Origin: Pseudomonas sp. St316
GTDB lineage: Bacteria > Pseudomonadota > Gammaproteobacteria > Pseudomonadales > Pseudomonadaceae
Assembly (NCBI RefSeq): GCF_018325905.1
Contig: NZ_AP021901.1
Coordinates: forward strand, 4,154,001 to 4,218,000
Length of the DNA stretch: 64,000 nt
Direction of reading: 5' to 3'
Below the pieces are notes generated by a model. That model did not search any database and had not been told where the DNA came from. It worked only from the letters and a program-made list of their open reading frames with translations. Of the stretch, positions 1-64,000 are shown in pieces; positions within the stretch are counted from its first letter, which is position 1; the number at the start of each line of letters is the position of its first letter. Both the position numbers and the translations under genes were made by a program.

Positions 1-267
1 GTACGCCTCAACGTTCAGTGCCGCGACCTTCAGGTCACGATTATTGATCAAGGCGGTCTGGATCAATCGCTGCAATGCCGGATCGTGGAAAAACTCGCGC
101 CACCCCTGCTCCACAGCGGCCTGGTCGGCAGCGTTGGTTGCCTGATAGGCAGAACCCTGCGGATATTGCGCCGCAACTGGAGCCTGCGGTCGCTGATACT
201 CAGGGATCAGTGAGCAACCACTCAGAACAGCGGCGCTGATCGCGAGACCGATTAAAGAGCGAGTCAT
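1..267 (-). CDS. RND efflux outer-membrane factor lipoprotein (OprM/TtgC-type), 5' part only
   Basis: N-terminal 89 codons of an OprM-family outer-membrane channel; the rest lies beyond the window edge. The start at 267 gives a lipoprotein signal with lipobox LSGC (Cys18), followed by the IPEYQRP and [15 protein letters not shown] stretches typical of NodT/OprM proteins. The product would be a lipid-anchored trimer forming the exit duct of the efflux pump. Its start codon overlaps the pump gene's stop by four bases, so the two are translationally coupled in the order adaptor-pump-channel. A close substrate assignment is not possible from this fragment. Confidence 0.9.
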
Positions 268-3200
268 TGGCCTGCCTCCTCACGCATAGCAGTTTCGTCC
301 TGCTTCTTGCGGCTGCCTTTAAACAAGGTTGAAACGGAAACGAAGAACAGGGGAACCCAAAAAATCGCCAGAACGGTGGCCGTTATCATGCCGCCGATCA
401 CCCCCGTGCCGATGGCGTGCTGACTGCCAGAGCCGGCTCCGCTGGAAATGGTCAGAGGCAGCACACCGAGAATGAATGCCAAGGACGTCATGACGATCGG
501 ACGCAGACGCATACGACAAGCCTCGACCGTCGCTTCAAGCAACGGTTGACCTTTCTCATTCAATTCCTTGGCAAACTCGACGATCAGGATCGCATTCTTC
601 GCCGCCAACCCCACCGTCACCAACAGACCCACTTGGAAGAACACGTCGTTGGACAGTCCCCGCAATGCCGTGGCCATCAGCGCGCCGATTACCCCAAGAG
701 GCACGACCAAGATGACCGCAATCGGAATCGACCAGCTTTCATAGAGTGCCGCCAGACATAGAAACACGACGAGAATCGACAGCGCATACAGAGCCGGCGC
801 TTGTGATCCTGAAAGACGCTCTTCATAGGACAACCCGGTAAAAGAGATGCCTACGCCGGGCGGCAGTTGCGCTGCAATTCGCTCGACTTCCGCCATCGCC
901 TGGCCAGAGCTGTAACCCGGGGCGGGAGTCCCAAGAATTTGCTCGGCAGGGACGCCGTTGTAGCGTGACAGTTTTGGTGAGCCGAAGATCCACTCGGCAC
1001 TCGCAAATGCCGAGAACGGGACCATCTGACCTTGGTTGTTACGCACGAACCATTTACTCAGATCCTCTGCGGTGCTGCGCGAGTCAGGTTGACCCTGTAC
1101 ATAAACCCGCTTAACTCGGCCGCGATCAACGAAATCGTTCACATAACTACTGCCGTATGCCACTGACAGCGTGGTGTTGATATCGGCCAGAGAAATGCCC
1201 ATCGCCCGTGCACGCTCGTCGTCGATGGTCAGGTGGTACTGTGGCTCGTCGGCCAAGCCGTTTGGGCGAACGCCAGCGAGGACCGGGCTCTGGGCAGCTA
1301 GCTCAAGAAACTTGCCGCGTGCCTCCATGAGTTTTTGATGACCCACGCTATCTTGGTCCTGCAGGTAGAAATCGAAGCCGGTGGCGTTACCCAACTCCAG
1401 TACCGATGGCGGAACCACCGCATATACCAGGGCGTCGCGGTACTTCAGGAACTCTTGCTGGGCACGCTGGGCAATTTTGAACACAGTATTGTCACTGTCT
1501 CGTTCATCCCATGGCTTCAGGTTGACGAACGCGATCCCTGAATTCTGCCCGCGGCCCGCAAAATTGAAGCCGTTAACAGTGAACACTGTAGCAACGGCTT
1601 TACCTTCTCCGTGCTCTTTGTCCAGCAGGTATTGAGTCATGCGATCAAGCACTTTTTGCGTGCTCTCAGCCGAGCTGTTGGCCGGCGTCTGCACCTGCGT
1701 GAAAATCAAACCCTGGTCTTCATCGGGCAGGAACGAGGTCGGTATCCGGGCGAACATCCAGATCGTGCCGGCGACGATTACCAGGTAAACCATAAAGCCC
1801 GGCACCCTATGCCGGATGATCTGGCCTACGCCCTGCTCATATCCGTTGACGCAGGCATCGAACCGTCTGTTGAACCATCCAAAAAAACCGCGCTTGGGCT
1901 GACCGTGCTTTGTCGGATCGATGGGCTTGAGCAGCGTGGCGCAAAGCGCCGGGGTGAATACCAAAGCAACAAATACCGAAAGCGCCATGGCCGATACGAT
2001 AGTGATCGAGAACTGCCGGTAGATCACGCCAGTGGAGCCACCAAAGAAAGCCATGGGCAACAGCACCGCCGAAAGCACCAAGGCAATACCCACCAGCGCT
2101 CCCTGGATCTGCCCCATCGATTTGCGCGTGGCCTCCCTGGGTGACAGGTGCTCCTGCGCCATCACCCGTTCGACGTTTTCAACCACCACAATCGCATCGT
2201 CGACGAGTAATCCAATCGCCAGGATCATGCCGAACATGGTCAAGGTATTGATAGAGAAGCCGGCTGCGGCAAGGACGCCGAAGGTACCTAACAACACAAC
2301 GGGCACTGTCAACGTCGTAATGATGGTGGCGCGCAGATTTTGCAAAAAAAGCAGCATGACCAGAAAGACCAGAACCACCGCCTCGCCCAGTGTATGCATC
2401 ACTCCGCTGATGGATTCGGTGACCACCGGCGTCGTGTCATACGGGTACACCGCTTCAATTCCGGCCGGGAAGAATGGTTTCAGTCGGTCGACCGTGGCGC
2501 GAATCGCCTTGGCGGTATCAAGGGCGTTGGCGCCTGTGGCCAAGCGGATGGCGATACCCGAGGCAGGCTTGCCATTGGCTTGGGCGTTGATGCTGTAGTT
2601 TTCACCGCCCAAACTGATATCAGCCACATCACTCAGGCGCACCTGGGAGCCGTCGCTATTGACCTTAAGCAAAATGTCACCAAATTGCTCGGAGGTCTGC
2701 AGTCGCGTCTTGCCGATGATAGTTGCGGTAAACACCGTACCTTTGCGCGCAGGAAGACCACCGATCGTGCCCGAAGCCACCTGTACGTTCTGCGCCTCAA
2801 TCGCCTCGGTCACGTCGACTGGCGTCAACTGGAACTGGTTCAGTTTGGCCGGGTCCAGCCAGACTCGCATGGCGTATTGCGTGCCCCAAATCTGAAAGTC
2901 GCCAACACCTGAAGTCCTCGAAATCGGGTCCTGGATATTTGAGACGATGTAGTTGGATAGGTCCTCCTTGGTGTGTTTTCCATCGGTGGAAACCAGACCG
3001 ATGAACATCATGAAATTCTGTTGGAATTTTGTGACGCGCAGCCCTTGCTGCTGCACTTCCTGCGGCAACAGCGGCGTGGCTAGGTTCAGCTTGTTCTGCA
3101 CCTGAACCTGGGCAATATCAGGGTTGGTGCCCTGGTTGAAAGTAACGATGATTCGCATGCTGCCATCGGCGTTACTCTCCGAAGAGATGTAGCGAAGGTT

Positions 3201-3419
3201 GTCGATGCCGTTCATCTGCTGTTCGATCACTTGCACGACCGTATCTTGCACTGTCTGCGCGGAAGCACCGGGATAAGAAACCTGAATCGCGACAGCGGGT
3301 GGTGCGATGTCAGGGTACTGATTGATCGGCAAATTGAGGATCGACAATGCCCCAACGAGCATGATGATCAGTGCAAGCACCCACGCGAAGATCGGTCTAT
3401 CAATAAAATACTTCGACAT
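264..3419 (-). CDS. RND multidrug efflux pump, inner-membrane transporter (HAE1 family, MexB/TtgB-like)
   Basis: Proton-driven inner-membrane exporter of hydrophobic compounds, 1051 residues, the usual length for AcrB/MexB proteins. It starts [20 protein letters not shown] (first membrane helix) and carries the transmembrane proton-relay residues: the Asp-Asp pair in [14 protein letters not shown] near residue 407 and the Lys in [13 protein letters not shown] near 940. Two large periplasmic loops and about twelve helices are implied by the hydrophobic pattern. It lies three bases after the adaptor gene and overlaps the channel gene. The pump family is certain; which named system it is closest to (MexB, TtgB, EmhB, SrpB) is not decidable here. 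Confidence 0.95.
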
Positions 3420-3422
3420 GGT

Positions 3423-4571
3423 CTACTCCGCCTTAGCGCTGGTGTTTAGCGCTACAGGGGCTCTGTTCGCCTCATCTGTCATCGCTTCCTGAGCGACCAC
3501 GGTGATCCCCGGCTTAATGAACTGAAGCCCTTCGACGATGATTTTTTCCCCGGCGCGCAAGCCGCTTTCCACCAGCACATTCGCACCGACGGTGCGGCCA
3601 ACCTTGAGCTGGCGTTGCTCGACTTTGTTATCGGCGGTAACGACCATGGCGGTCGGGGTGCCCTTGAGATCCCGGGTCACACCAATCTGTGGAGCAAGAA
3701 TGGCCTGCTCGGCGACCCCCTCCTGCAACCGCGCATGCACAAAAATCCCGGGCAGCAGCAAGTGATCGGGGTTGGGGAACACGGCGCGCAGGGTGACCGA
3801 GCCGGTTGCTTCGTCGACCGAGACTTCTGAAAACTCCAGCGAACCCTGCAGCGGATACTGGCTACCGTCCTGAAGTGTCAGGCTAACTTTCGCAGCCTTA
3901 TCAGCAGTTTTCTGCAACTGCCCGCTTTCAAGAGCCCGACGCAGTTTGAGCACCTCGCCATAAGGCTGAGTGACATCGACATAAATGGGGTCGAGTTGCT
4001 GGATAATCGCAAGGGGGGCTGCTTGGCCATTAGAAACTAGCGCACCTTCGGTCACAGCCGAACGTCCAATTCGCCCGCTGATGGGCGCGAACATTTTGGT
4101 ATATCTCAGATTGATCTGGGCGCCCTTGACTTGTGCCTCTGCCTGCATCTGCTGAGATCGAGCAGTGTCATACTCCTGCTTGCTCACCGCCTGCTCATCG
4201 ATCAGTTGCCGATACCGGGTGGTCAGCGAGCGAGATTGCTCCAAACTGGCCTGCGCACTGGCGAGCGTCACCTCGTAAGTTGATGGATCGATCTGATAAA
4301 GCTGCTGACCAGCCTTGATATCCGCGCCTTCCTTGAACAAGCGTTTCAGGACGATGCCATCCACCTGCGGCCGAACCTCAGCAAGTCGATAGGCACTGGT
4401 ACGCCCGGGCAGGTCGTTAAACAAGGTCACAGCCTGAGGTTTCAGGGTCACCACGCTGACTTGGGGGGCTTGCACCGGCGCAGTAGCAGCCTGCTCGTTG
4501 TTGCATCCACTGAGCATCGTGGCAAAAGCAATGGCGGTTACCAAAGCAGGATAGATAGGCTTGAATGGCAT
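3423..4571 (-). CDS. RND efflux periplasmic adaptor lipoprotein (MexA/TtgA-like)
   Basis: Membrane-fusion protein linking the inner-membrane pump to the outer-membrane channel. I place the start at 4571 (382 residues) because it has a GAGGA ribosome site and gives a lipoprotein signal ending MLSGC (Cys23); a longer frame to 4706 adds a sequence unlike the family. The lipoyl/hairpin region (RPQVDGIVLKRLFKEGADIKAGQ, then an alpha-helical hairpin about residues 95-165) and the downstream beta-barrel match the HlyD/AcrA family. First gene of the efflux operon. No TetR or MarR repressor gene lies next to it, which differs from mexR/ttgR loci. Confidence 0.93.
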   Translation of the reverse strand: MPFKPIYPALVTAIAFATMLSGCNNEQAATAPVQAPQVSVVTLKPQAVTLFNDLPGRTSAYRLAEVRPQVDGIVLKRLFKEGADIKAGQQLYQIDPSTYEVTLASAQASLEQSRSLTTRYRQLIDEQAVSKQEYDTARSQQMQAEAQVKGAQINLRYTKMFAPISGRIGRSAVTEGALVSNGQAAPLAIIQQLDPIYVDVTQPYGEVLKLRRALESGQLQKTADKAAKVSLTLQDGSQYPLQGSLEFSEVSVDEATGSVTLRAVFPNPDHLLLPGIFVHARLQEGVAEQAILAPQIGVTRDLKGTPTAMVVTADNKVEQRQLKVGRTVGANVLVESGLRAGEKIIVEGLQFIKPGITVVAQEAMTDEANRAPVALNTSAKAE

Positions 4572-4737
4572 AAAGTCCTCGAACACAGCGCTGAAAAATG
4601 CGCGCATGAGTTTGCAAACTGCCGCAGCACAGGCTGAAACAGCTGCTGGTGGCAATGGGAGAAAGAGTTCGGCAAGTACGCGCAAGAAGCGCGGTGCGAA
4701 GATCAAGCTTATTGACCGGGTTAATAAACCCGATGAG

Positions 4738-4782
4738 CCAATGCGCTGCGCATTGGATTGTTATGTAGGCATGCTAACAATC
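4738..4782. promoter_or_regulatory. Paired inverted repeats upstream of the efflux operon (candidate operator)
   Basis: Two adjoining perfect dyads lie about 170-210 bases upstream of the adaptor start. The first (4738-4756) has 9-base arms CCAATGCGC/GCGCATTGG around one base. The second (4756-4782) has 8-base arms GATTGTTA/TAACAATC separated by 11 bases. Their location suggests repressor binding sites for the efflux promoter, but the regulator is not encoded beside them and no family-specific operator was recognised. Confidence 0.4.
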
Positions 4783-5001
4783 GAGGGGCCTGAGGATTAG
4801 CCCGACTTTACTGAAATCACCAATGAGTGATATTCAGCAATAAAATGGTTTCAGAATTTTGCAGATTACTCACAACGCTCTATATCCAGCGATTAACGCA
4901 GGACAGCATTTCGATTAGTGAGTTTTGATCAGCTTTGGCCTCTAATGCGTGCAGCGCATCGGCGAGGCTCATATCCTGCAGGAGCTTCCAACTCAAGTCT
5001 T
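4783..5001. other. Non-coding gap between efflux operon and xdhC
   Basis: The stretch from the efflux promoter region to the restored xdhC stop contains no convincing gene. A short open minus-strand stretch ending near 4898 (containing WKLLQDMSLADALHAL) reads like protein but has no start and overlaps the out-of-frame xdhC tail; it was not recognised. Confidence 0.3.
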
Positions 5002-5141
5002 CTACGACTCTGCCATGGATAATTCACGGGAACATCTGGGCTCAAGCTGACCAGTTTCGTGGATCGTTGACGTCCGCAACTTCAGACTTCCACCCGCTCG
5101 CCCATTCAGGACGGCCTGCATCTCCCCAAGCACCGCCATCG

Positions 5142-6179
5142 CTACACTTTCAGGGGTGTCCCCCCCAAATCCAATCCCATTGGATAGTGCAATCGGTCCA
5201 GCGCAGGCAGGCTGTTTGTCTGTCGCGTTATTTCATCAAGCAGACGCTCGGTCCGATCACGCGGCCCGAGCTGACCGATGTAACGGGGATTACCTTGTAA
5301 CGCGCCTTTCAACCAATGCGCATCCTGGCTCAGGCTATGGGACATTACCGCCACACACGCCCCCTCCACGAACTTTCGAAATTCGAAAGGCCCGCCTATA
5401 TCGGCGCTCAACACCCGATCCGCTTCGGGAAAACGTTCCGGACGGGCAAAATGTGGGCGACTATCAACAACGGTGACATGCCACCCCAAGATTTTTGCGA
5501 TCCGTACCAACGGCTGCGCATCATGGCCCGCCCCAAAGATCATCAGACGCGGTGGTGGCGCGACGTATTCTAGAAAAACCTCTACCTCTGCGTAGCCTTC
5601 GGTATAGCGTTGCCGCGTAGATTTTTGCTGGTCCAATGTGAGACGCAGATCAGCGGTAATTCGCTCGTTCAGTGCAGGATGGTAGAGTCCCCCGAAGGGC
5701 GCTGCGCCAGATTCCAGGAACACACGGTCTCCAACATCTGCACGGCTATTGCGTGAGCCCGCTATTACCGTTGCGATCGCCACGGGTCTCTGGTTGTTTC
5801 TTACTTTGCGTAACGCATCAAGCACAGCGCATTGCTTTGCAACTGGTATTCGCTCAAACAACACATACACCTTGCCGTTGCAGCCCAGCCCGAAACCAAG
5901 GGACTCTTCACCGCCCTCTTCGTCTGTGGCCTCAGCCGTGCTGTAGCTACGAATCACAGGGCCCGACTCACTTAGCCACCAAGCCTTTCGCACCACATCA
6001 GCCTCCAAACAGCCACCACTGATAGTGCCCTCCGGACGTCCATATTGTGAAACGAGCATGCGCGCCCCCGGACGGCGATACGCCGAACCCTCGACTTTCA
6101 CAACGGTGGCGAGTACAGACTCTCGACCCTCGTTCTGCTCGGCCTGGATGGCATCGAGCAATGCGTTCAAACTGGACAT
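5142..6179 (-). CDS. XdhC/CoxI-family molybdoenzyme maturation protein, C-terminus lost by frameshift
   Basis: XdhC-family proteins bind molybdenum cofactor and help insert it into xanthine-dehydrogenase-type enzymes. The N-terminal domain shows GSAYRRPGARM and the GGCLEADV motif; the C-terminal Rossmann domain shows IFGAGHDAQPL and VVDSRPHFA. The start at 6179 is preferred over 6230 because it has GGAGAG at the right spacing. The frame stops at 5142 just after MGLDLGG. One base added in the seven-base G run (5160-5166) restores the family ending DTPESVAMAVLGEMQAVLNG and runs to 5002. No molybdoenzyme subunits lie nearby; the neighbour is a LysR regulator. Confidence 0.85.
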   Translation of the reverse strand: MSSLNALLDAIQAEQNEGRESVLATVVKVEGSAYRRPGARMLVSQYGRPEGTISGGCLEADVVRKAWWLSESGPVIRSYSTAEATDEEGGEESLGFGLGCNGKVYVLFERIPVAKQCAVLDALRKVRNNQRPVAIATVIAGSRNSRADVGDRVFLESGAAPFGGLYHPALNERITADLRLTLDQQKSTRQRYTEGYAEVEVFLEYVAPPPRLMIFGAGHDAQPLVRIAKILGWHVTVVDSRPHFARPERFPEADRVLSADIGGPFEFRKFVEGACVAVMSHSLSQDAHWLKGALQGNPRYIGQLGPRDRTERLLDEITRQTNSLPALDRLHYPMGLDLGGTPLKV

Positions 6180-6230
6180 ATCAGATATCTCTCCCAAAGC
6201 GAATCCGGCGAAGTCGCTGTCGATCGCCAA

Positions 6231-7136
6231 CTATCCAAGCGGGCGCAACTCTCTGATCAAGTCGATCAGCAAACGTAGCGTGATCGGCACCTGCCGGTAG
6301 CTTGAGTAATAGATATGGAAGCCTGGACCGACACTGACCCAATCCTCCAAAACCACTTGTAACGTTCCTTCTGCTATAAGCGGCGCGACAATGGGTTCGG
6401 CACAATAAGTCAGCCCGGCGCCCTGGGTGACCATGGCGAGCATCATCCGCGTCTCATCCAGCACCACATTACCGGACACTGGGATCTCTAATTTTTCACC
6501 CTCTTTCTCAAACTCCCAGTTGTACATCCGGCCGTTGCCTAGCCGAAACCTTAAACAACTGTGCTGTTTCAAATCCTCGGGATGCAGCGGCATGCCACAT
6601 CGGTCGAGGTAATCGGGGGTTCCTACCACGACCCATCGAACAGGGGGGGAAAGGCTTTGGGCAATCATGCCTTCAGGTACGGTAGCGCCGTACCTGATCC
6701 CAGCGTCGAAGCCTCCTTCAACAATGTCCACCATACTGTTGGTGGTTGAGACTTCCACTTCGATATCGGGATAACGATGAGCAAATGTCGATAAAACAGG
6801 TGCCAACAAAAGGAGCGCCGCGTCACTGAAAACATTCAGCCGTATACGACCAGTGGGCTCATCACGGAACTTATTCAACAACTCAATAGCCTGGTCGATT
6901 TTGTCGACAGGTTCGCTTATCAATGCCAGCAGTTCCTCACCGGCTGCCGTCAGGGTGACGCTGCGGGTCGTGCGATTGAGCAAACGAACCCCCAATCTCG
7001 CCTCCAGCCCCTTGATCGCATGACTCAGCGCAGATGCACTTATCCCTACTTCAACACCCGCACGACTGAAGCTGGAATGGCGGGCGACAGCTAAAAAGTA
7101 GATAAAATCGCCAAAGTTGGCACGAGTCAGCTGCAT
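6231..7136 (-). CDS. LysR-family transcriptional regulator
   Basis: A 301-residue LysR-type regulator: N-terminal winged helix-turn-helix about residues 8-68 (SFSRAGVEVGISASALSHAIKGLEARLGVRLLNRTTR, shown here only as position) and a substrate-binding-like effector domain from about 95 with the DAGIRYG motif. This CrgA/DsdC-like subgroup commonly represses or activates adjacent oxidoreductase genes. It is co-directional with the xdhC-like gene 51 bases downstream, so the two may share a transcript. The effector is unknown. Confidence 0.9.
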   Translation of the reverse strand: MQLTRANFGDFIYFLAVARHSSFSRAGVEVGISASALSHAIKGLEARLGVRLLNRTTRSVTLTAAGEELLALISEPVDKIDQAIELLNKFRDEPTGRIRLNVFSDAALLLLAPVLSTFAHRYPDIEVEVSTTNSMVDIVEGGFDAGIRYGATVPEGMIAQSLSPPVRWVVVGTPDYLDRCGMPLHPEDLKQHSCLRFRLGNGRMYNWEFEKEGEKLEIPVSGNVVLDETRMMLAMVTQGAGLTYCAEPIVAPLIAEGTLQVVLEDWVSVGPGFHIYYSSYRQVPITLRLLIDLIRELRPLG

Positions 7137-7238
7137 GAGTTCTCTGCCATTGGTGTGAAACGTATGAACGAAAGGACCTCTCCCGCCCCCTGCGCCACAG
7201 ACAGTTTTTGCCGGCGTGGTTCTGACTGTTTTGGAGTA

Positions 7239-7592
7239 TCACTCATCGACCAAGGTGATCGTTACTTCAAGGGACCCAGGACGCGCGAGTATTCCCAGGC
7301 CGGAATCAATCCTGCCGAGTTTGATAAGGTCGCTCGAATACTTGAACCCTTTATGAAAAATGGCGAGATTTCCCCAAGGCGCATAGAAGGCAATGTCACC
7401 CGCCGAAGGCGTGAACCCAGCTGGCGCGCCCTGTGTCGATAATGGCTCGGGCAGTACGCTGATCTTCTCGGTCGAGGCGTAGTCGTCCAGTGTCAGTTTC
7501 ATCGGCAGCTGTTTAACGAAATCTATGGAGGAATCGTTGTTGTCGAGCGTTGCCGTAACCGGACCGCCTGAAACATCGATGCGTATTTTCAT
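7239..7592 (-). CDS. Cyclophilin-like fold protein (Cyclophil_like2/DUF-type)
   Basis: Small protein of 117 residues that begins MKIRIDVSGGPVTATLDNN and contains DFVKQLPMKLTLDDYASTEKI and the GDIAFYAPWGNLAIFHKGF stretch, the pattern of the compact beta-barrel cyclophilin-like family found beside LysR genes and flavodoxins. The start at 7592 has GTGGAG seven bases upstream and is better than the upstream alternative at 7628. No signal peptide. Enzymatic activity is not established for these proteins. It sits between two LysR genes on the same strand. Confidence 0.75.
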   Translation of the reverse strand: MKIRIDVSGGPVTATLDNNDSSIDFVKQLPMKLTLDDYASTEKISVLPEPLSTQGAPAGFTPSAGDIAFYAPWGNLAIFHKGFKYSSDLIKLGRIDSGLGILARPGSLEVTITLVDE

Positions 7593-7752
7593 AGTTGCTC
7601 CACTTTGCTCCGATGGGCTGCGGGGCACGCCCTACCCCCGACCCGAATTGATCTGACAGCCAAATTGCTTTCCCGCCAGAAGGTATCAGCTGACAGAAAA
7701 ACTGAAATACCTCGCAGCGATTGAAGTCATGAATGAGATTTATCAATCGTCC

Positions 7753-8640
7753 TTACACACGCAGTGCATTCATAACCAGCGTGAAGGCCCGCGACGGCTG
7801 CCTGCGACTTGGGTAATACAAATGGTACCCCGGGAAGGGGGCACACCAATCTTCCAGCACACGAACCAGGCGGCCATTTTCCAGATGCGGTGCGAATTCT
7901 TCTTCAGGAAGATAGGCGATGCCCAGGCCGGCCAAGGCTGCATCCACCATGCTGGGAGAGGTGTTGAAAACGAGCTGGCCATCCACTCGTACGTTTAACA
8001 GTTGGCCACGACGCTCAAACTCCCAAACGTATAGCCCCCCTGCTGTTTGCATACGCTGATTGATACAACTGTGCTTTAGCAGGTCCCGTGGATTTTTGGG
8101 CGTTGGATGCCTTTCGAAATACATCGGGGAGGCCGCAGCGGCCATGCGCAGTTGAGGACCGATGGGTACCGCAACCATATCCTTGTCGATGGTATCGCCC
8201 ATACGCACGCCTGCATCGAAACGGTCGGCGACGATGTCTCGAAAACCATAATTGATATCGAACTCTATCTTGATATCCGGATAATCGAGCAAAAGCGGCG
8301 TGAGCTTGGGAAGCAAATGTGCTCGAAGAATGTGCTCACCACAGGTGATGCGCACGGTGCCGGCGGGTTTATCGCGCATCTCGGTCAGTTCGTCGAGTTC
8401 TGCCTCGATTTCGTCAAAGCGGTGACCAATGGCTTTTAGTAAACGCTCGCCCGCTGCCGTAGGCGATACGCTACGGGTGGTTCGTGTAAGCAAGCGAATC
8501 TCCAGCCTGGCCTCTAACCCGCTCATTGCCTGGCTGAGGGCAGATTGAGTCACGCCCAGTACGGAAGCTGCCCGCGTGAAGCTGCCTTCACGGGCAATCG
8601 TTACGAACGATAAGAGATCATTGAGGTTACGTCTGACCAT
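7753..8640 (-). CDS. LysR-family transcriptional regulator
   Basis: A 295-residue LysR protein with the N-terminal helix-turn-helix (NDLLSFVTIAREGSFTRAA onward) and effector domain with the DAGVRMGD motif, of the same subgroup as the regulator at 6231-7136. It diverges from the SDR gene at 8829, and the 188-base gap between them probably holds both promoters, so this cluster is the likely target. Ends in the string NALRV directly before a segment that is repeated in diverged form near 25.5 kb. Confidence 0.9.
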   Translation of the reverse strand: MVRRNLNDLLSFVTIAREGSFTRAASVLGVTQSALSQAMSGLEARLEIRLLTRTTRSVSPTAAGERLLKAIGHRFDEIEAELDELTEMRDKPAGTVRITCGEHILRAHLLPKLTPLLLDYPDIKIEFDINYGFRDIVADRFDAGVRMGDTIDKDMVAVPIGPQLRMAAAASPMYFERHPTPKNPRDLLKHSCINQRMQTAGGLYVWEFERRGQLLNVRVDGQLVFNTSPSMVDAALAGLGIAYLPEEEFAPHLENGRLVRVLEDWCAPFPGYHLYYPSRRQPSRAFTLVMNALRV

Positions 8641-8828
8641 CGCCCAAGTCTCTCATAAATCATTAATTAGCAGGCCTTATAGCCCCTTTAAGGACTGATT
8701 AGCTAGTCGCGCCGAAGGGGGCCGGTTACATTAACAACCTCTTTTTAACCAACCCTTCGTTATATTCAGCGCGAGCGATCGCCATGGCGCTTGGGACGAG
8801 AGGCGCGAAGCGACCCGAGGGGACGTGC

Positions 8829-9719
8829 ATGGATCGTAGAGACTTTCTCATCAGAGGCGCCGGACTGGGTTCGGCGTTGATCGCAGGCTCACTTCTGGAA
8901 GCAACGGCATCCTGGGCAGAGGCCCCAACCAATTCCCGAAGGGAGGCTCCCGCGTCCAACGCACAACGGGACAACAGTGCAAGCGGCAAAGCCCGCGTAT
9001 TCATTACCGGCTCGGCCGATGGACTGGGCCATGCCACCGCCAAGACCCTGCTTGCCCAAGGCCACGAGGTTGTCGTGCATGTGCGCTCCCCTGCCCGGTT
9101 GTCTGCCGTGCAAGAACTGGTGGACCAGGGCGCCATCGCCACAGTCGGCGACTTGGGCGATCTTGAACAGATTCGCGACCTTGCCCGTCAGGTCAATGCC
9201 ATCGGCGCGATGGATGCCATTGTCCACAACGCTGGCATCCTCAGCGGGGCGCAACTGCTGGTCGTCAACGTCGTCGCCCCCTATATGCTCACGGCCCTGA
9301 TTCAGCGCCCCAAGCGTCTGATCTACCTGAGTAGCAGCATGCATAGGGGGGGACGAGCCAGCCTGACGGGATTGGACTGGTCGGGCAGCACCCCCACAGG
9401 CAGCTACTCGGACAGCAAGCTCTTTGTAACCGCACTCGCAGCAGCCGTTGCGCGGTTGTACCCCGACGTCCTCAGTAATGCGGTCGATCCGGGCTGGGTC
9501 CCAACGAAGATGGGAGGTCCCAACGCACCTGACGATCTGCGCCTGGGACACCTGACCCAGGAATGGCTTGCCACCAGCAATGATCCTGAGGCACTCACCA
9601 GCGGCGGCTATTGGCACCATCAGCAACGCGAACAGCCGCATTCCGCGGTCCAAGACTCCCGATTCCAAGATTTGCTGCTGGCTGAACTCACGCGCGCCAG
9701 CGGCACGAACCTGTCGTGA
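8829..9719 (+). CDS. Short-chain dehydrogenase/reductase with Tat-type signal peptide
   Basis: NAD(P)-dependent oxidoreductase, 296 residues. The start at 8829 follows GAGGGG and gives MDRRDFLIRGAGLGSALIAG, a twin-arginine signal, so the enzyme may be exported folded. The Rossmann motif TGSADGLG is near residue 60, NAG near 120 and the catalytic YSDSK further on. First gene of a co-directional cluster with the MBL-fold hydrolase 22 bases downstream. The substrate is unknown. A Tat signal on a soluble NAD(P) enzyme is unusual because such cofactors are mainly cytoplasmic. Confidence 0.85.
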   Translation: MDRRDFLIRGAGLGSALIAGSLLEATASWAEAPTNSRREAPASNAQRDNSASGKARVFITGSADGLGHATAKTLLAQGHEVVVHVRSPARLSAVQELVDQGAIATVGDLGDLEQIRDLARQVNAIGAMDAIVHNAGILSGAQLLVVNVVAPYMLTALIQRPKRLIYLSSSMHRGGRASLTGLDWSGSTPTGSYSDSKLFVTALAAAVARLYPDVLSNAVDPGWVPTKMGGPNAPDDLRLGHLTQEWLATSNDPEALTSGGYWHHQQREQPHSAVQDSRFQDLLLAELTRASGTNLS

Positions 9720-9741
9720 CCACCTCCACGGTAACTACTGC

Positions 9742-10905
9742 ATGAAATTATTCTGGGGTCGTCTTCTCATGGCCGTTGTCGGTATCGCTCTGCTAGGCAT
9801 CGTTGGCGCCTTCGCCTATTTACAGCACCCGGTCTTCGGCGACCTGCCCAGCGGCGAGCGGCTGACGCGCATCGAACACTCGCCCAATCATGCCGACGGA
9901 GTGTTCCGCAACCAGATCGACACGCCCATGAAGACCACGGACCAATCCGAGATATCGATGTGGATGCAGACCCTTTTCGGGGAAGAGGGGCAGCCTCGAC
10001 CGCCAAGCCCGATTCCCGCCGTCAAGACCGACCTCAAAGCACTCGACCCTACACAGGATATAGTCGTTTGGCTGGGCCATTCCTCCTACTTCGTGCAACT
10101 GGGCGGACAACGCATCCTGATCGATCCGGTGTTCAGCACTTACGCCGCGCCGATCCCCGGAGTGAACAAGGCATTCGAGGGCACCAGCCTCTACACGGCC
10201 GATGACATACCCGAGATCGACGCTTTGTTGATCAGCCACGATCATTACGATCACTTGGACTATCCAACCGTTCAGGCGCTTGAGCCCAAAGTCAGAAAGG
10301 TTATCGTGGGGTTGGGTGTAGGCGCTCATTTCGAGCGCTGGGGCTACGACATGGGAGTCGTACGTGAAGCCGACTGGAACGAAGTCATCGCGCTGACACC
10401 GAACGTCAGAGTCCACGTCACCACAGCTCGACACTACTCTGGACGCACCTTTACCCGCGATCAGTCGCTGTGGGTCGGCTTTGCACTTGTGTCTCCTGAA
10501 CAGCGGTTGTTTTTCAGTGGCGACTCGGGTTATGGCCCGCACTTTGCCGAGATCGGCCAGCGAATGGGTCCGTTCGACTATGTCGCCATTGATGCCGGTC
10601 AGTACGATCCGCGCTGGGCAAATGTCCACATGAATCCGGAACAGGCCGCGCAGGCAGCCAAGGACCTGCACGCCCGAGTGCTGATGCAGACGCATGTGGG
10701 CCGCTTCTCCATCGCCCCTCACGATTGGGATGATCCGTTCAAGCGCATGCAAGTCGCCAGTCAGGGGCAAACCTTCGCGCTGTGGACGCCCGAAATCGGC
10801 CGCACGGTCTACCTTGACGGCCGTGCGCAGTCGTTCACGGCATGGTGGGAAGACGACGCAGCGAAGACTCCGCCTCAGCTCGCGGCTGGAGCCAGGGAGG
10901 AGTAA
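9742..10905 (+). CDS. Membrane-anchored metallo-beta-lactamase-fold hydrolase (NAPE-PLD/UlaG-like)
   Basis: 387-residue protein with an N-terminal hydrophobic helix (LLMAVVGIALLGIVGAFAYL) followed by an MBL domain. The zinc motif is SHDHYDHLD near residue 170, with further ligands in ARHYSG, GDSGYG and the final QTHVGRF. Homologues of this branch include N-acyl-phosphatidylethanolamine phospholipase D and L-ascorbate-6-phosphate lactonase-like proteins, so a lipid or lactone substrate is possible but unproven. The start at 9742 has only a weak ribosome site (GGTAA). It lies within the SDR-permease-oxidoreductase cluster. Confidence 0.85.
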   Translation: MKLFWGRLLMAVVGIALLGIVGAFAYLQHPVFGDLPSGERLTRIEHSPNHADGVFRNQIDTPMKTTDQSEISMWMQTLFGEEGQPRPPSPIPAVKTDLKALDPTQDIVVWLGHSSYFVQLGGQRILIDPVFSTYAAPIPGVNKAFEGTSLYTADDIPEIDALLISHDHYDHLDYPTVQALEPKVRKVIVGLGVGAHFERWGYDMGVVREADWNEVIALTPNVRVHVTTARHYSGRTFTRDQSLWVGFALVSPEQRLFFSGDSGYGPHFAEIGQRMGPFDYVAIDAGQYDPRWANVHMNPEQAAQAAKDLHARVLMQTHVGRFSIAPHDWDDPFKRMQVASQGQTFALWTPEIGRTVYLDGRAQSFTAWWEDDAAKTPPQLAAGAREE

Positions 10906-10908
10906 GTC

Positions 10909-12225
10909 GTGCAGTCTCCCTTATCGCTGTTGCAGCGCCAGGCCAAGGTGCGCCCCGAAGAAGCTCCCGCAGTCCTGTGGTCGATGCTCTACGTCATCGC
11001 GCTGTTTCTGGCGTATTACCTGTTGCGACCGATTCGCGACGAGCTCGGTGTGGCCGGCGGGGTCCAGAACTTGCCCTGGCTATTCACTGGTACGTTGTTG
11101 GCGATGCTGGTAGCCAGCCCGCTGTTCGCGCTGGCCGTGCGCAAACTGCCACGCAAGCAGTTCATCGTCGTGGCCTATCGCTTCTTCGCTGCCAACCTGA
11201 TGTTGTTTGCACTGCTGCTGCATCTCGCCGATCCACAGTGGCAGGTGTGGCTGGGACGTGCCTTTTTCATCTGGGTCTCGGTGTTTAACCTGTTCGTCGT
11301 CTCGGTGTTCTGGTCCTTCATGGTGGATATCTTCGACAGCGAGCAGGGCAAACGGCTGTTCGGGCTACTCGCGGCAGGAGCAACGATTGGCGGCCTATTG
11401 GGCTCGGCTATCACTTCCAGCCTGATCCAACAGTTGGACCGCTCCTGGCTGATGGTGATTGCCATCCTGTTTCTGGAAGTGGCGGTACTTGCATCACGCC
11501 GTTTATCTCGCCTTGCTCCGATGTTCAGCCACACCACGCTCAAGGAAAACCCGGACCAGCCCTTGGGTGGCGGCATCTTTACCGGCATGGTCCACACGTT
11601 GCGTTCGCCCTACTTGGTCGGGTTGGCACTATTCATTCTGCTGTACTCGGTCACGTCGACTTTCTTGTATTTTCAGCAGGCCAGCATCGCCGAGTCCTCG
11701 TTCCCTGATCGTGCGGCCCGCACGGCGTTCTTTGCCAATATCGACCTGATCGTCAATGCGATCACACTGGTATTCCAGCTGTTCATCACCGGCAGGATGA
11801 TCGCCACCGCGGGCATCGTGGCAACGCTGTGTGTCCTGCCGCTGGTCAGCCTGTTCGGCTTCGCTGCCTTGGCCGCCAGCCCTAGCGTCGCAGTCATCGT
11901 GGCCGCGCAGGTCGCCCGCCGGGTAGCGAACTTCGCACTGGCCAGACCCGCCAGGGAAATCCTGTTTACCTCCAGCACACGTGAAGATCGCTACAAAGCC
12001 AAGAACTTCATCGACACGGTCGTTTATCGTGGCGGTGACCAAATCGCCAGTTGGGGATACGCAAGCCTGATGGGCCTTGGCCTGACCCTGGCGCAGATTC
12101 CCATGATCTCGGTCCCCCTCTCAGCTATCTGGCTGGGCTTGAGTGTCTGGTTGGGACGAACCCACCTGAAGCAGGAACAGCGCGATGCTACGGTCTCACC
12201 ATCATTGATTGAGGACAGGACATGA
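10909..12225 (+). CDS. MFS-like permease of the NTP/NDP-exchange transporter type
   Basis: 438-residue inner-membrane protein with about twelve hydrophobic helices, beginning from a GTG codon three bases after the preceding stop. The segments AYYLLRPIRDELG and FWSFMVDIFDSEQGKRLFG are typical of the bacterial Npt1/Tlc-like permease family. Free-living bacteria carry such genes without demonstrated nucleotide exchange, so the substrate is unknown. It overlaps the next gene by four bases (ATGA), which couples them. Its placement suggests it moves the substrate or product of the neighbouring enzymes. Confidence 0.8.
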   Translation: MQSPLSLLQRQAKVRPEEAPAVLWSMLYVIALFLAYYLLRPIRDELGVAGGVQNLPWLFTGTLLAMLVASPLFALAVRKLPRKQFIVVAYRFFAANLMLFALLLHLADPQWQVWLGRAFFIWVSVFNLFVVSVFWSFMVDIFDSEQGKRLFGLLAAGATIGGLLGSAITSSLIQQLDRSWLMVIAILFLEVAVLASRRLSRLAPMFSHTTLKENPDQPLGGGIFTGMVHTLRSPYLVGLALFILLYSVTSTFLYFQQASIAESSFPDRAARTAFFANIDLIVNAITLVFQLFITGRMIATAGIVATLCVLPLVSLFGFAALAASPSVAVIVAAQVARRVANFALARPAREILFTSSTREDRYKAKNFIDTVVYRGGDQIASWGYASLMGLGLTLAQIPMISVPLSAIWLGLSVWLGRTHLKQEQRDATVSPSLIEDRT

Positions 12226-12938
12226 AGTCTACCCGCCGCTCCATAGTGAAATCCCTTGGCGTATTGGCCGCTCTGCCGTGGCTCATCCCCGCGAGTCGCG
12301 CCTTTGCGGTCGCGCCAACACGCATCGGCGTGATCGGTAGCGGATCGCTGGGCGGCACGGTAGGTCGGCTGTGGGTCGAGGCTGGACATGAGGTCATGTT
12401 CTCTTCCCGCCATCCAGAGCAATTGCAAGACATGGTTGAGGAGTTAGGGCCACGCGCTTCGGTCGGCCTGCCGATGGCGGCAGCGGAATTCGGCACCGTG
12501 CTTCTGTTGGCTATTCCATTTGAAGCGCTGCCCCAGGTCGGGCGAGACCTGCACAGTGCCTACCGCGGCAAGATCGTTCTGGACTCCACCAATCCTTGGG
12601 GCACAAGCAGCAGCGATGTATACCGCGAAGCGCACAACCTGGGCGTTGCTCAAACCGTCGCGAAGTACATGATCGGCGCGCGACTGGTGCGCGCATTCAG
12701 TGCCGTCGATGCCACCGTGGTGGCAACGTCTGCCTCACGAGCGGGCGGGCGCATTGGCATGCCCATCGCCGGAGATGACGCCGAGGCCTTGCGGGTCGCC
12801 GCCGACCTGGTACGCGATGCTGGTTGCGACCCAGTCGTCGTGGGCAACCTGGCTGCCTCCGCCTCGTTCCAGCCGGGCAGGCCGGGTTTCCGCGCCCATC
12901 TGACCGCACCGGAACTGCGCCGCCTCCTCGGCCTGTAG
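12222..12938 (+). CDS. NAD(P)-binding oxidoreductase (F420-dependent NADP reductase-like) with Tat-type signal
   Basis: 238-residue protein. The N-terminus has STRRSIVKSLG followed by a hydrophobic stretch and an AFA site, a twin-arginine signal. A Rossmann fold then starts at about residue 33 with IGVIGSGSLGGTVG, continuing DSTNPWG and RAFSAVDA, the pattern of NADPH-dependent F420 reductase-like proteins and Pro dehydrogenase NAD-binding domains. In Pseudomonas these act without F420; the real substrate is unknown. Last gene of the cluster that starts at 8829, sharing the export signal feature with the first gene. Confidence 0.8.
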   Translation: MKSTRRSIVKSLGVLAALPWLIPASRAFAVAPTRIGVIGSGSLGGTVGRLWVEAGHEVMFSSRHPEQLQDMVEELGPRASVGLPMAAAEFGTVLLLAIPFEALPQVGRDLHSAYRGKIVLDSTNPWGTSSSDVYREAHNLGVAQTVAKYMIGARLVRAFSAVDATVVATSASRAGGRIGMPIAGDDAEALRVAADLVRDAGCDPVVVGNLAASASFQPGRPGFRAHLTAPELRRLLGL

Positions 12939-13125
12939 TGCAGAGTTCTGGTGGCCGCGCAGATAAGCAAGAAACCTTGCTGCTAGCTCCCACCTCAACA
13001 ATCGGCCTGTGGATCAAACTGCCAGGCTCTCATGAGTCGGGCAGTGTGATCGCGAGGAAGCTGAATCGAACCGCCGGGTGATCGGAAAATGTGCCGCTCT
13101 CCTGTCACCCGCCCCCCTACTGCAC

Positions 13126-13899
13126 TCAGCTCATCCAGTTCCCGCCATCAACGTTGTACGTTTGTGCAACGATGTAATCGCTCTCCGAGCCCGCCAGGAA
13201 AATTGCCATTCCTACCAGATCCTCTGCCGTCCCCATTCTTCCATACGGAACCTCAAGGCCGACGAGCCGCTTCTTCTCACCCAGGGGTCGGTTCTCGTGT
13301 TTGGCAAAGAGCGCGTCGACACCGTCCCAGTGTTCGCCATCGACAACCCCCGGGGCAATCGCATTGACATTGATTTTGTGCTTGATGAGGTTAAGGCCAG
13401 AAGACTGTGTAAGGCTGATGACGGCCGCCTTGGTGGCGCAGTAGACGCCTACCAACGCCTCACCGCGGCGACCCGCCTGGCTGGCCATGTTGATGATCTT
13501 ACCGCCATGCCCCTGACTGATCATCTGCTTCGCCGCTGCCTGAAGCGTGAACAGCGTCCCGCTGACATTGATTGCAAAAAGCTTGTCGTAGCTTTCCCGA
13601 GTGATCTCGGTGATCGGTGCAAGATCGAACAACGCCGCATTGTTCACAAGGATGTCCAGCTTTCCTGCGTGGGCAACGACCTCGGCGATCGCTGCATCAA
13701 TGGACGCCTGGCGGGTAACGTCCATCTCCACCGCGTAAGCTTGCGGCCCAAGCTCGGAGGCCGTCGCTTGAGCTCTTTCCAAATTGATGTCGGCGATAGC
13801 GACCGTAGCGCCTTCACCGATATAGGCCTGGGCAAACGAGCGTCCAATACCGCGCGCGGAACCAGTGATCAAAGCGCTTTTACCTTCGAGACGTTTCAT
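13126..13899 (-). CDS. Short-chain polyol (sorbitol/L-iditol) dehydrogenase
   Basis: 257-residue classical SDR that would oxidise a hexitol such as D-sorbitol to D-fructose with NAD. Motifs: TGSARGIG (residues 13-20), NNAALFD, and the catalytic YCATKAA; the ending YNVDGGNWMS is characteristic of SmoS/PolS-type sorbitol dehydrogenases. It is the last gene of the ABC importer operon, 57 bases after mtlK. Many Pseudomonas mtl operons carry the unrelated long-chain mannitol dehydrogenase mtlD and a xylulokinase here; both are absent. The physiological polyol could be sorbitol, galactitol or mannitol. Confidence 0.85.
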   Translation of the reverse strand: MKRLEGKSALITGSARGIGRSFAQAYIGEGATVAIADINLERAQATASELGPQAYAVEMDVTRQASIDAAIAEVVAHAGKLDILVNNAALFDLAPITEITRESYDKLFAINVSGTLFTLQAAAKQMISQGHGGKIINMASQAGRRGEALVGVYCATKAAVISLTQSSGLNLIKHKINVNAIAPGVVDGEHWDGVDALFAKHENRPLGEKKRLVGLEVPYGRMGTAEDLVGMAIFLAGSESDYIVAQTYNVDGGNWMS

Positions 13900-13956
13900 T
13901 GAATCTACCTTTGTGGTTCGTGGCGCGCTTCATCGAAAGAGCGCGCGTGATGGAAG

Positions 13957-15054
13957 TCAGGCCGCGCGTGATGCCGCAGGGCTTACCGAAAGACCGCTCT
14001 CATCAAATAGATGGCAATGAGCGACATCGAGGGTGAGATAACGCCGGGCGGCGTACGGCACTTCGCAATCCCCCTGGACACGTACCGTCAGACTTTCTCC
14101 TGAATCGACATTCACGTGGCAGAAGGTATCGCTGCCCAGGCGCTCGGTGACATCCGTCGTGACCGGCACTTGGCCTTCAGCGCCCAGGGTCAAATGCTCC
14201 GGCCGTATCCCGACCGTCACGGATTGCCCAACCGACAACGCACTGCTGTCGCGTGGAATGAGCAAAGTGGTTCCAGAGGCGAATCTAACCTCCACCCCCG
14301 ATGCATGCACGGCATGCACAGTCGCCTGCAAGAATCCCATTTTTGGTGTCCCAAGGAAGCCGGCAACGAACAGGTTGGCAGGGTGATGGTAGAGCTCGAG
14401 CGGCGAACCAATCTGCTCGATCCGCCCAGCGTTCAGCACAACGACCTTGGTGGCGAGCGTCATGGCTTCGACCTGGTCATGGGTCACGTAGATCATGGTC
14501 GCCTGCAGCTCCTTATGCAGTCGGGACAGCTCCAAGCGCGTCTGTACACGCAGCGCAGCATCAAGGTTCGACAGTGGCTCATCGAAAAGGAAAATTTTCG
14601 GGTTTCGGACAATCGCACGCCCAATAGCGACTCGTTGGCGCTGACCACCTGACAACTGCTTAGGCTTGCGGTCGAGCAGAGAACCAAGTTCGAGAATCCT
14701 TGCGGCCTCGGCGACCTTCCTTTCCACATCCGGCTTCTTCTCACCGGCCAGATCCAAGGCAAATGACAAATTCTTGCGTACCGTCATATGCGGATACAGA
14801 GCATAGGTCTGGAATACCATGGCCAGGTCTCGTTTGGCAGGAGTCACCTCAGTGATGTCTCGGCCGTCGAGCTCGATCGTGCCGCTCGTGACGTCTTCCA
14901 AACCTGCAATCAGGCGCAACAGGGTCGACTTGCCACACCCCGACGGCCCTACGAACACCACAAATTCCTTGTCCTTAACTTCGAGATCGATGCCCTTGAT
15001 GATGGACAGTCCCTCGAAACCTTTCTTGAGATTTTCTATTTTCAAAGTGGCCAT
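13957..15054 (-). CDS. mtlK: Polyol ABC importer, ATP-binding subunit
   Basis: 365-residue ATPase of the MalK/UgpC type that powers sugar-alcohol uptake. Walker [10 protein letters not shown] is near residue 37, the signature LSGGQRQR near 135, and Walker B with [11 protein letters not shown] follows. A C-terminal regulatory TOBE region spans about residues 235-350. It follows mtlG on the same strand and precedes the polyol dehydrogenase, in the gene order of Pseudomonas mtlEFGK and Rhodobacter smoEFGK operons. Confidence 0.93.
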
Positions 15055-15111
15055 GCGTAAAGTCCTGTATGAAATTGGAGCCTTCGCGAAATCATTGAAT
15101 GCTCGACGTCG

Positions 15112-15945
15112 TCATTTGACGGCGCCAAAGGACAGCCCACGAACCAATTGCTTCTGACTGATCCAGCCGAAGATCAAGATAGGTGCGCAGGCCAATGTGG
15201 AAACCGCGGAAAGCTTCGCCCAGAACAGACCCTCAGGGCTCGAGTAGGAAGCGATCAGCGCGGTCAGAGGTGCGGCGCTGGAGCTCGTCAGGTTGAGCGA
15301 CCAGAAGGCCTCGTTCCAGCACAGGATCATCGACAGCAGCATGGTCGAGGCCAGCCCACCCTTGCTGATGGGCAGCAGCACGCGCAGCATCTCCTGCCCC
15401 AGGGTCGCGCCGTCCAGCCTGGCCGCCTCCAGAATCTCCCGGGGGATGTCTTTGAAGTACGTGTAAATCATCCACACCACGATGGGCAGGTTGATCAGGG
15501 TGTAGATCACGATCAGCGCGATCCGGGTGTCCAGCAACCCCGCCCCCTTCGCCAGAAGGTAGATAGGCATGAGCACCCCAACTGGAGGAAGCATCTTGGT
15601 CGATAGCATCCAAAGCAGCGTCTGCTTAGTGCGCTTGGTCTCATAGAACGCCATTGAGTAGGCCGCCGGCACCGCGATCAGCATGCACAACGCTGTAGCG
15701 GAGAAGGAAATCAGCACCGAGTTCCACGCGAAGTGGAAGTAGTCACTGCGCTCCTGGATGTGCAAGTAATTCTCCAGCGTAGGCATGAAGATGAACTGTG
15801 GCGGCGTAGCGAAGGCGTCGATCTCGGTCTTGAAACTGGTAAGCACCATCCAAAAGATCGGAAAGAACAACAGCAAAGCGGTGACCCAGGCCAAGGTGCC
15901 GAGCAGTACGCTTTGCAGAGACCGGGATTGTTTAAGCGTCATCAT
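15112..15945 (-). CDS. mtlG: Polyol ABC importer, permease subunit (MalG-like)
   Basis: 277-residue inner-membrane permease with six predicted helices and the cytoplasmic EAA loop EAARLDGATLGQEMLRVLLP near residue 190, which docks on the ATPase. It starts about ten bases after mtlF ends, within the importer operon. The start region contains two consecutive Met codons, so translation may begin at either. Membrane partner of MtlF. Confidence 0.92.
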   Translation of the reverse strand: MMTLKQSRSLQSVLLGTLAWVTALLLFFPIFWMVLTSFKTEIDAFATPPQFIFMPTLENYLHIQERSDYFHFAWNSVLISFSATALCMLIAVPAAYSMAFYETKRTKQTLLWMLSTKMLPPVGVLMPIYLLAKGAGLLDTRIALIVIYTLINLPIVVWMIYTYFKDIPREILEAARLDGATLGQEMLRVLLPISKGGLASTMLLSMILCWNEAFWSLNLTSSSAAPLTALIASYSSPEGLFWAKLSAVSTLACAPILIFGWISQKQLVRGLSFGAVK

Positions 15946-15955
15946 GGCGTTGTCC

Positions 15956-16882
15956 TCAGGCTTTGTCGGTCAGGTTCTTGCCAATCATGCGCACCAGCAC
16001 AATCGCCGCGATGTTAGCGATCACCACCGCAATCAGACCACCGGCCGAGGCCATGCCCACATCGAACTGCACCAGTGCCTGGTTGTAGATCAGATAGGCG
16101 AGGTTGGTCGAAGCGAACCCAGGTCCGCCATTTGTCGTGGTGAAGATTTCTGCAAATACCGACAGCAGGAAAATCGTCTCGATCATCACCACCACCGCGA
16201 TGGGCCTGGCCAAATGTGGCAGGGTCAAATGCCAGAAGATGGCCAGGGCACCCGCCCCATCCAATCGAGCGGCCTCTTTCTGCTCTTGATCGAGCGACTG
16301 CATGGCTGTCATCAGCAACAAGATCGCAAAAGGCAGCCACTGCCAGGAAACGATGACGATGATCGAGAAGAGTGGGTAATGAGCTAGCCAATCGACGGGC
16401 TGTGCCCCGAAGAACTTCCATACCGCCGCGAGGATCCCGGAGACAGGGTGGAAGATCAGGTTCTTGAAGATCAGCGAACCCACGGTCGGCATGATAAAAA
16501 ACGGCGAAATGAGCAGTACCCTGACTATGCCGCGTCCAAAGAACTCGCTTGCCTCAAGCAAGGCTGCAATCAAGACACCAAAAATCACGCTGATCAGCAA
16601 CACGCTGCCCACCAATATCAACGTGTTAAGCGCTCCGGGAAGAAAACCCGAATCTGTCACGAAATAGGCAAAGTTCTCCAGGCCAACGAACTCGTTTTCC
16701 CCTGGATTGAGCAGGTTGTACCGGATCACCGAAAAATAAACGGTCATGGCCAGCGGCACGATCATCCAGAGCAACAAAAGTGCAACCGATGGCGACACCA
16801 GAAACCATCCTGGATTGATCAAACGGCGTGCGCGTGATGGCGCCGAGGCCGCAAGCTGGGCTCGAATAATGGACGTGTTCAT
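15956..16882 (-). CDS. mtlF: Polyol ABC importer, permease subunit (MalF-like)
   Basis: 308-residue permease with six main helices and the EAA loop EAARLDGAGALAIFWHLTLP near residue 220. The ribosome site AGGT lies before the ATG at 16882. It is separated from mtlE by a GC-rich stem-loop (16907-16927) that probably lowers expression of the membrane subunits relative to the abundant binding protein. Second gene of the importer operon. Confidence 0.92.
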   Translation of the reverse strand: MNTSIIRAQLAASAPSRARRLINPGWFLVSPSVALLLLWMIVPLAMTVYFSVIRYNLLNPGENEFVGLENFAYFVTDSGFLPGALNTLILVGSVLLISVIFGVLIAALLEASEFFGRGIVRVLLISPFFIMPTVGSLIFKNLIFHPVSGILAAVWKFFGAQPVDWLAHYPLFSIIVIVSWQWLPFAILLLMTAMQSLDQEQKEAARLDGAGALAIFWHLTLPHLARPIAVVVMIETIFLLSVFAEIFTTTNGGPGFASTNLAYLIYNQALVQFDVGMASAGGLIAVVIANIAAIVLVRMIGKNLTDKA

Positions 16883-16906
16883 GATTATTTACCTGTGCGG
16901 CTGTGA

Positions 16907-16927
16907 CCGCCGGCGCTAAGCCGGCGG
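16907..16927 (-). promoter_or_regulatory. Intercistronic stem-loop between mtlE and mtlF
   Basis: Perfect 8-base arms CCGCCGGC/GCCGGCGG with a five-base loop lie right after the mtlE stop. There is no T run on the minus strand, so it is more likely an mRNA-stabilising or partial-attenuation hairpin than a full terminator, as seen after binding-protein genes in other sugar ABC operons. Confidence 0.6.
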
Positions 16928-16941
16928 AGGTAAGGGGCTAT

Positions 16942-18252
16942 TTATTTTTTGGGATAGCCCGCACGCTTCATCTCGCGCTCGGTTGTGGACTGGGCAGAAG
17001 CCAGCGCTTGCTCAACCGACATTTGTCCTGTCAATGCTGCGGAGAAAAGCTTGCCTACCGATGTACCGATCGACTGAAACTCGGGGATCACCACGTATTG
17101 AATGCCCACGTACGGAACAGGTTTGGCTGAAGGCTGCGACGGGTCAGCGTGCTTCATCATTTGCAACGTTACCTGAGCAAACGGCGCGGCCTTGAGGTAA
17201 GCGTCACTGTAGGTCGAGATGCGTGTACCGGGTGGCACGTTCGTGATGCCATCCTTATCGGTCACTAGCTGGATGTACTCCTTGGAGGTGGCCCAGGTGA
17301 CGAACGATTTGGCTGCCTCTTTGTGCTTGGAGGTGGCAGGAATTGCCAATGACCAGGCGTACAACCACGAGGACCCCTTGTCGGTAACCTCAATAGGCGC
17401 AGGCGCGAAACCTACGCTGTCCACCACACGGCTCTGCTCCTTATCGGTGGTGAAAGATCCAGCCACGCTTGCATCAACCCAAATCGCGCATTTTCCACTG
17501 TTGAAAAGGGCCAGTGTTTCGTTGAACCCGTTACTGGATACTCCCGGAGGGCCGTATTTCTTCAGGGTATCAACATAAAACGTCGCTGCTGCCTTCCACT
17601 CAGGACCATTGAGTTCAGGCTGCCATTTCTCATCGAACCAGCGCGCCCCGAAGGCATTGGCCATCGTGGTAAGCAAGGCCATGTTTTCGCCCCAACCAGA
17701 TTTGCCACGCAAGCACATGCCATATTGATCCTTCGAAGGATCATTGAGCTTGGCAGCGAACTCGCCCAGTTGCGACCAGGTCGGCTGCCCCGGCATCGTC
17801 AGCCCTGCCGCCTTGAACAGATCGGTGCGGTAGTACGTGATGGTGCTTTCGCCGTAGAACGGCAGTGCGTAGAGCGTATCGTTAACGGAAAGGCCCTGAC
17901 GCACGGCAGGAAAGATATCGTCGACGTCGTAGCCGGCCGGGAGGTCCTTCATCGGCTCTAGCCAGTTCTTGGCACCCCACATCGGGGTCTCGTAGGTGCC
18001 AATGGTCAACACGTCGAACTGACCACCTTGAGTGGCAATGTCAGTGGTCAGGCGCTGACGCAGAACGTTCTCTTCGAGCACGACCCAGTTCAGTTTGATG
18101 TCGGGATGCTGCTGCTCGAAGACCTTGGATAGCCGTTGCATTCGGATCATGTCACCGTTGTTGACCGTCGCGATGGTCAGCGTCTCAGCGGCATGGCTGG
18201 CAAGGGCGAATGACAGACCAGTAGAAAGAATTAGCGCATTCGTAATCTTCAT
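16942..18252 (-). CDS. mtlE: Polyol ABC importer, periplasmic substrate-binding protein
   Basis: 436-residue family-1 extracellular solute-binding protein. The start at 18252 follows GGAGAG and gives a cleavable signal (MKITNALILSTGLSFALASHA, shown by position only, residues 1-21). The body has the sugar-binding lobe pattern (LTIATVNNGDMIRM, YALPFYGESTITYYRTDLF). It delivers mannitol or sorbitol to MtlFGK. First gene of the operon; its promoter region holds a 13-base inverted repeat (18398-18452) shared with the divergent activator mtlR. Confidence 0.92.
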   Translation of the reverse strand: MKITNALILSTGLSFALASHAAETLTIATVNNGDMIRMQRLSKVFEQQHPDIKLNWVVLEENVLRQRLTTDIATQGGQFDVLTIGTYETPMWGAKNWLEPMKDLPAGYDVDDIFPAVRQGLSVNDTLYALPFYGESTITYYRTDLFKAAGLTMPGQPTWSQLGEFAAKLNDPSKDQYGMCLRGKSGWGENMALLTTMANAFGARWFDEKWQPELNGPEWKAAATFYVDTLKKYGPPGVSSNGFNETLALFNSGKCAIWVDASVAGSFTTDKEQSRVVDSVGFAPAPIEVTDKGSSWLYAWSLAIPATSKHKEAAKSFVTWATSKEYIQLVTDKDGITNVPPGTRISTYSDAYLKAAPFAQVTLQMMKHADPSQPSAKPVPYVGIQYVVIPEFQSIGTSVGKLFSAALTGQMSVEQALASAQSTTEREMKRAGYPKK

Positions 18253-18397
18253 GGGGCTCTCCACTCCAAGCCAGATGACCGGAGCTATTATTGTTGTTGT
18301 TCACCACTTGTGAGCAAAACAAGACCGCATTGCAGTGGTGGGCGAATTGATTAGATCACCTACCCGCCCCGCCCTCAAACGAATCGCGGACGCCGAA

Positions 18398-18452
18398 TTG
18401 ATACTTTTTTGATCGCGATAACCGGCTGCCACAAGGGTTAAAAAAGTATCAA
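18398..18452. promoter_or_regulatory. Long inverted repeat in the mtlE-mtlR intergenic region
   Basis: Perfect 13-base arms (18398-18410 and 18440-18452; TTGATACTTTTTT and its complement) separated by 29 bases, in the region between the divergent mtlE and mtlR genes. It is the most obvious cis element there and a candidate MtlR-binding or transcription-control site. AraC-family activators usually bind direct half-sites, so the symmetry is noteworthy. Confidence 0.55.
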
Positions 18453-18544
18453 CCAGCTGCAATAGTTGGGCTAGCAGTCCCGGACGAATTCGGCGTATGG
18501 TTGGCGCATTCGATCCACCGCATAACTATAAAAAGGGGCACGAG

Positions 18545-19495
18545 ATGCCTGACAACCGCGCTGCTTTGTTCGAGCACCGACCAGCCGACCTTGAAGTCAT
18601 CCTTCCTGAACCCGATCAGAGCTTTCGATGGTACGAGCACGACTATCCATACGCCCTCGCCCGCTGGAACCACCATCCGGAATATGAAATCCACCTGATT
18701 CGACAAGGAAGTGGCAAGCTTTTGGCTGGGGATTACATCGGGCCCTTCACCGCAGGACATGTCGCACTTATTGGCCCAGGTCTCCCCCATGATTGGATGG
18801 GAGATATCGCGCCGGGAGAACTGCTCGTGGGCCGCGACGTAGTTCTGCAGTTTGATGGCGCTGCCCTGCTCGACCTCCGAGGCTCATTGCCTGAGCTATC
18901 GGAGCTGAAAACGCTGTTTGAGCTGGCACAACGTGGGATCGAGTTTACTGGGGGGACGGCCATCGAAGCCGCTTTGCTGCTTGAGGGAATCGGCGAGGCG
19001 ACGGGGCTTCAGCGCCTGATCATGTTCCTGCAACTGATAGGCACTCTTGCAAGGGCGCCAAAGCGAGAAACTCGGGTATTGGCCAGCGCCTGCTACTCGC
19101 CTTCATTGAACGAACGCAGCTCGGAGCGAATTAATCAGGCATTCGACTACTTGATCAATGAGCTCACATCCGACGTCCGGCTATCTGTCATCGCCGAGCG
19201 AGTTGGGATGAGCGAGGCAGGTTTTTCACGCTTTTTCAAACGAATCACTGGCCACGGATTCATGGACCTGATGCGCAAGCTGCGCATCCAGCGTGCATGT
19301 CGGCTACTCGTCCAGACACAGCTCTCGGTCGCCGAAATCTGCTTCGAGGTTGGCTACGAAAACGTCTCCAATTTCAATCGCCACTTCCGTCATGAAATGC
19401 ATCAGACCCCGAGCGACTACCGGCGTACCACTGCCGTGAAGCTCTTCAACCGAGACAGTCTTCACCCATCACTACCGATCACGCAGGTGCGGTGA
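18545..19495 (+). CDS. mtlR: AraC-family transcriptional activator of the mtl operon
   Basis: 316-residue regulator. The N-terminal half is a cupin-like sugar-sensing domain (YEIHLIRQGSGKLLAGDYIG, about residues 40-60). The C-terminal 100 residues hold two helix-turn-helix motifs (LSVIAERVGMSEAGFSRFFK; SVAEICFEVGYENVSNFNRH) and the ending TPSDYRR, as in AraC/XylS proteins. I chose 18545 over 18497 because of the upstream GGGG site. It diverges from mtlE and resembles MtlR of P. fluorescens, which activates mtl genes in response to mannitol, sorbitol or arabitol. Confidence 0.88.
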   Translation: MPDNRAALFEHRPADLEVILPEPDQSFRWYEHDYPYALARWNHHPEYEIHLIRQGSGKLLAGDYIGPFTAGHVALIGPGLPHDWMGDIAPGELLVGRDVVLQFDGAALLDLRGSLPELSELKTLFELAQRGIEFTGGTAIEAALLLEGIGEATGLQRLIMFLQLIGTLARAPKRETRVLASACYSPSLNERSSERINQAFDYLINELTSDVRLSVIAERVGMSEAGFSRFFKRITGHGFMDLMRKLRIQRACRLLVQTQLSVAEICFEVGYENVSNFNRHFRHEMHQTPSDYRRTTAVKLFNRDSLHPSLPITQVR

Positions 19496-19550
19496 GACCG
19501 CGCCTATCGATGTGACGCACGATAGTGTCCCCAGCCCGATACAAGAGAGA

Positions 19551-20471
19551 ATGAATATGCAATTGCCGAGCGTTGTTGTGTTTGGTGAAGCACTGACCGA
19601 CGTGGTTCAACACTCGCCCGGACGGTGGCAGGGCTATCCAGGTGGCGCGCCCTGGAACGTGGCCCGCGCAATGAGCCGCCTCGGCGTGCCCACCGCATTC
19701 GCCGGCTCGATCAGTACCGACTCATTGGGCGATGAGCTCGCCCAGCAATCGAAGGCTGCCGGTCTGGACATGAGATTCCTCCAGAGAGTCGACGCTGACC
19801 CTCTGGTAGCGATCGTGCCCTCCAGCCACCCTCCCCGGTATTTCTTTGCGGGCGAGGCCGATCTACTTTTTGATGTGGACCAACTCCCGGCAGGTTGGTT
19901 GGATGCGGTTCGACTCTGTCACTTCAGTTGTATCAGCCTTGCCCGTCAGCCATTGGGGGACAGGCTTGTTGAGGTGGCCAGGAGGGTGAAGGAAGAAGAC
20001 AAGCTGATTAGCTATGACCCGAACTGGCGCAACCTGATGGACACCCGCTACCGCGAGCTGACTTTCCCGGCCATGGTGGAGCTTGCAGACATCATCAAGC
20101 TCTCGGATGAGGATCTTCGCCAGATATACCCTGGATTGAACGAAGAACAGGCGCTTCAAACGTTGCGGACGATGAATGCTAGTGCGCAGATTCTTTTCAC
20201 CCGTGGAGCGAAAGGTATGGCGTTGTATGCTGCCGACGTGAAGTTTGAACAGCCCGCGATCGCCGTTGAGGTCGCTGATACAGTGGGTGCCGGCGATTCG
20301 AGTATGGCCGGCTGGCTCGCCTCGACGTTGTTAGGCATCCAAGAGCCCCATGCACGACTGGAGTTCTCCGCTGCTTGTGCGTCGGTGTCTTGCTCGCATG
20401 CCGGGGCTTACGCGCCTAGTCGTGAAGAGGTGGAGGATTTGCTATCAAAACGCATGCAACATCAGCGCTGA
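19551..20471 (+). CDS. mtlZ: Fructokinase (PfkB family carbohydrate kinase)
   Basis: 306-residue PfkB-family kinase that would phosphorylate fructose made by the polyol dehydrogenase. It shows the GYPGGAPWNVARAMSRLG substrate-site motif near residue 25 and the ATP/catalytic motif DTVGAGDSSMAG near residue 245, with the catalytic Asp intact. Starts at 19551 or 19557 after an AAGAGAGA site. It follows mtlR on the same strand. The assignment as mtlZ rests on context; other sugar kinases of the family look alike. Confidence 0.85.
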   Translation: MNMQLPSVVVFGEALTDVVQHSPGRWQGYPGGAPWNVARAMSRLGVPTAFAGSISTDSLGDELAQQSKAAGLDMRFLQRVDADPLVAIVPSSHPPRYFFAGEADLLFDVDQLPAGWLDAVRLCHFSCISLARQPLGDRLVEVARRVKEEDKLISYDPNWRNLMDTRYRELTFPAMVELADIIKLSDEDLRQIYPGLNEEQALQTLRTMNASAQILFTRGAKGMALYAADVKFEQPAIAVEVADTVGAGDSSMAGWLASTLLGIQEPHARLEFSAACASVSCSHAGAYAPSREEVEDLLSKRMQHQR

Positions 20472-20677
20472 AGTTCGCATTGCGTACCGCCATTTGTCAG
20501 GAAGGCGGGACTCAAGAAGCACTGGATGGACTTTAGATCCCGGATGACGACTACCCCCCTGCACGGGGCGTTTAATCCAAAATCATTCGAAGCGCACTGT
20601 TCGTGCCAGGCAGCCGTGCAGAGCGTTTTGCCAGGGCTGTTGCTTCTAAGCGGCCACCTGTTTCGCCCAATGCTTGT

Positions 20678-21595
20678 TCAGATCACCACTGAGCGCTCCC
20701 ACCACTCCAGAAATACCTGCAAAGCCGCCTCGTTAGTGCTGGCTTGATTAACCGCCATGTAATAACCACGCGCGGTTCTGTGTTCCAATGCCAGCGGCTG
20801 CACCAATTGACCACTGTTCAGATACGTCTTGAGCATACCGATGCATGCCAGCCCTATGCCGCGTCCATCCAGGGTCGCCTGAATCTGCTGCGCGTAGTTA
20901 TTGTAGGCCATGCGCGAGGGCGGCAACGGGCCTTCATAGCCCATCTGGTTGAGCCAGGTGGACCAGTCCACCACTGGCCAGTTGAAGCCGCGCCAGTGTT
21001 CGTGGTCCAAGTGCAACAAACGCTCCCCCACCAGTTGCTGCAAGTTTTTGATCTGGCGCCCAGCGAGGTAGCCAGGGCTACACAGCGGCACCATATTTTC
21101 ATCGAATAGGCGGGTCATACGAATATGCTGCGACTGTCCCTCATCGCCGCAGGTGAAGGCCACGTCAATTTGCTCCTCGCGTAAATCCACCTCCCGGTCC
21201 AGCGCCAGCAACCGGATCGCCACCTCAGGGTGCTCGGCCTGAAAGGCCTCCAAGTGGGGCATCAGCCAATAGGTCGATAAGCCAATGGTGGCCGTGATCG
21301 TCAATGCCTCCTGCGTGCCGCTGCGGATATCACTGGCTGCCTGGGCAATGCGCTCCATTCCTTGATCCACCGCTGCATACAGACGCCTCCCAGAAGGGGT
21401 AAGGCTGACCCGACGGTGTTCACGCACGAATAGCTCGTGACCGAGAAACTCTTCTACGAGCCGAATTTGCCGGCTGACGGCCGCCTGAGTAATACATATT
21501 TCATGGGCCGCCGCAGTAAAACTCAGCAGCCGCGCGGCGGCTTCGAACACCACAAGACCGTTGAGAGGAGGAAGGCGCCGCCGAAGCTTTTCCAT
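20678..21595 (-). CDS. LysR-family regulator (GcvA-like)
   Basis: 305-residue regulator of the GcvA/AmpR branch: PPLNGLVVFEAAARLLSFTAAA near the N-terminus, helix-turn-helix to about residue 65, then the effector domain with DVAFTCGDE. It diverges from the binding-protein gene at 21764, leaving about 170 bases for both promoters, so it probably controls the binding protein, HAD hydrolase and FAD oxidoreductase genes downstream. Confidence 0.9.
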   Translation of the reverse strand: MEKLRRRLPPLNGLVVFEAAARLLSFTAAAHEICITQAAVSRQIRLVEEFLGHELFVREHRRVSLTPSGRRLYAAVDQGMERIAQAASDIRSGTQEALTITATIGLSTYWLMPHLEAFQAEHPEVAIRLLALDREVDLREEQIDVAFTCGDEGQSQHIRMTRLFDENMVPLCSPGYLAGRQIKNLQQLVGERLLHLDHEHWRGFNWPVVDWSTWLNQMGYEGPLPPSRMAYNNYAQQIQATLDGRGIGLACIGMLKTYLNSGQLVQPLALEHRTARGYYMAVNQASTNEAALQVFLEWWERSVVI

Positions 21596-21763
21596 TACAA
21601 AAAGTTATCCAAAGGTCGTGAATTAGTTGTTTGTTCTGCCCGCAGAATCATGGCCATATGGCAACCAGGCCGGCGTATACGACCGTCCATGTCTGCGATA
21701 ACCAGTATTGATCTGCCTCTATTCCATTACCTAAGCTTTATCGTAATTTCAGGAGAGACGCAA

Positions 21764-22627
21764 ATGCGCTTGGTGCACACATTCAAGGTTCTGATGGGAG
21801 GCTTGGCGCTTTCCCTTTTGCAGGTACTGCCGGTCTCCGCCGAGCAGGCACCGATCCGTATCGGCTGGATCAACTGGGCAGATGCAGAAATCACTGCAAA
21901 ACTGGCCGCCAAGGCGATCGAAGACGTGACTGGCCATCCGGTCAAACTCGTCATGGCCGACCTGGGCATCCAATTCCAGGCATTAGCCAACAAGAGCGTC
22001 GACTTCATTCCAATGGTCTGGCTGCCAGGGGCGCACAAAACCTTCTGGGACAAGTACAGCTCTCAAGTTGAAGACTTGGGGACCGTGTACGACGGCAAGA
22101 TTGGCTGGGCGATTCCAGACAGCATTCCGGCCAGTGAGGTGTCCAGTATTGAAGACCTGAACAAGCCGGGCATTGCGGCGAAATTCGGCAATCGAATCCT
22201 GTCGGCAGGAGCGGGAAATGGGCAATACAAACTGTCCGAAAAAGCCATCGCCGAATATGGCCTCAAAGACTACAAGCTGGTTGCTTCCTCCGAAGCAGGC
22301 ATGCTCTCGGAATTAGCGCGGGATCAGTCCCGTGACAAATGGTCGATCATCAACGCCTGGAACCCGCACTGGATGTTTGCTAAATGGAAATTGCGCTATC
22401 TCGTCGACTCGAAGAACATCTTCGGCGGCACTGAGCATATCCATGTGGTTTCCCGCCTGGGCTTCAAGGCGGACGAGCCGAAGATCGCCACCTTCCTCGA
22501 GCATTACACGTTGCCTTTGAACGATCTGGAAACCATGCAGATGCAAGCCAAGGATAGTTCGGTCGATGAAGTAGTGAACGCTTACTACTTGAAGAACCGC
22601 GCACGCTTCGCTGCCATGTTCCAGTGA
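21764..22627 (+). CDS. Glycine-betaine/proline-type ABC substrate-binding protein
   Basis: 287-residue periplasmic protein of the OpuAC family. AGGAGAG precedes the ATG; a signal peptide ends around residue 27 (LPVSAEQ). Segments IRIGWINWADAEITAKLAAK, NKSVDFIPMVWLPGAHKTFW and IINAWNPHWMFAKWKLRYL match quaternary-ammonium binding proteins, with aromatic residues able to form the ligand box. No permease or ATPase gene is adjacent, so it must work with a remote importer. First gene downstream of the divergent LysR. Confidence 0.85.
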   Translation: MRLVHTFKVLMGGLALSLLQVLPVSAEQAPIRIGWINWADAEITAKLAAKAIEDVTGHPVKLVMADLGIQFQALANKSVDFIPMVWLPGAHKTFWDKYSSQVEDLGTVYDGKIGWAIPDSIPASEVSSIEDLNKPGIAAKFGNRILSAGAGNGQYKLSEKAIAEYGLKDYKLVASSEAGMLSELARDQSRDKWSIINAWNPHWMFAKWKLRYLVDSKNIFGGTEHIHVVSRLGFKADEPKIATFLEHYTLPLNDLETMQMQAKDSSVDEVVNAYYLKNRARFAAMFQ

Positions 22628-22775
22628 CCTGACATTTGCGTCCAGTTTCAAACGCTGCGTTTTATCCCACTACCTGAACCTGATCCACCGCATGCGGCAA
22701 CCCGCCTGTGCGCAGATGTGTGCCCGTCATTTGCTGAATTGCCATTTAACTAATAAAACACCCTGGAGAACCGCA

Positions 22776-23519
22776 ATGAAACTGACTGATTTCAAAGTCC
22801 TGACCTTTGACGTAGTAGGCACCCTGATCAATTTCGAAGCCGGCATCTTGGCGGCCGTACGCAGTATCGGCGGACCTGAAACCTATAACGTTTCTGACGA
22901 CGCCATTTTCGACGCTTACAAAACCGCAGATGACGTGTACCGCGGCGACATGCGTGCTCCCAATCGATTCATGTACACCATGAGCGATATTTATCAAAAG
23001 TTCGCAGCCGAATTGGGACTGATCAGCGATAAGGCCGCCGGCGATCGCTTTCAGGCTTCAGTGGTCTCCTGGCCAGCCTTTGCCGATTCCGTGGATGCCC
23101 TGGCTCGCCTGCGCAAGCATTTCCGTCTAGTCGCCATGACCAACGTCGATCGCACTTCCTTCTCCGCTTACCAATTCACCTTGGGCTATCCGTTCCATGA
23201 CTCGCTCACCAGCGAAGAAACCGGCGTACATAAGCCCGACCCACTGTATTTCGCTTACAACCAAGGACGTCAGTCAGCTTCAGGTTTCCAGAAATGTGAC
23301 ATTTTGCATGTCGCTCAGAGCCAGTATCACGACATCGGTGTGGCGCACGAGGCGGGCTATACCACTTGCTGGATCGAACGTCGTCACGACATCCCGGGCT
23401 ATGGCGCCACGCCCGTGCCTGAAAAGGTCACTCAACCCGACTTCCACTTCCACTCAATGAAAGAGCTGGCTGACGCAGTGGAAGCCGAGTTGAGCAACCC
23501 AGCCGTGAAATATTCCTGA
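22776..23519 (+). CDS. HAD-superfamily hydrolase (haloacid dehalogenase type II-like)
   Basis: 247-residue HAD hydrolase. The nucleophile Asp is in FDVVGTL (residues 10-16), followed by MTNVD (motif II), HKPDPLYF (motif III Lys) and the acidic motif in YHDIGVA. Family dehalogenases carry a conserved Asn before that last Asp (SSNxWD); here it is changed (AQSQYHD), so activity on halo-acids is uncertain. A TGGAGAA site precedes the ATG. It lies between the binding protein and the FAD oxidoreductase and may process an intermediate of the same pathway. Confidence 0.8.
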   Translation: MKLTDFKVLTFDVVGTLINFEAGILAAVRSIGGPETYNVSDDAIFDAYKTADDVYRGDMRAPNRFMYTMSDIYQKFAAELGLISDKAAGDRFQASVVSWPAFADSVDALARLRKHFRLVAMTNVDRTSFSAYQFTLGYPFHDSLTSEETGVHKPDPLYFAYNQGRQSASGFQKCDILHVAQSQYHDIGVAHEAGYTTCWIERRHDIPGYGATPVPEKVTQPDFHFHSMKELADAVEAELSNPAVKYS

Positions 23520-23530
23520 GGAAGCGAACC

Positions 23531-24831
23531 ATGGCCGTCAGTCCTTTTGCAGCCGATATTGCTTCACTGTGGCAATCCACGGCCGTTGACGCTCCGTCAT
23601 TTCCAGCGCTGGAAGGTGATCGAAGCTATGACGTGGTCGTGGTGGGGGAGGCTATACCGGGTTGTCCACGGCACATTATTTGGCGAAAAAAGGGCTGGCA
23701 ACAGTGGTGCTGGAAGCCAGTCGCATCGGCTGGGGGGCGAGCGGTCGAAATGGTGGCGTGGTGTCGGCCAAGTATCGTATCTCGCTGAGCAAGGTGGCGG
23801 CGCGATACGGACTGGAGATGGCTCAGACTATGCGTCGTCTATCCCTTGAGTCGGTGGAACACCTTGAGGAGCTGGTGGCGGTTTATTCGCTGGAAGCGGC
23901 GCAATATCGGCGCAGCGGCAGCCTGCATTGTGCGCACAACGAAGCCACGCTGGACTACTGTGTGCGGGAGGCGCAGTGGTTGCATGAGTATTTGGGGGAT
24001 AGCTCCTTCGAAGTGCTCTGCGCCGGTCAGATGCAGGAGGAAACCGGCTCTGGCGATTTTGTCGGCGGCGTCCTCGACAGAGGTGGAGGCTTGTTACACC
24101 CATTGAACTTCGTCCGGGGGTTGGCCGACGGTGTGAGCGCGGCGGGAGTCAGTATTCATGAGGGCGCGCCCGTCATGGGCATTCGGCGGATGGGGACGGG
24201 CGTCAGGGTGGAGACACCTACTGGCACTGTCCGTGCCAAGCAAGTCGTGTTGGCTACTAACGGTTACTCGAGCCTAACGCCAGCTACTGCGCCTGTGCGC
24301 AAATCGGTTGTGCCTTTTCGTTCGGCGATGCTGGCCACCGAGCCTCTCACCGGCCCGCAGCTGGAGTTGTTGCGCCACGGCCGCAGCTACACCGAAACGC
24401 GGCGGATGATGCGCTGGTTTCGGATGGTCGAGGACCGTCTGTTGTACGGCGGTCGCGGTGCGTTCGGCACGGATGACTCCGAGGCGGCTTTCAATGCCTT
24501 GCACGAAGCGATGGTCAAGCAGTTTCCCCTACTCGCCCGTGCGACCATCACCCATCGTTGGTCGGGGCTGGTGGCGCTCACAATTGACAGTGTGCCGCAC
24601 GTCGGACGGATTGATGACCGCGTGGTCTATGCCATGGGTTACAACGGCATGGGAGTGGCCATGTCCTCATACATCGGTAAGCATGTCGCAGATGTCATCG
24701 TTGGGCGGAAGCCAGAATTGGGGTTGATGTGGGCGGACAAAGTACGCCGTATACCTTTTTATTCGCTGCGAGTACCCGTGGTTCGAATGGTCGCCGGTTG
24801 GTATCAGTTTTTGGACGCCATCGGACGCTGA
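23531..24831 (+). pseudogene. FAD-dependent oxidoreductase (DAO family) with a one-base frameshift
   Basis: Relative of gamma-glutamylputrescine oxidase/D-amino-acid dehydrogenase proteins, about 430 residues if intact. Translation from 23531 (GAGGAAG site) gives the family N-terminus up to YDVVVVG; the rest, from STAHYLAKKGLATVVLEA onward, is in another frame (open from 23662 to 24831). Adding one G to the five-base G run at 23644-23648 restores the FAD motif GGGYTGLSTA. The remainder is complete: SGRNGGVVSAKYRISL, and the C-terminal YAMGYNGMGVAMS. It is either a fresh pseudogene or a base-calling error. Confidence 0.8.
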
Positions 24832-24899
24832 ACGTATCCCGAAAGAAATGACAGTCCCAGGCCGCTACACAGCCTCGGTCCGGAAGGAGTGATACTGCC

Positions 24900-25190
24900 A
24901 TGCTGTTGGAGAATGAAATTCAATGCTTGAAACTAGGCCGGGAATTATCGACCAAACTATCGAAGTGCCGGGATGACCCTCTCGCCATGTGGCTGGCCAG
25001 TTACATTCGCAGGTTAATGTGCGAATTATTGGAAGCTGAAGATCCGAGCCAGCTGGCGCGAGCAAGTAGCGCCTGCATGGACGCCATATTGAAGCTCTGG
25101 GAGCACCGCGGGTTGCTGCCCTGCGCGAATCAACGTCGTCCTGCGGACGGTGTCGCGAGCCAGAGTTTTAAAGCGAAGTCAGACAAATGA
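24900..25190 (+). CDS. Small helical protein of unknown function
   Basis: 96-residue reading frame with a strong AAGGAGTG ribosome site nine bases before the ATG. Composition is mostly alpha-helical: DPLAMWLASYIRRLMCELLEA followed by ACMDAILKLWEHRGLLPC. The pattern DPL-x-W-x-x-YI-x-x-LM is familiar from short accessory proteins, but I cannot name a family with certainty. It stands alone downstream of the FAD oxidoreductase; the C-terminal tail (after CANQRR) looks poorly conserved and may be a read-through into non-coding DNA. Confidence 0.5.
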   Translation: MLLENEIQCLKLGRELSTKLSKCRDDPLAMWLASYIRRLMCELLEAEDPSQLARASSACMDAILKLWEHRGLLPCANQRRPADGVASQSFKAKSDK

Positions 25191-25777
25191 ATACATAGAT
25201 AATCTCGCCATTGACCGCTCTAGGACTTGGCAAAAGTCCTTTGGCGCTTAAGATTTTCTCAAAGAGCCCAGTGAGCATGTGCTCTCTGGTCACGCCACGT
25301 CGTAGCGTCGTGTAATGCTCAAGTTGATTAAGTGGGGGAACGTAAGGCATTCGGTCGGTCAGGACCAAGGCCAGGACTGTTCCGTGCGGGAAAAACCCGA
25401 AGGTTAAAAGCAGTGTACCGGCCCCCAACTGCCAAACCGCTATCCGTCAGATCTCTTTGCTTACTCCGTCTGTCGACGTCAAAAGCCGCCATTCTTTAAA
25501 AGCTGACATCGCCAAAATTGATTCTCAGCAAGCAGGTATCCGCTGACGTTAAAACTGAAGTACATCGCAGCGATTGAAGCCATGAATGAGACCTACCAAT
25601 CTCACCGGCAACGCGATGATGTTATTGACGCCCAGCCATCAATACAGCTCATGGTTATATGCGATCACGCAGCTAGCTCTTCGTCACCCCTGCCGTAAAA
25701 TCACGCCACGGTTACGCAGCCCCCTGCCTCATCGTCAATAGGCTCCACGCCCATTCTGATAGAAGCCATAAGATTTT
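25191..25777. other. Intergenic region with a diverged copy of a 7.7 kb segment
   Basis: No convincing gene. A minus-strand frame at 25168-25428 is open but has no ribosome site and no recognisable family. Bases about 25505-25605 resemble 7655-7750 (shared run CGCAGCGATTGAAG plus flanking similarity, with scattered substitutions), so an old duplicated element or gene remnant is present. Confidence 0.35.
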
Positions 25778-26584
25778 TTGAATGACCTGAAAGCTCCCAT
25801 AGTCACGCAGCCCCCGGCCACAGCCATGACCGCACCAGGTCAGAACGAGGATTACAGTTCATACCCTCTGGAATTATTCGCTGCAACAAATGGAGCCCCA
25901 TTGATGCCCGATCCGATCAAGCTTGAATTTTCCGAAAAGTACGACGATAAGCACGCGCAGAGTTATTTACTCAAGCATCAGGACAATCTGGCCCGCCGTT
26001 TATCCCACAAACGCGACGAGCAATTGGCGCGTAGTGCGTTGGTCGCCGCTGGCGAGCCTGGCTTGGTGCTGGACTTGCCGTGTGGGGCCGGGCGTTTCTG
26101 GCCGTTACTGGCGCAAAAGCCTGGTCGCGTGATCATCGGCGCAGACAATTCTGAGTCGATGTTGAAGGTCGCAACCATCGCCCAACCGGCGGAGGTGGTG
26201 AAACGGGTTCGCCCGTTGCAGACCTCTGCCTTTGCTATCGATTTACCGGACAACGCGGTTGACAACATATTCTGCATGCGCTTGATGCACCACATCGGCG
26301 CCCCTGAGCACAGACTCGCGATACTGCGTGAGTTTCAACGCGTTACTCGCGACAGCGTAATTATCTCACTATGGGTGGACGGGAACTTCAAGGCTTGGAA
26401 ACGCAAGCGTACCGAAGTGCGTCGTCGCAACAAAGGAGAACAGGAAGGTTACCAAAATCGGTTCGTGTTACCGGCTACTACTGTCGAGGCAGAGTTTGAA
26501 CAAGTCGGTTTCCGTGTTCAGAAATCCCTGGACTTCATACCGTTCTACGCCATGTGGCGAGTGTATGTTTTGCGCAAAAAATAA
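25778..26584 (+). CDS. Class I SAM-dependent methyltransferase
   Basis: 268 residues from a TTG start at 25778; an ATG at 25904 has a better GGAG site and would give 226 residues. The SAM-binding motif VLDLPCGAGRFWPLL (about residues 97-111), the acidic ADNSESML motif and the post-motif FAIDLPDNAVDNIFCMRLMHHI identify the Rossmann methyltransferase fold (Methyltransf_11-like). Substrate unknown; no partner gene is adjacent. The N-terminal YPLELFAATNGAPLMPDPIK appears family-like, which is why I keep the longer form. Confidence 0.8.
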   Translation: MNDLKAPIVTQPPATAMTAPGQNEDYSSYPLELFAATNGAPLMPDPIKLEFSEKYDDKHAQSYLLKHQDNLARRLSHKRDEQLARSALVAAGEPGLVLDLPCGAGRFWPLLAQKPGRVIIGADNSESMLKVATIAQPAEVVKRVRPLQTSAFAIDLPDNAVDNIFCMRLMHHIGAPEHRLAILREFQRVTRDSVIISLWVDGNFKAWKRKRTEVRRRNKGEQEGYQNRFVLPATTVEAEFEQVGFRVQKSLDFIPFYAMWRVYVLRKK

Positions 26585-26630
26585 TAGGATGGCTATCGGC
26601 CGCTTATTCACTTGATGGTGTTTATAGTTT

Positions 26631-26830
26631 ACGCCCCCTCGAATCATAGGCCACATGATCAGCTCCGTGGATGGGCGCCTCGTGTCTTTCCGATGGACAT
26701 TTCTCCCCAACGGAGACAGTGAGCGAACGATTAGCAACCATTACGAGCGAATTGCCGCCAGCGTGGGCGAAGACGGTTTCATCATAGGTCGAAAGACCTG
26801 GGAAGGTAACGGCTGGATTACCGGACAGCG
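26631..26830 (+). pseudogene. Remnant of a RibD C-terminal-domain (dihydrofolate-reductase-like) gene
   Basis: The stretch reads PRIIGHMISSVDGRLVSFRW and then HYERIAASVGEDGFIIGRKTWEGN, which matches the start of RibD_C reductase proteins (HMxSSVDGR and the GRxT motif). There is no start codon before CAC-ATG in the expected place (an in-frame stop at 26625 and ACG where a start would fit). After about residue 55 the family resemblance ends although the frame stays open to 27002. I regard it as a truncated, decaying gene at the edge of the island. Confidence 0.5.
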
Positions 26831-27002
26831 CATAGAGGCCTCGGGGAGTCTGCTTCTCAGGCCCAACGGTAGAGGTGGAGATGGCAGGTGCCTGCCACTC
26901 TCCACTTGCGTGCAGGGACAACGAACGTATTCGTCAGCGCCTGGGCAAACGGTGGCTTACAGCGATAGTAGGTTAGGGGGCGCACCACATGTCTGCACGT
27001 AG

Positions 27003-27507
27003 GTCTGCGCAACACGTAGTTCGTATTATTGCTACGAGGATCTACGGCCCATACATTGGCAATTTATCTTTTTCGTGCATAGCAGCATTCTGCCCTACGA
27101 ACTTTTAAGAGTAATTCCGCCCAGCTATTATCTCCGCGCGAAGCCACAACCACCATGAAGCCAGGTTGCGCAACACTCATTCACCATCAACTAATGACCC
27201 AAAAGACTCGTCTGGACGCATTCAGAATGTGAGAACGTTACATAGGAGCCACGTAATTAGGCTTCTCAGCCACTTTCTTCCACATGTGAAAATAACACGA
27301 CGGTTCTGGATCATAGAGCTATCCAACAAATAGAAGTTAATAATAGCTAAAAGCTCTTCGTTAGATCTCCCCGGCCCAGACCAACATCAGGACGGAGGTT
27401 ATCAAGGGATCGATCTGAACCAGGAGACAGGCACCGCAAGGAAGCAAAGGCCAGTACAGGCGTCTAAAAAGGTACCTAGCGGTTGCACCCCGGATGAGGC
27501 CGCTAGC
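27003..27507. other. Gene-free A+T-richer stretch near the chromosome/ICE junction
   Basis: No gene, tRNA or obvious attachment core was seen. The ten-base string TGCGCAACAC occurs twice (27006-27015 and 27168-27177). The region lies between chromosomal-type genes and the first ICE genes, so the left attachment site may be here or slightly further on. Confidence 0.3.
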
Positions 27508-28257
27508 ATGTACACAGCTCACAGTTTCAATCCATGGGAAAAATCGTTTTACCGGCCGATTGATGCTGCCATACGCTGGTGTGGGCTAATGGATCACGAG
27601 GCTCGAATTCTAGACAGCGCCTGGGATTGTCCAGGCTTGCTGTCGAAGCAATTTCCCCAATGGCCATGTCTGCATATCAACATGGGGAAAATTCTCGATG
27701 CCATACGAAACAACGAGATCCCTTATGGTTATTTCGGTGTGACGACTCGGCCAGGTAGCCCCGTCGACTACAGACTCGTAACTGTCAGGCATACAGATCT
27801 CAAATATTGGATGATTCACCATTATCCAGACCAATTCCCCACATTTCTATTTGGAAGGAAGACGCCTGATGAGTCAAAAATAAGTATTGATACCTACCTG
27901 ACGCTACGAGCTGATCGAGATGCTCTCGAAGTCAAGCTTAGGGCGATAGAGATCGCTCATGAGGCCCTTCTGGAGGAACTCAAGGCGATAGGCTTAGAAA
28001 GAGAACGCTTACACTCTCTAGTTGAGACACGAGGCGAGCTAAATGACCGTAGCGAGGCTGGATATCTGTGTGTCATCGGCGCTTTACTCGAAACCCTTCT
28101 TGGATCCTCACCAGGAGGAATACCTAACTCGGCGTTCAAGTCGCAAGCCGCTATAGTTGACTCAATCACTGCGCACTTTGAAGGTGTTCCAGGATTGAGC
28201 AAGCGCTCCCTGGATAAAAAATTTGCTGCGGCAAGACGTAGCCTTTCTCGGAATTGA
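27508..28257 (+). CDS. ICE-end accessory protein of unknown function
   Basis: 249-residue protein with GAGG eight bases before the ATG. No membrane segment. A central coiled-coil-like stretch (DTYLTLRADRDALEVKLRAIEIA) precedes a C-terminal region, AGYLCVIGALLETLLG...LSKRSLDKKFAAARRSL, of a type I remember from many hypothetical proteins on plasmids and genomic islands. Function unknown; the charged helical C-terminus could bind nucleic acid or self-associate. It is followed immediately by a 13-base inverted repeat and the alpA-parA operon on the same strand. Confidence 0.7.
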   Translation: MYTAHSFNPWEKSFYRPIDAAIRWCGLMDHEARILDSAWDCPGLLSKQFPQWPCLHINMGKILDAIRNNEIPYGYFGVTTRPGSPVDYRLVTVRHTDLKYWMIHHYPDQFPTFLFGRKTPDESKISIDTYLTLRADRDALEVKLRAIEIAHEALLEELKAIGLERERLHSLVETRGELNDRSEAGYLCVIGALLETLLGSSPGGIPNSAFKSQAAIVDSITAHFEGVPGLSKRSLDKKFAAARRSLSRN

Positions 28258-28260
28258 AGC

Positions 28261-28293
28261 ATTGCATTGCAATCTTATCTATTGCAATGCAAT
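28261..28293. promoter_or_regulatory. Perfect 13-base inverted repeat upstream of alpA-parA
   Basis: Arms ATTGCATTGCAAT (28261-28273) and its exact complement (28281-28293) with a seven-base spacer. Each arm is itself nearly palindromic (contains TTGCAA-type cores). It starts three bases after the preceding stop. Without a T run it is more likely an operator for AlpA/ParA or a partition site than a terminator. Confidence 0.5.
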
Positions 28294-28367
28294 GACACTC
28301 TCCCATCAGTGTTATTCACTTCAGGTCACTTCCCACTATGCGCCAACCCGCGCCAGGAGTGACCACT

Positions 28368-28598
28368 ATGCCCAGCCAACCTTTCCCCATAGCTGAAGCG
28401 CCTCAATCCATTAACGAACGTCACATCATGCGGCGTGAAGAGGTGGAGCGGAAAACCGGGTTTAAACGGGCGCACATTTATAACTTGATGAAAGAAGGTA
28501 ACTTCCCTCAAGCCAAACGCATTGGACTGCGTGCCGTAGGCTGGGACTCACTGGAGATCGAACAGTGGATCACTGAACGTTTGGCGCAGCAGGCCTGA
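28368..28598 (+). CDS. alpA: AlpA-family excisionase/transcriptional regulator
   Basis: 76-residue MerR-like winged-helix DNA-binding protein. MRREEVERKTGFKRAHIYNL and KEGNFPQAKRIGLRAVGWDSLEIEQWI are the AlpA/Phage_AlpA signature. In this ICE family such proteins act in excision or gene activation. The start at 28368 has AGGAG nine bases upstream; 28338 is a possible alternative. It lies four bases before the parA start, so the two are one transcript. Confidence 0.85.
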   Translation: MPSQPFPIAEAPQSINERHIMRREEVERKTGFKRAHIYNLMKEGNFPQAKRIGLRAVGWDSLEIEQWITERLAQQA

Positions 28599-28602
28599 TG
28601 TC

Positions 28603-29445
28603 ATGCGTGTGGTGTCAGTGGTATCCACCAAAGGTGGAGTGGGAAAAACAACAGTGGCTGCCAATCTTGGCGGTCTGCTAGCGGATGCTGGCCTACGCGT
28701 CCTGCTGCTCGATCTGGATAGTCAACCCACTCTCTCGAGCTATTACGCTTTGAACCACGAGGCCCCCGCCGGTGCGTACGAACTCATTGCACTCAATCAA
28801 ACAGATCCTGAGCAGATAATCTCCATGACCGAGGTCGTCGGTCTCGATCTGATCCTCTCGAACGATGACCAAGGCCGACTGAGTACCTTACTACTTCACG
28901 CCCCGGACGGGCGATTACGGCTGCACAATTTGCTCGACCATTTCCGTACCCGTTATGACCTGCTGTTGATCGACACCCAAGGCGCACGTAGCGTGCTACT
29001 GGAGATGGCCGTCCTGGCATCCGATCTCGCCCTTTCTCCCATCACACCGGAAATGCTCGCAGCGCGCGAGCTACGTCGTGGCACCTTGAAGTTGCTCAGC
29101 GAACTCGAACCGTTCCGCCACTTGGGCATTTCACCACCCCCCTTACGATTGCTACTGAACCAAGTGAACGCCCTTCGGATGGACACTCGAATGATCATCT
29201 GCGGTCTGCGGAAGACCTTCGCTGGGGCTACCAACATCTTCGTTCTAGACACCGTAGTTCCAGACCGAGTGGCGTATCTCAATGCCGCCTCTCTCGGTCT
29301 GCCCGTACACCGAATTGAGACGCGCCGGTCAGGTAAACGACGCTCAGCCTCGGCACTGGAAACTATGCAAGCGCTGGCCATCGAGTTATTTCCGGAGTGG
29401 AGCACAGCAATCTCTACAGTAAGCAGGTACGAGGAGGCTCAATAA
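28603..29445 (+). CDS. parA: ParA/Soj-family partition ATPase
   Basis: 280-residue ATPase. The deviant Walker A STKGGVGKTTVAANL (residues 8-22) and the Walker A' LLLDLDSQP identify ParA. In PAPI-1/pKLC102-type islands Soj helps maintain the excised circular form. It follows alpA by four bases and precedes a short gene and parB. The protein is of typical length. Confidence 0.92.
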   Translation: MRVVSVVSTKGGVGKTTVAANLGGLLADAGLRVLLLDLDSQPTLSSYYALNHEAPAGAYELIALNQTDPEQIISMTEVVGLDLILSNDDQGRLSTLLLHAPDGRLRLHNLLDHFRTRYDLLLIDTQGARSVLLEMAVLASDLALSPITPEMLAARELRRGTLKLLSELEPFRHLGISPPPLRLLLNQVNALRMDTRMIICGLRKTFAGATNIFVLDTVVPDRVAYLNAASLGLPVHRIETRRSGKRRSASALETMQALAIELFPEWSTAISTVSRYEEAQ

Positions 29446-29531
29446 AATGAGTCGCCAAGCCGGTATCTCTCGCCAAGTCATTTTAGTTTGATTGACCTTG
29501 AGGCCAACGGTGTTTGGCAAGGAGTCTCTTT

Positions 29532-29741
29532 ATGCTGGATCACCTTCCCATCATCGTTCAACCACCTCATCGACTAAACCACCCACCTTGCGAGGGGTAC
29601 TGCACCGTAGTTTCTCGCCTGCAGGGTGGGCGCTCGGCCATAGGATGGCTCCTCGCAGAGCTTTCTCACCATTTCGAAGGTTCGGGCACTGCCGAGATCG
29701 TCAAGTTCGAGGTCGACGACAATTTGTACAACCAGCGTTGA
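29532..29741 (+). CDS. Small protein between parA and parB
   Basis: 69 residues, starting MLDHLPIIVQPPHRLNHPPC and including CTVVSRLQGGRSAIGWLLAEL. An AAGGAGT site six to seven bases upstream supports translation. It occupies an alternative frame to an upstream extension of parB, which is one reason to place the parB start at 29756. I think similar short proteins occur at this place in related ICEs; no function is known. Confidence 0.6.
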   Translation: MLDHLPIIVQPPHRLNHPPCEGYCTVVSRLQGGRSAIGWLLAELSHHFEGSGTAEIVKFEVDDNLYNQR

Positions 29742-29755
29742 CTGAGGTTGCTCAA

Positions 29756-31327
29756 ATGAAAAAGCTTAATCAGGAGCAGATCACCGACAAACTGCATCAA
29801 GACCACTTCCCTCGGGGTCCAGAACTGGAGCGGCTTTCCGATCCACTCATCGACACGCCTATGCTGGTCACGCTGGAGCAGCTACGCCCCTACGAACACA
29901 ACCCGCGCTTCATTCGTAATCCGCTGTACGACGATATCAAGGCGTCCATCCGTGAACGCGGATTGGATCAACCTCCGCCGATTACCCGCCGCCCGGGAGA
30001 AACCTATTTCATCATCCGCAACGGCGGTAATACGCGCTTGGCGATTCTCGGCGAGTTGTGGCAGGAAACCCGCGATGAACGCTTCTTCCGAATTCATTGC
30101 CTGTTCCGCCCCTGGAGCAATGAAATCACCGCCCTGCTCGGCCATCTGGCTGAAAGCGATCTGCACGGCCAACTCACCTTCATTGAGCGTGCGCTGGCGG
30201 TAGCCAAACTCAAAACCATGTTCGAACTAGATGGAGCGACACTCTCGCAACGAGAGCTGGCGCGCCGTCTTGCCGCTGGGGGCTACCCCATTTCACAGCC
30301 GCACATCAGCCGGATGCTCGACACCCTCGAACACCTCCTGCCCGCCATTCCACAAACCCTGTATGCCGGATTGGGTAAACCCAAAATTGAACGTTTGATC
30401 GGTCTGCGTAGCCAGGCTGAACGAACCTGGAATCGTTATCCAACCGACATCATTGCGTTCCCCGAGTTTTGGCTCGAAACCTTGAGCCAATTTGATGCCG
30501 ATCCCGAGTCTTTCGATCTTGAGCAAATCCAGGATGAGCTGCTCGAACGTATGAGCCGCTTGCTCGGACAGTCCTACCGCATGTTGGCCTTGGAGCTGAG
30601 CGCCACACAACGGCCTGGCATTGTCATCACGCCTTCAGAGAACAGCCACCTACCGAGCGTTGATGAAGCCGCGGCAGGACCTCCCCCCTCCGAGTCCCGC
30701 CCCCCATCAGTTGAAACTAGAACCCGGACCGAAACAGCGCGAGACGAGCAGCTCACGCTGCCCGAAACGAATGTCGCATCAGCAGTCAGCCCTCCGTCAC
30801 GTGTCCAAAAAATTCGCGAACAGATTGATCGCGACACTGCCACCGAACCAACACCGAACGTCGCAACCTGCACGATCGACGACATCTGGATCATCGCACC
30901 AATACTGGATACCCCCGAACAACTACGTTTAGCCATTGCCGGACTGGCTCGGGAAATGGCGGCCTATGCAGGACATCCCGAGAGCATCATCGATCAGAAG
31001 TATGGCTTGGGCTTCGTCCTGAATATCGAGCAACTTGATCTTGCAGCACCTCGTGCAACCGGCGTTCACCTATTGCTCCTGGCCCTGCTGCGTGCCCAAG
31101 ACGACGTGAACTGGGAGGATCGCAAGCAATTGCCCTCAGCCTTGTTCGGGCAACTGCTATTGGGGGTCTATGAACTCCCGCTGACAGATCGTCCCGCCGT
31201 GGACGTAGGACTGGAGCGTCTGCCCGACGGTCTCTTAATCAAACTGTATCGCCTCATTCGCTTAGCTCGACGCTTGATCGACTTGACGCTTACCGCTGAA
31301 GGCGGCTCACCAAAGGAGGAGCTATGA
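29756..31327 (+). CDS. parB: ParB-family nuclease/partition protein
   Basis: 523 residues. The ParB/Srx N-terminal fold shows VTLEQLRPYEHNPR, SIRERGLDQPPPITRR and RNGGNTRLAILGEL (about residues 37-105), then a helix-turn-helix region (TLSQRELARRLAAGGYPISQPHISRMLDTLEHL). A long Pro/Thr/Glu-rich linker about residues 285-350 leads to a C-terminal helical domain. This longer ParB type is characteristic of ICEclc/PAGI-2-like elements. It likely binds a centromere site on the element and works with ParA. GAGG lies before the ATG; the next gene overlaps by four bases. Confidence 0.88.
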   Translation: MKKLNQEQITDKLHQDHFPRGPELERLSDPLIDTPMLVTLEQLRPYEHNPRFIRNPLYDDIKASIRERGLDQPPPITRRPGETYFIIRNGGNTRLAILGELWQETRDERFFRIHCLFRPWSNEITALLGHLAESDLHGQLTFIERALAVAKLKTMFELDGATLSQRELARRLAAGGYPISQPHISRMLDTLEHLLPAIPQTLYAGLGKPKIERLIGLRSQAERTWNRYPTDIIAFPEFWLETLSQFDADPESFDLEQIQDELLERMSRLLGQSYRMLALELSATQRPGIVITPSENSHLPSVDEAAAGPPPSESRPPSVETRTRTETARDEQLTLPETNVASAVSPPSRVQKIREQIDRDTATEPTPNVATCTIDDIWIIAPILDTPEQLRLAIAGLAREMAAYAGHPESIIDQKYGLGFVLNIEQLDLAAPRATGVHLLLLALLRAQDDVNWEDRKQLPSALFGQLLLGVYELPLTDRPAVDVGLERLPDGLLIKLYRLIRLARRLIDLTLTAEGGSPKEEL

Positions 31328-31872
31328 ACCTGTCCTTCAATGTGCTCAACCAGGCCATGCTGACTCAGGTCCTTCACGAGTTGCGCCTGGGTAACCTGCA
31401 ACGCTGCAAAGCACTCGGGCTGGGTGAAGAGGACATTTACCTGTTGCAATCCTTACCGCCCACCACACTGTCACGCCTGGCCCATGCCACCGTCCCCTGG
31501 GTTGAGATCAAGATTGATTCGTCGGTGCTACATCGCTTGATCGACCAGGCCGAACGCGACGAACAGAACGAGCGCCTGATCAACCGAGCGCTCAAGCTCG
31601 GTGCCAGCAGTACTATCATGTATCAATGCTTTGGCTTGGCGCATTCGGAAACCGCCCTGCGCCGACGTCTGCTCAAGATAGAAACCCGTAAGGGCCGCCC
31701 TCAGAACTTGAGCGAAGCGCAGGAACATGCGCTCTGGCAGCGTTGGTGCCAGCTACGCGCTCAGGACGGTGCTGAGGATCAGCTCGACGCCATGATGATG
31801 TTGGCGGAGGAGCAACAGATCAGCTTGGCCATCGTTTGGCAGCAGATCGACCATTACAGCAACGGAACATGA
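31324..31872 (+). CDS. DUF2857 family protein (STY4526-like)
   Basis: 182-residue soluble protein found between parB and the replication gene in this ICE family. It begins MNLSFNVLNQAMLTQVLHEL, with an FlhC-like helical character, and includes LARLAHATVPWVEIKID-type sequence. A role as a regulator is possible since DUF2857 proteins have an FlhC-like appearance, but nothing has been shown here. It overlaps parB by four bases upstream and the replication gene by four bases downstream. Confidence 0.8.
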   Translation: MNLSFNVLNQAMLTQVLHELRLGNLQRCKALGLGEEDIYLLQSLPPTTLSRLAHATVPWVEIKIDSSVLHRLIDQAERDEQNERLINRALKLGASSTIMYQCFGLAHSETALRRRLLKIETRKGRPQNLSEAQEHALWQRWCQLRAQDGAEDQLDAMMMLAEEQQISLAIVWQQIDHYSNGT

Positions 31873-33056
31873 ATACCACCCCGTCCAGTCGCTGGCAGCG
31901 TGTTCTGCAGCAATGCACCCAACAGTTGAGTGAACACTGGCCCGCACGCCCGACCACGGAACCACCCTCCAACCAGGCCCTTCAGGCTGGCTTTCTTTTC
32001 AGCGGCCAATCACACGAAGTCGTGCCGCGTCGCCTGCTGCTGGATTGTCGGCTGACTCCGCTGGAACGTAATGCATGGCAAGTATTTCGACTCATGCTGC
32101 AGGGCCAGGGAGTGGTCACCCCGCGTTATGAAGATCTGCAACCTTACCTGTCGAGCGTTCCCTATGGTGTATCAGCCTCCCGCGAAACCATCGCTCGCGT
32201 CCTTACGATGCTTAGGTTGACGCGCTGGCTTAGCTTGGTGAGTCGTGGCCGCGATCAGCTCAGCGGGCGCCTACAAGGTTCTCTGTATGTCCTGCACGAT
32301 GAACCGTTAACTCCCGCCGAAGCCATGGAGCTGGATCAGGATTATCTAGAGCTGGTCGGAAATGCCCTCGATCATGCGAGCAAAGCTGTACGTATTGTCG
32401 CGCAGCACATTGTGAAAGACATCCACCAAGACACGGATATCGACCTGGGTCGACTCCCCACCCGGCTCGACAGTTGGAGCGAACATTGGACACATCAAGG
32501 ATTGGATCAAGGAACCGATGAAGCGCTACACGATTCCGAACTGGCAGGTGATCACCGCGTTCGGAATCGAGTGAAACCTAGTCCGGATTCCGAACGGGGT
32601 CTGAACGCCGCTGTTTCCGGCACCGTTCGGAATCCGAACACCGCCTGTACTGTATTAAAAGAAAGTATTTGTACTGTACCGCGCGCAACCCCAGCGGTGG
32701 ATAACCTGCACTGGCCCGATCCTCTGCAGCTGAGCCCAAGCGAACGTCAGGCGGTCACCGTGGCGCTGGGCAAACTTAAACCAGCGGATCGACAGGCAGT
32801 GCTCAACGAAGCGGGCGCGCGATGTGCCGCCGGTGGTATCCGCAAACCAGCGGCCTATCTGATGAGCCTGATCCAGCGAGCGCTGAAAGGCGAGTTTCGT
32901 CCTTGGGCCGGTCAGGCTGAATCGCTACCTATTGCTGAACCGCCACCCGTCCCGTCACGCCCACTTAGAAAACGGGGCGAACCCGCCTCTGCCCTTGCCC
33001 AAGCATGCCTGAATGAGTTGCGCCAGCTGCGTGGCAAACGCCCTGGACGTCAGTAG
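31869..33056 (+). CDS. STY4528 family island replication protein
   Basis: 395-residue protein encoded in ICE replication modules. The N-terminal two thirds contain a winged-helix-like domain (TPLERNAWQVFRLMLQGQGVVTPRYEDL, about residues 62-100; VSASRETIARVLTMLRLTRW about 100-120), which fits a DNA-binding initiator. A poorly structured linker about residues 215-275 is encoded by DNA carrying four copies of GTTCGGAATC in alternating orientation and an A+T-rich patch (32532-32678). The C-terminal part is rich in helices (LSPSERQAVTVALGKLKPADR). The start at 31869 overlaps the preceding stop. Function as initiator is inferred. Confidence 0.82.
   Translation: MNTTPSSRWQRVLQQCTQQLSEHWPARPTTEPPSNQALQAGFLFSGQSHEVVPRRLLLDCRLTPLERNAWQVFRLMLQGQGVVTPRYEDLQPYLSSVPYGVSASRETIARVLTMLRLTRWLSLVSRGRDQLSGRLQGSLYVLHDEPLTPAEAMELDQDYLELVGNALDHASKAVRIVAQHIVKDIHQDTDIDLGRLPTRLDSWSEHWTHQGLDQGTDEALHDSELAGDHRVRNRVKPSPDSERGLNAAVSGTVRNPNTACTVLKESICTVPRATPAVDNLHWPDPLQLSPSERQAVTVALGKLKPADRQAVLNEAGARCAAGGIRKPAAYLMSLIQRALKGEFRPWAGQAESLPIAEPPPVPSRPLRKRGEPASALAQACLNELRQLRGKRPGRQ
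32532..32678. repeat. Iteron-like repeats and A+T-rich box inside the replication gene (candidate oriV)
   Basis: Four copies of GTTCGGAATC or its complement occur at 32532-32541 (minus), 32559-32568 (plus), 32586-32595 (minus) and 32625-32634 (plus); the last extends into a palindrome GTTCGG-AAT-CCGAAC to 32639. Start-to-start spacings are 27, 27 and 39 bases. Directly downstream, the direct repeat TGTACTGTA (32646-32654, 32670-32678) brackets an A+T-rich stretch. Such iterons plus an A+T-rich element within an initiator gene resemble the lambda O-gene origin. Confidence 0.6.
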
Positions 33057-33200
33057 ATTTGATGCCACTGGCATCAGTGCCGAGCGTCTTAGAAATTAGC
33101 CGTCTCGAACCAAACCGAACAGACCGCATTCAGCTTTTTGGCTGTCCTTGACCTTTATCTGTCGCAACGTTCCCGTCCAAGCAGATGCGAGGACAACACC

Positions 33201-33956
33201 GTGGCCGATCACTATCAGCTTAACCTGGGCTCATTGCGCAGCAGCATCACCCTGACACTGCACACCCACCACGCCGCCCGTATCTGGCAAGGACGAACCG
33301 CACGTGAAGGCGTCCATTCGATCATGGGCATGGCCGGCTACATCAGTGTCACCAACCTGATGAAACAAACTGCGGCCCAGGACGACCCCTATGCCGATTG
33401 GGCCATCGTGCAACTCGAAGAAAAATTGACGCAGGCCAAAGCCGGGATGCTGGAACTGACCCAACAATTGGATCGGATCAGACAGGATCTGCCGACGCAG
33501 ATCGACATGAGCGATAACCTCAATATCCACCCCGTCACCTTGCCCTTGTACATCGGCAGCCAACTGGGGTTCCTCGCCGTCTACCTGCTGACTGACTACG
33601 ACACGCTGGTGCGCCACACCCTGCTTGCTCATCACACCGCCTTGATTGGTCGCAGAGACATGGAAGCCTGGATAGACGACGGTGCTCATCTGCTGCGCAG
33701 CCTGTTCGGCCAGGCGCAGCGTTATCGACTTGCAGGTGTCACACGCGATGACATGGCCGCAAACAATGCCCGCGCACTGGCAGCCATGGAAAAGTTTGGA
33801 TTGCCCCCCATGGACATCCTTGAGGGACATGGCCGTTCCCAGTTCGCGCCACCGATCATTCGTCGTGGCGCTGTGCCAGTGGATGACGCTGATGCGTTGA
33901 TGGAGGACGCGGTAGCCTCATCTGCGGCAGTGAATGGGCCGGAGGACGAAGCATGA
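33201..33956 (+). CDS. PFL_4669/TIGR03761 family ICE protein
   Basis: 251 residues from a GTG at 33201 preceded by GAGGAC; an upstream ATG at 33138 is possible but adds a non-conserved leader. The family is found only in integrating conjugative elements, next to the replication and ssb genes. Features: LGSLRSSITLTLHTHHAARIWQGR at the N-terminus and DDMAANNARALAAMEKFGLPP later. No catalytic motif is seen. It overlaps the DUF3158 gene by four bases. Confidence 0.85.
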   Translation: MADHYQLNLGSLRSSITLTLHTHHAARIWQGRTAREGVHSIMGMAGYISVTNLMKQTAAQDDPYADWAIVQLEEKLTQAKAGMLELTQQLDRIRQDLPTQIDMSDNLNIHPVTLPLYIGSQLGFLAVYLLTDYDTLVRHTLLAHHTALIGRRDMEAWIDDGAHLLRSLFGQAQRYRLAGVTRDDMAANNARALAAMEKFGLPPMDILEGHGRSQFAPPIIRRGAVPVDDADALMEDAVASSAAVNGPEDEA

Positions 33957-34471
33957 GTCCCATGACACCCGTTCAACCATTGCCCCGCGAAGCATTGACA
34001 CCGGATGCCTATCGACAACTCGAACACGCTGCCTCCCTAAAAGGCCTTTTAAAACCTTTTAAGGGTAAGGGGGAGCTGGAACACCTGGCACAGATGGCGA
34101 GGGAAATCGAGGCGCAGTTATGTCACCTGATGGAGGCCGTGGTGCAGCAAGCCGCACAACCTCCTTACTCACTGCTGAATATTCGATTGGTGCTGCAGAA
34201 CACCAGTGCAGGCAGCACATTTTTGCGTTGGCGTACCCGTGACTTCACTCGTATGGGGGTTGCGGTCTGGGAACGCCAAGTCTCCAACAAAGCCTTGCTG
34301 CAAGCCATACGCGAGGGATTGTACCGTTTCGAATGCGAGCGCATTGCGCTGAACTTGCAGATGAGCGTGGTGCATTCGCTCTACCGCCAGGCATCGACCT
34401 GCGCGATCAAAATGGCCAGTGCCGAACGGCTGCTAAGCCAACTCACAACCGCAGTGGAGGTATCAGGATGA
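33953..34471 (+). CDS. DUF3158 family ICE protein
   Basis: 172-residue protein with the family pattern (LKGLLKPFKGKGELEHLAQM about residues 29-48; LRWRTRDFTRMGVAVWERQV about residues 95-115). The family occurs between PFL_4669-type proteins and ssb in ICEs and its function is unknown; the context points to DNA processing or replication. Translationally coupled to both neighbours by ATGA overlaps. Confidence 0.82.
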   Translation: MSPMTPVQPLPREALTPDAYRQLEHAASLKGLLKPFKGKGELEHLAQMAREIEAQLCHLMEAVVQQAAQPPYSLLNIRLVLQNTSAGSTFLRWRTRDFTRMGVAVWERQVSNKALLQAIREGLYRFECERIALNLQMSVVHSLYRQASTCAIKMASAERLLSQLTTAVEVSG

Positions 34472-34935
34472 GTACTTTTTTTGTCGGCGAAGGCAACATT
34501 GGCAGTGCGCCAGAGTTCCAGGAATTTTCATCAGGCAATGACGAGCCACGGCGTTTGCTACGGCTGAATGTGTACTTTGACAACCCCGTGCCACGCGAGG
34601 GTAGCTATGAAGATCGAGGCGGCTATTGGGCGCCAGTTGAGCTCTGGCACCGCGAGGCTGAACACTGGAGTACGCTGTACCAGAAAGGTATGCGTGTGTT
34701 GGTCGAAGGCCGGACAGTGCGCGATGAGTGGGAGGACGCCGAAGATAACGCCCGGGTGACCTTCAAAATCGAAGCCCGTCGAGTCGGCATCCTGCCTCAT
34801 CGCGTGCAGAACGTGGTCATGCGGGAACGATCCAGTGAACAGACGACGGCTGCAAAACAGGTCGAGCAAAGTGCAGAGCGGACCAACAATCAGAGTTCGT
34901 CAGCGACCTCAAAACCCAGAAAACGTAAAGAGTAA
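34468..34935 (+). CDS. ssb: Single-stranded DNA-binding protein
   Basis: 155-residue OB-fold protein: FVGEGNIGSAPEFQEF at the start, LRLNVYFDNPVP and ALWHREAEHW-like core with GMRVLVEGRTVRDEWED, then a hydrophilic tail. It differs from chromosomal SSB in length and in lacking the acidic DDDIPF-type tip (it ends KPRKRKE), as other ICE-borne SSBs do. It would coat the transferred or replicating single strand. Coupled to the DUF3158 gene. Confidence 0.82.
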   Translation: MSTFFVGEGNIGSAPEFQEFSSGNDEPRRLLRLNVYFDNPVPREGSYEDRGGYWAPVELWHREAEHWSTLYQKGMRVLVEGRTVRDEWEDAEDNARVTFKIEARRVGILPHRVQNVVMRERSSEQTTAAKQVEQSAERTNNQSSSATSKPRKRKE

Positions 34936-35138
34936 TTGGTCAATAAATGATGTAACTAGGTATGTAATTGCGCCCCTGCGCGATACAACAGTACGAGGTA
35001 CCATTGCCCCATCGACATCATGCAATGGATACGCACTGTGGGACTGCTTGCCTATAGGTTGGATGGGACACCCGTTGTCTCGGTATTCCTAACGGAGAAT
35101 GGAAAACCGAAGCACTGAACAAATCCCGGGATCTCTTC

Positions 35139-36149
35139 ATGCCCGAGACCAAAAGCCGAGCGGTGCTCAAGGTCTCACGGCTTGGGCATCGTTTCTTTTC
35201 CCACAAGCCAGGTGAGCGCAAACTCAGTCAAACAGGCGGCGAAAGCGATGATCATGTCATGCTTAAAATTAAAACGCTTTTTGCTGCCACAGCCGCGGGT
35301 TGGTCTGCACTTCCTGAGCAGTCAGGGGTAACAGCTTCCGGCAAATTCTATCGGGCTGACGTTCTTTGTACTCATCCGAATGGCAAGACCAAGGTGGCTG
35401 TCGAAATACAACGATCAACACAGCGTGATGTCGACTACGAGGAGCGTCAGAGAGTCTACGTGGAAGCAGGTATTCGCTGTATCTGGATCGACATTTCCAA
35501 GAAAGCGTATCGTCATCACATCAGCAAGCCAACCAAAGCACTTCCTCGATTTGAGTGCAAGCGTGAGTCTCCCGACAGTACTGGCACCTACCTCGTATCC
35601 ATCGAAAAGCAAGACATCGACTTCCCTGAATTTATTCAAGGAGCACTCACGGGAAAACTCAGATTCATTGAGCACGAAGTGAATACCTCCCTTCACCACA
35701 TCAGAGTCCATCGAAAGCGGTGCTGGAGCTGCAAAATTCACATCTGTTTACTAGACCCGGAATTTACTGAGGATCTAGTACGGCAGATGCCGAAAATCGT
35801 CTCCACGATCCATCGCAAGACCACGCACATTCAAGATATGTGCAGGATCAAGCTGATTCACTTCAAAAAAAGAGGAGTCAAAGAGCACGTCTCATGCTGC
35901 CCACACTGTGGTATTGCGCAATCCTATTCTGAACTGGACCACAGGTTTGAATTGGCTGATCACGTGGCGTTTCTCGCCATTGCCCGACCTACCGGTCTTT
36001 TACCCAGAAGGTTCTGGTCTTGGGAGACTCACCCGAAACTTGAAATGCTTCCGCTCCCAGGAGCCGCATTTCTTATCACAGGAGAGCCTGACGACGACTC
36101 CGCATTGCTTGAGATCCTGCGCGAAAACCTTAAAGGGTGCCATTGGTAA
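35139..36149 (+). CDS. CoiA-like nuclease-domain protein, 5' end frameshifted
   Basis: 336 residues from the ATG at 35139. The segments GHRFFSHKPGE, GGESDDHVMLK, FYRADVLCTHPNGKTKVAVEIQRS (a restriction-like D-ExQ nuclease core) and the Cys pairs CWSC/CCPHCG match competence CoiA-like proteins. The usual N-terminus is present but in another frame: from 35020 one reads LDGTPVVSVFLTEN, while EWKTEALNKSRDLF is in the main frame; one base appears lost near 35095. If 35139 is used, about 35-40 residues are missing. Lies between ssb and topB; may process incoming or transferred DNA. Confidence 0.7.
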   Translation: MPETKSRAVLKVSRLGHRFFSHKPGERKLSQTGGESDDHVMLKIKTLFAATAAGWSALPEQSGVTASGKFYRADVLCTHPNGKTKVAVEIQRSTQRDVDYEERQRVYVEAGIRCIWIDISKKAYRHHISKPTKALPRFECKRESPDSTGTYLVSIEKQDIDFPEFIQGALTGKLRFIEHEVNTSLHHIRVHRKRCWSCKIHICLLDPEFTEDLVRQMPKIVSTIHRKTTHIQDMCRIKLIHFKKRGVKEHVSCCPHCGIAQSYSELDHRFELADHVAFLAIARPTGLLPRRFWSWETHPKLEMLPLPGAAFLITGEPDDDSALLEILRENLKGCHW

Positions 36150-36272
36150 AATCTGTACTTATTGATGACTGCTGACCTGGCAGTTTTCCGGTTCTTGGCT
36201 TCCCGTCAAAATTAATATGGGTAACTTAGCAATCCGGTTTCCCATATCTCGCCATTACTGTTTCCAACAACG

Positions 36273-36297
36273 CTGCTCCGAACTCAATCCGGAGCAG
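36273..36297 (+). promoter_or_regulatory. Hairpin containing the topB ribosome site
   Basis: Perfect 8-base arms CTGCTCCG/CGGAGCAG (36273-36280, 36290-36297) around AACTCAATC. The GGAG in the downstream arm is the likely ribosome-binding site of topB (ATG at 36302), so folding of the mRNA would hide it. This points to translational control. Confidence 0.5.
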
Positions 36298-36301
36298 TTC
36301 T

Positions 36302-38269
36302 ATGCGCCTCTTTCTTTGCGAGAAACCTTCCCAAGGTCGTGACATCGCCAAGGTTCTCGGAGCCAACCGGCGCAGTGATGGCTGCCTGATCGGACCCGAA
36401 ATAACCGTTACCTGGTGTGTCGGCCACCTGCTTGAGGCCGCCCCACCCGAAGCCTATGGCAAGCATCTCAAATCCTGGTCACTGGACCACCTCCCGATCA
36501 TTCCCAAGCAATGGCAGGTCGAGGTCAAGCCCAAGACAGCGGCACAGTTCAACGTCATCAAACGTCTGCTCAGCGAAGCTCGCACCGTTGTCATCGCCAC
36601 CGATGCCGATCGAGAAGGCGAAATGATTGCCCGCGAGCTACTGGAACTCTGCAATTACCGAGGCCCCGTTCAACGCCTCTGGTTGTCGGCACTCAATGAG
36701 GCGTCGATTCGCAAGGCATTGTCCTCGCTCAAGTCTGGTCAGGAGACTTTTCCACTCTACCACTCAGCCCTCGCCCGCAGCCGGGCTGACTGGCTGATCG
36801 GCATGAACCTCAGTCGTTTGTTCACCCTTCTCGGACGGCGAGCGGGCTACGAGGGCGTATTGTCCGTTGGACGCGTACAGACCCCCACATTGCGTCTGGT
36901 GGTCGATCGAGATCGTGCAATTGCCAGCTTCGTCTCGGAGCCCTACTGGGAAGTGGATGTGCACCTGTCCTCAATGGGACAACCATTCATCGCGTCGTGG
37001 TTACCACCCAGCTCAGGGAGTGACGAGGCCGGCCGTTGCCTAGAGCAGGCGCTTGCCAGTCAGACCGTCGAAGCGATCTTCAGCAGTAAAACCGCCACAG
37101 TACTCTCGCTGCAGACTGAGCATTTCCGCGAAGCGCCACCCCTACCCTTCGACCTGAGCACACTGCAAGAAGTCTGTTCACGCAAGCTGGGGCTTGGCGT
37201 TCAAGAAACCCTGAACATAGCCCAAGCCCTATATGAAACGCACAAAGCCACCAGCTATCCGCGCAGCGATTGCCGCTATTTACCAGAGAGTATGTTTAAC
37301 GAGGTACCCACAGTTTTCGATGCCCTGCTCAAAACGGATCCCGCACTACGGCCTGCGCTCGGAAGCCTCGATCAATCATTGCACTCCCCCGTTTGGAACG
37401 ATGCCAAGGTCACCGCGCACCACGCCATTATCCCCACCAGCGAGCCGGCGAACCTTGCGCGGATGTCCGAACAAGAACGCCAAGTCTACGAACTGATTCG
37501 CAGCCACTACCTTGTGCAGTTTCTTCTACATCATGAGTTTGATCGGACCCACGTAGAACTGGAGTGTGGTGAAGAGCGACTGACCGCCGTTGGCAAACAG
37601 ATCCTGGTTCAGGGTTGGAAAGGTTTGCTCTACGAAAACACCGAGGAGGATGAGCCCAATCAAAAGGCCCAAGCTTTACCAGTCTTGCAACAGGGTACTC
37701 ATTGCGCCGTGGACGACGTCGAACTCAAGTCCATGCGCACCGCCGCTCCCAAAGCGCTGACCGAGGGCGATCTGATCAAGGCCATGAAAAATGTGGCCAA
37801 GTTGGTCAACGATCCACGCCTGAAACAGAAACTTCGGGAAACCACCGGTATCGGTACCGAAGCCACACGCGCCGGCATCATCAAGGGATTGATTGATCGT
37901 GGTTATTTGCTAAAGAAAAAACGCGCCTTAATAGCCTCGGCGGCGGCCCATACCCTGATCGAGTCGGTACCCGTTGCAGTCACTGATCCGGGTATGACCG
38001 CGATCTGGGAGCAGGCTTTGGACGAAATCGAAGCGGGACGTCTGAGCCTGGATGCGTTCGTCGCCAAGCAAGTGAATTGGATAGCGCAGCTGGTCGCAAG
38101 CTGCGGCTCACTTACTTTAGCCATGACTATCGAAGCCGGTCCGGTCTGCCCCATTTGCGATGCCTCAATGCTCAGGCGTAAGGGAAAATCAGGGCCGTTC
38201 TGGTCATGCTCGCACTATCCGGACTGTAAGGGCACTGTGCCCATCAGAAAAGATACGCGTCGCCCGTGA
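36302..38269 (+). CDS. topB: DNA topoisomerase III
   Basis: 655-residue type IA topoisomerase encoded by the ICE. The TOPRIM domain starts MRLFLCEKPSQGRDIAKVLG and includes the metal motif ATDADREGE near residue 100; the active-site Tyr lies in ATSYPRSDCRYLPE near 317; a C-terminal zinc-finger-like CPICDASMLRRKGKSGPFWSCSHYPDC completes it. It would decatenate or relax the element during conjugative replication, as other TraE/TopB plasmid enzymes do. An upstream hairpin covers its ribosome site. Confidence 0.95.
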   Translation: MRLFLCEKPSQGRDIAKVLGANRRSDGCLIGPEITVTWCVGHLLEAAPPEAYGKHLKSWSLDHLPIIPKQWQVEVKPKTAAQFNVIKRLLSEARTVVIATDADREGEMIARELLELCNYRGPVQRLWLSALNEASIRKALSSLKSGQETFPLYHSALARSRADWLIGMNLSRLFTLLGRRAGYEGVLSVGRVQTPTLRLVVDRDRAIASFVSEPYWEVDVHLSSMGQPFIASWLPPSSGSDEAGRCLEQALASQTVEAIFSSKTATVLSLQTEHFREAPPLPFDLSTLQEVCSRKLGLGVQETLNIAQALYETHKATSYPRSDCRYLPESMFNEVPTVFDALLKTDPALRPALGSLDQSLHSPVWNDAKVTAHHAIIPTSEPANLARMSEQERQVYELIRSHYLVQFLLHHEFDRTHVELECGEERLTAVGKQILVQGWKGLLYENTEEDEPNQKAQALPVLQQGTHCAVDDVELKSMRTAAPKALTEGDLIKAMKNVAKLVNDPRLKQKLRETTGIGTEATRAGIIKGLIDRGYLLKKKRALIASAAAHTLIESVPVAVTDPGMTAIWEQALDEIEAGRLSLDAFVAKQVNWIAQLVASCGSLTLAMTIEAGPVCPICDASMLRRKGKSGPFWSCSHYPDCKGTVPIRKDTRRP

Positions 38270-38312
38270 CGCGCCATTGGAGATCAATATGAGTGTTGGG
38301 GCGATATAAGGG

Positions 38313-38570
38313 TCAGTGCATCATTAACGGCGGCTGATCCCTCTCCAACTCACTTAGTGGTTGTCCAATTTCACGGGCCAAGGCGAGGCCTGTCGCAATC
38401 CATATCTGCCCCAGTTCGTTGAACGCTTCCAGGTGAGCAGGATCTTCGTTGAGCCAATGGACAAGGCTGTCGAAATGCTCGGGATTCTCAGGGCAATCAT
38501 GAATCTTGATGAACAGCTCCAGTGTTCGCTCCCAGATCCGATCCATAACATCCTTGCTCTCCTCTTCCAT
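38313..38570 (-). CDS. Small protein with FecR N-terminal-like (DUF4880) domain
   Basis: 85 residues on the strand opposite to its neighbours. DSLVHWLNEDPAHLEAFNEL followed by GQIWIATGLA is the DUF4880 pattern normally found at the N-terminus of FecR anti-sigma factors. No transmembrane helix, no FecR domain and no sigma factor gene is adjacent, so this is an isolated domain. The ATG at 38570 has GAGGA upstream; a TTG at 38576 is possible. Function unknown; small cytoplasmic regulator is my guess. Confidence 0.6.
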   Translation of the reverse strand: MEEESKDVMDRIWERTLELFIKIHDCPENPEHFDSLVHWLNEDPAHLEAFNELGQIWIATGLALAREIGQPLSELERDQPPLMMH

Positions 38571-38778
38571 GCTCAACCAATCCTCAGCTTGTCCTTATCA
38601 GACCGTTCATTCTCAATGGCCATCTTGGAGTCTGACCCTGGAGGAACAGAACCCTCGTCGCATTACACAGCTATTTCAGCCAATATAGCAACCTTATAAG
38701 TCGATACACAACCTTTAAGGATGTTCATGTCAACGGGTCTTTGCTCAACCATTCGGGTTGAACTGGAGAACTCATCAC

Positions 38779-39120
38779 TTGGCACATAAACATCCGACCC
38801 AAGCCCAAATCGGGCGCATGATCGCTAAGCACCGAACCCAGCGTAATCTAACCCAGGAAGAGGTGGCTGAACGCCTGGGGATTGGCAGTGAAGCCATCTC
38901 GCGCCTGGAGCGAGGCGTGGTGGAGCTCTCCGTGGTCAAGCTGATGCAGTTAGCAGATATTTTCGACTGCCGGATGGATGAACTGCTGACGGAGTCGAGC
39001 AATCGCCCCAATGACCAAGGCCAGATGATCGCGGGTTTGCTGCGTGGACTGACAGAAAGCGACCGTGCCTTTATCCTGGCTACTGTCGAACAACTGGCTG
39101 CTCATCTCGCCAACAAATGA
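38779..39120 (+). CDS. XRE-family helix-turn-helix regulator
   Basis: 113 residues. The HTH_3 motif is RTQRNLTQEEVAERLGIGSEAISRLERG (about residues 19-46), followed by a tail with LTESDRAFILATVEQLAAHL. I place the start at a TTG (38779, TGGAGAA upstream), because it aligns with the AHKHPTQAQIG start of related ICE regulators; a TTG at 38758 is less likely. It precedes a 0.9 kb non-coding region and may regulate the following ICE genes. Confidence 0.8.
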   Translation: MAHKHPTQAQIGRMIAKHRTQRNLTQEEVAERLGIGSEAISRLERGVVELSVVKLMQLADIFDCRMDELLTESSNRPNDQGQMIAGLLRGLTESDRAFILATVEQLAAHLANK

Positions 39121-39332
39121 GCTTATGCGCTGGTATTCGATATCCGGGCCTTTGAGGGGAGGCTCTCTGCCTTGACGTCATCTCCCCCTCTCTGCTGTAG
39201 TGCCTCAGGATCATCGCCAACGGCGACCCAAGACCGATTCGCTCCGGGTAGCTCGGTCGAACTCCTTGAGTTCGGAGCCTTCTCTTCTGCGGAATTTTTC
39301 ATTCCCGTTTTGTGCTCGGCCTGATCGTGGTG

Positions 39333-39375
39333 GCGGATGACCACTGTTGCCTCCAAGGCAACAGTGGTCATCCGC
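39333..39375. repeat. Perfect 20-bp-arm hairpin
   Basis: Left arm 39333-39352 and right arm 39356-39375 are exact complements around a CCA loop; outer GATCG/CGATC extends the dyad after a short mismatch. No T run follows. A perfect stem of this length in otherwise non-coding ICE DNA is unlikely by chance. Confidence 0.75.
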
Positions 39376-39956
39376 TTCGGCGATCATATTCAGTCCCGGA
39401 GCCCGCCGGGGAATCACTGGGCACCCTTTGTGCGCGGATGCGTGCCAGCGTGTTCCGACCCAGGCCACGACAAGGGTCGGTTGGCGGGTCATGGCGCAGG
39501 TAAATCAAGTTTTGCGAGGAGCTTGTCGACTGCGTCAGACCGCCTAAGGTGGCTTTTCTATTCCTCGCCTGGCCCCCAGCCAGGCCCACTCTTCACTTTC
39601 TTCAGTCCAGTAATTTCCACTGTATTCCGGCCATAAAAAACCGGCTTGCGGCGTCTTGACGCTCCCCTATGACAGGCTTATACAAAGGGTGTGGTTCGCT
39701 GTCGTTGACAGCCCAGCCCAGGTAGCTTGAACCTTCAAGGCTACGCCACGCTTGTGGTGGTTTACCCAAGTGCGATCAGCGTTCGGAGGCTCGCACGATT
39801 GCCGCTTCAGCGGTGATGAATGCCCACTATCCCCAGATCCGCAGACCACTACTGCGGATCCTCTTCTGCTGCATCGCTATTCCCCAGGCGCATCGTTCTG
39901 ATTGTCATCGGCTTGCCGGTGTCGAGTCGTTCATCGCTCACCTTCACCTTACCCAA

Positions 39957-39984
39957 CCTGACGGGGACTCACTTCCCCGTCAGG
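39957..39984 (+). promoter_or_regulatory. 10-base-arm hairpin in the leader of the STY4534 gene
   Basis: Arms CCTGACGGGG/CCCCGTCAGG with loop ACTCACTT, 43 bases before the start codon; the AAAGGAG site follows unpaired. A similar loop (ACTCCACT between G and C runs) lies before radC, and one (AACTCAATC) before topB. Confidence 0.5.
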
Positions 39985-40026
39985 GAACTGTGCGTCGCCG
40001 TTTTTCCTTGAAAGGAGAACCACACC

Positions 40027-40608
40027 ATGGCCCACGCCAACCAATCCCAAGAAGCAACCACTTACTTCAATCTGCACACCGTCGGTATCGGCTACCTCAA
40101 CCGTGTTCGTGAAGTACAAATCCGCCGCGGGCAGCCATTCATGGCGTGCGATATCGCAGCGCTGCATGGTGCCACCGATGCGGTGGAGTACACCCGCTTC
40201 GACTGCAAAGTCGCTGGGGGCGAAGCTGAACGCTTGATTCGTCTCTATATGGACGCCGTCAAAGCCGAGAAAAAGGTCTTGCTGTCGTTCCGTATCGGCG
40301 ATCTGTGGATCGACCCATTTCTCTATGAGAAAGGCAATAAACAAGGCCAACCGGGCGCCAGCCTGAAAGGTCGTCTGCTGTACATCGACTGGATCAAGGT
40401 CAACGGCACGTTCGAGTACAAAGCGCCCGCCAGGCAGGAGGCAACAACACCTGCTGAGCAAGCGCCAAACGGTGAGCCATCCCCAACGTCGGCTGATGCC
40501 GAAGCTGAGGATACCGAAAACCCAACAGAGTCCAGGACTGAACCTGAATCTCCACCCACTCCCCGCACGGCCCGCCGTGTCGCCACACGTACTGTTCAGT
40601 CCGCCTGA
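40027..40608 (+). CDS. STY4534 family ICE replication protein (DUF3577)
   Basis: 193 residues. MAHANQSQEATTYFNLHTVGIGYLNRVREV and GRLLYIDWIKVNGTFEY-like stretches match the STY4534 family, which is restricted to ICEs and islands. The C-terminal third is Pro/Thr/Glu-rich. It looks like a small OB-fold-type protein acting on DNA, but this is inference. AAAGGAG precedes the ATG. A strong hairpin ends downstream at 40652. Confidence 0.85.
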   Translation: MAHANQSQEATTYFNLHTVGIGYLNRVREVQIRRGQPFMACDIAALHGATDAVEYTRFDCKVAGGEAERLIRLYMDAVKAEKKVLLSFRIGDLWIDPFLYEKGNKQGQPGASLKGRLLYIDWIKVNGTFEYKAPARQEATTPAEQAPNGEPSPTSADAEAEDTENPTESRTEPESPPTPRTARRVATRTVQSA

Positions 40609-40630
40609 ACAATTCACGATGTTTTACATC

Positions 40631-40654
40631 AAGGCGCTCAATCGAGCGCCTTTT
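40631..40654 (+). terminator. Rho-independent terminator after the STY4534 gene
   Basis: Arms AAGGCGCTC/GAGCGCCTT (40631-40639, 40644-40652) with a four-base loop and TTTT at 40651-40654, 22 bases after the stop codon. The T run is short, so termination may be partial, before the next small gene at 40680. Confidence 0.65.
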
Positions 40655-40679
40655 CTTCAGTCAGCACAGGAGAACCAAC

Positions 40680-40937
40680 ATGGAATCCTTCTGGCTTTGC
40701 GACGACTGCCTGTTCGCTGCGGCTTACGAGGACTACAGCACGTTATCGCTCTACTACACGACGGATGAGATCGAGAAACGCATCGCCGGCCTCCATCGCG
40801 GACTGGTTCGATTAATGCCCATCAGTGCCGACTTCGATTCCGAAACAGGCCGGGGAATAAGACCCCTCTCCCCGTTGCCCTGCGATGCTTGTGATTCACA
40901 CCTGCACGGACAACGCCACCGATTCACTCGGCTGTAA
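40680..40937 (+). CDS. Small CxxC-containing ICE protein
   Basis: 85 residues with two Cys pairs (CDDC at residues 7-10 and CDAC near 68), suggesting a zinc ribbon. The sequence [22 protein letters not shown] resembles conserved hypothetical proteins in this ICE family position, between STY4534 and radC. AGGAGAA lies eight bases before the ATG. Function unknown. Confidence 0.7.
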
Positions 40938-40974
40938 ACAGCGCGTCATCGGGTAATGCCCGTGACTCTATATC

Positions 40975-41002
40975 CACCTCGGGGACTCCACTCCCTCGGG
41001 TG
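40975..41002 (+). promoter_or_regulatory. G/C-rich hairpin in the radC leader
   Basis: CACC(40975-40978) pairs with GGTG (40999-41002) and an inner GGG pairs with CCC around ACTCCACT. The loop resembles that of the hairpin before the STY4534 gene. The stem has a mismatched pair and is weaker. Confidence 0.35.
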
Positions 41003-41035
41003 TGTACCCCCGGACTGTTCCCTTCGGAGGTACCC

Positions 41036-41530
41036 ATGAGCACCCAACTCACCCTGATGGAAACCTCGGATGTCGAGGCTAATCGTATCGCCCAGGAAAA
41101 TCAGCTGATCGACGAAGCGCTGAACATTCTGGATCGTCGGCTGTTCACCCGCGGCCCCAATCTGACGTCACCTGACGCCGTGGCCTCATACCTAAAACTG
41201 CATATCGCGCCACAAGAGCATGAAGTTTTCGGTGTGATTTTTCTCGATGCCCGCCATCGCGTTCTGGCATTTGAGATCCTCTTTCAGGGAAGCATCAATG
41301 GCGCCAGCGTTTACCCCCGCCAAGTCGTCAAGCGCTCCCTCACACATAACGCAGCAGCTGCCATTTTTGTGCATAACCACCCTTCGGGATGTACGGAACC
41401 CAGCCAGGCAGATCGCGTCTTGACCGCACGGTTGAAAGAGGCGTTGGCCTTGATCGAGGTTCACGTACTGGATCACTTCATCGTGGGTGAAGGTCGCCCA
41501 CTTTCTTTTGCCGAATACGGTTGGCTTTAA
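41036..41530 (+). CDS. radC: RadC-family JAB-domain protein
   Basis: 164 residues. The JAMM metal-binding motif is present: E in [13 protein letters not shown], then [14 protein letters not shown], with the second His and the Asp of the motif intact. RadC proteins of this short form are common on ICEs and plasmids, and their activity is not well defined (DNA repair has been questioned). Starts at 41036 after GGAGG. It stands between hairpins. Confidence 0.9.
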
Positions 41531-41535
41531 CCCTT

Positions 41536-41553
41536 ACAGGCGCCTTCGGGCGC
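41536..41553 (+). terminator. GC-rich hairpin after radC
   Basis: AGGCGCC (41536-41542) and GGCGCCT (41547-41553) with a TTCG loop and a weak T-rich tail; a possible partial terminator or attenuator between radC and the next gene. Confidence 0.4.
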
Positions 41554-41582
41554 CTTGTTCATTTTCATCCCGGAGAATACTC

Positions 41583-42326
41583 ATGAACTGCACCACCCAA
41601 GCCCCAGCCATGCTGGGAGCCTCGAACCCATTCGTTCGCGCCTATAACAATCTATTTATCGAACGGCTGCTGCTGATCACCTACGCGAACGCCTGCCCTC
41701 CCTGCTTTCGCTCCATACACGACTCACAAGCTCATCTACCCGATGATGCGCTGGAACCGTTCCCCTGCTTGTTCAACGATGATTTCGCCTTGATCAGCGA
41801 AGGACAATTCATTCCAGGTGAGTTGGATGAGTGCTGTCCGTCCACCGGGCTGGTGCGCCAAGTGGTTTATTCCGTAATTGGCGAGATGCTCGGCGAGCGA
41901 CATCACGTCGGCGACTTGTATTCCCTTGAGGAAGCCCAAGCCATGATCCATCGCTTCAACTTCGAAACGGGGCACTACAGTCGAGCCTGGGAGATCAGTT
42001 CCGTACACCTCACTGAAGAGGCATTGCGCTACTTGGAACACCGGGCTAGCAGCTTCAACGCTGGGCCAACCGGTCTGTTGTTTGAACCCTTCGCCCTGAG
42101 AGACTGCAATGGCCTCGGGTGTAAGCTGATCGGCACGCCCTGGACCGACGAAAATCTGATGAGGATTGAAGGCGGCCCTTACACATCGCTGAGGCAGGAG
42201 CAGCTCGACGCTGGCACACCGGAGGCCCTGGTCAACCTGCTGTATCTGGCTGCATTGGCCGATGTGCGATTGTTGATCTTCGACCCCGACGCCGCCGTCT
42301 TGGATGGGCTCGCGTTTTTTGAATAG
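41583..42326 (+). CDS. Conserved ICE protein of unknown function
   Basis: 247-residue soluble protein with GGAGAA before the ATG. It starts NCTTQAPAMLGASNPFVRAY and later shows LRYLEHRASSFNAGPTGLLFEPF and DVRLLIFDPDAAVLDGLAFFE. It seems related to DUF-type proteins downstream of radC in ICEs; no catalytic motif recognised. Ends 62 bases before a terminator-like hairpin. Confidence 0.7.
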   Translation: MNCTTQAPAMLGASNPFVRAYNNLFIERLLLITYANACPPCFRSIHDSQAHLPDDALEPFPCLFNDDFALISEGQFIPGELDECCPSTGLVRQVVYSVIGEMLGERHHVGDLYSLEEAQAMIHRFNFETGHYSRAWEISSVHLTEEALRYLEHRASSFNAGPTGLLFEPFALRDCNGLGCKLIGTPWTDENLMRIEGGPYTSLRQEQLDAGTPEALVNLLYLAALADVRLLIFDPDAAVLDGLAFFE

Positions 42327-42387
42327 CAACGCATTCAGCGTTAACACGAGCCGCCTTGAATCAACTTTCTCACTGAATCGCTCCTTC

Positions 42388-42430
42388 ACCTCATGTCAGG
42401 TTCTGCATTGAATCTGACATGAGGTTTTTT
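42388..42430 (+). terminator. Strong stem-loop with T run that also includes the next gene's ribosome site
   Basis: Twelve-base arms (42388-42399, 42414-42425; ACCTCATGTCAG and complement) with a T run at 42425-42430, a textbook rho-independent terminator. The GAGG in its 3' arm is the only ribosome site for the gene starting at 42433, so forming the terminator would hide it. Confidence 0.8.
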
Positions 42431-42432
42431 CA

Positions 42433-42975
42433 ATGGAGCGTTTTTTCACGCCTGTCTGCCTGCTGGGCTTGTTGAGTGCCTGCAGCGCGCAAATCTCCAC
42501 CCTATTGCCGACTAATCCAGAGACTGACGGCTGCTCTAACCGGCCCCAGTTATCGCGGAGCCGGGCCGACGAAAGCCATCCGTCAGAGCTCCGCTATGGC
42601 CGCTATACGCTGGTCAGCACCGAGCCCACCACGGAGCAACGTGATCTTCTCGCTCAAATCATTGACGTGAGCATCCCGTCCAACCTGAATCCCTCGGTAC
42701 AGGAGGCGATGCACTACGTGCTGCAGCGCTCGGGGTATTCGCTCTGCCCTGCTGCCGAACCAGTAAATATACTGTTTACCCGGCCTCTGCCCGCTGCCCA
42801 TTACCGGCTCGGGCCGATTTCTTTGCGCAGCGCGCTACAAGTACTGGCTGGCCCCGCCTGGCAACTCACGATCGATGAGGTTGGCCGTTCGGTCTGCTTC
42901 GAACGGCAAAAAAATGATGCTGCCGTCGTGCGGGTCGCACCCAGCGCGCCCCATCAGCCGGAGGCACGCCCATGA
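42433..42975 (+). CDS. PilL N-terminal domain lipoprotein (TIGR03748-like)
   Basis: 180-residue lipoprotein with lipobox LLSACS (Cys near residue 17). It contains YGRYTLVSTEPTTEQRDLLAQI and VQEAMHYVLQRSGYSLC, matching the N-terminal domain of ICE PilL (a secretin-adaptor-like SPOR/STN fold). It would act in the periplasm or outer membrane in conjugative pilus or MPF assembly. First gene of the conjugation block; overlaps the next gene by four bases. Confidence 0.8.
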   Translation: MERFFTPVCLLGLLSACSAQISTLLPTNPETDGCSNRPQLSRSRADESHPSELRYGRYTLVSTEPTTEQRDLLAQIIDVSIPSNLNPSVQEAMHYVLQRSGYSLCPAAEPVNILFTRPLPAAHYRLGPISLRSALQVLAGPAWQLTIDEVGRSVCFERQKNDAAVVRVAPSAPHQPEARP

Positions 42976-43646
42976 AATCCACGACGTTCCAAACCCTCAT
43001 TGTCGGCTCACTTTGCCTGGCGGTCTCCGGGCTCACTGGTGGTTTGTACAACCAGTCTCAACGCGTGACCGAGCTGGAAAATGCGAACGTTCAACGCTTC
43101 CAGACACTGGATACCCTGCAACGTGACTCCAACACGCTCATGGACGCACAGGAAAAGCTGCAATACGCACTGAAAGACCTGAAGCAAATGGTCGATACCG
43201 GTGAGCAACAGGCCAATACCCTCGATCCGATGTTGGATCAATGGGCGCAAGAGATACAGGAGCTACGCGACGGTCTGGCAGACCGCGCCACCGAAGCCGA
43301 CATGATCGCGCTGCGCGTGCGACTTGAGCACGTCGAGCAGCAACTCCTGGACATCAAGACCCAGCCACCACTCCCACCACCACCAACGCCCTCCTCGGCT
43401 AAGCCGAATAAAGCCGCTCGCGCCAAGCCTGCCCCGCTCTCACCGCCATTCTCAATACTGGGTGTTGAATCTCGCGGTGGCGAGCGCTTTCTAGCGGTAG
43501 CTCCTCCTGATAGTCGTTCGCTCAAGGATATCCAGTTGCTGCACAACGGCGAGCAGCTCGGCACATGGCAGTTGAAGGCGCTAGAGCCGAACGCGGCCAT
43601 CTTCGCTGTGGCCACTCAGCCAGACCAGACCGTGTACCTCCCTTGA
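42972..43646 (+). CDS. Membrane-anchored coiled-coil conjugation protein
   Basis: 224 residues. N-terminal membrane anchor (TLIVGSLCLAVSGLTGGLY), a coiled coil (about residues 30-130, ending LEHVEQQLLDIKTQP), then a Pro-rich linker and a small C-terminal globular part containing FSILGVESRGGERFLAV and a final DQTVYLP. The modular arrangement is like bridging PilP/PilO-type proteins. It sits between PilL and TIGR03759 in this ICE family; partners are not known. Confidence 0.65.
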   Translation: MKSTTFQTLIVGSLCLAVSGLTGGLYNQSQRVTELENANVQRFQTLDTLQRDSNTLMDAQEKLQYALKDLKQMVDTGEQQANTLDPMLDQWAQEIQELRDGLADRATEADMIALRVRLEHVEQQLLDIKTQPPLPPPPTPSSAKPNKAARAKPAPLSPPFSILGVESRGGERFLAVAPPDSRSLKDIQLLHNGEQLGTWQLKALEPNAAIFAVATQPDQTVYLP

Positions 43647-43655
43647 GAGGCGATC

Positions 43656-44375
43656 ATGAACCGAACGCCACTGTCCCCCGTCGTCTGTCTCGTTTCACTG
43701 CTTAGCATGGGCGCTGCGATGAGCAACCCTGTCACGGCACCGTCACAGGACCGGGACACACAGTCCATTCCCTTGGGACGCTCGCACTCTGAACAAGCTG
43801 CAAGCTGGGGTCTCACGGAGCAGGAGTGGACACGCTTCGAAAGGATTCAAGCCGGTCCGCGCGGTTTCTGGAGTCCGAACCTCGATCCGCTGACTGCGCT
43901 CGGCGTCGAGGCAGAGACCGACCAAGAACGCCAGCGCTATGCCGATTTACAAGTAGCGATGGAAGCCAAACGCGCCGAGCGCGAGTTGGCTTACCAAAAC
44001 GCATACACCGTTGCCTGGGCCAAGCTGTTTCCCGGGCTGCTGCCGATCCAGGGCATGGCGTCCCCGCCCCCTGCCAGCTCATCGGTCGCGCCGCGCCCTG
44101 CTTTGTTTGTGGAGGACCACTGCCCGGCGTGTACCGCCGAAGCGCAACGCCTGCAAAGCAGCGACACGGAGTTCGATATCTACCTTGTGGGCAGCCAAGG
44201 CGAGGATGAACGCGTCCGTAGCTGGGCTCGGCAAGCAGACATCGATCCGTCCAAGGTTCAACGCCGGCAGATCACCCTGAACCATGACCGTGGCCGCTGG
44301 TTTAGCCTGGGTGCCCCGGGACCACTGCCTGCCACATTTCAACAGGTGAATGGACAATGGCTACGCATAGAGTGA
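43656..44375 (+). CDS. TIGR03759 family ICE protein
   Basis: 239-residue exported protein: hydrophobic N-terminus, then SWGLTEQEWTRFERIQAGPRGFWSPN (the family signature), and VEDHCPACTAEAQRLQSSDTEFDIYLVG, where the CPAC pair gives a thioredoxin-like fold feel. Located in the periplasmic part of the MPF-G module. It overlaps the transglycosylase gene by 19 bases. Confidence 0.85.
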   Translation: MNRTPLSPVVCLVSLLSMGAAMSNPVTAPSQDRDTQSIPLGRSHSEQAASWGLTEQEWTRFERIQAGPRGFWSPNLDPLTALGVEAETDQERQRYADLQVAMEAKRAERELAYQNAYTVAWAKLFPGLLPIQGMASPPPASSSVAPRPALFVEDHCPACTAEAQRLQSSDTEFDIYLVGSQGEDERVRSWARQADIDPSKVQRRQITLNHDRGRWFSLGAPGPLPATFQQVNGQWLRIE

Positions 44376-44899
44376 GTACTATTGCGCTCCTGCTGACAGT
44401 GCTCGCCGTCCAGGCTGACGAACTTCCGCCTCCGGCCTATCAACTGGCGGCGCATGACGCCGACATCCCGTCTACGGTGCTGTTCGCGATTGCGCTGCAG
44501 GAGAGTGGTATCCGCGTCCGTGGCCGACTACTGCCCTGGCCGTGGACCTTGAACATCGCCGGAACACCCTACCGCTTCGCCACTCACCAGGCCGCCTGTC
44601 ACGCCTTGCTCCAGGCGCTTGCCCAACATGACGCCAAGCGGGTCGATGCCGGACTGGGGCAAACCAACCTGGGCTACCACGGACAGCTTTTTTCCAGCCC
44701 CTGTGAAGCCCTCGACCCCGACCGAAATCTCGCCGTCACCGCCGCGCTGCTACAGAGGCATCACGCCGCCACCGGTGATTGGGTGTCAGCGGCCGGACGC
44801 TATCACCGCCCGGCAGGAGGAACGCCGGCCGCGCGTTACCGCGCCGGCTTTACCCGCCAACTCGGCAGGCTTTCCTTCAAACAGGGCACACCACCATGA
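44357..44899 (+). CDS. Lytic transglycosylase-like protein (SLT fold)
   Basis: 180-residue exported protein with a signal about residues 1-20. IPSTVLFAIALQESGIRVRG contains the catalytic Glu of the SLT family, and AGLGQTNLGYHGQLFSSP the following motif. It would open the peptidoglycan for the conjugative channel, like VirB1. Coupled to both neighbours by overlapping codons. Confidence 0.88.
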   Translation: MATHRVSTIALLLTVLAVQADELPPPAYQLAAHDADIPSTVLFAIALQESGIRVRGRLLPWPWTLNIAGTPYRFATHQAACHALLQALAQHDAKRVDAGLGQTNLGYHGQLFSSPCEALDPDRNLAVTAALLQRHHAATGDWVSAAGRYHRPAGGTPAARYRAGFTRQLGRLSFKQGTPP

Positions 44900-45411
44900 A
44901 GCGACTTCCCAGTGGGTATTACTTTGCCGTGCTCTTGGCTGCGCTCGCCCAGCCGGGACTGTCGTTTGCAGAAGTTCAGCCTGGCGGTTTCACCCGCCCC
45001 CAGTTTGAAGCTTCCAGGCCGCCAATAAACAACAAGACTCAGCCTGCTCGGGCCATACATGCAGACCAATCTGCATTTGCCGATGAGACCTGGATACTGC
45101 CCGTGCGCAGCTCTCACTTGAGCCCAGGCCAGATCACAACTCGCACCCTGGACATGCCGGGCTTGCAGCCATTTTTCCTTGTCGGGGAAGATCCCCAATC
45201 GTTGGTTTGGCTGCATCAGCGTGCGACTGAACTGCAAGAAATGGGTGCGGCCGGCCTCGCCGTCGAAGTGACCGATACTGAAGCCCTGGCCCGAATTCGA
45301 GCAGCCGCGCCGGGCATCACCATCCTGCCGGTCAACGGCAACGACATCGCCACCCGCCTGCAGATAGAGCACTACCCGGTCTTGATCACCGCCACCTCAC
45401 TGGAACAGTGA
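44896..45411 (+). CDS. TIGR03765 family ICE protein (PFL_4695-like)
   Basis: 171-residue exported protein with a signal peptide (YYFAVLLAALAQPGLSFA) and the family motif PVRSSHLSPGQITTR plus a C-terminal thioredoxin-like ARIRAAAPGITILPVNGNDIATRLQIEHYPVLIT. It is a fixed component of the TFP/MPF-G gene order right before the coupling protein. Periplasmic. Function unknown. Confidence 0.85.
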   Translation: MKRLPSGYYFAVLLAALAQPGLSFAEVQPGGFTRPQFEASRPPINNKTQPARAIHADQSAFADETWILPVRSSHLSPGQITTRTLDMPGLQPFFLVGEDPQSLVWLHQRATELQEMGAAGLAVEVTDTEALARIRAAAPGITILPVNGNDIATRLQIEHYPVLITATSLEQ

Positions 45412-45420
45412 GTTTAGGTC

Positions 45421-47526
45421 ATGGCCGAGCATGCGATGGAGTCCAAGCTCCGCCCCGCAGTGGAGCTATACACCGTAGCGATCTGCATCGCCGCCGCGGT
45501 GTTGTGCGTGTACTCGCCCTGGGCCGTGGCCCTGTCACCCGAGATCGGTCTGGTTGCAGCGCTGGCCTATGCCCTGCTCGGTTTGATCCGCCTCCGACAA
45601 GCCTGGGAAGTGTTGCGCTATCGGCGCAATATCCGCCGGCTGCCTCGCTACGAGCTGACCAGCCGGCAGATTCCGGTGAGCCGCAAACGTCTGTTCATGG
45701 GCCGCGGCTTTCGCTGGACCCGCCTGCACACCCAGCGCTTGGTTGAGGCCCAGGATCCTGCCGTCGCTCACTACGTCGACCAACCGACCCGTTACCGCCT
45801 GGCACGTGGACTCGAACGTCGCCTAGAACATGCACCGTTTCCGCTCTCGACACTGGCCCGTGTCACGGCCTGGGACAGCGCCTTTAATCCGTTGCGCCCT
45901 TTACCCCCAGTCGGTGGCTCACCGCTGTTGCATGGGGTTGAGCCCGACGAAACGGAAGTCAGTCTGCCGCTGGGTGAACGAGTCGGACATACCCTCGTGC
46001 TGGGCACGACCCGTGTTGGCAAGACGCGACTCGCCGAGGTGTATATCACCCAGGACATACACCGCGTCGAACACGAGGTAGTGATTGTCTTCGATCCGAA
46101 GGGCGATGCCGACCTGCTCAAGCGCATGTACGTCGAAGCCAAACGCGCCGGTCGAGAAAATGAGTTCTATGTTTTCCATCTAGGCTGGCCAGAAATCTCC
46201 GCGCGCTACAACGCCGTGGGACGTTTCGGGCGCATCTCGGAAGTGGCGTCGCGCATCGCTGGGCAGCTCAGCGGCGAAGGAAACTCCGCAGCTTTCCGTG
46301 AGTTTGCCTGGCGCTTCGTCAACATCATTGCCCGGGCTTTGATCGAGTTGGGCCGACGCCCAGACTACCTGCAGATCCAGCGCCATGTGGTCAATATCGA
46401 CGCGCTGTTCATCGAGTACGCCCAGCAGTTTTTCGCCAAGACCGACCCTAAGGCGTGGGAGGTGATCGTCCAGCTCGAAGGCAAACTCACCGAGAAAAAC
46501 ATTCCCCGGCATATGATCGGACGCGAAAAGCGCGTGGTGGCCATCGAACAATACCTGGCGGCGAAACGGGTGTTCGATCCGGTGCTGGATGGACTGCGGT
46601 CAGCAGTGCGTTACGACCGCACTTACTTTGACAAAATCGTGGCTTCGCTACTGCCGCTGCTGGAGAAACTTACCACCGGCAAGACCGCCCAACTACTGGC
46701 TCCCAACTACACCGATTTAGATGATCCGCGGCCAATCTTCGATTGGATGCAGATCATCCGTAAACGCGGCATCGTCTACATCGGTCTGGATGCACTGACC
46801 GATGCCGAGGTGGCTGCCGCCGTCGGCAACTCCATGTTCGCCGACTTGGTCTCGGTCGCGGGCCACATCTACAAACATGGCATTGACCATGGCCTGCCCG
46901 CATCGAGCAGCAGCAGTGACAAGCTGCCGATCAACCTGCATGCCGATGAGTTCAACGAGTTGATGGGCGACGAATTCATCCCGCTGATCAACAAGGGCGG
47001 TGGCGCTGGCATCCAGGTGACGGCTTACACCCAGACCCTCAGTGATATCGAAGCGCGCATTGGTGATCGCGCCAAGGCCGGCCAGGTTATTGGTAACTTC
47101 AATACGTTGCAGATGCTCCGCGTACGCGAGACTGCCACCGCGGAGCTGCTCACACAGCAGTTGCCCAAGGTCAACGTGCTGACCAAGACCCTGGTGTCGG
47201 GTGCCACCGACACCTCCGATCCTGAAGCCAACACGGACTTCACCTCGTCCTCACAGGACCGTGTCAGCAGCACCAGTGTGCCGCTGATCGAGCCCGCACA
47301 TATCGTCAGTCTGCCCAAAGGGCAAATGTTCTCCTTCCAGGCCGGTGGGCAGCTCTGGAAAGTGCGCATGCCATTGCCAAAACCCTCTAACGACGATGCC
47401 ATGCCCAAGGACCTGCAGGAGCTCACCCAGCGAATGCGGGCCACCTACAACGAGCAGGCAGGGCAATGGTGGAGCGCAAGCGGTGGCGGCCCAACAACCA
47501 ACTTCGATCTGGATCAGGTGGGGTAG
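45421..47526 (+). CDS. traD: Type IV secretion coupling protein TraD (TIGR03743)
   Basis: 701-residue inner-membrane ATPase. Two N-terminal helices (about residues 15-60) precede the motor domain with Walker A GTTRVGKTRL near residue 198 and Walker B VIVFDPKGDADLL near 220. It pumps relaxosome DNA into the secretion channel. FxFNELMGDEF and QVIGNFNTLQMLR are typical family motifs. It begins nine bases after the TIGR03765 stop and ends 90 bases before the TIGR03747 gene. Confidence 0.93.
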   Translation: MAEHAMESKLRPAVELYTVAICIAAAVLCVYSPWAVALSPEIGLVAALAYALLGLIRLRQAWEVLRYRRNIRRLPRYELTSRQIPVSRKRLFMGRGFRWTRLHTQRLVEAQDPAVAHYVDQPTRYRLARGLERRLEHAPFPLSTLARVTAWDSAFNPLRPLPPVGGSPLLHGVEPDETEVSLPLGERVGHTLVLGTTRVGKTRLAEVYITQDIHRVEHEVVIVFDPKGDADLLKRMYVEAKRAGRENEFYVFHLGWPEISARYNAVGRFGRISEVASRIAGQLSGEGNSAAFREFAWRFVNIIARALIELGRRPDYLQIQRHVVNIDALFIEYAQQFFAKTDPKAWEVIVQLEGKLTEKNIPRHMIGREKRVVAIEQYLAAKRVFDPVLDGLRSAVRYDRTYFDKIVASLLPLLEKLTTGKTAQLLAPNYTDLDDPRPIFDWMQIIRKRGIVYIGLDALTDAEVAAAVGNSMFADLVSVAGHIYKHGIDHGLPASSSSSDKLPINLHADEFNELMGDEFIPLINKGGGAGIQVTAYTQTLSDIEARIGDRAKAGQVIGNFNTLQMLRVRETATAELLTQQLPKVNVLTKTLVSGATDTSDPEANTDFTSSSQDRVSSTSVPLIEPAHIVSLPKGQMFSFQAGGQLWKVRMPLPKPSNDDAMPKDLQELTQRMRATYNEQAGQWWSASGGGPTTNFDLDQVG

Positions 47527-47616
47527 CCCGCCCCTGGCACAGGTTTCGATCCAGCAGAAAACTGTCCAGAAGGCGTCGTGACGACATCAACACTGCAGCG
47601 CGCAATGGAGTGAACG

Positions 47617-48348
47617 ATGGCGAGTTCCGTCCGGCACACGCCGCCACAACCGGTACAGCGCCCGGGGTTGATCATCTCGGCGATCAGCCTGATCCTGCGC
47701 ATAATCGGATTGCTGATCGCCTCGTTGCTGTTCTCGATCTTCATAGAGTTCGCCGGCCTGCTGCTGTTCTGGGGCGATCAGGGTTGGCGACACAGCCAGG
47801 CCATGTTGAATAGCGAATTGGGATGGCTCAGCGAGCACTTCAAAGCTTCACTCATCATCCAACAGCCTGGACAGACGATTGTCCAGTGGCTGGATTTTCT
47901 CAATCAGTGGCTGCTGGTCAAGACTGGCTTTGCGGATTTTGCCCGGCAGGCGCAGGTGTCGAGCCAAGGCAACGGCTCTTGGGGCTGGACCAATCAGCTC
48001 TACGTGAGCATTGAGGACTTCGTGCTGGCGGCGGTATATGTGACCTTTACCTTCGTGGTGCGCCTGACCATTCTGGTCCTGTCCACACCACTATTTTTGT
48101 TGGCCACGCTCACCGGTTTTGTCGATGGCTTGATGCGCCGCGACCTGCGCAAGTTTGGAGCCGGGCGTGAAAGCAGTTTTGTCTATCACCGCGCTAAACG
48201 AGCAGTGATACCCCTGCTGCTCGTGCCCTGGGTCATGTATCTGTCCCTGCCCTTTTCGCTCAATCCTATGGCCGTCTTTTTGCCTTGTGCAATGATGCTC
48301 GGAATAACCACAGCTATCACCGCGGCGACCTTCAAAAAACACCTATAG
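47617..48348 (+). CDS. TIGR03747 family ICE membrane protein
   Basis: 243-residue integral membrane protein, about four or five helices. IISAISLILRIIGLLIASLL near residue 20-40, GDQGWRHSQAMLNSELGWL, and LSTPLFLLATLTGFVDGLMRRDLR (a family hallmark). Part of the mating-pair formation complex. It is the last gene before the antisense cargo pair and is followed by a strong hairpin. Confidence 0.85.
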   Translation: MASSVRHTPPQPVQRPGLIISAISLILRIIGLLIASLLFSIFIEFAGLLLFWGDQGWRHSQAMLNSELGWLSEHFKASLIIQQPGQTIVQWLDFLNQWLLVKTGFADFARQAQVSSQGNGSWGWTNQLYVSIEDFVLAAVYVTFTFVVRLTILVLSTPLFLLATLTGFVDGLMRRDLRKFGAGRESSFVYHRAKRAVIPLLLVPWVMYLSLPFSLNPMAVFLPCAMMLGITTAITAATFKKHL

Positions 48349-48353
48349 CGCCA

Positions 48354-48374
48354 GCGCCACTTTAAAAGTGGCGC
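48354..48374. terminator. Bidirectional terminator-like hairpin
   Basis: Perfect 10-base arms GCGCCACTTT/AAAGTGGCGC around one base, between convergent genes ending at 48348 and 48398. It would stop transcription from either side. Confidence 0.65.
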
Positions 48375-48397
48375 GTTCCAGTCGTGACTCTCTCCTG

Positions 48398-49453
48398 TTA
48401 CGGAGTTACTCTGAGCGTAGCCAAAGGACCATCTTTTAGTTCATTACGCACTTTGTACGTAACAGAATTCAACTCATCCCAGTCTCGCTGAATTTCGATT
48501 TCAGTTCCTGAAAAACGCGAAAGAGAAGAGCGCCTCAACGCATCCAATAAAGGCGCTTGTACATCACGCACAATCTGCTCCCAATACTTATCGCCCTCAC
48601 CATCGTCACTAAACTCTGGAGCATGTCCATTTTTTGTCATCGAAAACACACCACCAGACATAAAACTTGCAACTCTAACACTTGGATAATGATAATTCTC
48701 AGACTCCCGCGAAACAGCCTTAAAAATAACGCCCAAAACAAATGCCGCACGAATTAATCGCTCAACCAACTCGCTGGAGCTAGACGGCCTTCTAATTGCA
48801 CTAGGCAAGCCCATAACCAAAGAGCCGAAAATAGATCCCGCATTAAAGTCTGCATCAAATTCAAGCGCGCGCACTTCTTTGGAGTTTCTAGGACGATAAT
48901 CACAATGCCCAAAAACCATGTGCGCCACTTCATGGAAATATAATAGCAGGCACACATCCAGAGCCAAATTGGTAGCAGCCCCGCCAATTTCAGAAACGGA
49001 AGTCACACCTGGGAAAAGACTTTCTACAGAGCAACTCGAACCACCGTATTGTTTTCCAAGATGACTTGACTCACTGTCAACCTGTAGAGATATTAATTCT
49101 ATCGCCACGGACAGAACAGTCGCTGGTACCCCTAAAGATATTCGGATTTCATAATTCTTGGGGACATACGCACATTTACCGACTTCCGCGTAAAAATTAT
49201 CTTGACTCAGAAACCTACAAACCAATGACCAGCCAACGGGGTCTAGCCGATGAATTGCGAGCTGCTCATTCAGATACGACAATTCCTTCTCAAAATCAAT
49301 ACATATCTGTTTAACGAGCTCAAGCCTAGCGCCGGTCAAATTATGGGCATAGAAAACCTCGGTTATGCGTTCGGAAGAAGGCACCGCTTTTAAAAAAAGG
49401 TCTTCTTTATACTTTTTGCCACCATCCCTCATAAATCCAGACTTTAGACTCAT
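48398..49453 (-). CDS. Metalloprotease-like cargo protein with HExxH motif
   Basis: 351 residues from the start at 49453 (GGGGG upstream); an upstream frame extension to 49549 is unlikely. The centre holds FHEVAHMVFGH, an HExxH zinc motif, followed at about 20 residues by ALEFDADFNAG, which could supply the third ligand as in gluzincin-type peptidases. No signal peptide or transmembrane helix. The gene is A+T-richer than the conjugation genes around it, is antisense to them and lies at a cargo site. Family not recognised; I infer a soluble peptidase. Confidence 0.65.
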   Translation of the reverse strand: MSLKSGFMRDGGKKYKEDLFLKAVPSSERITEVFYAHNLTGARLELVKQICIDFEKELSYLNEQLAIHRLDPVGWSLVCRFLSQDNFYAEVGKCAYVPKNYEIRISLGVPATVLSVAIELISLQVDSESSHLGKQYGGSSCSVESLFPGVTSVSEIGGAATNLALDVCLLLYFHEVAHMVFGHCDYRPRNSKEVRALEFDADFNAGSIFGSLVMGLPSAIRRPSSSSELVERLIRAAFVLGVIFKAVSRESENYHYPSVRVASFMSGGVFSMTKNGHAPEFSDDGEGDKYWEQIVRDVQAPLLDALRRSSLSRFSGTEIEIQRDWDELNSVTYKVRNELKDGPLATLRVTP

Positions 49454-49548
49454 TTTTTCTACCCCCTTAGAGTATGAGTTAAACCTATGCACAGTATGAG
49501 ACAACCTCATACCAAGGACACCCTCACGGCTATGCTTTCCCGTTCGCA

Positions 49549-50199
49549 CTACTGCCGCACAGTGGCATCAAACATAATAACGAACAACTTAAATATCTCA
49601 GCAGCCGTATTTACATATAAAAACCCCACCAAAACCACCGTTATCTCGAACCAAGCAAACAACGCAAAACAGTCCGCTTTAAAGACCTTGTAAACTAGCA
49701 ATTTTTTCAGCTGCTGACGTGGCAAGTGATAAATTAGATCCCAAAATCCTAGGTCCTTAAAAACCCTAACCATTGCGAAGATTCCGCAAACGGCAAATAT
49801 CAATACCAGCGCCAGAGGCGAAATATTATTAATGACTACAGCTTGAGAAGCACCAACCATTGGAATAAAAACATTCACAATTGAAATTAGCCCCACCTGT
49901 ATAAAGTAAGCCATTCCAAGAACCACCAAACACCAAGTTCCTAGCGATATAAAAAATCGAACTATATGCTTTCGCAATCGAGAGCTAAATCGTCTATAAC
50001 TGCGTTGACTTTCTATCAAGAGCATTGGCAGCAATGCCGCGACAGCAGCCAATATCCAGTCCACATAATTTAAGCCGGTTTTTGTTACGATTAACGCCCC
50101 AGCAAAGGTAATAGCACGATTAAAAAGCTTCCATTTAAAACGATGATCCTCATCAAGAGCGCCCCAATACTCTTCGGTGACACCGGCTATTCGATTCAC
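49549..50199 (-). CDS. Multi-pass membrane protein, cargo gene
   Basis: About 216 residues from a GTG at 50199 (GGGAGG site) or 226 from a GTG at 50229. About four to five hydrophobic helices are visible (ITFAGALIVTK, ILAAVAALLPMLLI, FFISLGTWCLVVLGMAYFI, ISPLALVLIFAVCGIFAMV, ITVVLVGFLYV). No family was recognised. It precedes the HExxH gene on the same strand with a 95-base gap and shares its A+T-rich composition, so the two probably form one operon and function together. Confidence 0.6.
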   Translation of the reverse strand: MNRIAGVTEEYWGALDEDHRFKWKLFNRAITFAGALIVTKTGLNYVDWILAAVAALLPMLLIESQRSYRRFSSRLRKHIVRFFISLGTWCLVVLGMAYFIQVGLISIVNVFIPMVGASQAVVINNISPLALVLIFAVCGIFAMVRVFKDLGFWDLIYHLPRQQLKKLLVYKVFKADCFALFAWFEITVVLVGFLYVNTAAEIFKLFVIMFDATVRQ

Positions 50200-50358
50200 T
50201 ACCGCCCTCCCTATTCGGTTAAACCGCACCGACCAAAAAAATTCAGAAACACAATATCACCAAACCCAGAAAAACTGATTGGTAGCATTCCATATTTCCG
50301 ACTGAATCCGGGCTTGTTTGGCGAGACTCTTTAGATACGTATTACTAGAGCCAATATC

Positions 50359-50694
50359 ATGCCAACGACACCGATCCGCTGTTCGCTGCTGTTTGTGCTA
50401 GCCACTATCCATTTAAACAGTGATGCCGCACCGGCTGATGAAGAGGCACAACTCAGTCTAGTCCGGCAGCAGCTCGACGTTATCGAACGTCTAACCGCTC
50501 AAGCCGAGAGATCCAGCAACGCTCAACCGAATGAGCGCTACCGCTTCGACTACCCCCAACTGATCCAAGACATCCAGCGCATCCGCCAAGGGGTGCAGGA
50601 CTATCTGTCCCCCTCTCGCGCTCAACCCCGCGATCCCGCTGAATTGATCGGCGATTACCGCCTCGACACTCCGTCCGCGGAGTCCTCGCCATGA
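50359..50694 (+). CDS. RAQPRD family ICE protein
   Basis: 111-residue exported protein that has a signal peptide and the motif RAQPRD (SRAQPRDPAELIGDYR) for which the family is named. It lies at the start of the second MPF block; ATGA overlap with the next gene. Function unknown, periplasmic. Confidence 0.9.
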   Translation: MPTTPIRCSLLFVLATIHLNSDAAPADEEAQLSLVRQQLDVIERLTAQAERSSNAQPNERYRFDYPQLIQDIQRIRQGVQDYLSPSRAQPRDPAELIGDYRLDTPSAESSP

Positions 50695-50930
50695 GCATGA
50701 CTGACGCTCAGATCGCAGCGTTCCAAAACGCCTCCGGCTTCGCACCGCAGAGCAGTTCGACGCTGTGGCTGTCCCTGGTTCTCGTCCTAACTTTGCTTTG
50801 GTGCGCCTGGGTGATGTGGACGGCCTACCGAGGTTGGGCGGTCGGCAGCGTGCGCTTCGGTGCCTTCGGTGGCAGCGCCGCGCGTGCGTTGCTCGCATTG
50901 TTGGTTCTAATGTTCTTCACCCTTTCCTAG
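50691..50930 (+). CDS. TIGR03758 family ICE membrane protein (DUF3262)
   Basis: 79 residues with two hydrophobic helices (LWLSLVLVLTLLWCAWVMW and ALLALLVLMFFTL), starting at 50691 in overlap with the preceding gene. Small inner-membrane subunit of the MPF-G apparatus. Partner of the TIGR03745 and 03750 proteins. Confidence 0.85.
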   Translation: MSMTDAQIAAFQNASGFAPQSSSTLWLSLVLVLTLLWCAWVMWTAYRGWAVGSVRFGAFGGSAARALLALLVLMFFTLS

Positions 50931-50947
50931 TCCAGGAGATCGCCGTC

Positions 50948-51319
50948 ATGCTCAAGTGCCTTGCCTCCCTGAAAAACAACATGCGTGATCGTGCGAGCCA
51001 GCGCTTGATCGGTCTGCTGCTGGTGCTCGGTCCAAGCCTGGCTTTTGCCGAGCTCCCCACCATGGAGGCTCCTTCACGCGGTGAGGGTTCCGGGTTGATC
51101 GAGACGATCAAAAACTACGCCTACGACGGCGGCATACTGCTCGGTCTACTGATCGCCCTGCTCGCGTTTCTCGGCGTGGCTTGGCATTCCCTGACCGTGT
51201 ATGCCGACGTGCAGAACCAGCGCAAGACTTGGAAAGACCTCGGCGCCGTAGTCGGCATCGGAGCCCTGCTGGTGGTGATCATCATCTGGTTCCTGACCAA
51301 GGCTGCCGCAATTCTGTGA
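50948..51319 (+). CDS. TIGR03745 family ICE membrane protein
   Basis: 123 residues. Signal-like N-terminus with RLIGLLLVLGPSLAFAELP, then GLIETIKNYAYDGGILLGLLIALLAFLGVA and a second helix. Position and two-helix topology are like VirB2/TraA-type pilin-like subunits. AGGAG precedes the ATG at 50948. Confidence 0.85.
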   Translation: MLKCLASLKNNMRDRASQRLIGLLLVLGPSLAFAELPTMEAPSRGEGSGLIETIKNYAYDGGILLGLLIALLAFLGVAWHSLTVYADVQNQRKTWKDLGAVVGIGALLVVIIIWFLTKAAAIL

Positions 51320-51326
51320 GGTCGGC

Positions 51327-51740
51327 ATGAACGACGCTATCGAACGCCTTGCCGACGGCACCTTGGTCTTTCTACCGGAGCGACTCAATCGTGATCCCGC
51401 CGTATTGCGTGGTTTAACCAATGATGAGATGTGGGTAGCGCTCGGTGTCGGCGCACTCGTCGGCCTGGTGTTGGGTGTTCCTCTGACGATCGCCACCGCC
51501 TCCATTGCAGTGGCGCCGACCAGCATGATCGCAAGCATGGCGGTGGTGTTATTTGCCGGTGGCACACTACTGCGTCGGGCCAAACGGGCTCGCCCCGAGA
51601 CCTGGTTGTACCGCAAGCTCGAATGGACACTCGCCAGCCGTTGGCGCCTGGGTCGCAGCAGTTTGATTCTCCACTCCGGCGCCTGGACGGTCCGTCGTTC
51701 GCGTCGACTGCGCCCTGCCCTGTCCCGGTGGCAGCCATGA
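51327..51740 (+). CDS. TIGR03750 family conjugal transfer protein
   Basis: 137 residues. LADGTLVFLPERLNRDPAVLRGLTNDEMW (the family start) followed by two hydrophobic helices and a basic C-terminus. Resembles VirB3/TraL-type small membrane proteins. Ends in an ATGA overlap with the next gene. Confidence 0.85.
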   Translation: MNDAIERLADGTLVFLPERLNRDPAVLRGLTNDEMWVALGVGALVGLVLGVPLTIATASIAVAPTSMIASMAVVLFAGGTLLRRAKRARPETWLYRKLEWTLASRWRLGRSSLILHSGAWTVRRSRRLRPALSRWQP

Positions 51741-52378
51741 GCCGATTTCGGAACAAGGTGGACGCCCAACAGGCCCATATCTTCAGCCTGCGTCTGGCGG
51801 TAATGATCCTCGCCTTGGTCTGCGCCGGACTCTGGTATGGCTGGCGCTCGGCACCGACCGATCTGACCGTGCATGTCCCCCCGGATCTGCGCTCGGGCAG
51901 CACGCGCAAGTGGTGGGATATCCCATCAGAGAATGTCTATGCCTTTGCCCTGTATATCTTTGGTCAGCTCAACCGCTGGCCCTCGGATGGCGAGCAGGAT
52001 TATCGCCGCGCTATCTACAGCTTGCAGTCCTACCTGACACCCGCCTGCAAAGCCTTCCTCGACGGCGACTACGAGTACCGCAAGGCCGCTGGCGAGCTGC
52101 GCCAGCGGGTACGTGGCGTCTACGAAATTCTGGGCCGAGGCTACAGCGAAGATCCGGAACTCAGGGTCAAGCAACTCGATCGCGATAGCTGGCTGGTCAC
52201 CCTCGACCTCAACGCCGATGAGTATTACGCCGCCGAACCGGTGAAACGGGTGGTGGTGCGTTATCCATTGCGCGTGGTGCGTTTTGATCTGGACCCCGAA
52301 CGCAACAAGTGGGGGCTGGCATTGGATTGTTATCAGGGCACGCCGCAAAAAATCGCTCTGCCTGGAGGTGAGCCATGA
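51737..52378 (+). CDS. TIGR03746 family ICE protein (PFL_4703, VirB8/TraE-like)
   Basis: 213 residues. One N-terminal membrane helix (LRLAVMILALVCAGLWYGW) and a periplasmic domain with VPPDLRSGSTRKWWDIPSENVYAFA and VVVRYPLRVVRFDLDPERNKWGL. It matches the position and topology of VirB8-like assembly factors. Coupled to the adjoining genes. Confidence 0.88.
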   Translation: MSRFRNKVDAQQAHIFSLRLAVMILALVCAGLWYGWRSAPTDLTVHVPPDLRSGSTRKWWDIPSENVYAFALYIFGQLNRWPSDGEQDYRRAIYSLQSYLTPACKAFLDGDYEYRKAAGELRQRVRGVYEILGRGYSEDPELRVKQLDRDSWLVTLDLNADEYYAAEPVKRVVVRYPLRVVRFDLDPERNKWGLALDCYQGTPQKIALPGGEP

Positions 52379-53187
52379 AGCGGATTTTTACCCCGGGGCT
52401 CACCATCGCACTGATGCTATGGGGAGCAGCAGCGCAGGCCGTCGAGTTGATGCGCTGGGAACGCCTCCCTCTCGCGGTCCCGCTGGTGATCAATCAGGAA
52501 CGAGTGGTCTTTATCGATGAGGATGTTCGAGTCGGCCTGCCCTCAACTCTGACAGGCAAACTGCGCGTGCAATCATCCGGTGGCGCGCTGTACCTGCGCG
52601 CGTCGGAAGCCATTGCTCCGACCCGACTACAACTGCAATCGGTCGCGACGGGCGAGATCATCCTCTTGGACATTGCAGCCACGCCTGGCGATCAACCGCT
52701 GGAACCCGTGCGTATTCTCAAGAATGCTCAACGGCAGCCTACCGAGGCTGAATCTAGCACCGTCCCTGTTCCAGAACGTACGCCAATCCCGGTCGCTTTG
52801 ACACGCTACGCCGCACAAAGCCTGTACGCGCCGCTACGCACCGTGGAGTCCCTGCCCGGCGTACGCCGCGTCCCGCTCAAGCTGCGCACCGAACTGCCAA
52901 CCCTGCTGCCGACCGAAAACGTGTCCAGCACACCCATCGCCGCCTGGCGACTCGGTAATTACTGGGTGACGGCGGTGAAGTTGCGCAATCGTGGTTCAGA
53001 TACGGTGAAGCTCGATCCACGTCGACTTCAGGCCAAGCTGTTCGCCGCGGCTTTCCAGCATGCTTTCCTCGGACCTGTCGGCAGCGCTGAAGACACCACG
53101 ATTGCCTACCTCGTCACCCGCGATGCCGGCCTCGAACACGCCGTGCTGCTCCCGCCCGCTGCGCGAGGTGCTGACGATGAAGGCTAA
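52375..53187 (+). CDS. TIGR03749 family ICE protein (TraK/VirB9-like)
   Basis: 270-residue secreted protein with signal peptide (TIALMLWGAAAQA) and a beta-rich body: VELMRWERLPLAVPLVINQERVVF, GKLRVQSSGGALYLRASEAI and a C-terminal domain with NYWVTAVKLRNRG. It would form the outer-membrane-proximal part of the core complex. Starts in ATGA overlap with the VirB8-like gene and its end overlaps the VirB10-like gene. Confidence 0.88.
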   Translation: MKRIFTPGLTIALMLWGAAAQAVELMRWERLPLAVPLVINQERVVFIDEDVRVGLPSTLTGKLRVQSSGGALYLRASEAIAPTRLQLQSVATGEIILLDIAATPGDQPLEPVRILKNAQRQPTEAESSTVPVPERTPIPVALTRYAAQSLYAPLRTVESLPGVRRVPLKLRTELPTLLPTENVSSTPIAAWRLGNYWVTAVKLRNRGSDTVKLDPRRLQAKLFAAAFQHAFLGPVGSAEDTTIAYLVTRDAGLEHAVLLPPAARGADDEG

Positions 53188-54694
53188 CGCACTGCTCAAA
53201 TGGCTGGTGCCGGCTGCGCTGCTGGCCGTGGTGTTGATTATCTTGAAAACCTGGGTCGCGGGTAACAGCACGCCCTCTCCAGCAAACCCAGTTGATCAGG
53301 GCAATCTTCAGTTATCCGCCGAGCAAGCTAAGTCGCTCGGTATTGCGGGCGACACCCCACGCGATACGGTCGCCACCCTGATCGGCCAGGTGAAGGCCAT
53401 GCGCAGCGACATGCTCGGTTTGAAGAAACACAACGATTCACTGCAGATGGAGAACAATCGCCTGCACGAGCGGGAAAACAGTGTCGATTCGCGTATCCAG
53501 ACGGCGCTTGGCAGTGTGACCCAACAGGTCGACGAAGGCCGCCGGCAAGCCAACGAGGCCAGACTCAAAGCGGAACAAGAGAGTCGTCAGGCTCGCGGTT
53601 TGCTGACGCAGTTGCAGGACCAGTTGTCGGGGCTGACCGGCAAAGACAAGGATATGCCGATCGGACTGGGGCTTGAGCCGGGCGACGGTGCTCAGTTCGA
53701 AGGGCAGCATTCTGCCAATGATGCGCTGCAGTGGATTGAGCCCTCGGATGCTCCGCCCACCGACGCCCGGAGCAAAACCAAGGCCGCGTCCGCCCTGAGT
53801 CTGCCTACTGCCTTCAACTCACTGGAGGGTTTGAAGGACAATGCCATCGACCGCAGCCAGAAGCAGTTACGCGAGGTTACCAAGGGTGAACGTGACCTGA
53901 CACGCTCCGCTGATCGTAACGAAGGCGCGCAGCCGATCTACACCATTCCCGAAAACGCCACGCTGATGGGCTCGGTCGCCATGACCGCGCTGATCGGCCG
54001 GGTTCCGGTGGACGGCACCGTGAATGATCCCTATCCCTTCAAGGTACTGGTTGGTCCGGAGAACCTGACCGCCAACGGGATCGACCTGCCAGACGTCGTG
54101 GGTGCCGTGATGAGCGGCACGGCGTCCGGTGACTGGACCCTGTCCTGCGTACGCGGACAGGTCGAGTCGATCACTTTCGTATTCACAGACGGCACCATCC
54201 GCACGGTGCCTCAGCCGAAGGCGGTAGCCAGCCGCAATGCCCCCACAACCCAGAGTTCGAACACCGACAAGATTCGTGGCGGCCTCGGTTATCTGTCCGA
54301 TCCGTATGGCATTCCTTGCATCGCCGGCGAGCGCCGCTCGAACGCTCAGCAATACCTCGGTAGCCAGAGCCTGATCACCGCCGCCGGCGCCGGCGTCGCC
54401 GCCTTGCTCGGGGATGAGCAGAACAACAGCAGCGTGATCAGTTCAGGTGGCAGCACGCTCGGGGTTACCAACAGCACGGGCAACAGCGCGCTGAATTCAA
54501 TTCTCAGTGGTGGGGTCAGCGACATCCGCGAGTGGGTCAACAAGCTGTATGGCGAGGCCTTTGCTGCCGTGTACGTGCCACCGGCCGCCCAAGTCGCCCT
54601 GCACCTCGACCATGAGATCACCATCGACTACGAGCCCAAGGGCCGGAGCGTTCGCCATGAAAAAGACCAAGTTTCTCTGCCTGACCTCGATTAG
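53177..54694 (+). CDS. TIGR03752 family ICE protein (TraB/VirB10-like)
   Basis: 505 residues with one N-terminal membrane helix (LKWLVPAALLAVVLIIL), a coiled coil (about residues 65-155: LGLKKHNDSLQMENNRLHE) and a C-terminal beta domain with TLMGSVAMTALIGRVPVDGTVNDPYPFKVLVG and the late WVNKLYGEAFAAVYVPPAAQVALHLDHEI typical of TraB/VirB10 scaffolds spanning both membranes. The start at 53177 is preferred because it follows directly on the previous gene's end. Confidence 0.9.
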   Translation: MKANALLKWLVPAALLAVVLIILKTWVAGNSTPSPANPVDQGNLQLSAEQAKSLGIAGDTPRDTVATLIGQVKAMRSDMLGLKKHNDSLQMENNRLHERENSVDSRIQTALGSVTQQVDEGRRQANEARLKAEQESRQARGLLTQLQDQLSGLTGKDKDMPIGLGLEPGDGAQFEGQHSANDALQWIEPSDAPPTDARSKTKAASALSLPTAFNSLEGLKDNAIDRSQKQLREVTKGERDLTRSADRNEGAQPIYTIPENATLMGSVAMTALIGRVPVDGTVNDPYPFKVLVGPENLTANGIDLPDVVGAVMSGTASGDWTLSCVRGQVESITFVFTDGTIRTVPQPKAVASRNAPTTQSSNTDKIRGGLGYLSDPYGIPCIAGERRSNAQQYLGSQSLITAAGAGVAALLGDEQNNSSVISSGGSTLGVTNSTGNSALNSILSGGVSDIREWVNKLYGEAFAAVYVPPAAQVALHLDHEITIDYEPKGRSVRHEKDQVSLPDLD

Positions 54695-55073
54695 CGTGTT
54701 CTGCTGGGTCCTGACGGGGTGTTCCACCGACAAGGACACGTTGATGCCCCATGGCGAGCAAACCATGCTGGACATCTGGAACGGCGCCGGTTCGCAAGGT
54801 TCTCAGCAGCAACTGCTGGATGCTCGGCAGCAACTACGCCGTCCGCTGGCTCAAGCAGATTTCTCCGTTGCTCTCCAGGAGCCGTACACGCGTACAGCAG
54901 CGAACGAGATCCGTAACCTGTTCCCTCGCTTGCCCAATCCCGATCTGGTGCTGTACGTGTACCCGCACCTGAGTGGTACCGAGCAGGCACCGATCCCAGG
55001 CTACTCGACAGTCTTTCCGTTCTACCAACGCGTGCAGTACGCATTGCCGGGTGAACGTCAGGAAGACTTGTAG
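54657..55073 (+). CDS. TIGR03751 family conjugal transfer lipoprotein
   Basis: 138 residues, starting MKKTKFLCLTSISVFCWVLTGC (positions only), lipobox LTGC with Cys22; VirB7/TraV-like position. The body contains LPNPDLVLYVYPHLSG and ends in the family pattern YQRVQYALPGE. Overlaps the preceding gene by 38 bases and the ATPase gene by one. Confidence 0.88.
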   Translation: MKKTKFLCLTSISVFCWVLTGCSTDKDTLMPHGEQTMLDIWNGAGSQGSQQQLLDARQQLRRPLAQADFSVALQEPYTRTAANEIRNLFPRLPNPDLVLYVYPHLSGTEQAPIPGYSTVFPFYQRVQYALPGERQEDL

Positions 55074-57820
55074 TGCGTACCGGCGATGCGGGCAACCGCA
55101 CTTCTGGTTGGAAAGCCTGGCGCCACCCATTGCGCCCGCACGCCACCTTGGCCGATGAAGCTGCACTCTATGCGCACAACCCCAGCTTCACCGACCACTT
55201 GCCTTGGGTCGAATACCTCGATACTGAACAATGCTTTCTACTGGACGACAATCGCTCAGTGGGTGCGGTGTTCGAGTTGCTGCCCATCGGCACCGAAGGG
55301 CGCGAACCCGATTGGCTGATGGCCGCCCGCGATGCCCTCGAAGACGCCCTGCAGGATAGCTTTGATGAACTGGATCAAGCGCCTTGGGTGGCGCAGTTTT
55401 TCTGCCAGGACGACAACGACTTCGCCCCCTACCTGACGCGGCTCACCGATTATATTCAAGACAGCGCGCGAGGCACGGTCTTCACCGAGACGTTTTTGGA
55501 ACTCAGTCGTCGCCATTTGAAGACCATCGCCAAGCCGGGAGGTCTGTTCGAGGACAAGGCCGTCACGCGCTTACCCTGGCGCGGCAATAATCGACGGGTG
55601 CGCCTGGTGATCTATCGCTGGCTTGAGGCTGGTACTGAGGAAGCAGGACTTACCCCGGTGCAATCCCTGCAACAGGCTTGCGAACGTATCGCTGCTTCGT
55701 TGCAAGCGTGTGGGGTGAAATCGACGCGAGTCGATGGCCGAGGTTTGTATGCCTGGTTGTTGCCCTGGTTCAATCCAGCCCCCAAGCTCACCGATGAAGC
55801 GCCCGAAGGTTTCTACCACCAGGTGGCCTATCCGGAGTCGGGCGACGGTGATTCGCTGGAACTGCCCTTCGATCACGACTTTGCCGAGCGTCTGTTTTTC
55901 AACGAACCGCGTTCGGATGTGCAGCGCGGACTCTGGTTCTTCGATGGTCAGCCCCATCGGGTCATGGTGGTGGACAAGCTGCGGCGGGCTCCCTTAATTG
56001 GCCAACTCACTGGCGAAACCCGCAAGGGTGACGCGGCGAATGCCCTGTTCGACCAGTTGCCCGAAGGCACGGTGATGAGCCTGACCCTGGTGGTCAACCC
56101 CCAAGATGTGCTTGAGGAGCAGTTGAACCGTCTGGCGCGCAAAGCCATCGGTGAAAACCTGGCCTCGACCCAGACCCGCCAAGATGTCGAGGAGGCTCGT
56201 GCGATCATCGGGCGCCAGCACAAGCTGTACCGAGGCACCCTGGCGTTCTACGTACGCGGTCACGATGAACATCAATTGCACCAACGCTCGGTCAGCCTGG
56301 CCAACGCGCTGTTGGGGGCGGGGCTGCAACCGGTACGCGAAGACGATGAAGTCGCCGCCTGCAATAGCTATCTGCGTTGGCTGCCGATGGCTTATAACCC
56401 GGCCCGCGACACACGCAACTGGTACACCCGCCTGATGTTCGCCCAGCACCTGGCAAACCTGGTTCCGGTGTGGGGCCGCAGCACCGGCACCGGCCACCCG
56501 GGCATCACTCTGTTCAATCGTGGTGGCTCGCCCTTGAGCTTTGATCCGTTGTCACGTCTGGACCGGGCCATGAACGGCCATCTGCTGTTGTTCGGCCCGA
56601 CCGGCGCCGGTAAGTCGGCCACCCTGGTCACCCTGCTGATGCAGGTCATGGCGGTGTACCGCCCTCGTCTGTTTATCGTCGAGGCCGGTAACTCATTCGG
56701 CTTGCAGGGCGACTACTTCGCAACGCAAGGCCTGTCGGCCAACAAGGTCCGATTGAAACCAGGTGCCTCGGTCAGTCTTGCACCCTTTGCCGATGCCTGG
56801 CGCCTGGTCGAGCAACCGGATCAGATGGCGAGTCTGTCGATCGACGAATGGGACGATGAGGCGATAGCCAGCCGCGAGGACCAGCGCGATGTTCTCGGCG
56901 AGTTGGAAATCACTGCCCGACTGATGATCACCGGTGGCGAGGCCAAGGAAGAAGCCCGCCTGAGTCGAGCCGATCGCAGCTTAATCCGCGAGTGCATTCT
57001 CGATGCGGCGCAGACCTGTGCCGCGGCGATTCGCCAGGTACTGACCCGCGACGTGCGCGACGCGTTGCTGCGAGTCGCGGCCGACCCAAACTTGCCAGAA
57101 AAGCGTCGTGAACGAGCCCAGGAAATGGGCGAGTCTATCGATCTGTTTTGCCAGGGTTTCGAGGGTGAACTGTTCGATCGCGAGGGCACGCCTTGGCCCG
57201 AGAGCGATGTGACCATTGTCGACTTGGCCACTTACGCTCGCGAAGGCTACGAGGCACAGATGTCCATCAGCTACATCAGCCTGATGAACACCGTGAACAA
57301 CCTCGCCGAACGCGACCAGTACCTGGGGAGGCCAATCATTATGGTCACCGACGAGGGCCATATCATCACCAAAAACCCGCTGCTGGCGCCATTCGTGGTC
57401 AAGGGGACGAAGATGTGGCGCAAGCTCGGCGCGTGGTTCTGGCTGGCCACACAAAACCTTGCCGACTTCCCCACTGCGGCGCAGACCATGCTCAACATGA
57501 TCGAATGGTGGATTTGCTTGAACATGCCGCCGGCGGAAATTGAAGAAATCGCACGGTTCAAGAAACTCACGCCAGCACAGAAAGCCTTGTTGCTCTCCGC
57601 CAGCAAGGAGCCGGGCAAATACACCGAGGGGGTCGTGCTGTCGAAAAAACTCGAAACGCTGTTTCGGGCCGTGCCACCCAGCCTCTATCTCGCCCTAGCC
57701 ATGACGGAGCCCGAGGAAAAAGCCGAACGTTGGACACTGATGCAGAGCACCGGCTGCTCGGAATTGGAGGCGGCTTACCGGGTAGCTGAACGGATCGATA
57801 GGATGCGAGGAATTAAGTGA
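55073..57820 (+). CDS. traC: TIGR03744 conjugative transfer ATPase (VirB4/TraC-like)
   Basis: 915-residue motor from a GTG that overlaps the lipoprotein stop by one base. Walker A LLFGPTGAGKSATLVTLLMQ is near residue 500, Walker B around the VTDEGHIIT motif near residue 760, with FWLATQNLADFP following. VirB4-type ATPase powering pilus and channel assembly. The last gene before the second cargo insertion; it is not followed by a TIGR03757 gene as I would expect from other family members. Confidence 0.93.
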   Translation: MRTGDAGNRTSGWKAWRHPLRPHATLADEAALYAHNPSFTDHLPWVEYLDTEQCFLLDDNRSVGAVFELLPIGTEGREPDWLMAARDALEDALQDSFDELDQAPWVAQFFCQDDNDFAPYLTRLTDYIQDSARGTVFTETFLELSRRHLKTIAKPGGLFEDKAVTRLPWRGNNRRVRLVIYRWLEAGTEEAGLTPVQSLQQACERIAASLQACGVKSTRVDGRGLYAWLLPWFNPAPKLTDEAPEGFYHQVAYPESGDGDSLELPFDHDFAERLFFNEPRSDVQRGLWFFDGQPHRVMVVDKLRRAPLIGQLTGETRKGDAANALFDQLPEGTVMSLTLVVNPQDVLEEQLNRLARKAIGENLASTQTRQDVEEARAIIGRQHKLYRGTLAFYVRGHDEHQLHQRSVSLANALLGAGLQPVREDDEVAACNSYLRWLPMAYNPARDTRNWYTRLMFAQHLANLVPVWGRSTGTGHPGITLFNRGGSPLSFDPLSRLDRAMNGHLLLFGPTGAGKSATLVTLLMQVMAVYRPRLFIVEAGNSFGLQGDYFATQGLSANKVRLKPGASVSLAPFADAWRLVEQPDQMASLSIDEWDDEAIASREDQRDVLGELEITARLMITGGEAKEEARLSRADRSLIRECILDAAQTCAAAIRQVLTRDVRDALLRVAADPNLPEKRRERAQEMGESIDLFCQGFEGELFDREGTPWPESDVTIVDLATYAREGYEAQMSISYISLMNTVNNLAERDQYLGRPIIMVTDEGHIITKNPLLAPFVVKGTKMWRKLGAWFWLATQNLADFPTAAQTMLNMIEWWICLNMPPAEIEEIARFKKLTPAQKALLLSASKEPGKYTEGVVLSKKLETLFRAVPPSLYLALAMTEPEEKAERWTLMQSTGCSELEAAYRVAERIDRMRGIK

Positions 57821-57844
57821 AACGGAGCTGATCCTAGGTTTCGA

Positions 57845-58591
57845 TCAACCCGGCAGCAAATCCTTGAACACCTTCTCCACGTAGGCTTGCATGAACCAGT
57901 CAGGGATCTCACCAGCCCTGAATTCAAGGTCAGTCCCGTCTGTTACTTCAGCGAGCAGCACCAGATCGGCGCCGGAGTTATCAAAGATATAAGCCCGGTT
58001 CGAGGCTGCGATGGCTGCTGGCAATAGGTTCAGGCAACGACCGTAGCGCTGCACAATTTTTTCTGTGGGGACTGGGTGCCCACCTGCCGCGACACGGTTC
58101 TTGACCCTATTGATATTGATGTCAGGATCTTCAGTGGCGACAAAGTAGAGGTAGGTTCGATATCCCGACGCTTTTGCCTTAAGCATAAAAGCGACTTTGT
58201 CCTCGCTAGACATCACCGTTTCGAAGGTGAAAGACAACTGGGCTTCAAGGAGCTTGTGCCGCATGAAATCAGAGAGCACGGAAGCAAAATAGGAGTTCAT
58301 CGCGACGGACTGAAAATTCAGGCCGTTATTGCTGAAGCCTATTTTGGATGCCTCTTCAACGAGCTGGGTCGACCGAATCAGTCGGTGCGTCTTGATAAAG
58401 CCGAGAACCTCTTCACCTTCGACTTCCAGTTGAAAATCGCTGAACTCTAGGCGTCCGCCCTCTTTGGCAGCCTTTTCGATTTCATCCGGGTTGATGTAGA
58501 TCCCAATCAGGTGGGAAGGGACGGCACTTTTCATTGTGCTTTTACCGGAACCATTAGGGCCGGCAAACACCCTCAGCCGAGGGACGGTCAT
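57845..58591 (-). CDS. Zeta-toxin-like P-loop kinase
   Basis: 248 residues. The N-terminal P-loop GPNGSGKST (residues 10-18) and a helical fold with FTFETVMSSEDKVAFMLKAKASGY and INRVKNRVAAGGHPVPTEKIVQRY match zeta-toxin/UDP-N-acetylglucosamine kinase family members. Such toxins phosphorylate peptidoglycan precursors. Its start overlaps the small upstream gene by four bases, an organisation typical of toxin-antitoxin operons. Antisense to the conjugation genes. Confidence 0.85.
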   Translation of the reverse strand: MTVPRLRVFAGPNGSGKSTMKSAVPSHLIGIYINPDEIEKAAKEGGRLEFSDFQLEVEGEEVLGFIKTHRLIRSTQLVEEASKIGFSNNGLNFQSVAMNSYFASVLSDFMRHKLLEAQLSFTFETVMSSEDKVAFMLKAKASGYRTYLYFVATEDPDININRVKNRVAAGGHPVPTEKIVQRYGRCLNLLPAAIAASNRAYIFDNSGADLVLLAEVTDGTDLEFRAGEIPDWFMQAYVEKVFKDLLPG

Positions 58592-58836
58592 GAGCAGCGG
58601 TGCACCTTGATAATCCCGCCCAAGGTCACTTTATGCTTGGGCTTGGCCACTCGAATAACCTTGTGCTTACCGTCGGCAGTCGTCTCAACGAGCTTGCCGT
58701 CCATGACTTCCATCACGCTGCGTCCGGCCGCCAGCGCGTTGATATAGGCCGTATTGATCGCACCTTCAGCCATGGCAGGGATTTTACCCTCCAGTCGGCT
58801 CACCAGATCGTCACTCAACACTTGGTCGGCTTTCAT
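58588..58836 (-). CDS. Putative antitoxin of the zeta-like toxin
   Basis: 82 residues from the start at 58836 (GGAGCG upstream). Helical N-terminus with AINTAYINALAAGRSVMEV then a basic end. It lies directly upstream of the kinase and overlaps it by four bases; its role as antitoxin is inferred from this order and size. It does not look like epsilon antitoxin of the Gram-positive zeta systems. Confidence 0.7.
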   Translation of the reverse strand: MKADQVLSDDLVSRLEGKIPAMAEGAINTAYINALAAGRSVMEVMDGKLVETTADGKHKVIRVAKPKHKVTLGGIIKVHRCS

Positions 58837-59025
58837 ATCGCGCTCCACGTTCTCAGAGCGTGCAGAATCTGCACTTATCAGAATCCTAGCCTACGTAAAT
58901 CTGTTTATCACAGACCAACGCCACTTCTGTCAGTTCTCCATTCTAGAGGAATGGAGCCTGGAACCATACCTTCCAACAGATTTTCGTGCCGTAAGCCCAT
59001 ATCACCAGGACTGGGAGCCGTATGG

Positions 59026-59283
59026 TTACGATGACACGCCCCGAAGCCGTTGCTGAATTCTCAATAAAAAACCGGCTTCAAAGGCGTCCTGGCAGTCACC
59101 GACAGGAAAGGTTTTGCGCGCTTGCACCAGCTCCCACCACAGTGGGATCTCGCCGGGAGTATCGAGCCAAGCCTGGGCGCATTGCACGCCACGCTCGATC
59201 ATCGGGGCAAATTCGCTGCCCCACGGCGTCAGAAGGCTCGGGCAACCATCCGCCGCCGGAATTGAAACGTAATTTTCGTCCAT
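59026..59283 (-). CDS. QslA-like small protein (possible LasR anti-activator homologue)
   Basis: 85 residues from the ATG at 59283 (AAGGTG upstream). LLTPWGSEFAPMIERGVQCAQAWL, PLWWELVQARKTFPVGDCQDAFEAGFLLRIQQRL is the pattern I remember for LasR-specific anti-activator QslA domain proteins. QslA of P. aeruginosa blocks the quorum regulator LasR. The match is from memory and not searched. It stands alone on the minus strand between the zeta pair and the XRE gene. Confidence 0.5.
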   Translation of the reverse strand: MDENYVSIPAADGCPSLLTPWGSEFAPMIERGVQCAQAWLDTPGEIPLWWELVQARKTFPVGDCQDAFEAGFLLRIQQRLRGVSS

Positions 59284-59427
59284 AGACACCTTAGCTTTCG
59301 ATTTAATTATTAATGCTGGGTCTGTCCCAAGCAGCATAGAAACAAAACTGGCACTTCGCTTAAGCATCAAAAAAGAGCCCAATCAGGCCGATGTAGACTA
59401 TATCCCGTGGATTGAGAGTCCCTCAAG

Positions 59428-59440
59428 GCGCAGTTTGCGC
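59428..59440. promoter_or_regulatory. Short dyad at the start of the XRE gene
   Basis: GCGCA-GTT-TGCGC lies two bases before the ATG at 59443. A dyad here could be an autoregulatory operator of the XRE protein. It is short, so the evidence is weak. Confidence 0.3.
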
Positions 59441-59442
59441 GC

Positions 59443-59697
59443 ATGACTCAAGACTACGAACAGCTCCGTCTGCAACTGGCGGAGAACATCCGCTCGATGC
59501 GACGTGTGAAGAACCTTACCCAGGAGCAATTGGCGCTCATGGCCGAGGTGGATCGTACCTATGTGAGTCAAATTGAACGAGGGGTAGGCAACCCGTCGTT
59601 ATTGGTCCTCTGCAAACTCGCCAACATTTTCGAGATCAAAACGGATCAGTTGCTCATCGAGTCTGACGCGCTTGCTCGTACGCTGAGCGCTGAATGA
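59443..59697 (+). CDS. XRE-family helix-turn-helix regulator (C-protein-like size)
   Basis: 84 residues. HTH_3 motif RRVKNLTQEQLALMAEVDRTYVSQIERGVGNPSLLVLCKLA about residues 20-60. The small size and self-contained HTH resemble controllers of restriction-modification systems, although no modification genes are here. It is the only plus-strand gene in this cargo insertion and lies 117 bases before TIGR03756, so it may have been picked up as a regulator of the transfer genes or the cargo. Confidence 0.85.
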   Translation: MTQDYEQLRLQLAENIRSMRRVKNLTQEQLALMAEVDRTYVSQIERGVGNPSLLVLCKLANIFEIKTDQLLIESDALARTLSAE

Positions 59698-59813
59698 CCC
59701 GCTGCTGAATCTAGAAGGACGCTGTAAACCGACTATCCTGCGTTCGGCTTTCTCACTGACACCCCTCTCTCGATCATTGAACCTGTCCAGGCCATACACC
59801 CAGAGCCTGGATC

Positions 59814-60770
59814 ATGTCTGCTGCCTGCCCGCACATTTCGCCCCAGAAGTTGCATCCTTTGGTGCTGAGCATTCTGCTGGCATCCGGGCCAAGCGTAGCG
59901 TTGGATACCGGCAGCATTGCCGCCTCCGTGCTCACTCCGGACTGTCTCGAATACAAGGTCGTCGGCATCTGCTTCTGGTTGCTCTGCACCCCCTTCGGCT
60001 GCACTGTGAAAACCTCAACCAAGGTTCGTCACTTCATTCCTGAGCTGGTGGTCTCGAGCTATGCCACCACCGGTGCCAATCCTTGGACCGAGATGGCCGC
60101 ACTCTCCTCTCCCATCAGCGGTGCGGAAGGTGGTGGTAACCTGATCACGCCGAACACGCAACGCGACAACCTGCCTCGTTTCAAAAACGTTGATGGCATC
60201 GGCCATCCCGGTGGCTGGGCCGCCACGCAACTTGCCGCGCAATCCGGCTACGCCTGCGCCAGCGGCGCCACTGCGTTCATGCCCTATTACCTGAGCACTT
60301 TGGACTCACTGGCCTGGCGTCATGGCATCCCGGAAAGCCTCTACCCCGAGTCGCTTGTGCCCGGGATCCGTGAAATCGGTCGTCAGCTCGCGGGAAACAT
60401 GTGGGGTAACGTCTATCCCCGGCAAGGATTTTTGGTGCAACCCGACGATTTCAAAGCCGCTGCGGTGATGGCGCAGCGGGCGGGTGATGTCATTACTCGC
60501 AACTGGCAACCGCACGTGTATTTCCCGCTCATACCTGTGCCACGCGATGGTTATTGGCCGCCTGGCCCAATCGTTGAAAACGACGCTTCGACCCACAAAT
60601 GGCAATTGCTCTACCCCCTGGTTCATCCCACATGCGCCATCTTCCCCAGCGATCCGGTGCAGAGCGCGGATGGCGGCTACGCCTGGTCGCTGTGGCGTCC
60701 CTATAGCTGCTGCAAGCGTGAGGGACAGACCTTCCTGTTCAGCATCGACTTCGAAGGTGGTGCTTCATGA
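59814..60770 (+). CDS. TIGR03756 family ICE protein (TraU-like)
   Basis: 318-residue exported protein. LDTGSIAASVLTPDCLEYKVVGICFWLLCTPFGCTVKTS with several Cys and PWTEMAALSSPISGAEGGGNL match TraU-like proteins of the family. Periplasmic, needed for DNA transfer rather than pilus assembly in F-like systems. Ends in an ATGA overlap with the next gene. Confidence 0.9.
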   Translation: MSAACPHISPQKLHPLVLSILLASGPSVALDTGSIAASVLTPDCLEYKVVGICFWLLCTPFGCTVKTSTKVRHFIPELVVSSYATTGANPWTEMAALSSPISGAEGGGNLITPNTQRDNLPRFKNVDGIGHPGGWAATQLAAQSGYACASGATAFMPYYLSTLDSLAWRHGIPESLYPESLVPGIREIGRQLAGNMWGNVYPRQGFLVQPDDFKAAAVMAQRAGDVITRNWQPHVYFPLIPVPRDGYWPPGPIVENDASTHKWQLLYPLVHPTCAIFPSDPVQSADGGYAWSLWRPYSCCKREGQTFLFSIDFEGGAS

Positions 60771-62149
60771 GTCGGCTTCTTGCAGGACCATGGTTGGGCC
60801 CGATGAGTTTGTTGCTCTGCGGACTGCTCGCCGTGGCCACGCATGCCGACGCCGCCGAGGACGATTACCGTCTAGGCACTCAAGGTGAAGTGCTCGACGA
60901 CAGGGTGATGTACACCATAGGTGGTGGCTCGACAGCGGGCTCGCCGAGCTCGCTCTATCGCCCCAACGGGCTCGGTGTCGGCGGATCCTGGCAGGCGAAC
61001 ATGATGTGCGGAAACATGAGCCTCACCAACACCTTGCAAAACCAGTTGAACGGCGTCACCGAAGGGTTCCAGCAGATCATGGGCAGCATTGTGCATAACG
61101 CGACCCAAGCGGTGATGTCGCTGCCGGCGTTGATCATCCAGCGCGCCAATCCCGGTCTCTATGAGTTGCTCAGTAACGGCGTGATGCAGGGGCGTATCGA
61201 CTTCGACCGCTCCAAACTGACCTGCCAGGCCATGGCTGAGAAGATGGCGGACAAGGTCGGTCAAGCCGGCTGGGGCGCATTGGCCAAGAACCAGGAAATG
61301 CAGGGCAACCTCGAACAAACCGGCGGTGATGCGGTGGCTGCGGTGAAAAACACCGAGGCCCGCAACGGCAACAATGGGGTGTCTTGGGTCGGCGGGCAGA
61401 AGGCTGGAGGTAGCGGACAAACACCCATCCGGGCAACCTCCGATGTGGTGCGCGCGGGCTACAACCTGCTGCATAACCGGTCGGTGGATGACAGCGCCTC
61501 GATCAGTAGCAGTGATTGCCTGGGCGGCGCTATTTGCCAGGCGTGGACCTCACCCCAAGAGGAATCCGAATGGGCTGTTCGAGTGTTGGGCGAGACCGAA
61601 GTCGCGACCTGCGACACCTGCGAGACACTGCGGGCTACCGCTGGCAGCGGACTGACGCCGCTGATCCAGGAGGCCTACAGTAAACACCTCAAGACCCTGC
61701 AAGGGCTCTTGTCCGGCTCATTGCCGCCTACCCCTGACAATCTGAGCAAAGCCTCCAGCCCGATGCTGCCGGTGACCCGAGGTGTGATCGAAGCCCTGCG
61801 CGACGATCCTGATCAGGAACTCCTGGCGCGGCGCCTGGCCAGTGAGACGGCCCTGTCCAACGTGCTCGACAAAGCGCTCCTGCTATTGCGCACGCTGCTG
61901 GCAGGCAGCCACGAACCGAACATCGCTTCTGCCGAGCCGGCCCAAACGGCCTTGACGAAAAACATCGACACTCTGGAGCGTGAAATACGCCTGCTGCAGA
62001 CTGAGCTGCAGGTCCGGCAAATGTTGGCTACCAATACCGCCAGCCTGGTACTCGATCGACATGCCGGAGGTGCCGATGCTTCGCGTACCGTCGAACAAGG
62101 CGACCCCGAGCCTGGCCGACTCAATGATGCTGACGCCAGGAACAAGTGA
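60767..62149 (+). CDS. TIGR03755 family ICE protein
   Basis: 460-residue exported protein with a signal peptide ending ATHADAAEDD (about residue 28). Family segments: CGNMSLTNTLQNQLNGVTEGFQQIMG, LPALIIQRANPGLYELLSNGVMQGRIDFDRSKLTCQAMAEKM, and a coiled-coil C-terminus with TLEREIRLLQTELQVRQML. Probably outer-membrane or periplasmic TraN/TraH-like role, inferred only. Confidence 0.88.
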   Translation: MSRLLAGPWLGPMSLLLCGLLAVATHADAAEDDYRLGTQGEVLDDRVMYTIGGGSTAGSPSSLYRPNGLGVGGSWQANMMCGNMSLTNTLQNQLNGVTEGFQQIMGSIVHNATQAVMSLPALIIQRANPGLYELLSNGVMQGRIDFDRSKLTCQAMAEKMADKVGQAGWGALAKNQEMQGNLEQTGGDAVAAVKNTEARNGNNGVSWVGGQKAGGSGQTPIRATSDVVRAGYNLLHNRSVDDSASISSSDCLGGAICQAWTSPQEESEWAVRVLGETEVATCDTCETLRATAGSGLTPLIQEAYSKHLKTLQGLLSGSLPPTPDNLSKASSPMLPVTRGVIEALRDDPDQELLARRLASETALSNVLDKALLLLRTLLAGSHEPNIASAEPAQTALTKNIDTLEREIRLLQTELQVRQMLATNTASLVLDRHAGGADASRTVEQGDPEPGRLNDADARNK

Positions 62150-62152
62150 GCC

Positions 62153-62461
62153 ATGAAACGCTCACCGCTATTCACTTTGCTTTCAAGTCTAGGGATCGCC
62201 GCAGGGATGATTCTGACCGCCGCACTGATCGCCTGGATCGGCTGCACTGCGCTGGGTAGTTTCGGGGGCTGGCAGCAAGCCTTGGAATCGATACGGCCTT
62301 ATTTGCGGTGGTGGCGTGTCCTGCTTTACGGCGTTCTCTTTGCACTCTGGTGGGACCTGCTGAGGCGCCACCGACATCGACCACAGGACCGACTGCGCGT
62401 GAAACGCGCCGGGACATTAGGGCTCTTGCTCTTTACCTGCGTCGAGCTCACTCGATTGTGA
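62153..62461 (+). CDS. Small ICE membrane protein
   Basis: 102 residues with two to three hydrophobic helices (FTLLSSLGIAAGMILTAALIAWIG; LLYGVLFALWW; GLLLFTCVEL) and a basic cytoplasmic stretch. It occupies the fixed position between TIGR03755 and TraG in this ICE family. Starts three bases after the TIGR03755 stop. Function unknown. Confidence 0.75.
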   Translation: MKRSPLFTLLSSLGIAAGMILTAALIAWIGCTALGSFGGWQQALESIRPYLRWWRVLLYGVLFALWWDLLRRHRHRPQDRLRVKRAGTLGLLLFTCVELTRL

Positions 62462-62471
62462 GGTCACCACC

Positions 62472-64000
62472 ATGCTCATGAGCACTAACAGCTACCTGGA
62501 GTTTTACCTTTCCCTGCTGGCCTGGATCATCAACAACGGTATCTGGAACATCCTATCCGATACTGGATTGTTCGCCGCACCCTTCGGCGCGATCATCTTG
62601 CAAGAGTGGTTGTCTGCCCGCCAGCAAGGCGCGGATGAAGGCAACAAGGGATTGCTCTCGGTACCGAGGATCGAGAACCGGCTTTGGTTGGCCTACATCA
62701 TCGTATTGTTCGGCTGCGCGCCGGTCTTTCCGTTAAACCTCTCTTCAATGGCGTTCGATGATGCAGCGAGCCAGCGCTGCGGCATCAGTGTGGCCAAGCC
62801 AGCGGAAACCGCTTGGGGCACCACCTTCAACACCATCGGCGAACGCTCTGCCAACGTGCCAATCTGGTGGTTCCTGGTGCACGCCTTGAGCAAAGGAGTG
62901 ACCGCTGCGGCCATCGCCTCCATCCCCTGCGCACCGGATATCCGGCAGATACGCATGGAGATCGACAGTTCTCGCATCGATAATCAGGTACTGCTACAGG
63001 AGGTCGCCGACTTCACTCGCGACTGCTACGGCTATTCCCGTTCTCGGCTGTTCACCAACCGTCCTCAGTTGGACAAGGCACAAAGTCATGATGCGTCCTG
63101 GATCGGCTCACGCTATTTTCTCGACACACCAGGCTACTACGACACCGATCGCTCGAGGACACCGCGAGTCAGTTGGCCCTACGATGAAACCCGCGATATT
63201 TCCTTGCCACGGCTGGAAAATGGCGCGGGCTACCCCACTTGCAAACAGTGGTGGGGGGACAGCGGAGTCGGGTTGCGAGAGCGCTTGATCGAGCAAGTCG
63301 ATCCTTCGCTGCTGACTCAGCTGAAAGGCTGGTTGACTGGTCGCTCAAGCAACGAGATCGAGGATGCCACCCTGCGCGAACTGGTCAGCCCACGCCAACA
63401 ATCGATGTCCATGTCGCCCGGACAGGTGTACCAGGACTACGGCTCCAGTGCTCGCGGTGGGTCGATCAATCAGGGGCTTAATAACCTGGCCACCAACACT
63501 GGGCTAGCCCTCGGTTCCTTCAGCAACTTCCCGGCGATGAACGCGCTACGCGCCGCTCTGCCGATGGTGCAGGCTTTCCTGATCATGGGCGTCATCATCA
63601 GCCTGCCACTGATCCTGCTGGTCAGTACCTACCAGCTAAAGACCGTCATGACGGTGACGTTCGCGCTGTTCACGCTGCACATGCTGACCTTCTGGTGGGA
63701 GCTGGCCCGTTGGATCGATTCCAGCATGCTCGATACCTTGTATAACCAAGTGTCGACTTCCAATCAGGTGCTGTTGTCGCTGCCGACATCCGGATTTATG
63801 GATGGAACGGTCACGGCGCAGGTGATTGAGTATGTGATGGGGGCAATGTTCATCGTACTGCCTATGCTGTTCCTTGGAGCTATGAGCTGGACAGGATATG
63901 CAGTAGGAAACGGGATTCAAGGCATGTTGGCGAACGGCAGCAAAGCAGCAAGTGATTCAGCAAGCAAAGGTACGGATCAAGTAGTGGGGGCGGCTAGCCG
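62472..64000 (+). CDS. traG: Conjugal transfer protein TraG, N-terminal domain (3' end beyond the window)
   Basis: At least 509 residues are visible; the gene runs off the window. The N-terminus YLEFYLSLLAWIINNGIWNILSDTGL and RIENRLWLAYIIVLFGCAPVFPLNLSSMAFDD, and three membrane helices later (MVQAFLIMGVIISLPLILLVS; VTFALFTLHMLTFWW; VMGAMFIVLPMLFLGAMSW), match the TraG N-terminal family. TraG stabilises mating pairs and the channel. It starts at 62472, ten bases after the preceding stop. Confidence 0.9.
   Translation, partial: MLMSTNSYLEFYLSLLAWIINNGIWNILSDTGLFAAPFGAIILQEWLSARQQGADEGNKGLLSVPRIENRLWLAYIIVLFGCAPVFPLNLSSMAFDDAASQRCGISVAKPAETAWGTTFNTIGERSANVPIWWFLVHALSKGVTAAAIASIPCAPDIRQIRMEIDSSRIDNQVLLQEVADFTRDCYGYSRSRLFTNRPQLDKAQSHDASWIGSRYFLDTPGYYDTDRSRTPRVSWPYDETRDISLPRLENGAGYPTCKQWWGDSGVGLRERLIEQVDPSLLTQLKGWLTGRSSNEIEDATLRELVSPRQQSMSMSPGQVYQDYGSSARGGSINQGLNNLATNTGLALGSFSNFPAMNALRAALPMVQAFLIMGVIISLPLILLVSTYQLKTVMTVTFALFTLHMLTFWWELARWIDSSMLDTLYNQVSTSNQVLLSLPTSGFMDGTVTAQVIEYVMGAMFIVLPMLFLGAMSWTGYAVGNGIQGMLANGSKAASDSASKGTDQVVGAAS

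Follow-up and report, generated by a model that had tools for sequence, protein, structure and literature searches.

A candidate vegetative origin of replication within the STY4528-family gene of a Pseudomonas integrative and conjugative element

INTRODUCTION

In the O protein of phage lambda, DNA binding resides in an N-terminal part that is distinct from the C-terminal one. Within the coding sequence of its gene lie four 18-bp iterons and 38 bp of A+T-rich DNA (PMC3349717). The repABC plasmid p42d also carries oriV in its initiator gene, repC; this oriV depends on an A+T-rich stretch, which can be abolished by silent mutations, and repC is described as having neither iterons nor DnaA boxes (PMC3155836). 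Among genomic islands, PFGI-1 of Pseudomonas fluorescens Pf-5 was assigned a putative oriV in 2009, consisting of four 23-bp palindromes with the core GTTCGGAATCCGAAC immediately upstream of PFL_4669; its authors took G+C-rich 46-bp repeats as the second half of oriV and stated that no Rep protein is encoded (PMC2647930). The PFGI-1 array presumably lies in an STY4528-type gene. Iteron-like repeats were also mentioned for ICEHin1056 and likened to those of pKLC102, SPI-7, and PAPI (PMC2258188). An oriV at such a position in islands of this type has been suggested before (PMC2647930, PMC2258188). The STY4528 gene of ICEHin1056 is, by order and size, orf5, called an ssb homologue, and it was not among the six module genes disrupted in that element (PMC3739013); that of ICEclc is, by gene order, orf96323, for which the available text gives no function (PMC7423338).

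Here, we describe an array of palindromes and an A+T-rich box inside an STY4528-family gene. As in lambda O and ori-lambda, four iterons are followed by an A+T-rich stretch within the coding sequence of a presumed initiator; unlike in lambda, none of the 39 family members scanned matches Phage_rep_O (PF04492) at an E value of 1 or below, DnaA-box words occur in many members, and the element is an integrative and conjugative element (ICE) with ParA/ParB, a single-stranded DNA-binding protein (SSB), and topoisomerase III. The gene resembles repABC repC in its in-gene oriV candidate, in having partition genes in the same operon, and in a winged-helix profile similarity, but its main feature, in contrast to p42d, is a set of palindromic iterons. 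With the putative oriV of PFGI-1 it shares the palindrome core and a place upstream of a PFL_4669-type gene. In the open-licence literature on STY4528, on ICE oriV and iterons, and on ICEclc, we found no paper that places or tests an origin inside an STY4528 gene. What appears to be new here is the link between origin and initiator, the family-wide evidence at the DNA level, and the clade-specific iteron sequences.

RESULTS AND DISCUSSION

The STY4528 gene and its neighborhood

The gene sits in a 6.78-Mb genome of one contig, from which we analyzed a 64-kb stretch, here called the window; coordinates are those of the window unless a locus is named. The segment was typed as an ICE, with genes for TraD, a TraC-type ATPase, and TIGR037xx ICE proteins downstream. 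The module, all on the plus strand, runs from parA (28603..29445, profile match) through a ParB-family gene (29492..31327, TIGR03764), a DUF2857 gene (31324..31872, profile match), the STY4528-family gene (31869..33056, NF040582), whose 395-residue product is the presumed replication initiator, and a PFL_4669/AcaB-family gene (33138..33956, TIGR03761 and PF08900) to the genes for SSB (34333..34935, with the profile match starting at residue 46) and topoisomerase III (36302..38269, profile match). To judge from family and gene order, the counterpart of the ParB-family gene in ICEclc would be that of BisD, and that of the DUF2857 gene is BisC (PMC7423338). An open reading frame of 336 codons between the SSB and topoisomerase III genes (35139-36149) has no NCBIfam match at an E value of 1e-10 or below. 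Across STY4528 loci, the neighborhood is of a replication type, with SSB, topoisomerase III, and often DnaB; no DnaB gene was found between positions 24000 and 42000 of the window. Alongside STY4528, the genes listed (in an incomplete gene table) for ICEHin1056 and the 82-kb plasmid NZ_CP124633 include DnaB and an STY4534-family "ICE replication protein" but no further plasmid-type Rep. A Pantoea plasmid bearing the module has, in addition, a replication initiation protein of its own. The module occurs a second time in the genome of the window itself (L178; G000:C1:1863000-1877000), where the STY4528 protein is 88% identical and its gene contains two perfect palindromes, GTTCGGATTCCGAAC and GTTCGGAATCCGAAC; ParA was not detected in this 14-kb stretch.

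The window protein scores 342.5 bits against NF040582 (cut-off, 130) and thus belongs to the STY4528 family. HTH_36 matches occur in 7 of 39 family members (best E value, 1.1e-10), a family-level count rather than an assignment of the window protein, and fit a winged-helix DNA binder. Similarity to RepC is limited to the winged-helix fold (hhalign probability of 71.7 over 38 columns) and to sub-threshold C-terminal matches to RP-C_C (PF11800) in 8 of 39 members (best E value, 0.045), short of an established full-length homology. The window protein itself has no match to PF03428 (RepC) and scores 12.9 bits against PF11800, below the gathering threshold of 32.6 (E value, 0.14). Matches to PHROGs were weak, the best (E value, 0.0025) being to a family of unknown function and three being to named replication initiation families (E values of 0.027 to 0.035). 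A sequence search of solved structures gave ribosomal protein S17 as the best match (E value, 0.0013), which we judged to be due to chance. One protein outside the family (L147:1240-2772) has a Phage_rep_O (PF04492) N terminus and a C terminus that weakly matches STY4528 (E value, 2.5e-5), and its gene holds five 20-nt direct repeats; the habit of placing an origin in the initiator gene may, on this example, reach beyond STY4528. At L176:7095-7278, another replication-like gene contains tandem iterons of 23 bp within its coding sequence; an GGTGGTTGTGGTGGT inverted repeat lies nearby.

Palindromic sites, A+T-rich box, and DnaA-like word

A sequence-only reading of this DNA had reported four copies of the 10-mer GTTCGGAATC in alternating orientation, and we recovered all four, exact and where it had placed them, with starts 27, 27, and 39 bp apart. 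The window contains no exact copy beyond these; with one mismatch allowed, three further copies appear, one of them overlapping the fourth site. Synonymous shuffling of the gene with the protein held fixed gave four copies in none of 20,000 trials (mean, 0.28; maximum, 3), which rules out chance or codon bias as the source of the repeats. We refined the repeat unit to a 15-bp palindrome, GTTCGGAWTCCGAAC, present as two full and two half copies, here called S1 to S4, whose centers lie 32, 22, and 44 bp apart.

Searches for relatives returned 359, from which we kept the best 80 loci; 48 of these are close, at 77 to 99% identity. The close loci comprise 47 named Pseudomonas and one gammaproteobacterial MAG, and the best of them, among the best 80 of 359, belongs to P. 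lini (99%). Each of the 48 retains two or more exact 10-mers, and all four are present in 27 (the counts in L070 and L078 cover the whole locus rather than the gene alone), so that the repeats are retained in close homologues, a point on which the sequence-only reading had staked its claim. In L073 and L076 the STY4528 frame is broken, by decay or sequencing error, and the sites are kept (four and three exact 10-mers, respectively). Leaving out these two loci and L030, which enters the family-wide comparison below, the comparison of codons among close relatives used 47 genes with 40 distinct sequences, to which the clade counts below refer.

The two half-type sites, S1 (CACGATTCCGAAC; 32529..32541, minus strand) and S2 (GTTCGGAATCGAG; 32559..32571, plus strand), form a 13-bp inverted pair with the clade consensus CACGATTCCGAAC/GTTCGGAATCGTG, and the clade word is found in 31 of 40 sequences at each site. 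S3 (GTCCGGATTCCGAAC; 32581..32595) is a 15-bp palindrome with one substitution in one arm in the window. It is the most variable site: it reads as perfect GTTCGGATTCCGAAC in 15/40, GTTCGGAATCCGAAC in 5/40, and GTTCGGATTCCGAAT in 13/40 sequences, is a perfect palindrome in 23/40 whatever the center, and ends in GAAT in 13/40. S4 (32625..32639) is the perfect palindrome GTTCGGAATCCGAAC, identical in 29/40. The consensus S3 is translated as RSDSE and S4 as VRNPN, that is, in a different codon phase. Downstream, a direct repeat of TGTACTGTA (32646-32654 and 32670-32678) brackets, as first reported, a 33-bp stretch with 25 A+T positions (76%; 32646..32678), a candidate DNA-unwinding element at which the most A+T-rich 36-mer of the gene also falls. 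An CCGCGCGC run follows (32679..32686); of 40 family genes, 17 show a comparable CG run within 140 nt. The last element is a DnaA-box-like word, TTATCCACC (32696..32704, minus strand; 8/9 match), which is a perfect TTATCCACA in at least 8/40 clade sequences and where codon choice is nearly invariant (valine as GTG in 38/38, aspartate as GAT in 37/38, and asparagine as AAC in 40/40). The clade consensus of the 40 sequences thus reads CACGATTCCGAAC, inverted GTTCGGAATCGTG, the palindromes GTTCGGATTCCGAAC and GTTCGGAATCCGAAC, CTGTACTGTATTAAAAGAAAGTAtttGTACnGTACCGCGCGCGACC, and GTGGATAACCTG, the reverse complement of the last containing GTTATCCAC.

Selection on the linker-coding stretch as DNA

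We asked whether synonymous positions in this part of the gene vary less than codon usage would predict. Synonymous divergence relative to codon usage was 0.184 in codons 221-285, compared to 0.467 elsewhere in the gene, among the 40 distinct sequences of the window clade. None of 20,000 random draws of codons gave a value as low, and across 370 circular shifts the true position alone reached it. Codons whose third base lies inside an element averaged 0.126, while other codons of the interval 200-300 averaged 0.351. A separate, ICEclc-type clade of 29 distinct sequences showed the same pattern (0.236 versus 0.581). Conservation of the repeats in excess of the amino acid constraint, proposed as a check in the sequence-only reading, is therefore present in both clades. 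That reading had confined the array to 32532..32678; its sites stand, but its limits do not, since the constraint at the DNA level spans 32529 to approximately 32720 (codon 285).

The family at large was represented by 66 genes (61 loci, the window gene, and four close copies), reduced to 41 representatives under 90% identity. Inverted pairs of 9-mers in the linker numbered 498 versus 17.3 expected from synonymous shuffling with the protein fixed (100 shuffles per gene), and the flanking control domains were near expectation (29 versus 23.9 in the N-domain and 10 versus 5.9 in the C-domain). At the level of single genes, P values of 0.02 or below were reached by 30 of 41 linkers, none of 41 N-domains, and 1 of 41 C-domains, with 11 linkers missing this threshold; since sequences within clades share history, the 30 significant linkers are not 30 independent events. 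Palindromes were likewise enriched in the linker (92 versus 17.6 expected; controls, 24 versus 19.3 and 17 versus 10.3). Direct repeats (533 versus 37.0) are a weaker measure on their own, since the control domains also exceed expectation about twofold (65 versus 30.3 in the N-domain and 18 versus 7.2 in the C-domain).

Exact GTTCGGNNNCCGAAC words are read in all three codon phases (15, 10, and 2 occurrences), and L114 and L122 are single genes that read the word in all three. Sites are most often spaced 44 bp apart (27 of 58 spacings), which does not correspond to a whole number of codons. We rejected selection on the peptide as the main cause, because one and the same palindrome is translated in more than one codon phase and it is third bases that are constrained. 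By three tests, namely, divergence, shuffling, and codon phase, the linker-coding stretch is selected as DNA. Helical phasing of the sites is suggestive only, with an R of 0.82 (period of 11) for 58 spacings of shared ancestry and an R of 0.44 for the 15 distinct values.

Layout across the family

In-gene palindromic arrays of clade-specific sequence are found in most of the STY4528 family. Between clades the iteron sequence shifts, mostly in both arms and at all sites of a gene together, and the layout is largely kept. The arms are GTTCGG..CCGAAC in the window clade and SPI-7-like members, CTTCGG..CCGAAG in the ICEclc type, GAGTTCGG..CCGAACTC in pKLC102-like members, and GAGTTCC..GGAACTC in ICEHin1056; more distant members have AAGTTCAA..TTGAACTT, GTGTGCA..TGCACAC, or an imperfect AAGTAAAG..CTTAACTT. 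No clear iteron palindromes were found, by our criteria, in the clade of L007, L008, L010, and L011. The iterons are usually followed by an A+T-rich box between flanking GTACGTA-type or GTAGTAGT/ACTACTAC repeats. In 39 of 40 genes (the partial L017 being left out), the 36-mer with the highest A+T content falls within the linker, though off the box in L012, L113, and L115, for example. Of 41 genes, 16 contain perfect TTWTNCACA boxes, all of them in the linker, and 25, the window gene included, contain none. The linkers of L006, L011, and L013 have runs of TAG triplets and then TAA triplets in the A+T box (GTAGTAGTAGTAATAA), resembling the DnaA-trio motif.

Origins of the pKLC102 type are known for 57-bp repeats. 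Like the window gene, the STY4528 gene of L114, a plasmid that we take to be pKLC102-like, carries in-gene palindromes; unlike the window, L114 shows a G+C-rich 57-bp unit repeated in tandem 16.6 times immediately after STY4528 (L114:20048-20994). No tandem array of this type was found after the window gene, up to position 33400.

Restriction of the motif to STY4528 genes

With up to one mismatch, GTTCGGAWTCCGAAC occurs at five places in the whole genome: two each in the window gene and in the other STY4528 gene (at 1.870 Mb), plus a single place outside them, compared to one place for the reversed-pattern control. The core of the A+T box, GTACTGTATTAAAAGAAAGTATT, with up to three mismatches, was found only in those two STY4528 genes. 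A blind search for GAGTTCGGNNNCCGAACTC in 298 Pseudomonas genomes returned 27 sites in 14 genomes, all 27 of which fall within the STY4528 alignment (14/14 loci). A second search, for paired TTCGGAWTCCGAA words 20 to 50 bp apart in 199 genomes contained in the same 298, so that the counts overlap, gave matches at 29 loci in 28 genomes; of the 28 loci examined, 27 lie wholly inside the STY4528 alignment, and in L207 the array is at or past its end. The reversed-pattern controls of both searches gave no matches in the listed genomes. Given this exclusivity, we rejected a genome-wide regulator box as an explanation of the motif.

Alternative explanations

The main rival to an origin is a centromere of the parS type, bound by the neighboring ParB-family protein for partition of the excised element, since a ParB-family gene adjoins STY4528 in 31 of 35 loci scanned (the other four being truncated at contig ends or falling outside STY4528 proper). 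A small cluster of 15-bp palindromes close to parA-parB is what such a centromere might look like, and the physical linkage of the STY4528 and ParB genes means that covariation cannot separate the two proteins. However, in every clade where sites were found they lie inside STY4528 rather than beside parB, and they come with an A+T-rich stretch and often with DnaA boxes. Moreover, in ICEclc the ParB homologue BisD forms part of a transcription activator together with BisC (PMC7423338). We regard a centromere as unlikely.

Still less probable is an operator, by which STY4528 or BisDC would bind in midgene and control its own or the downstream operon. Inverted repeats commonly serve as operators, the adjacent genes encode BisDC and AcaB-family regulators, and joint removal of orf96323, orf95213, and inrR from ICEclc lowered expression from the integrase promoter (PMC7423338). 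On the other hand, no sigma-70-like promoter was found between 32300 and 33250, and the AcaB-family gene lies anywhere from less than 0.2 kb to approximately 4.1 kb from STY4528 among the loci scanned. The palindrome is also nearly absent elsewhere in the genome and is therefore not a regulon-wide BisDC box. A structured regulatory RNA acting in the mRNA is the least credible alternative: the strand folds far better than shuffled sequences (z = -4.97, DNA parameters), S1 pairs with S2 and S3 with S4, and arm mismatches of S3/S4 are mostly G-T (25/31, chiefly the outermost C to T), but each site is a palindrome by itself in other clades, S1:S2 mismatches have no wobble preference (7 G-T/T-G versus 8 C-A/A-C of 20), and an RNA element would not be expected to come with an A+T box or with DnaA boxes oriented either way.

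A candidate oriV inside the presumed initiator gene

The vegetative origin (oriV) of the element is probably the part of the STY4528 gene that encodes the linker, in an arrangement like that of lambda O. The iterons lie in the coding sequence between conserved N- and C-terminal parts, and an A+T-rich stretch adjoins them. In terms of sequence features, repeated candidate initiator sites next to such a stretch are also what an iteron-type oriV would have, and as to a DnaA box, the window has an 8/9 match and at least 8/40 clade sequences a perfect one. Our comparisons show selection at the DNA level, inside STY4528, on palindromic iterons, on a conserved A+T box, and, in many members, on a DnaA box. 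The proposal of an origin within the initiator-like gene, made in the sequence-only reading, thus gains support from synonymous constraint in two clades and from in-gene arrays across the family.

In such an origin, a putative winged-helix N-domain of STY4528 would bind the iterons, with a dimer on each palindrome, after which the A+T box would melt. The C-domain, together with DnaA where a box is present, would then recruit the DnaB helicase, which is encoded by the element in some relatives and, since no DnaB gene was found around the module, is presumably the host's in the case of the window element. SSB and topoisomerase III of the module could then support copying of the excised circle. 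GC skew gave no origin signal in the plasmid-borne NZ_CP124633, NC_011409, and NZ_CP099732. In ICEclc, the increase in copy number depends on the TraI relaxase and oriT1, which argues against an oriV reading and suggests that rolling-circle copying is a main route in that element. Without TraI or oriT1, multiple foci persist in a very small fraction of cells, and the authors mention alternative mechanisms (PMC6561031).

A broader reading is one that we advance tentatively, judging it slightly less likely to be right than wrong: all STY4528-bearing ICEs (ICEclc-, pKLC102-, and SPI-7-like elements, ICEHin1056, and relatives) might be cryptic plasmid-type replicons with the origin in the initiator linker, in which iterons and initiator diverge as one self-contained unit, a habit shared by phage-O-like and plasmid Reps with a related C-terminal domain. 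If our reading is true, an origin within the gene would explain the plasmid-like self-copying of these widespread elements after they leave the chromosome, and the union of origin and initiator in one gene would let origins be located in many elements from sequence alone.
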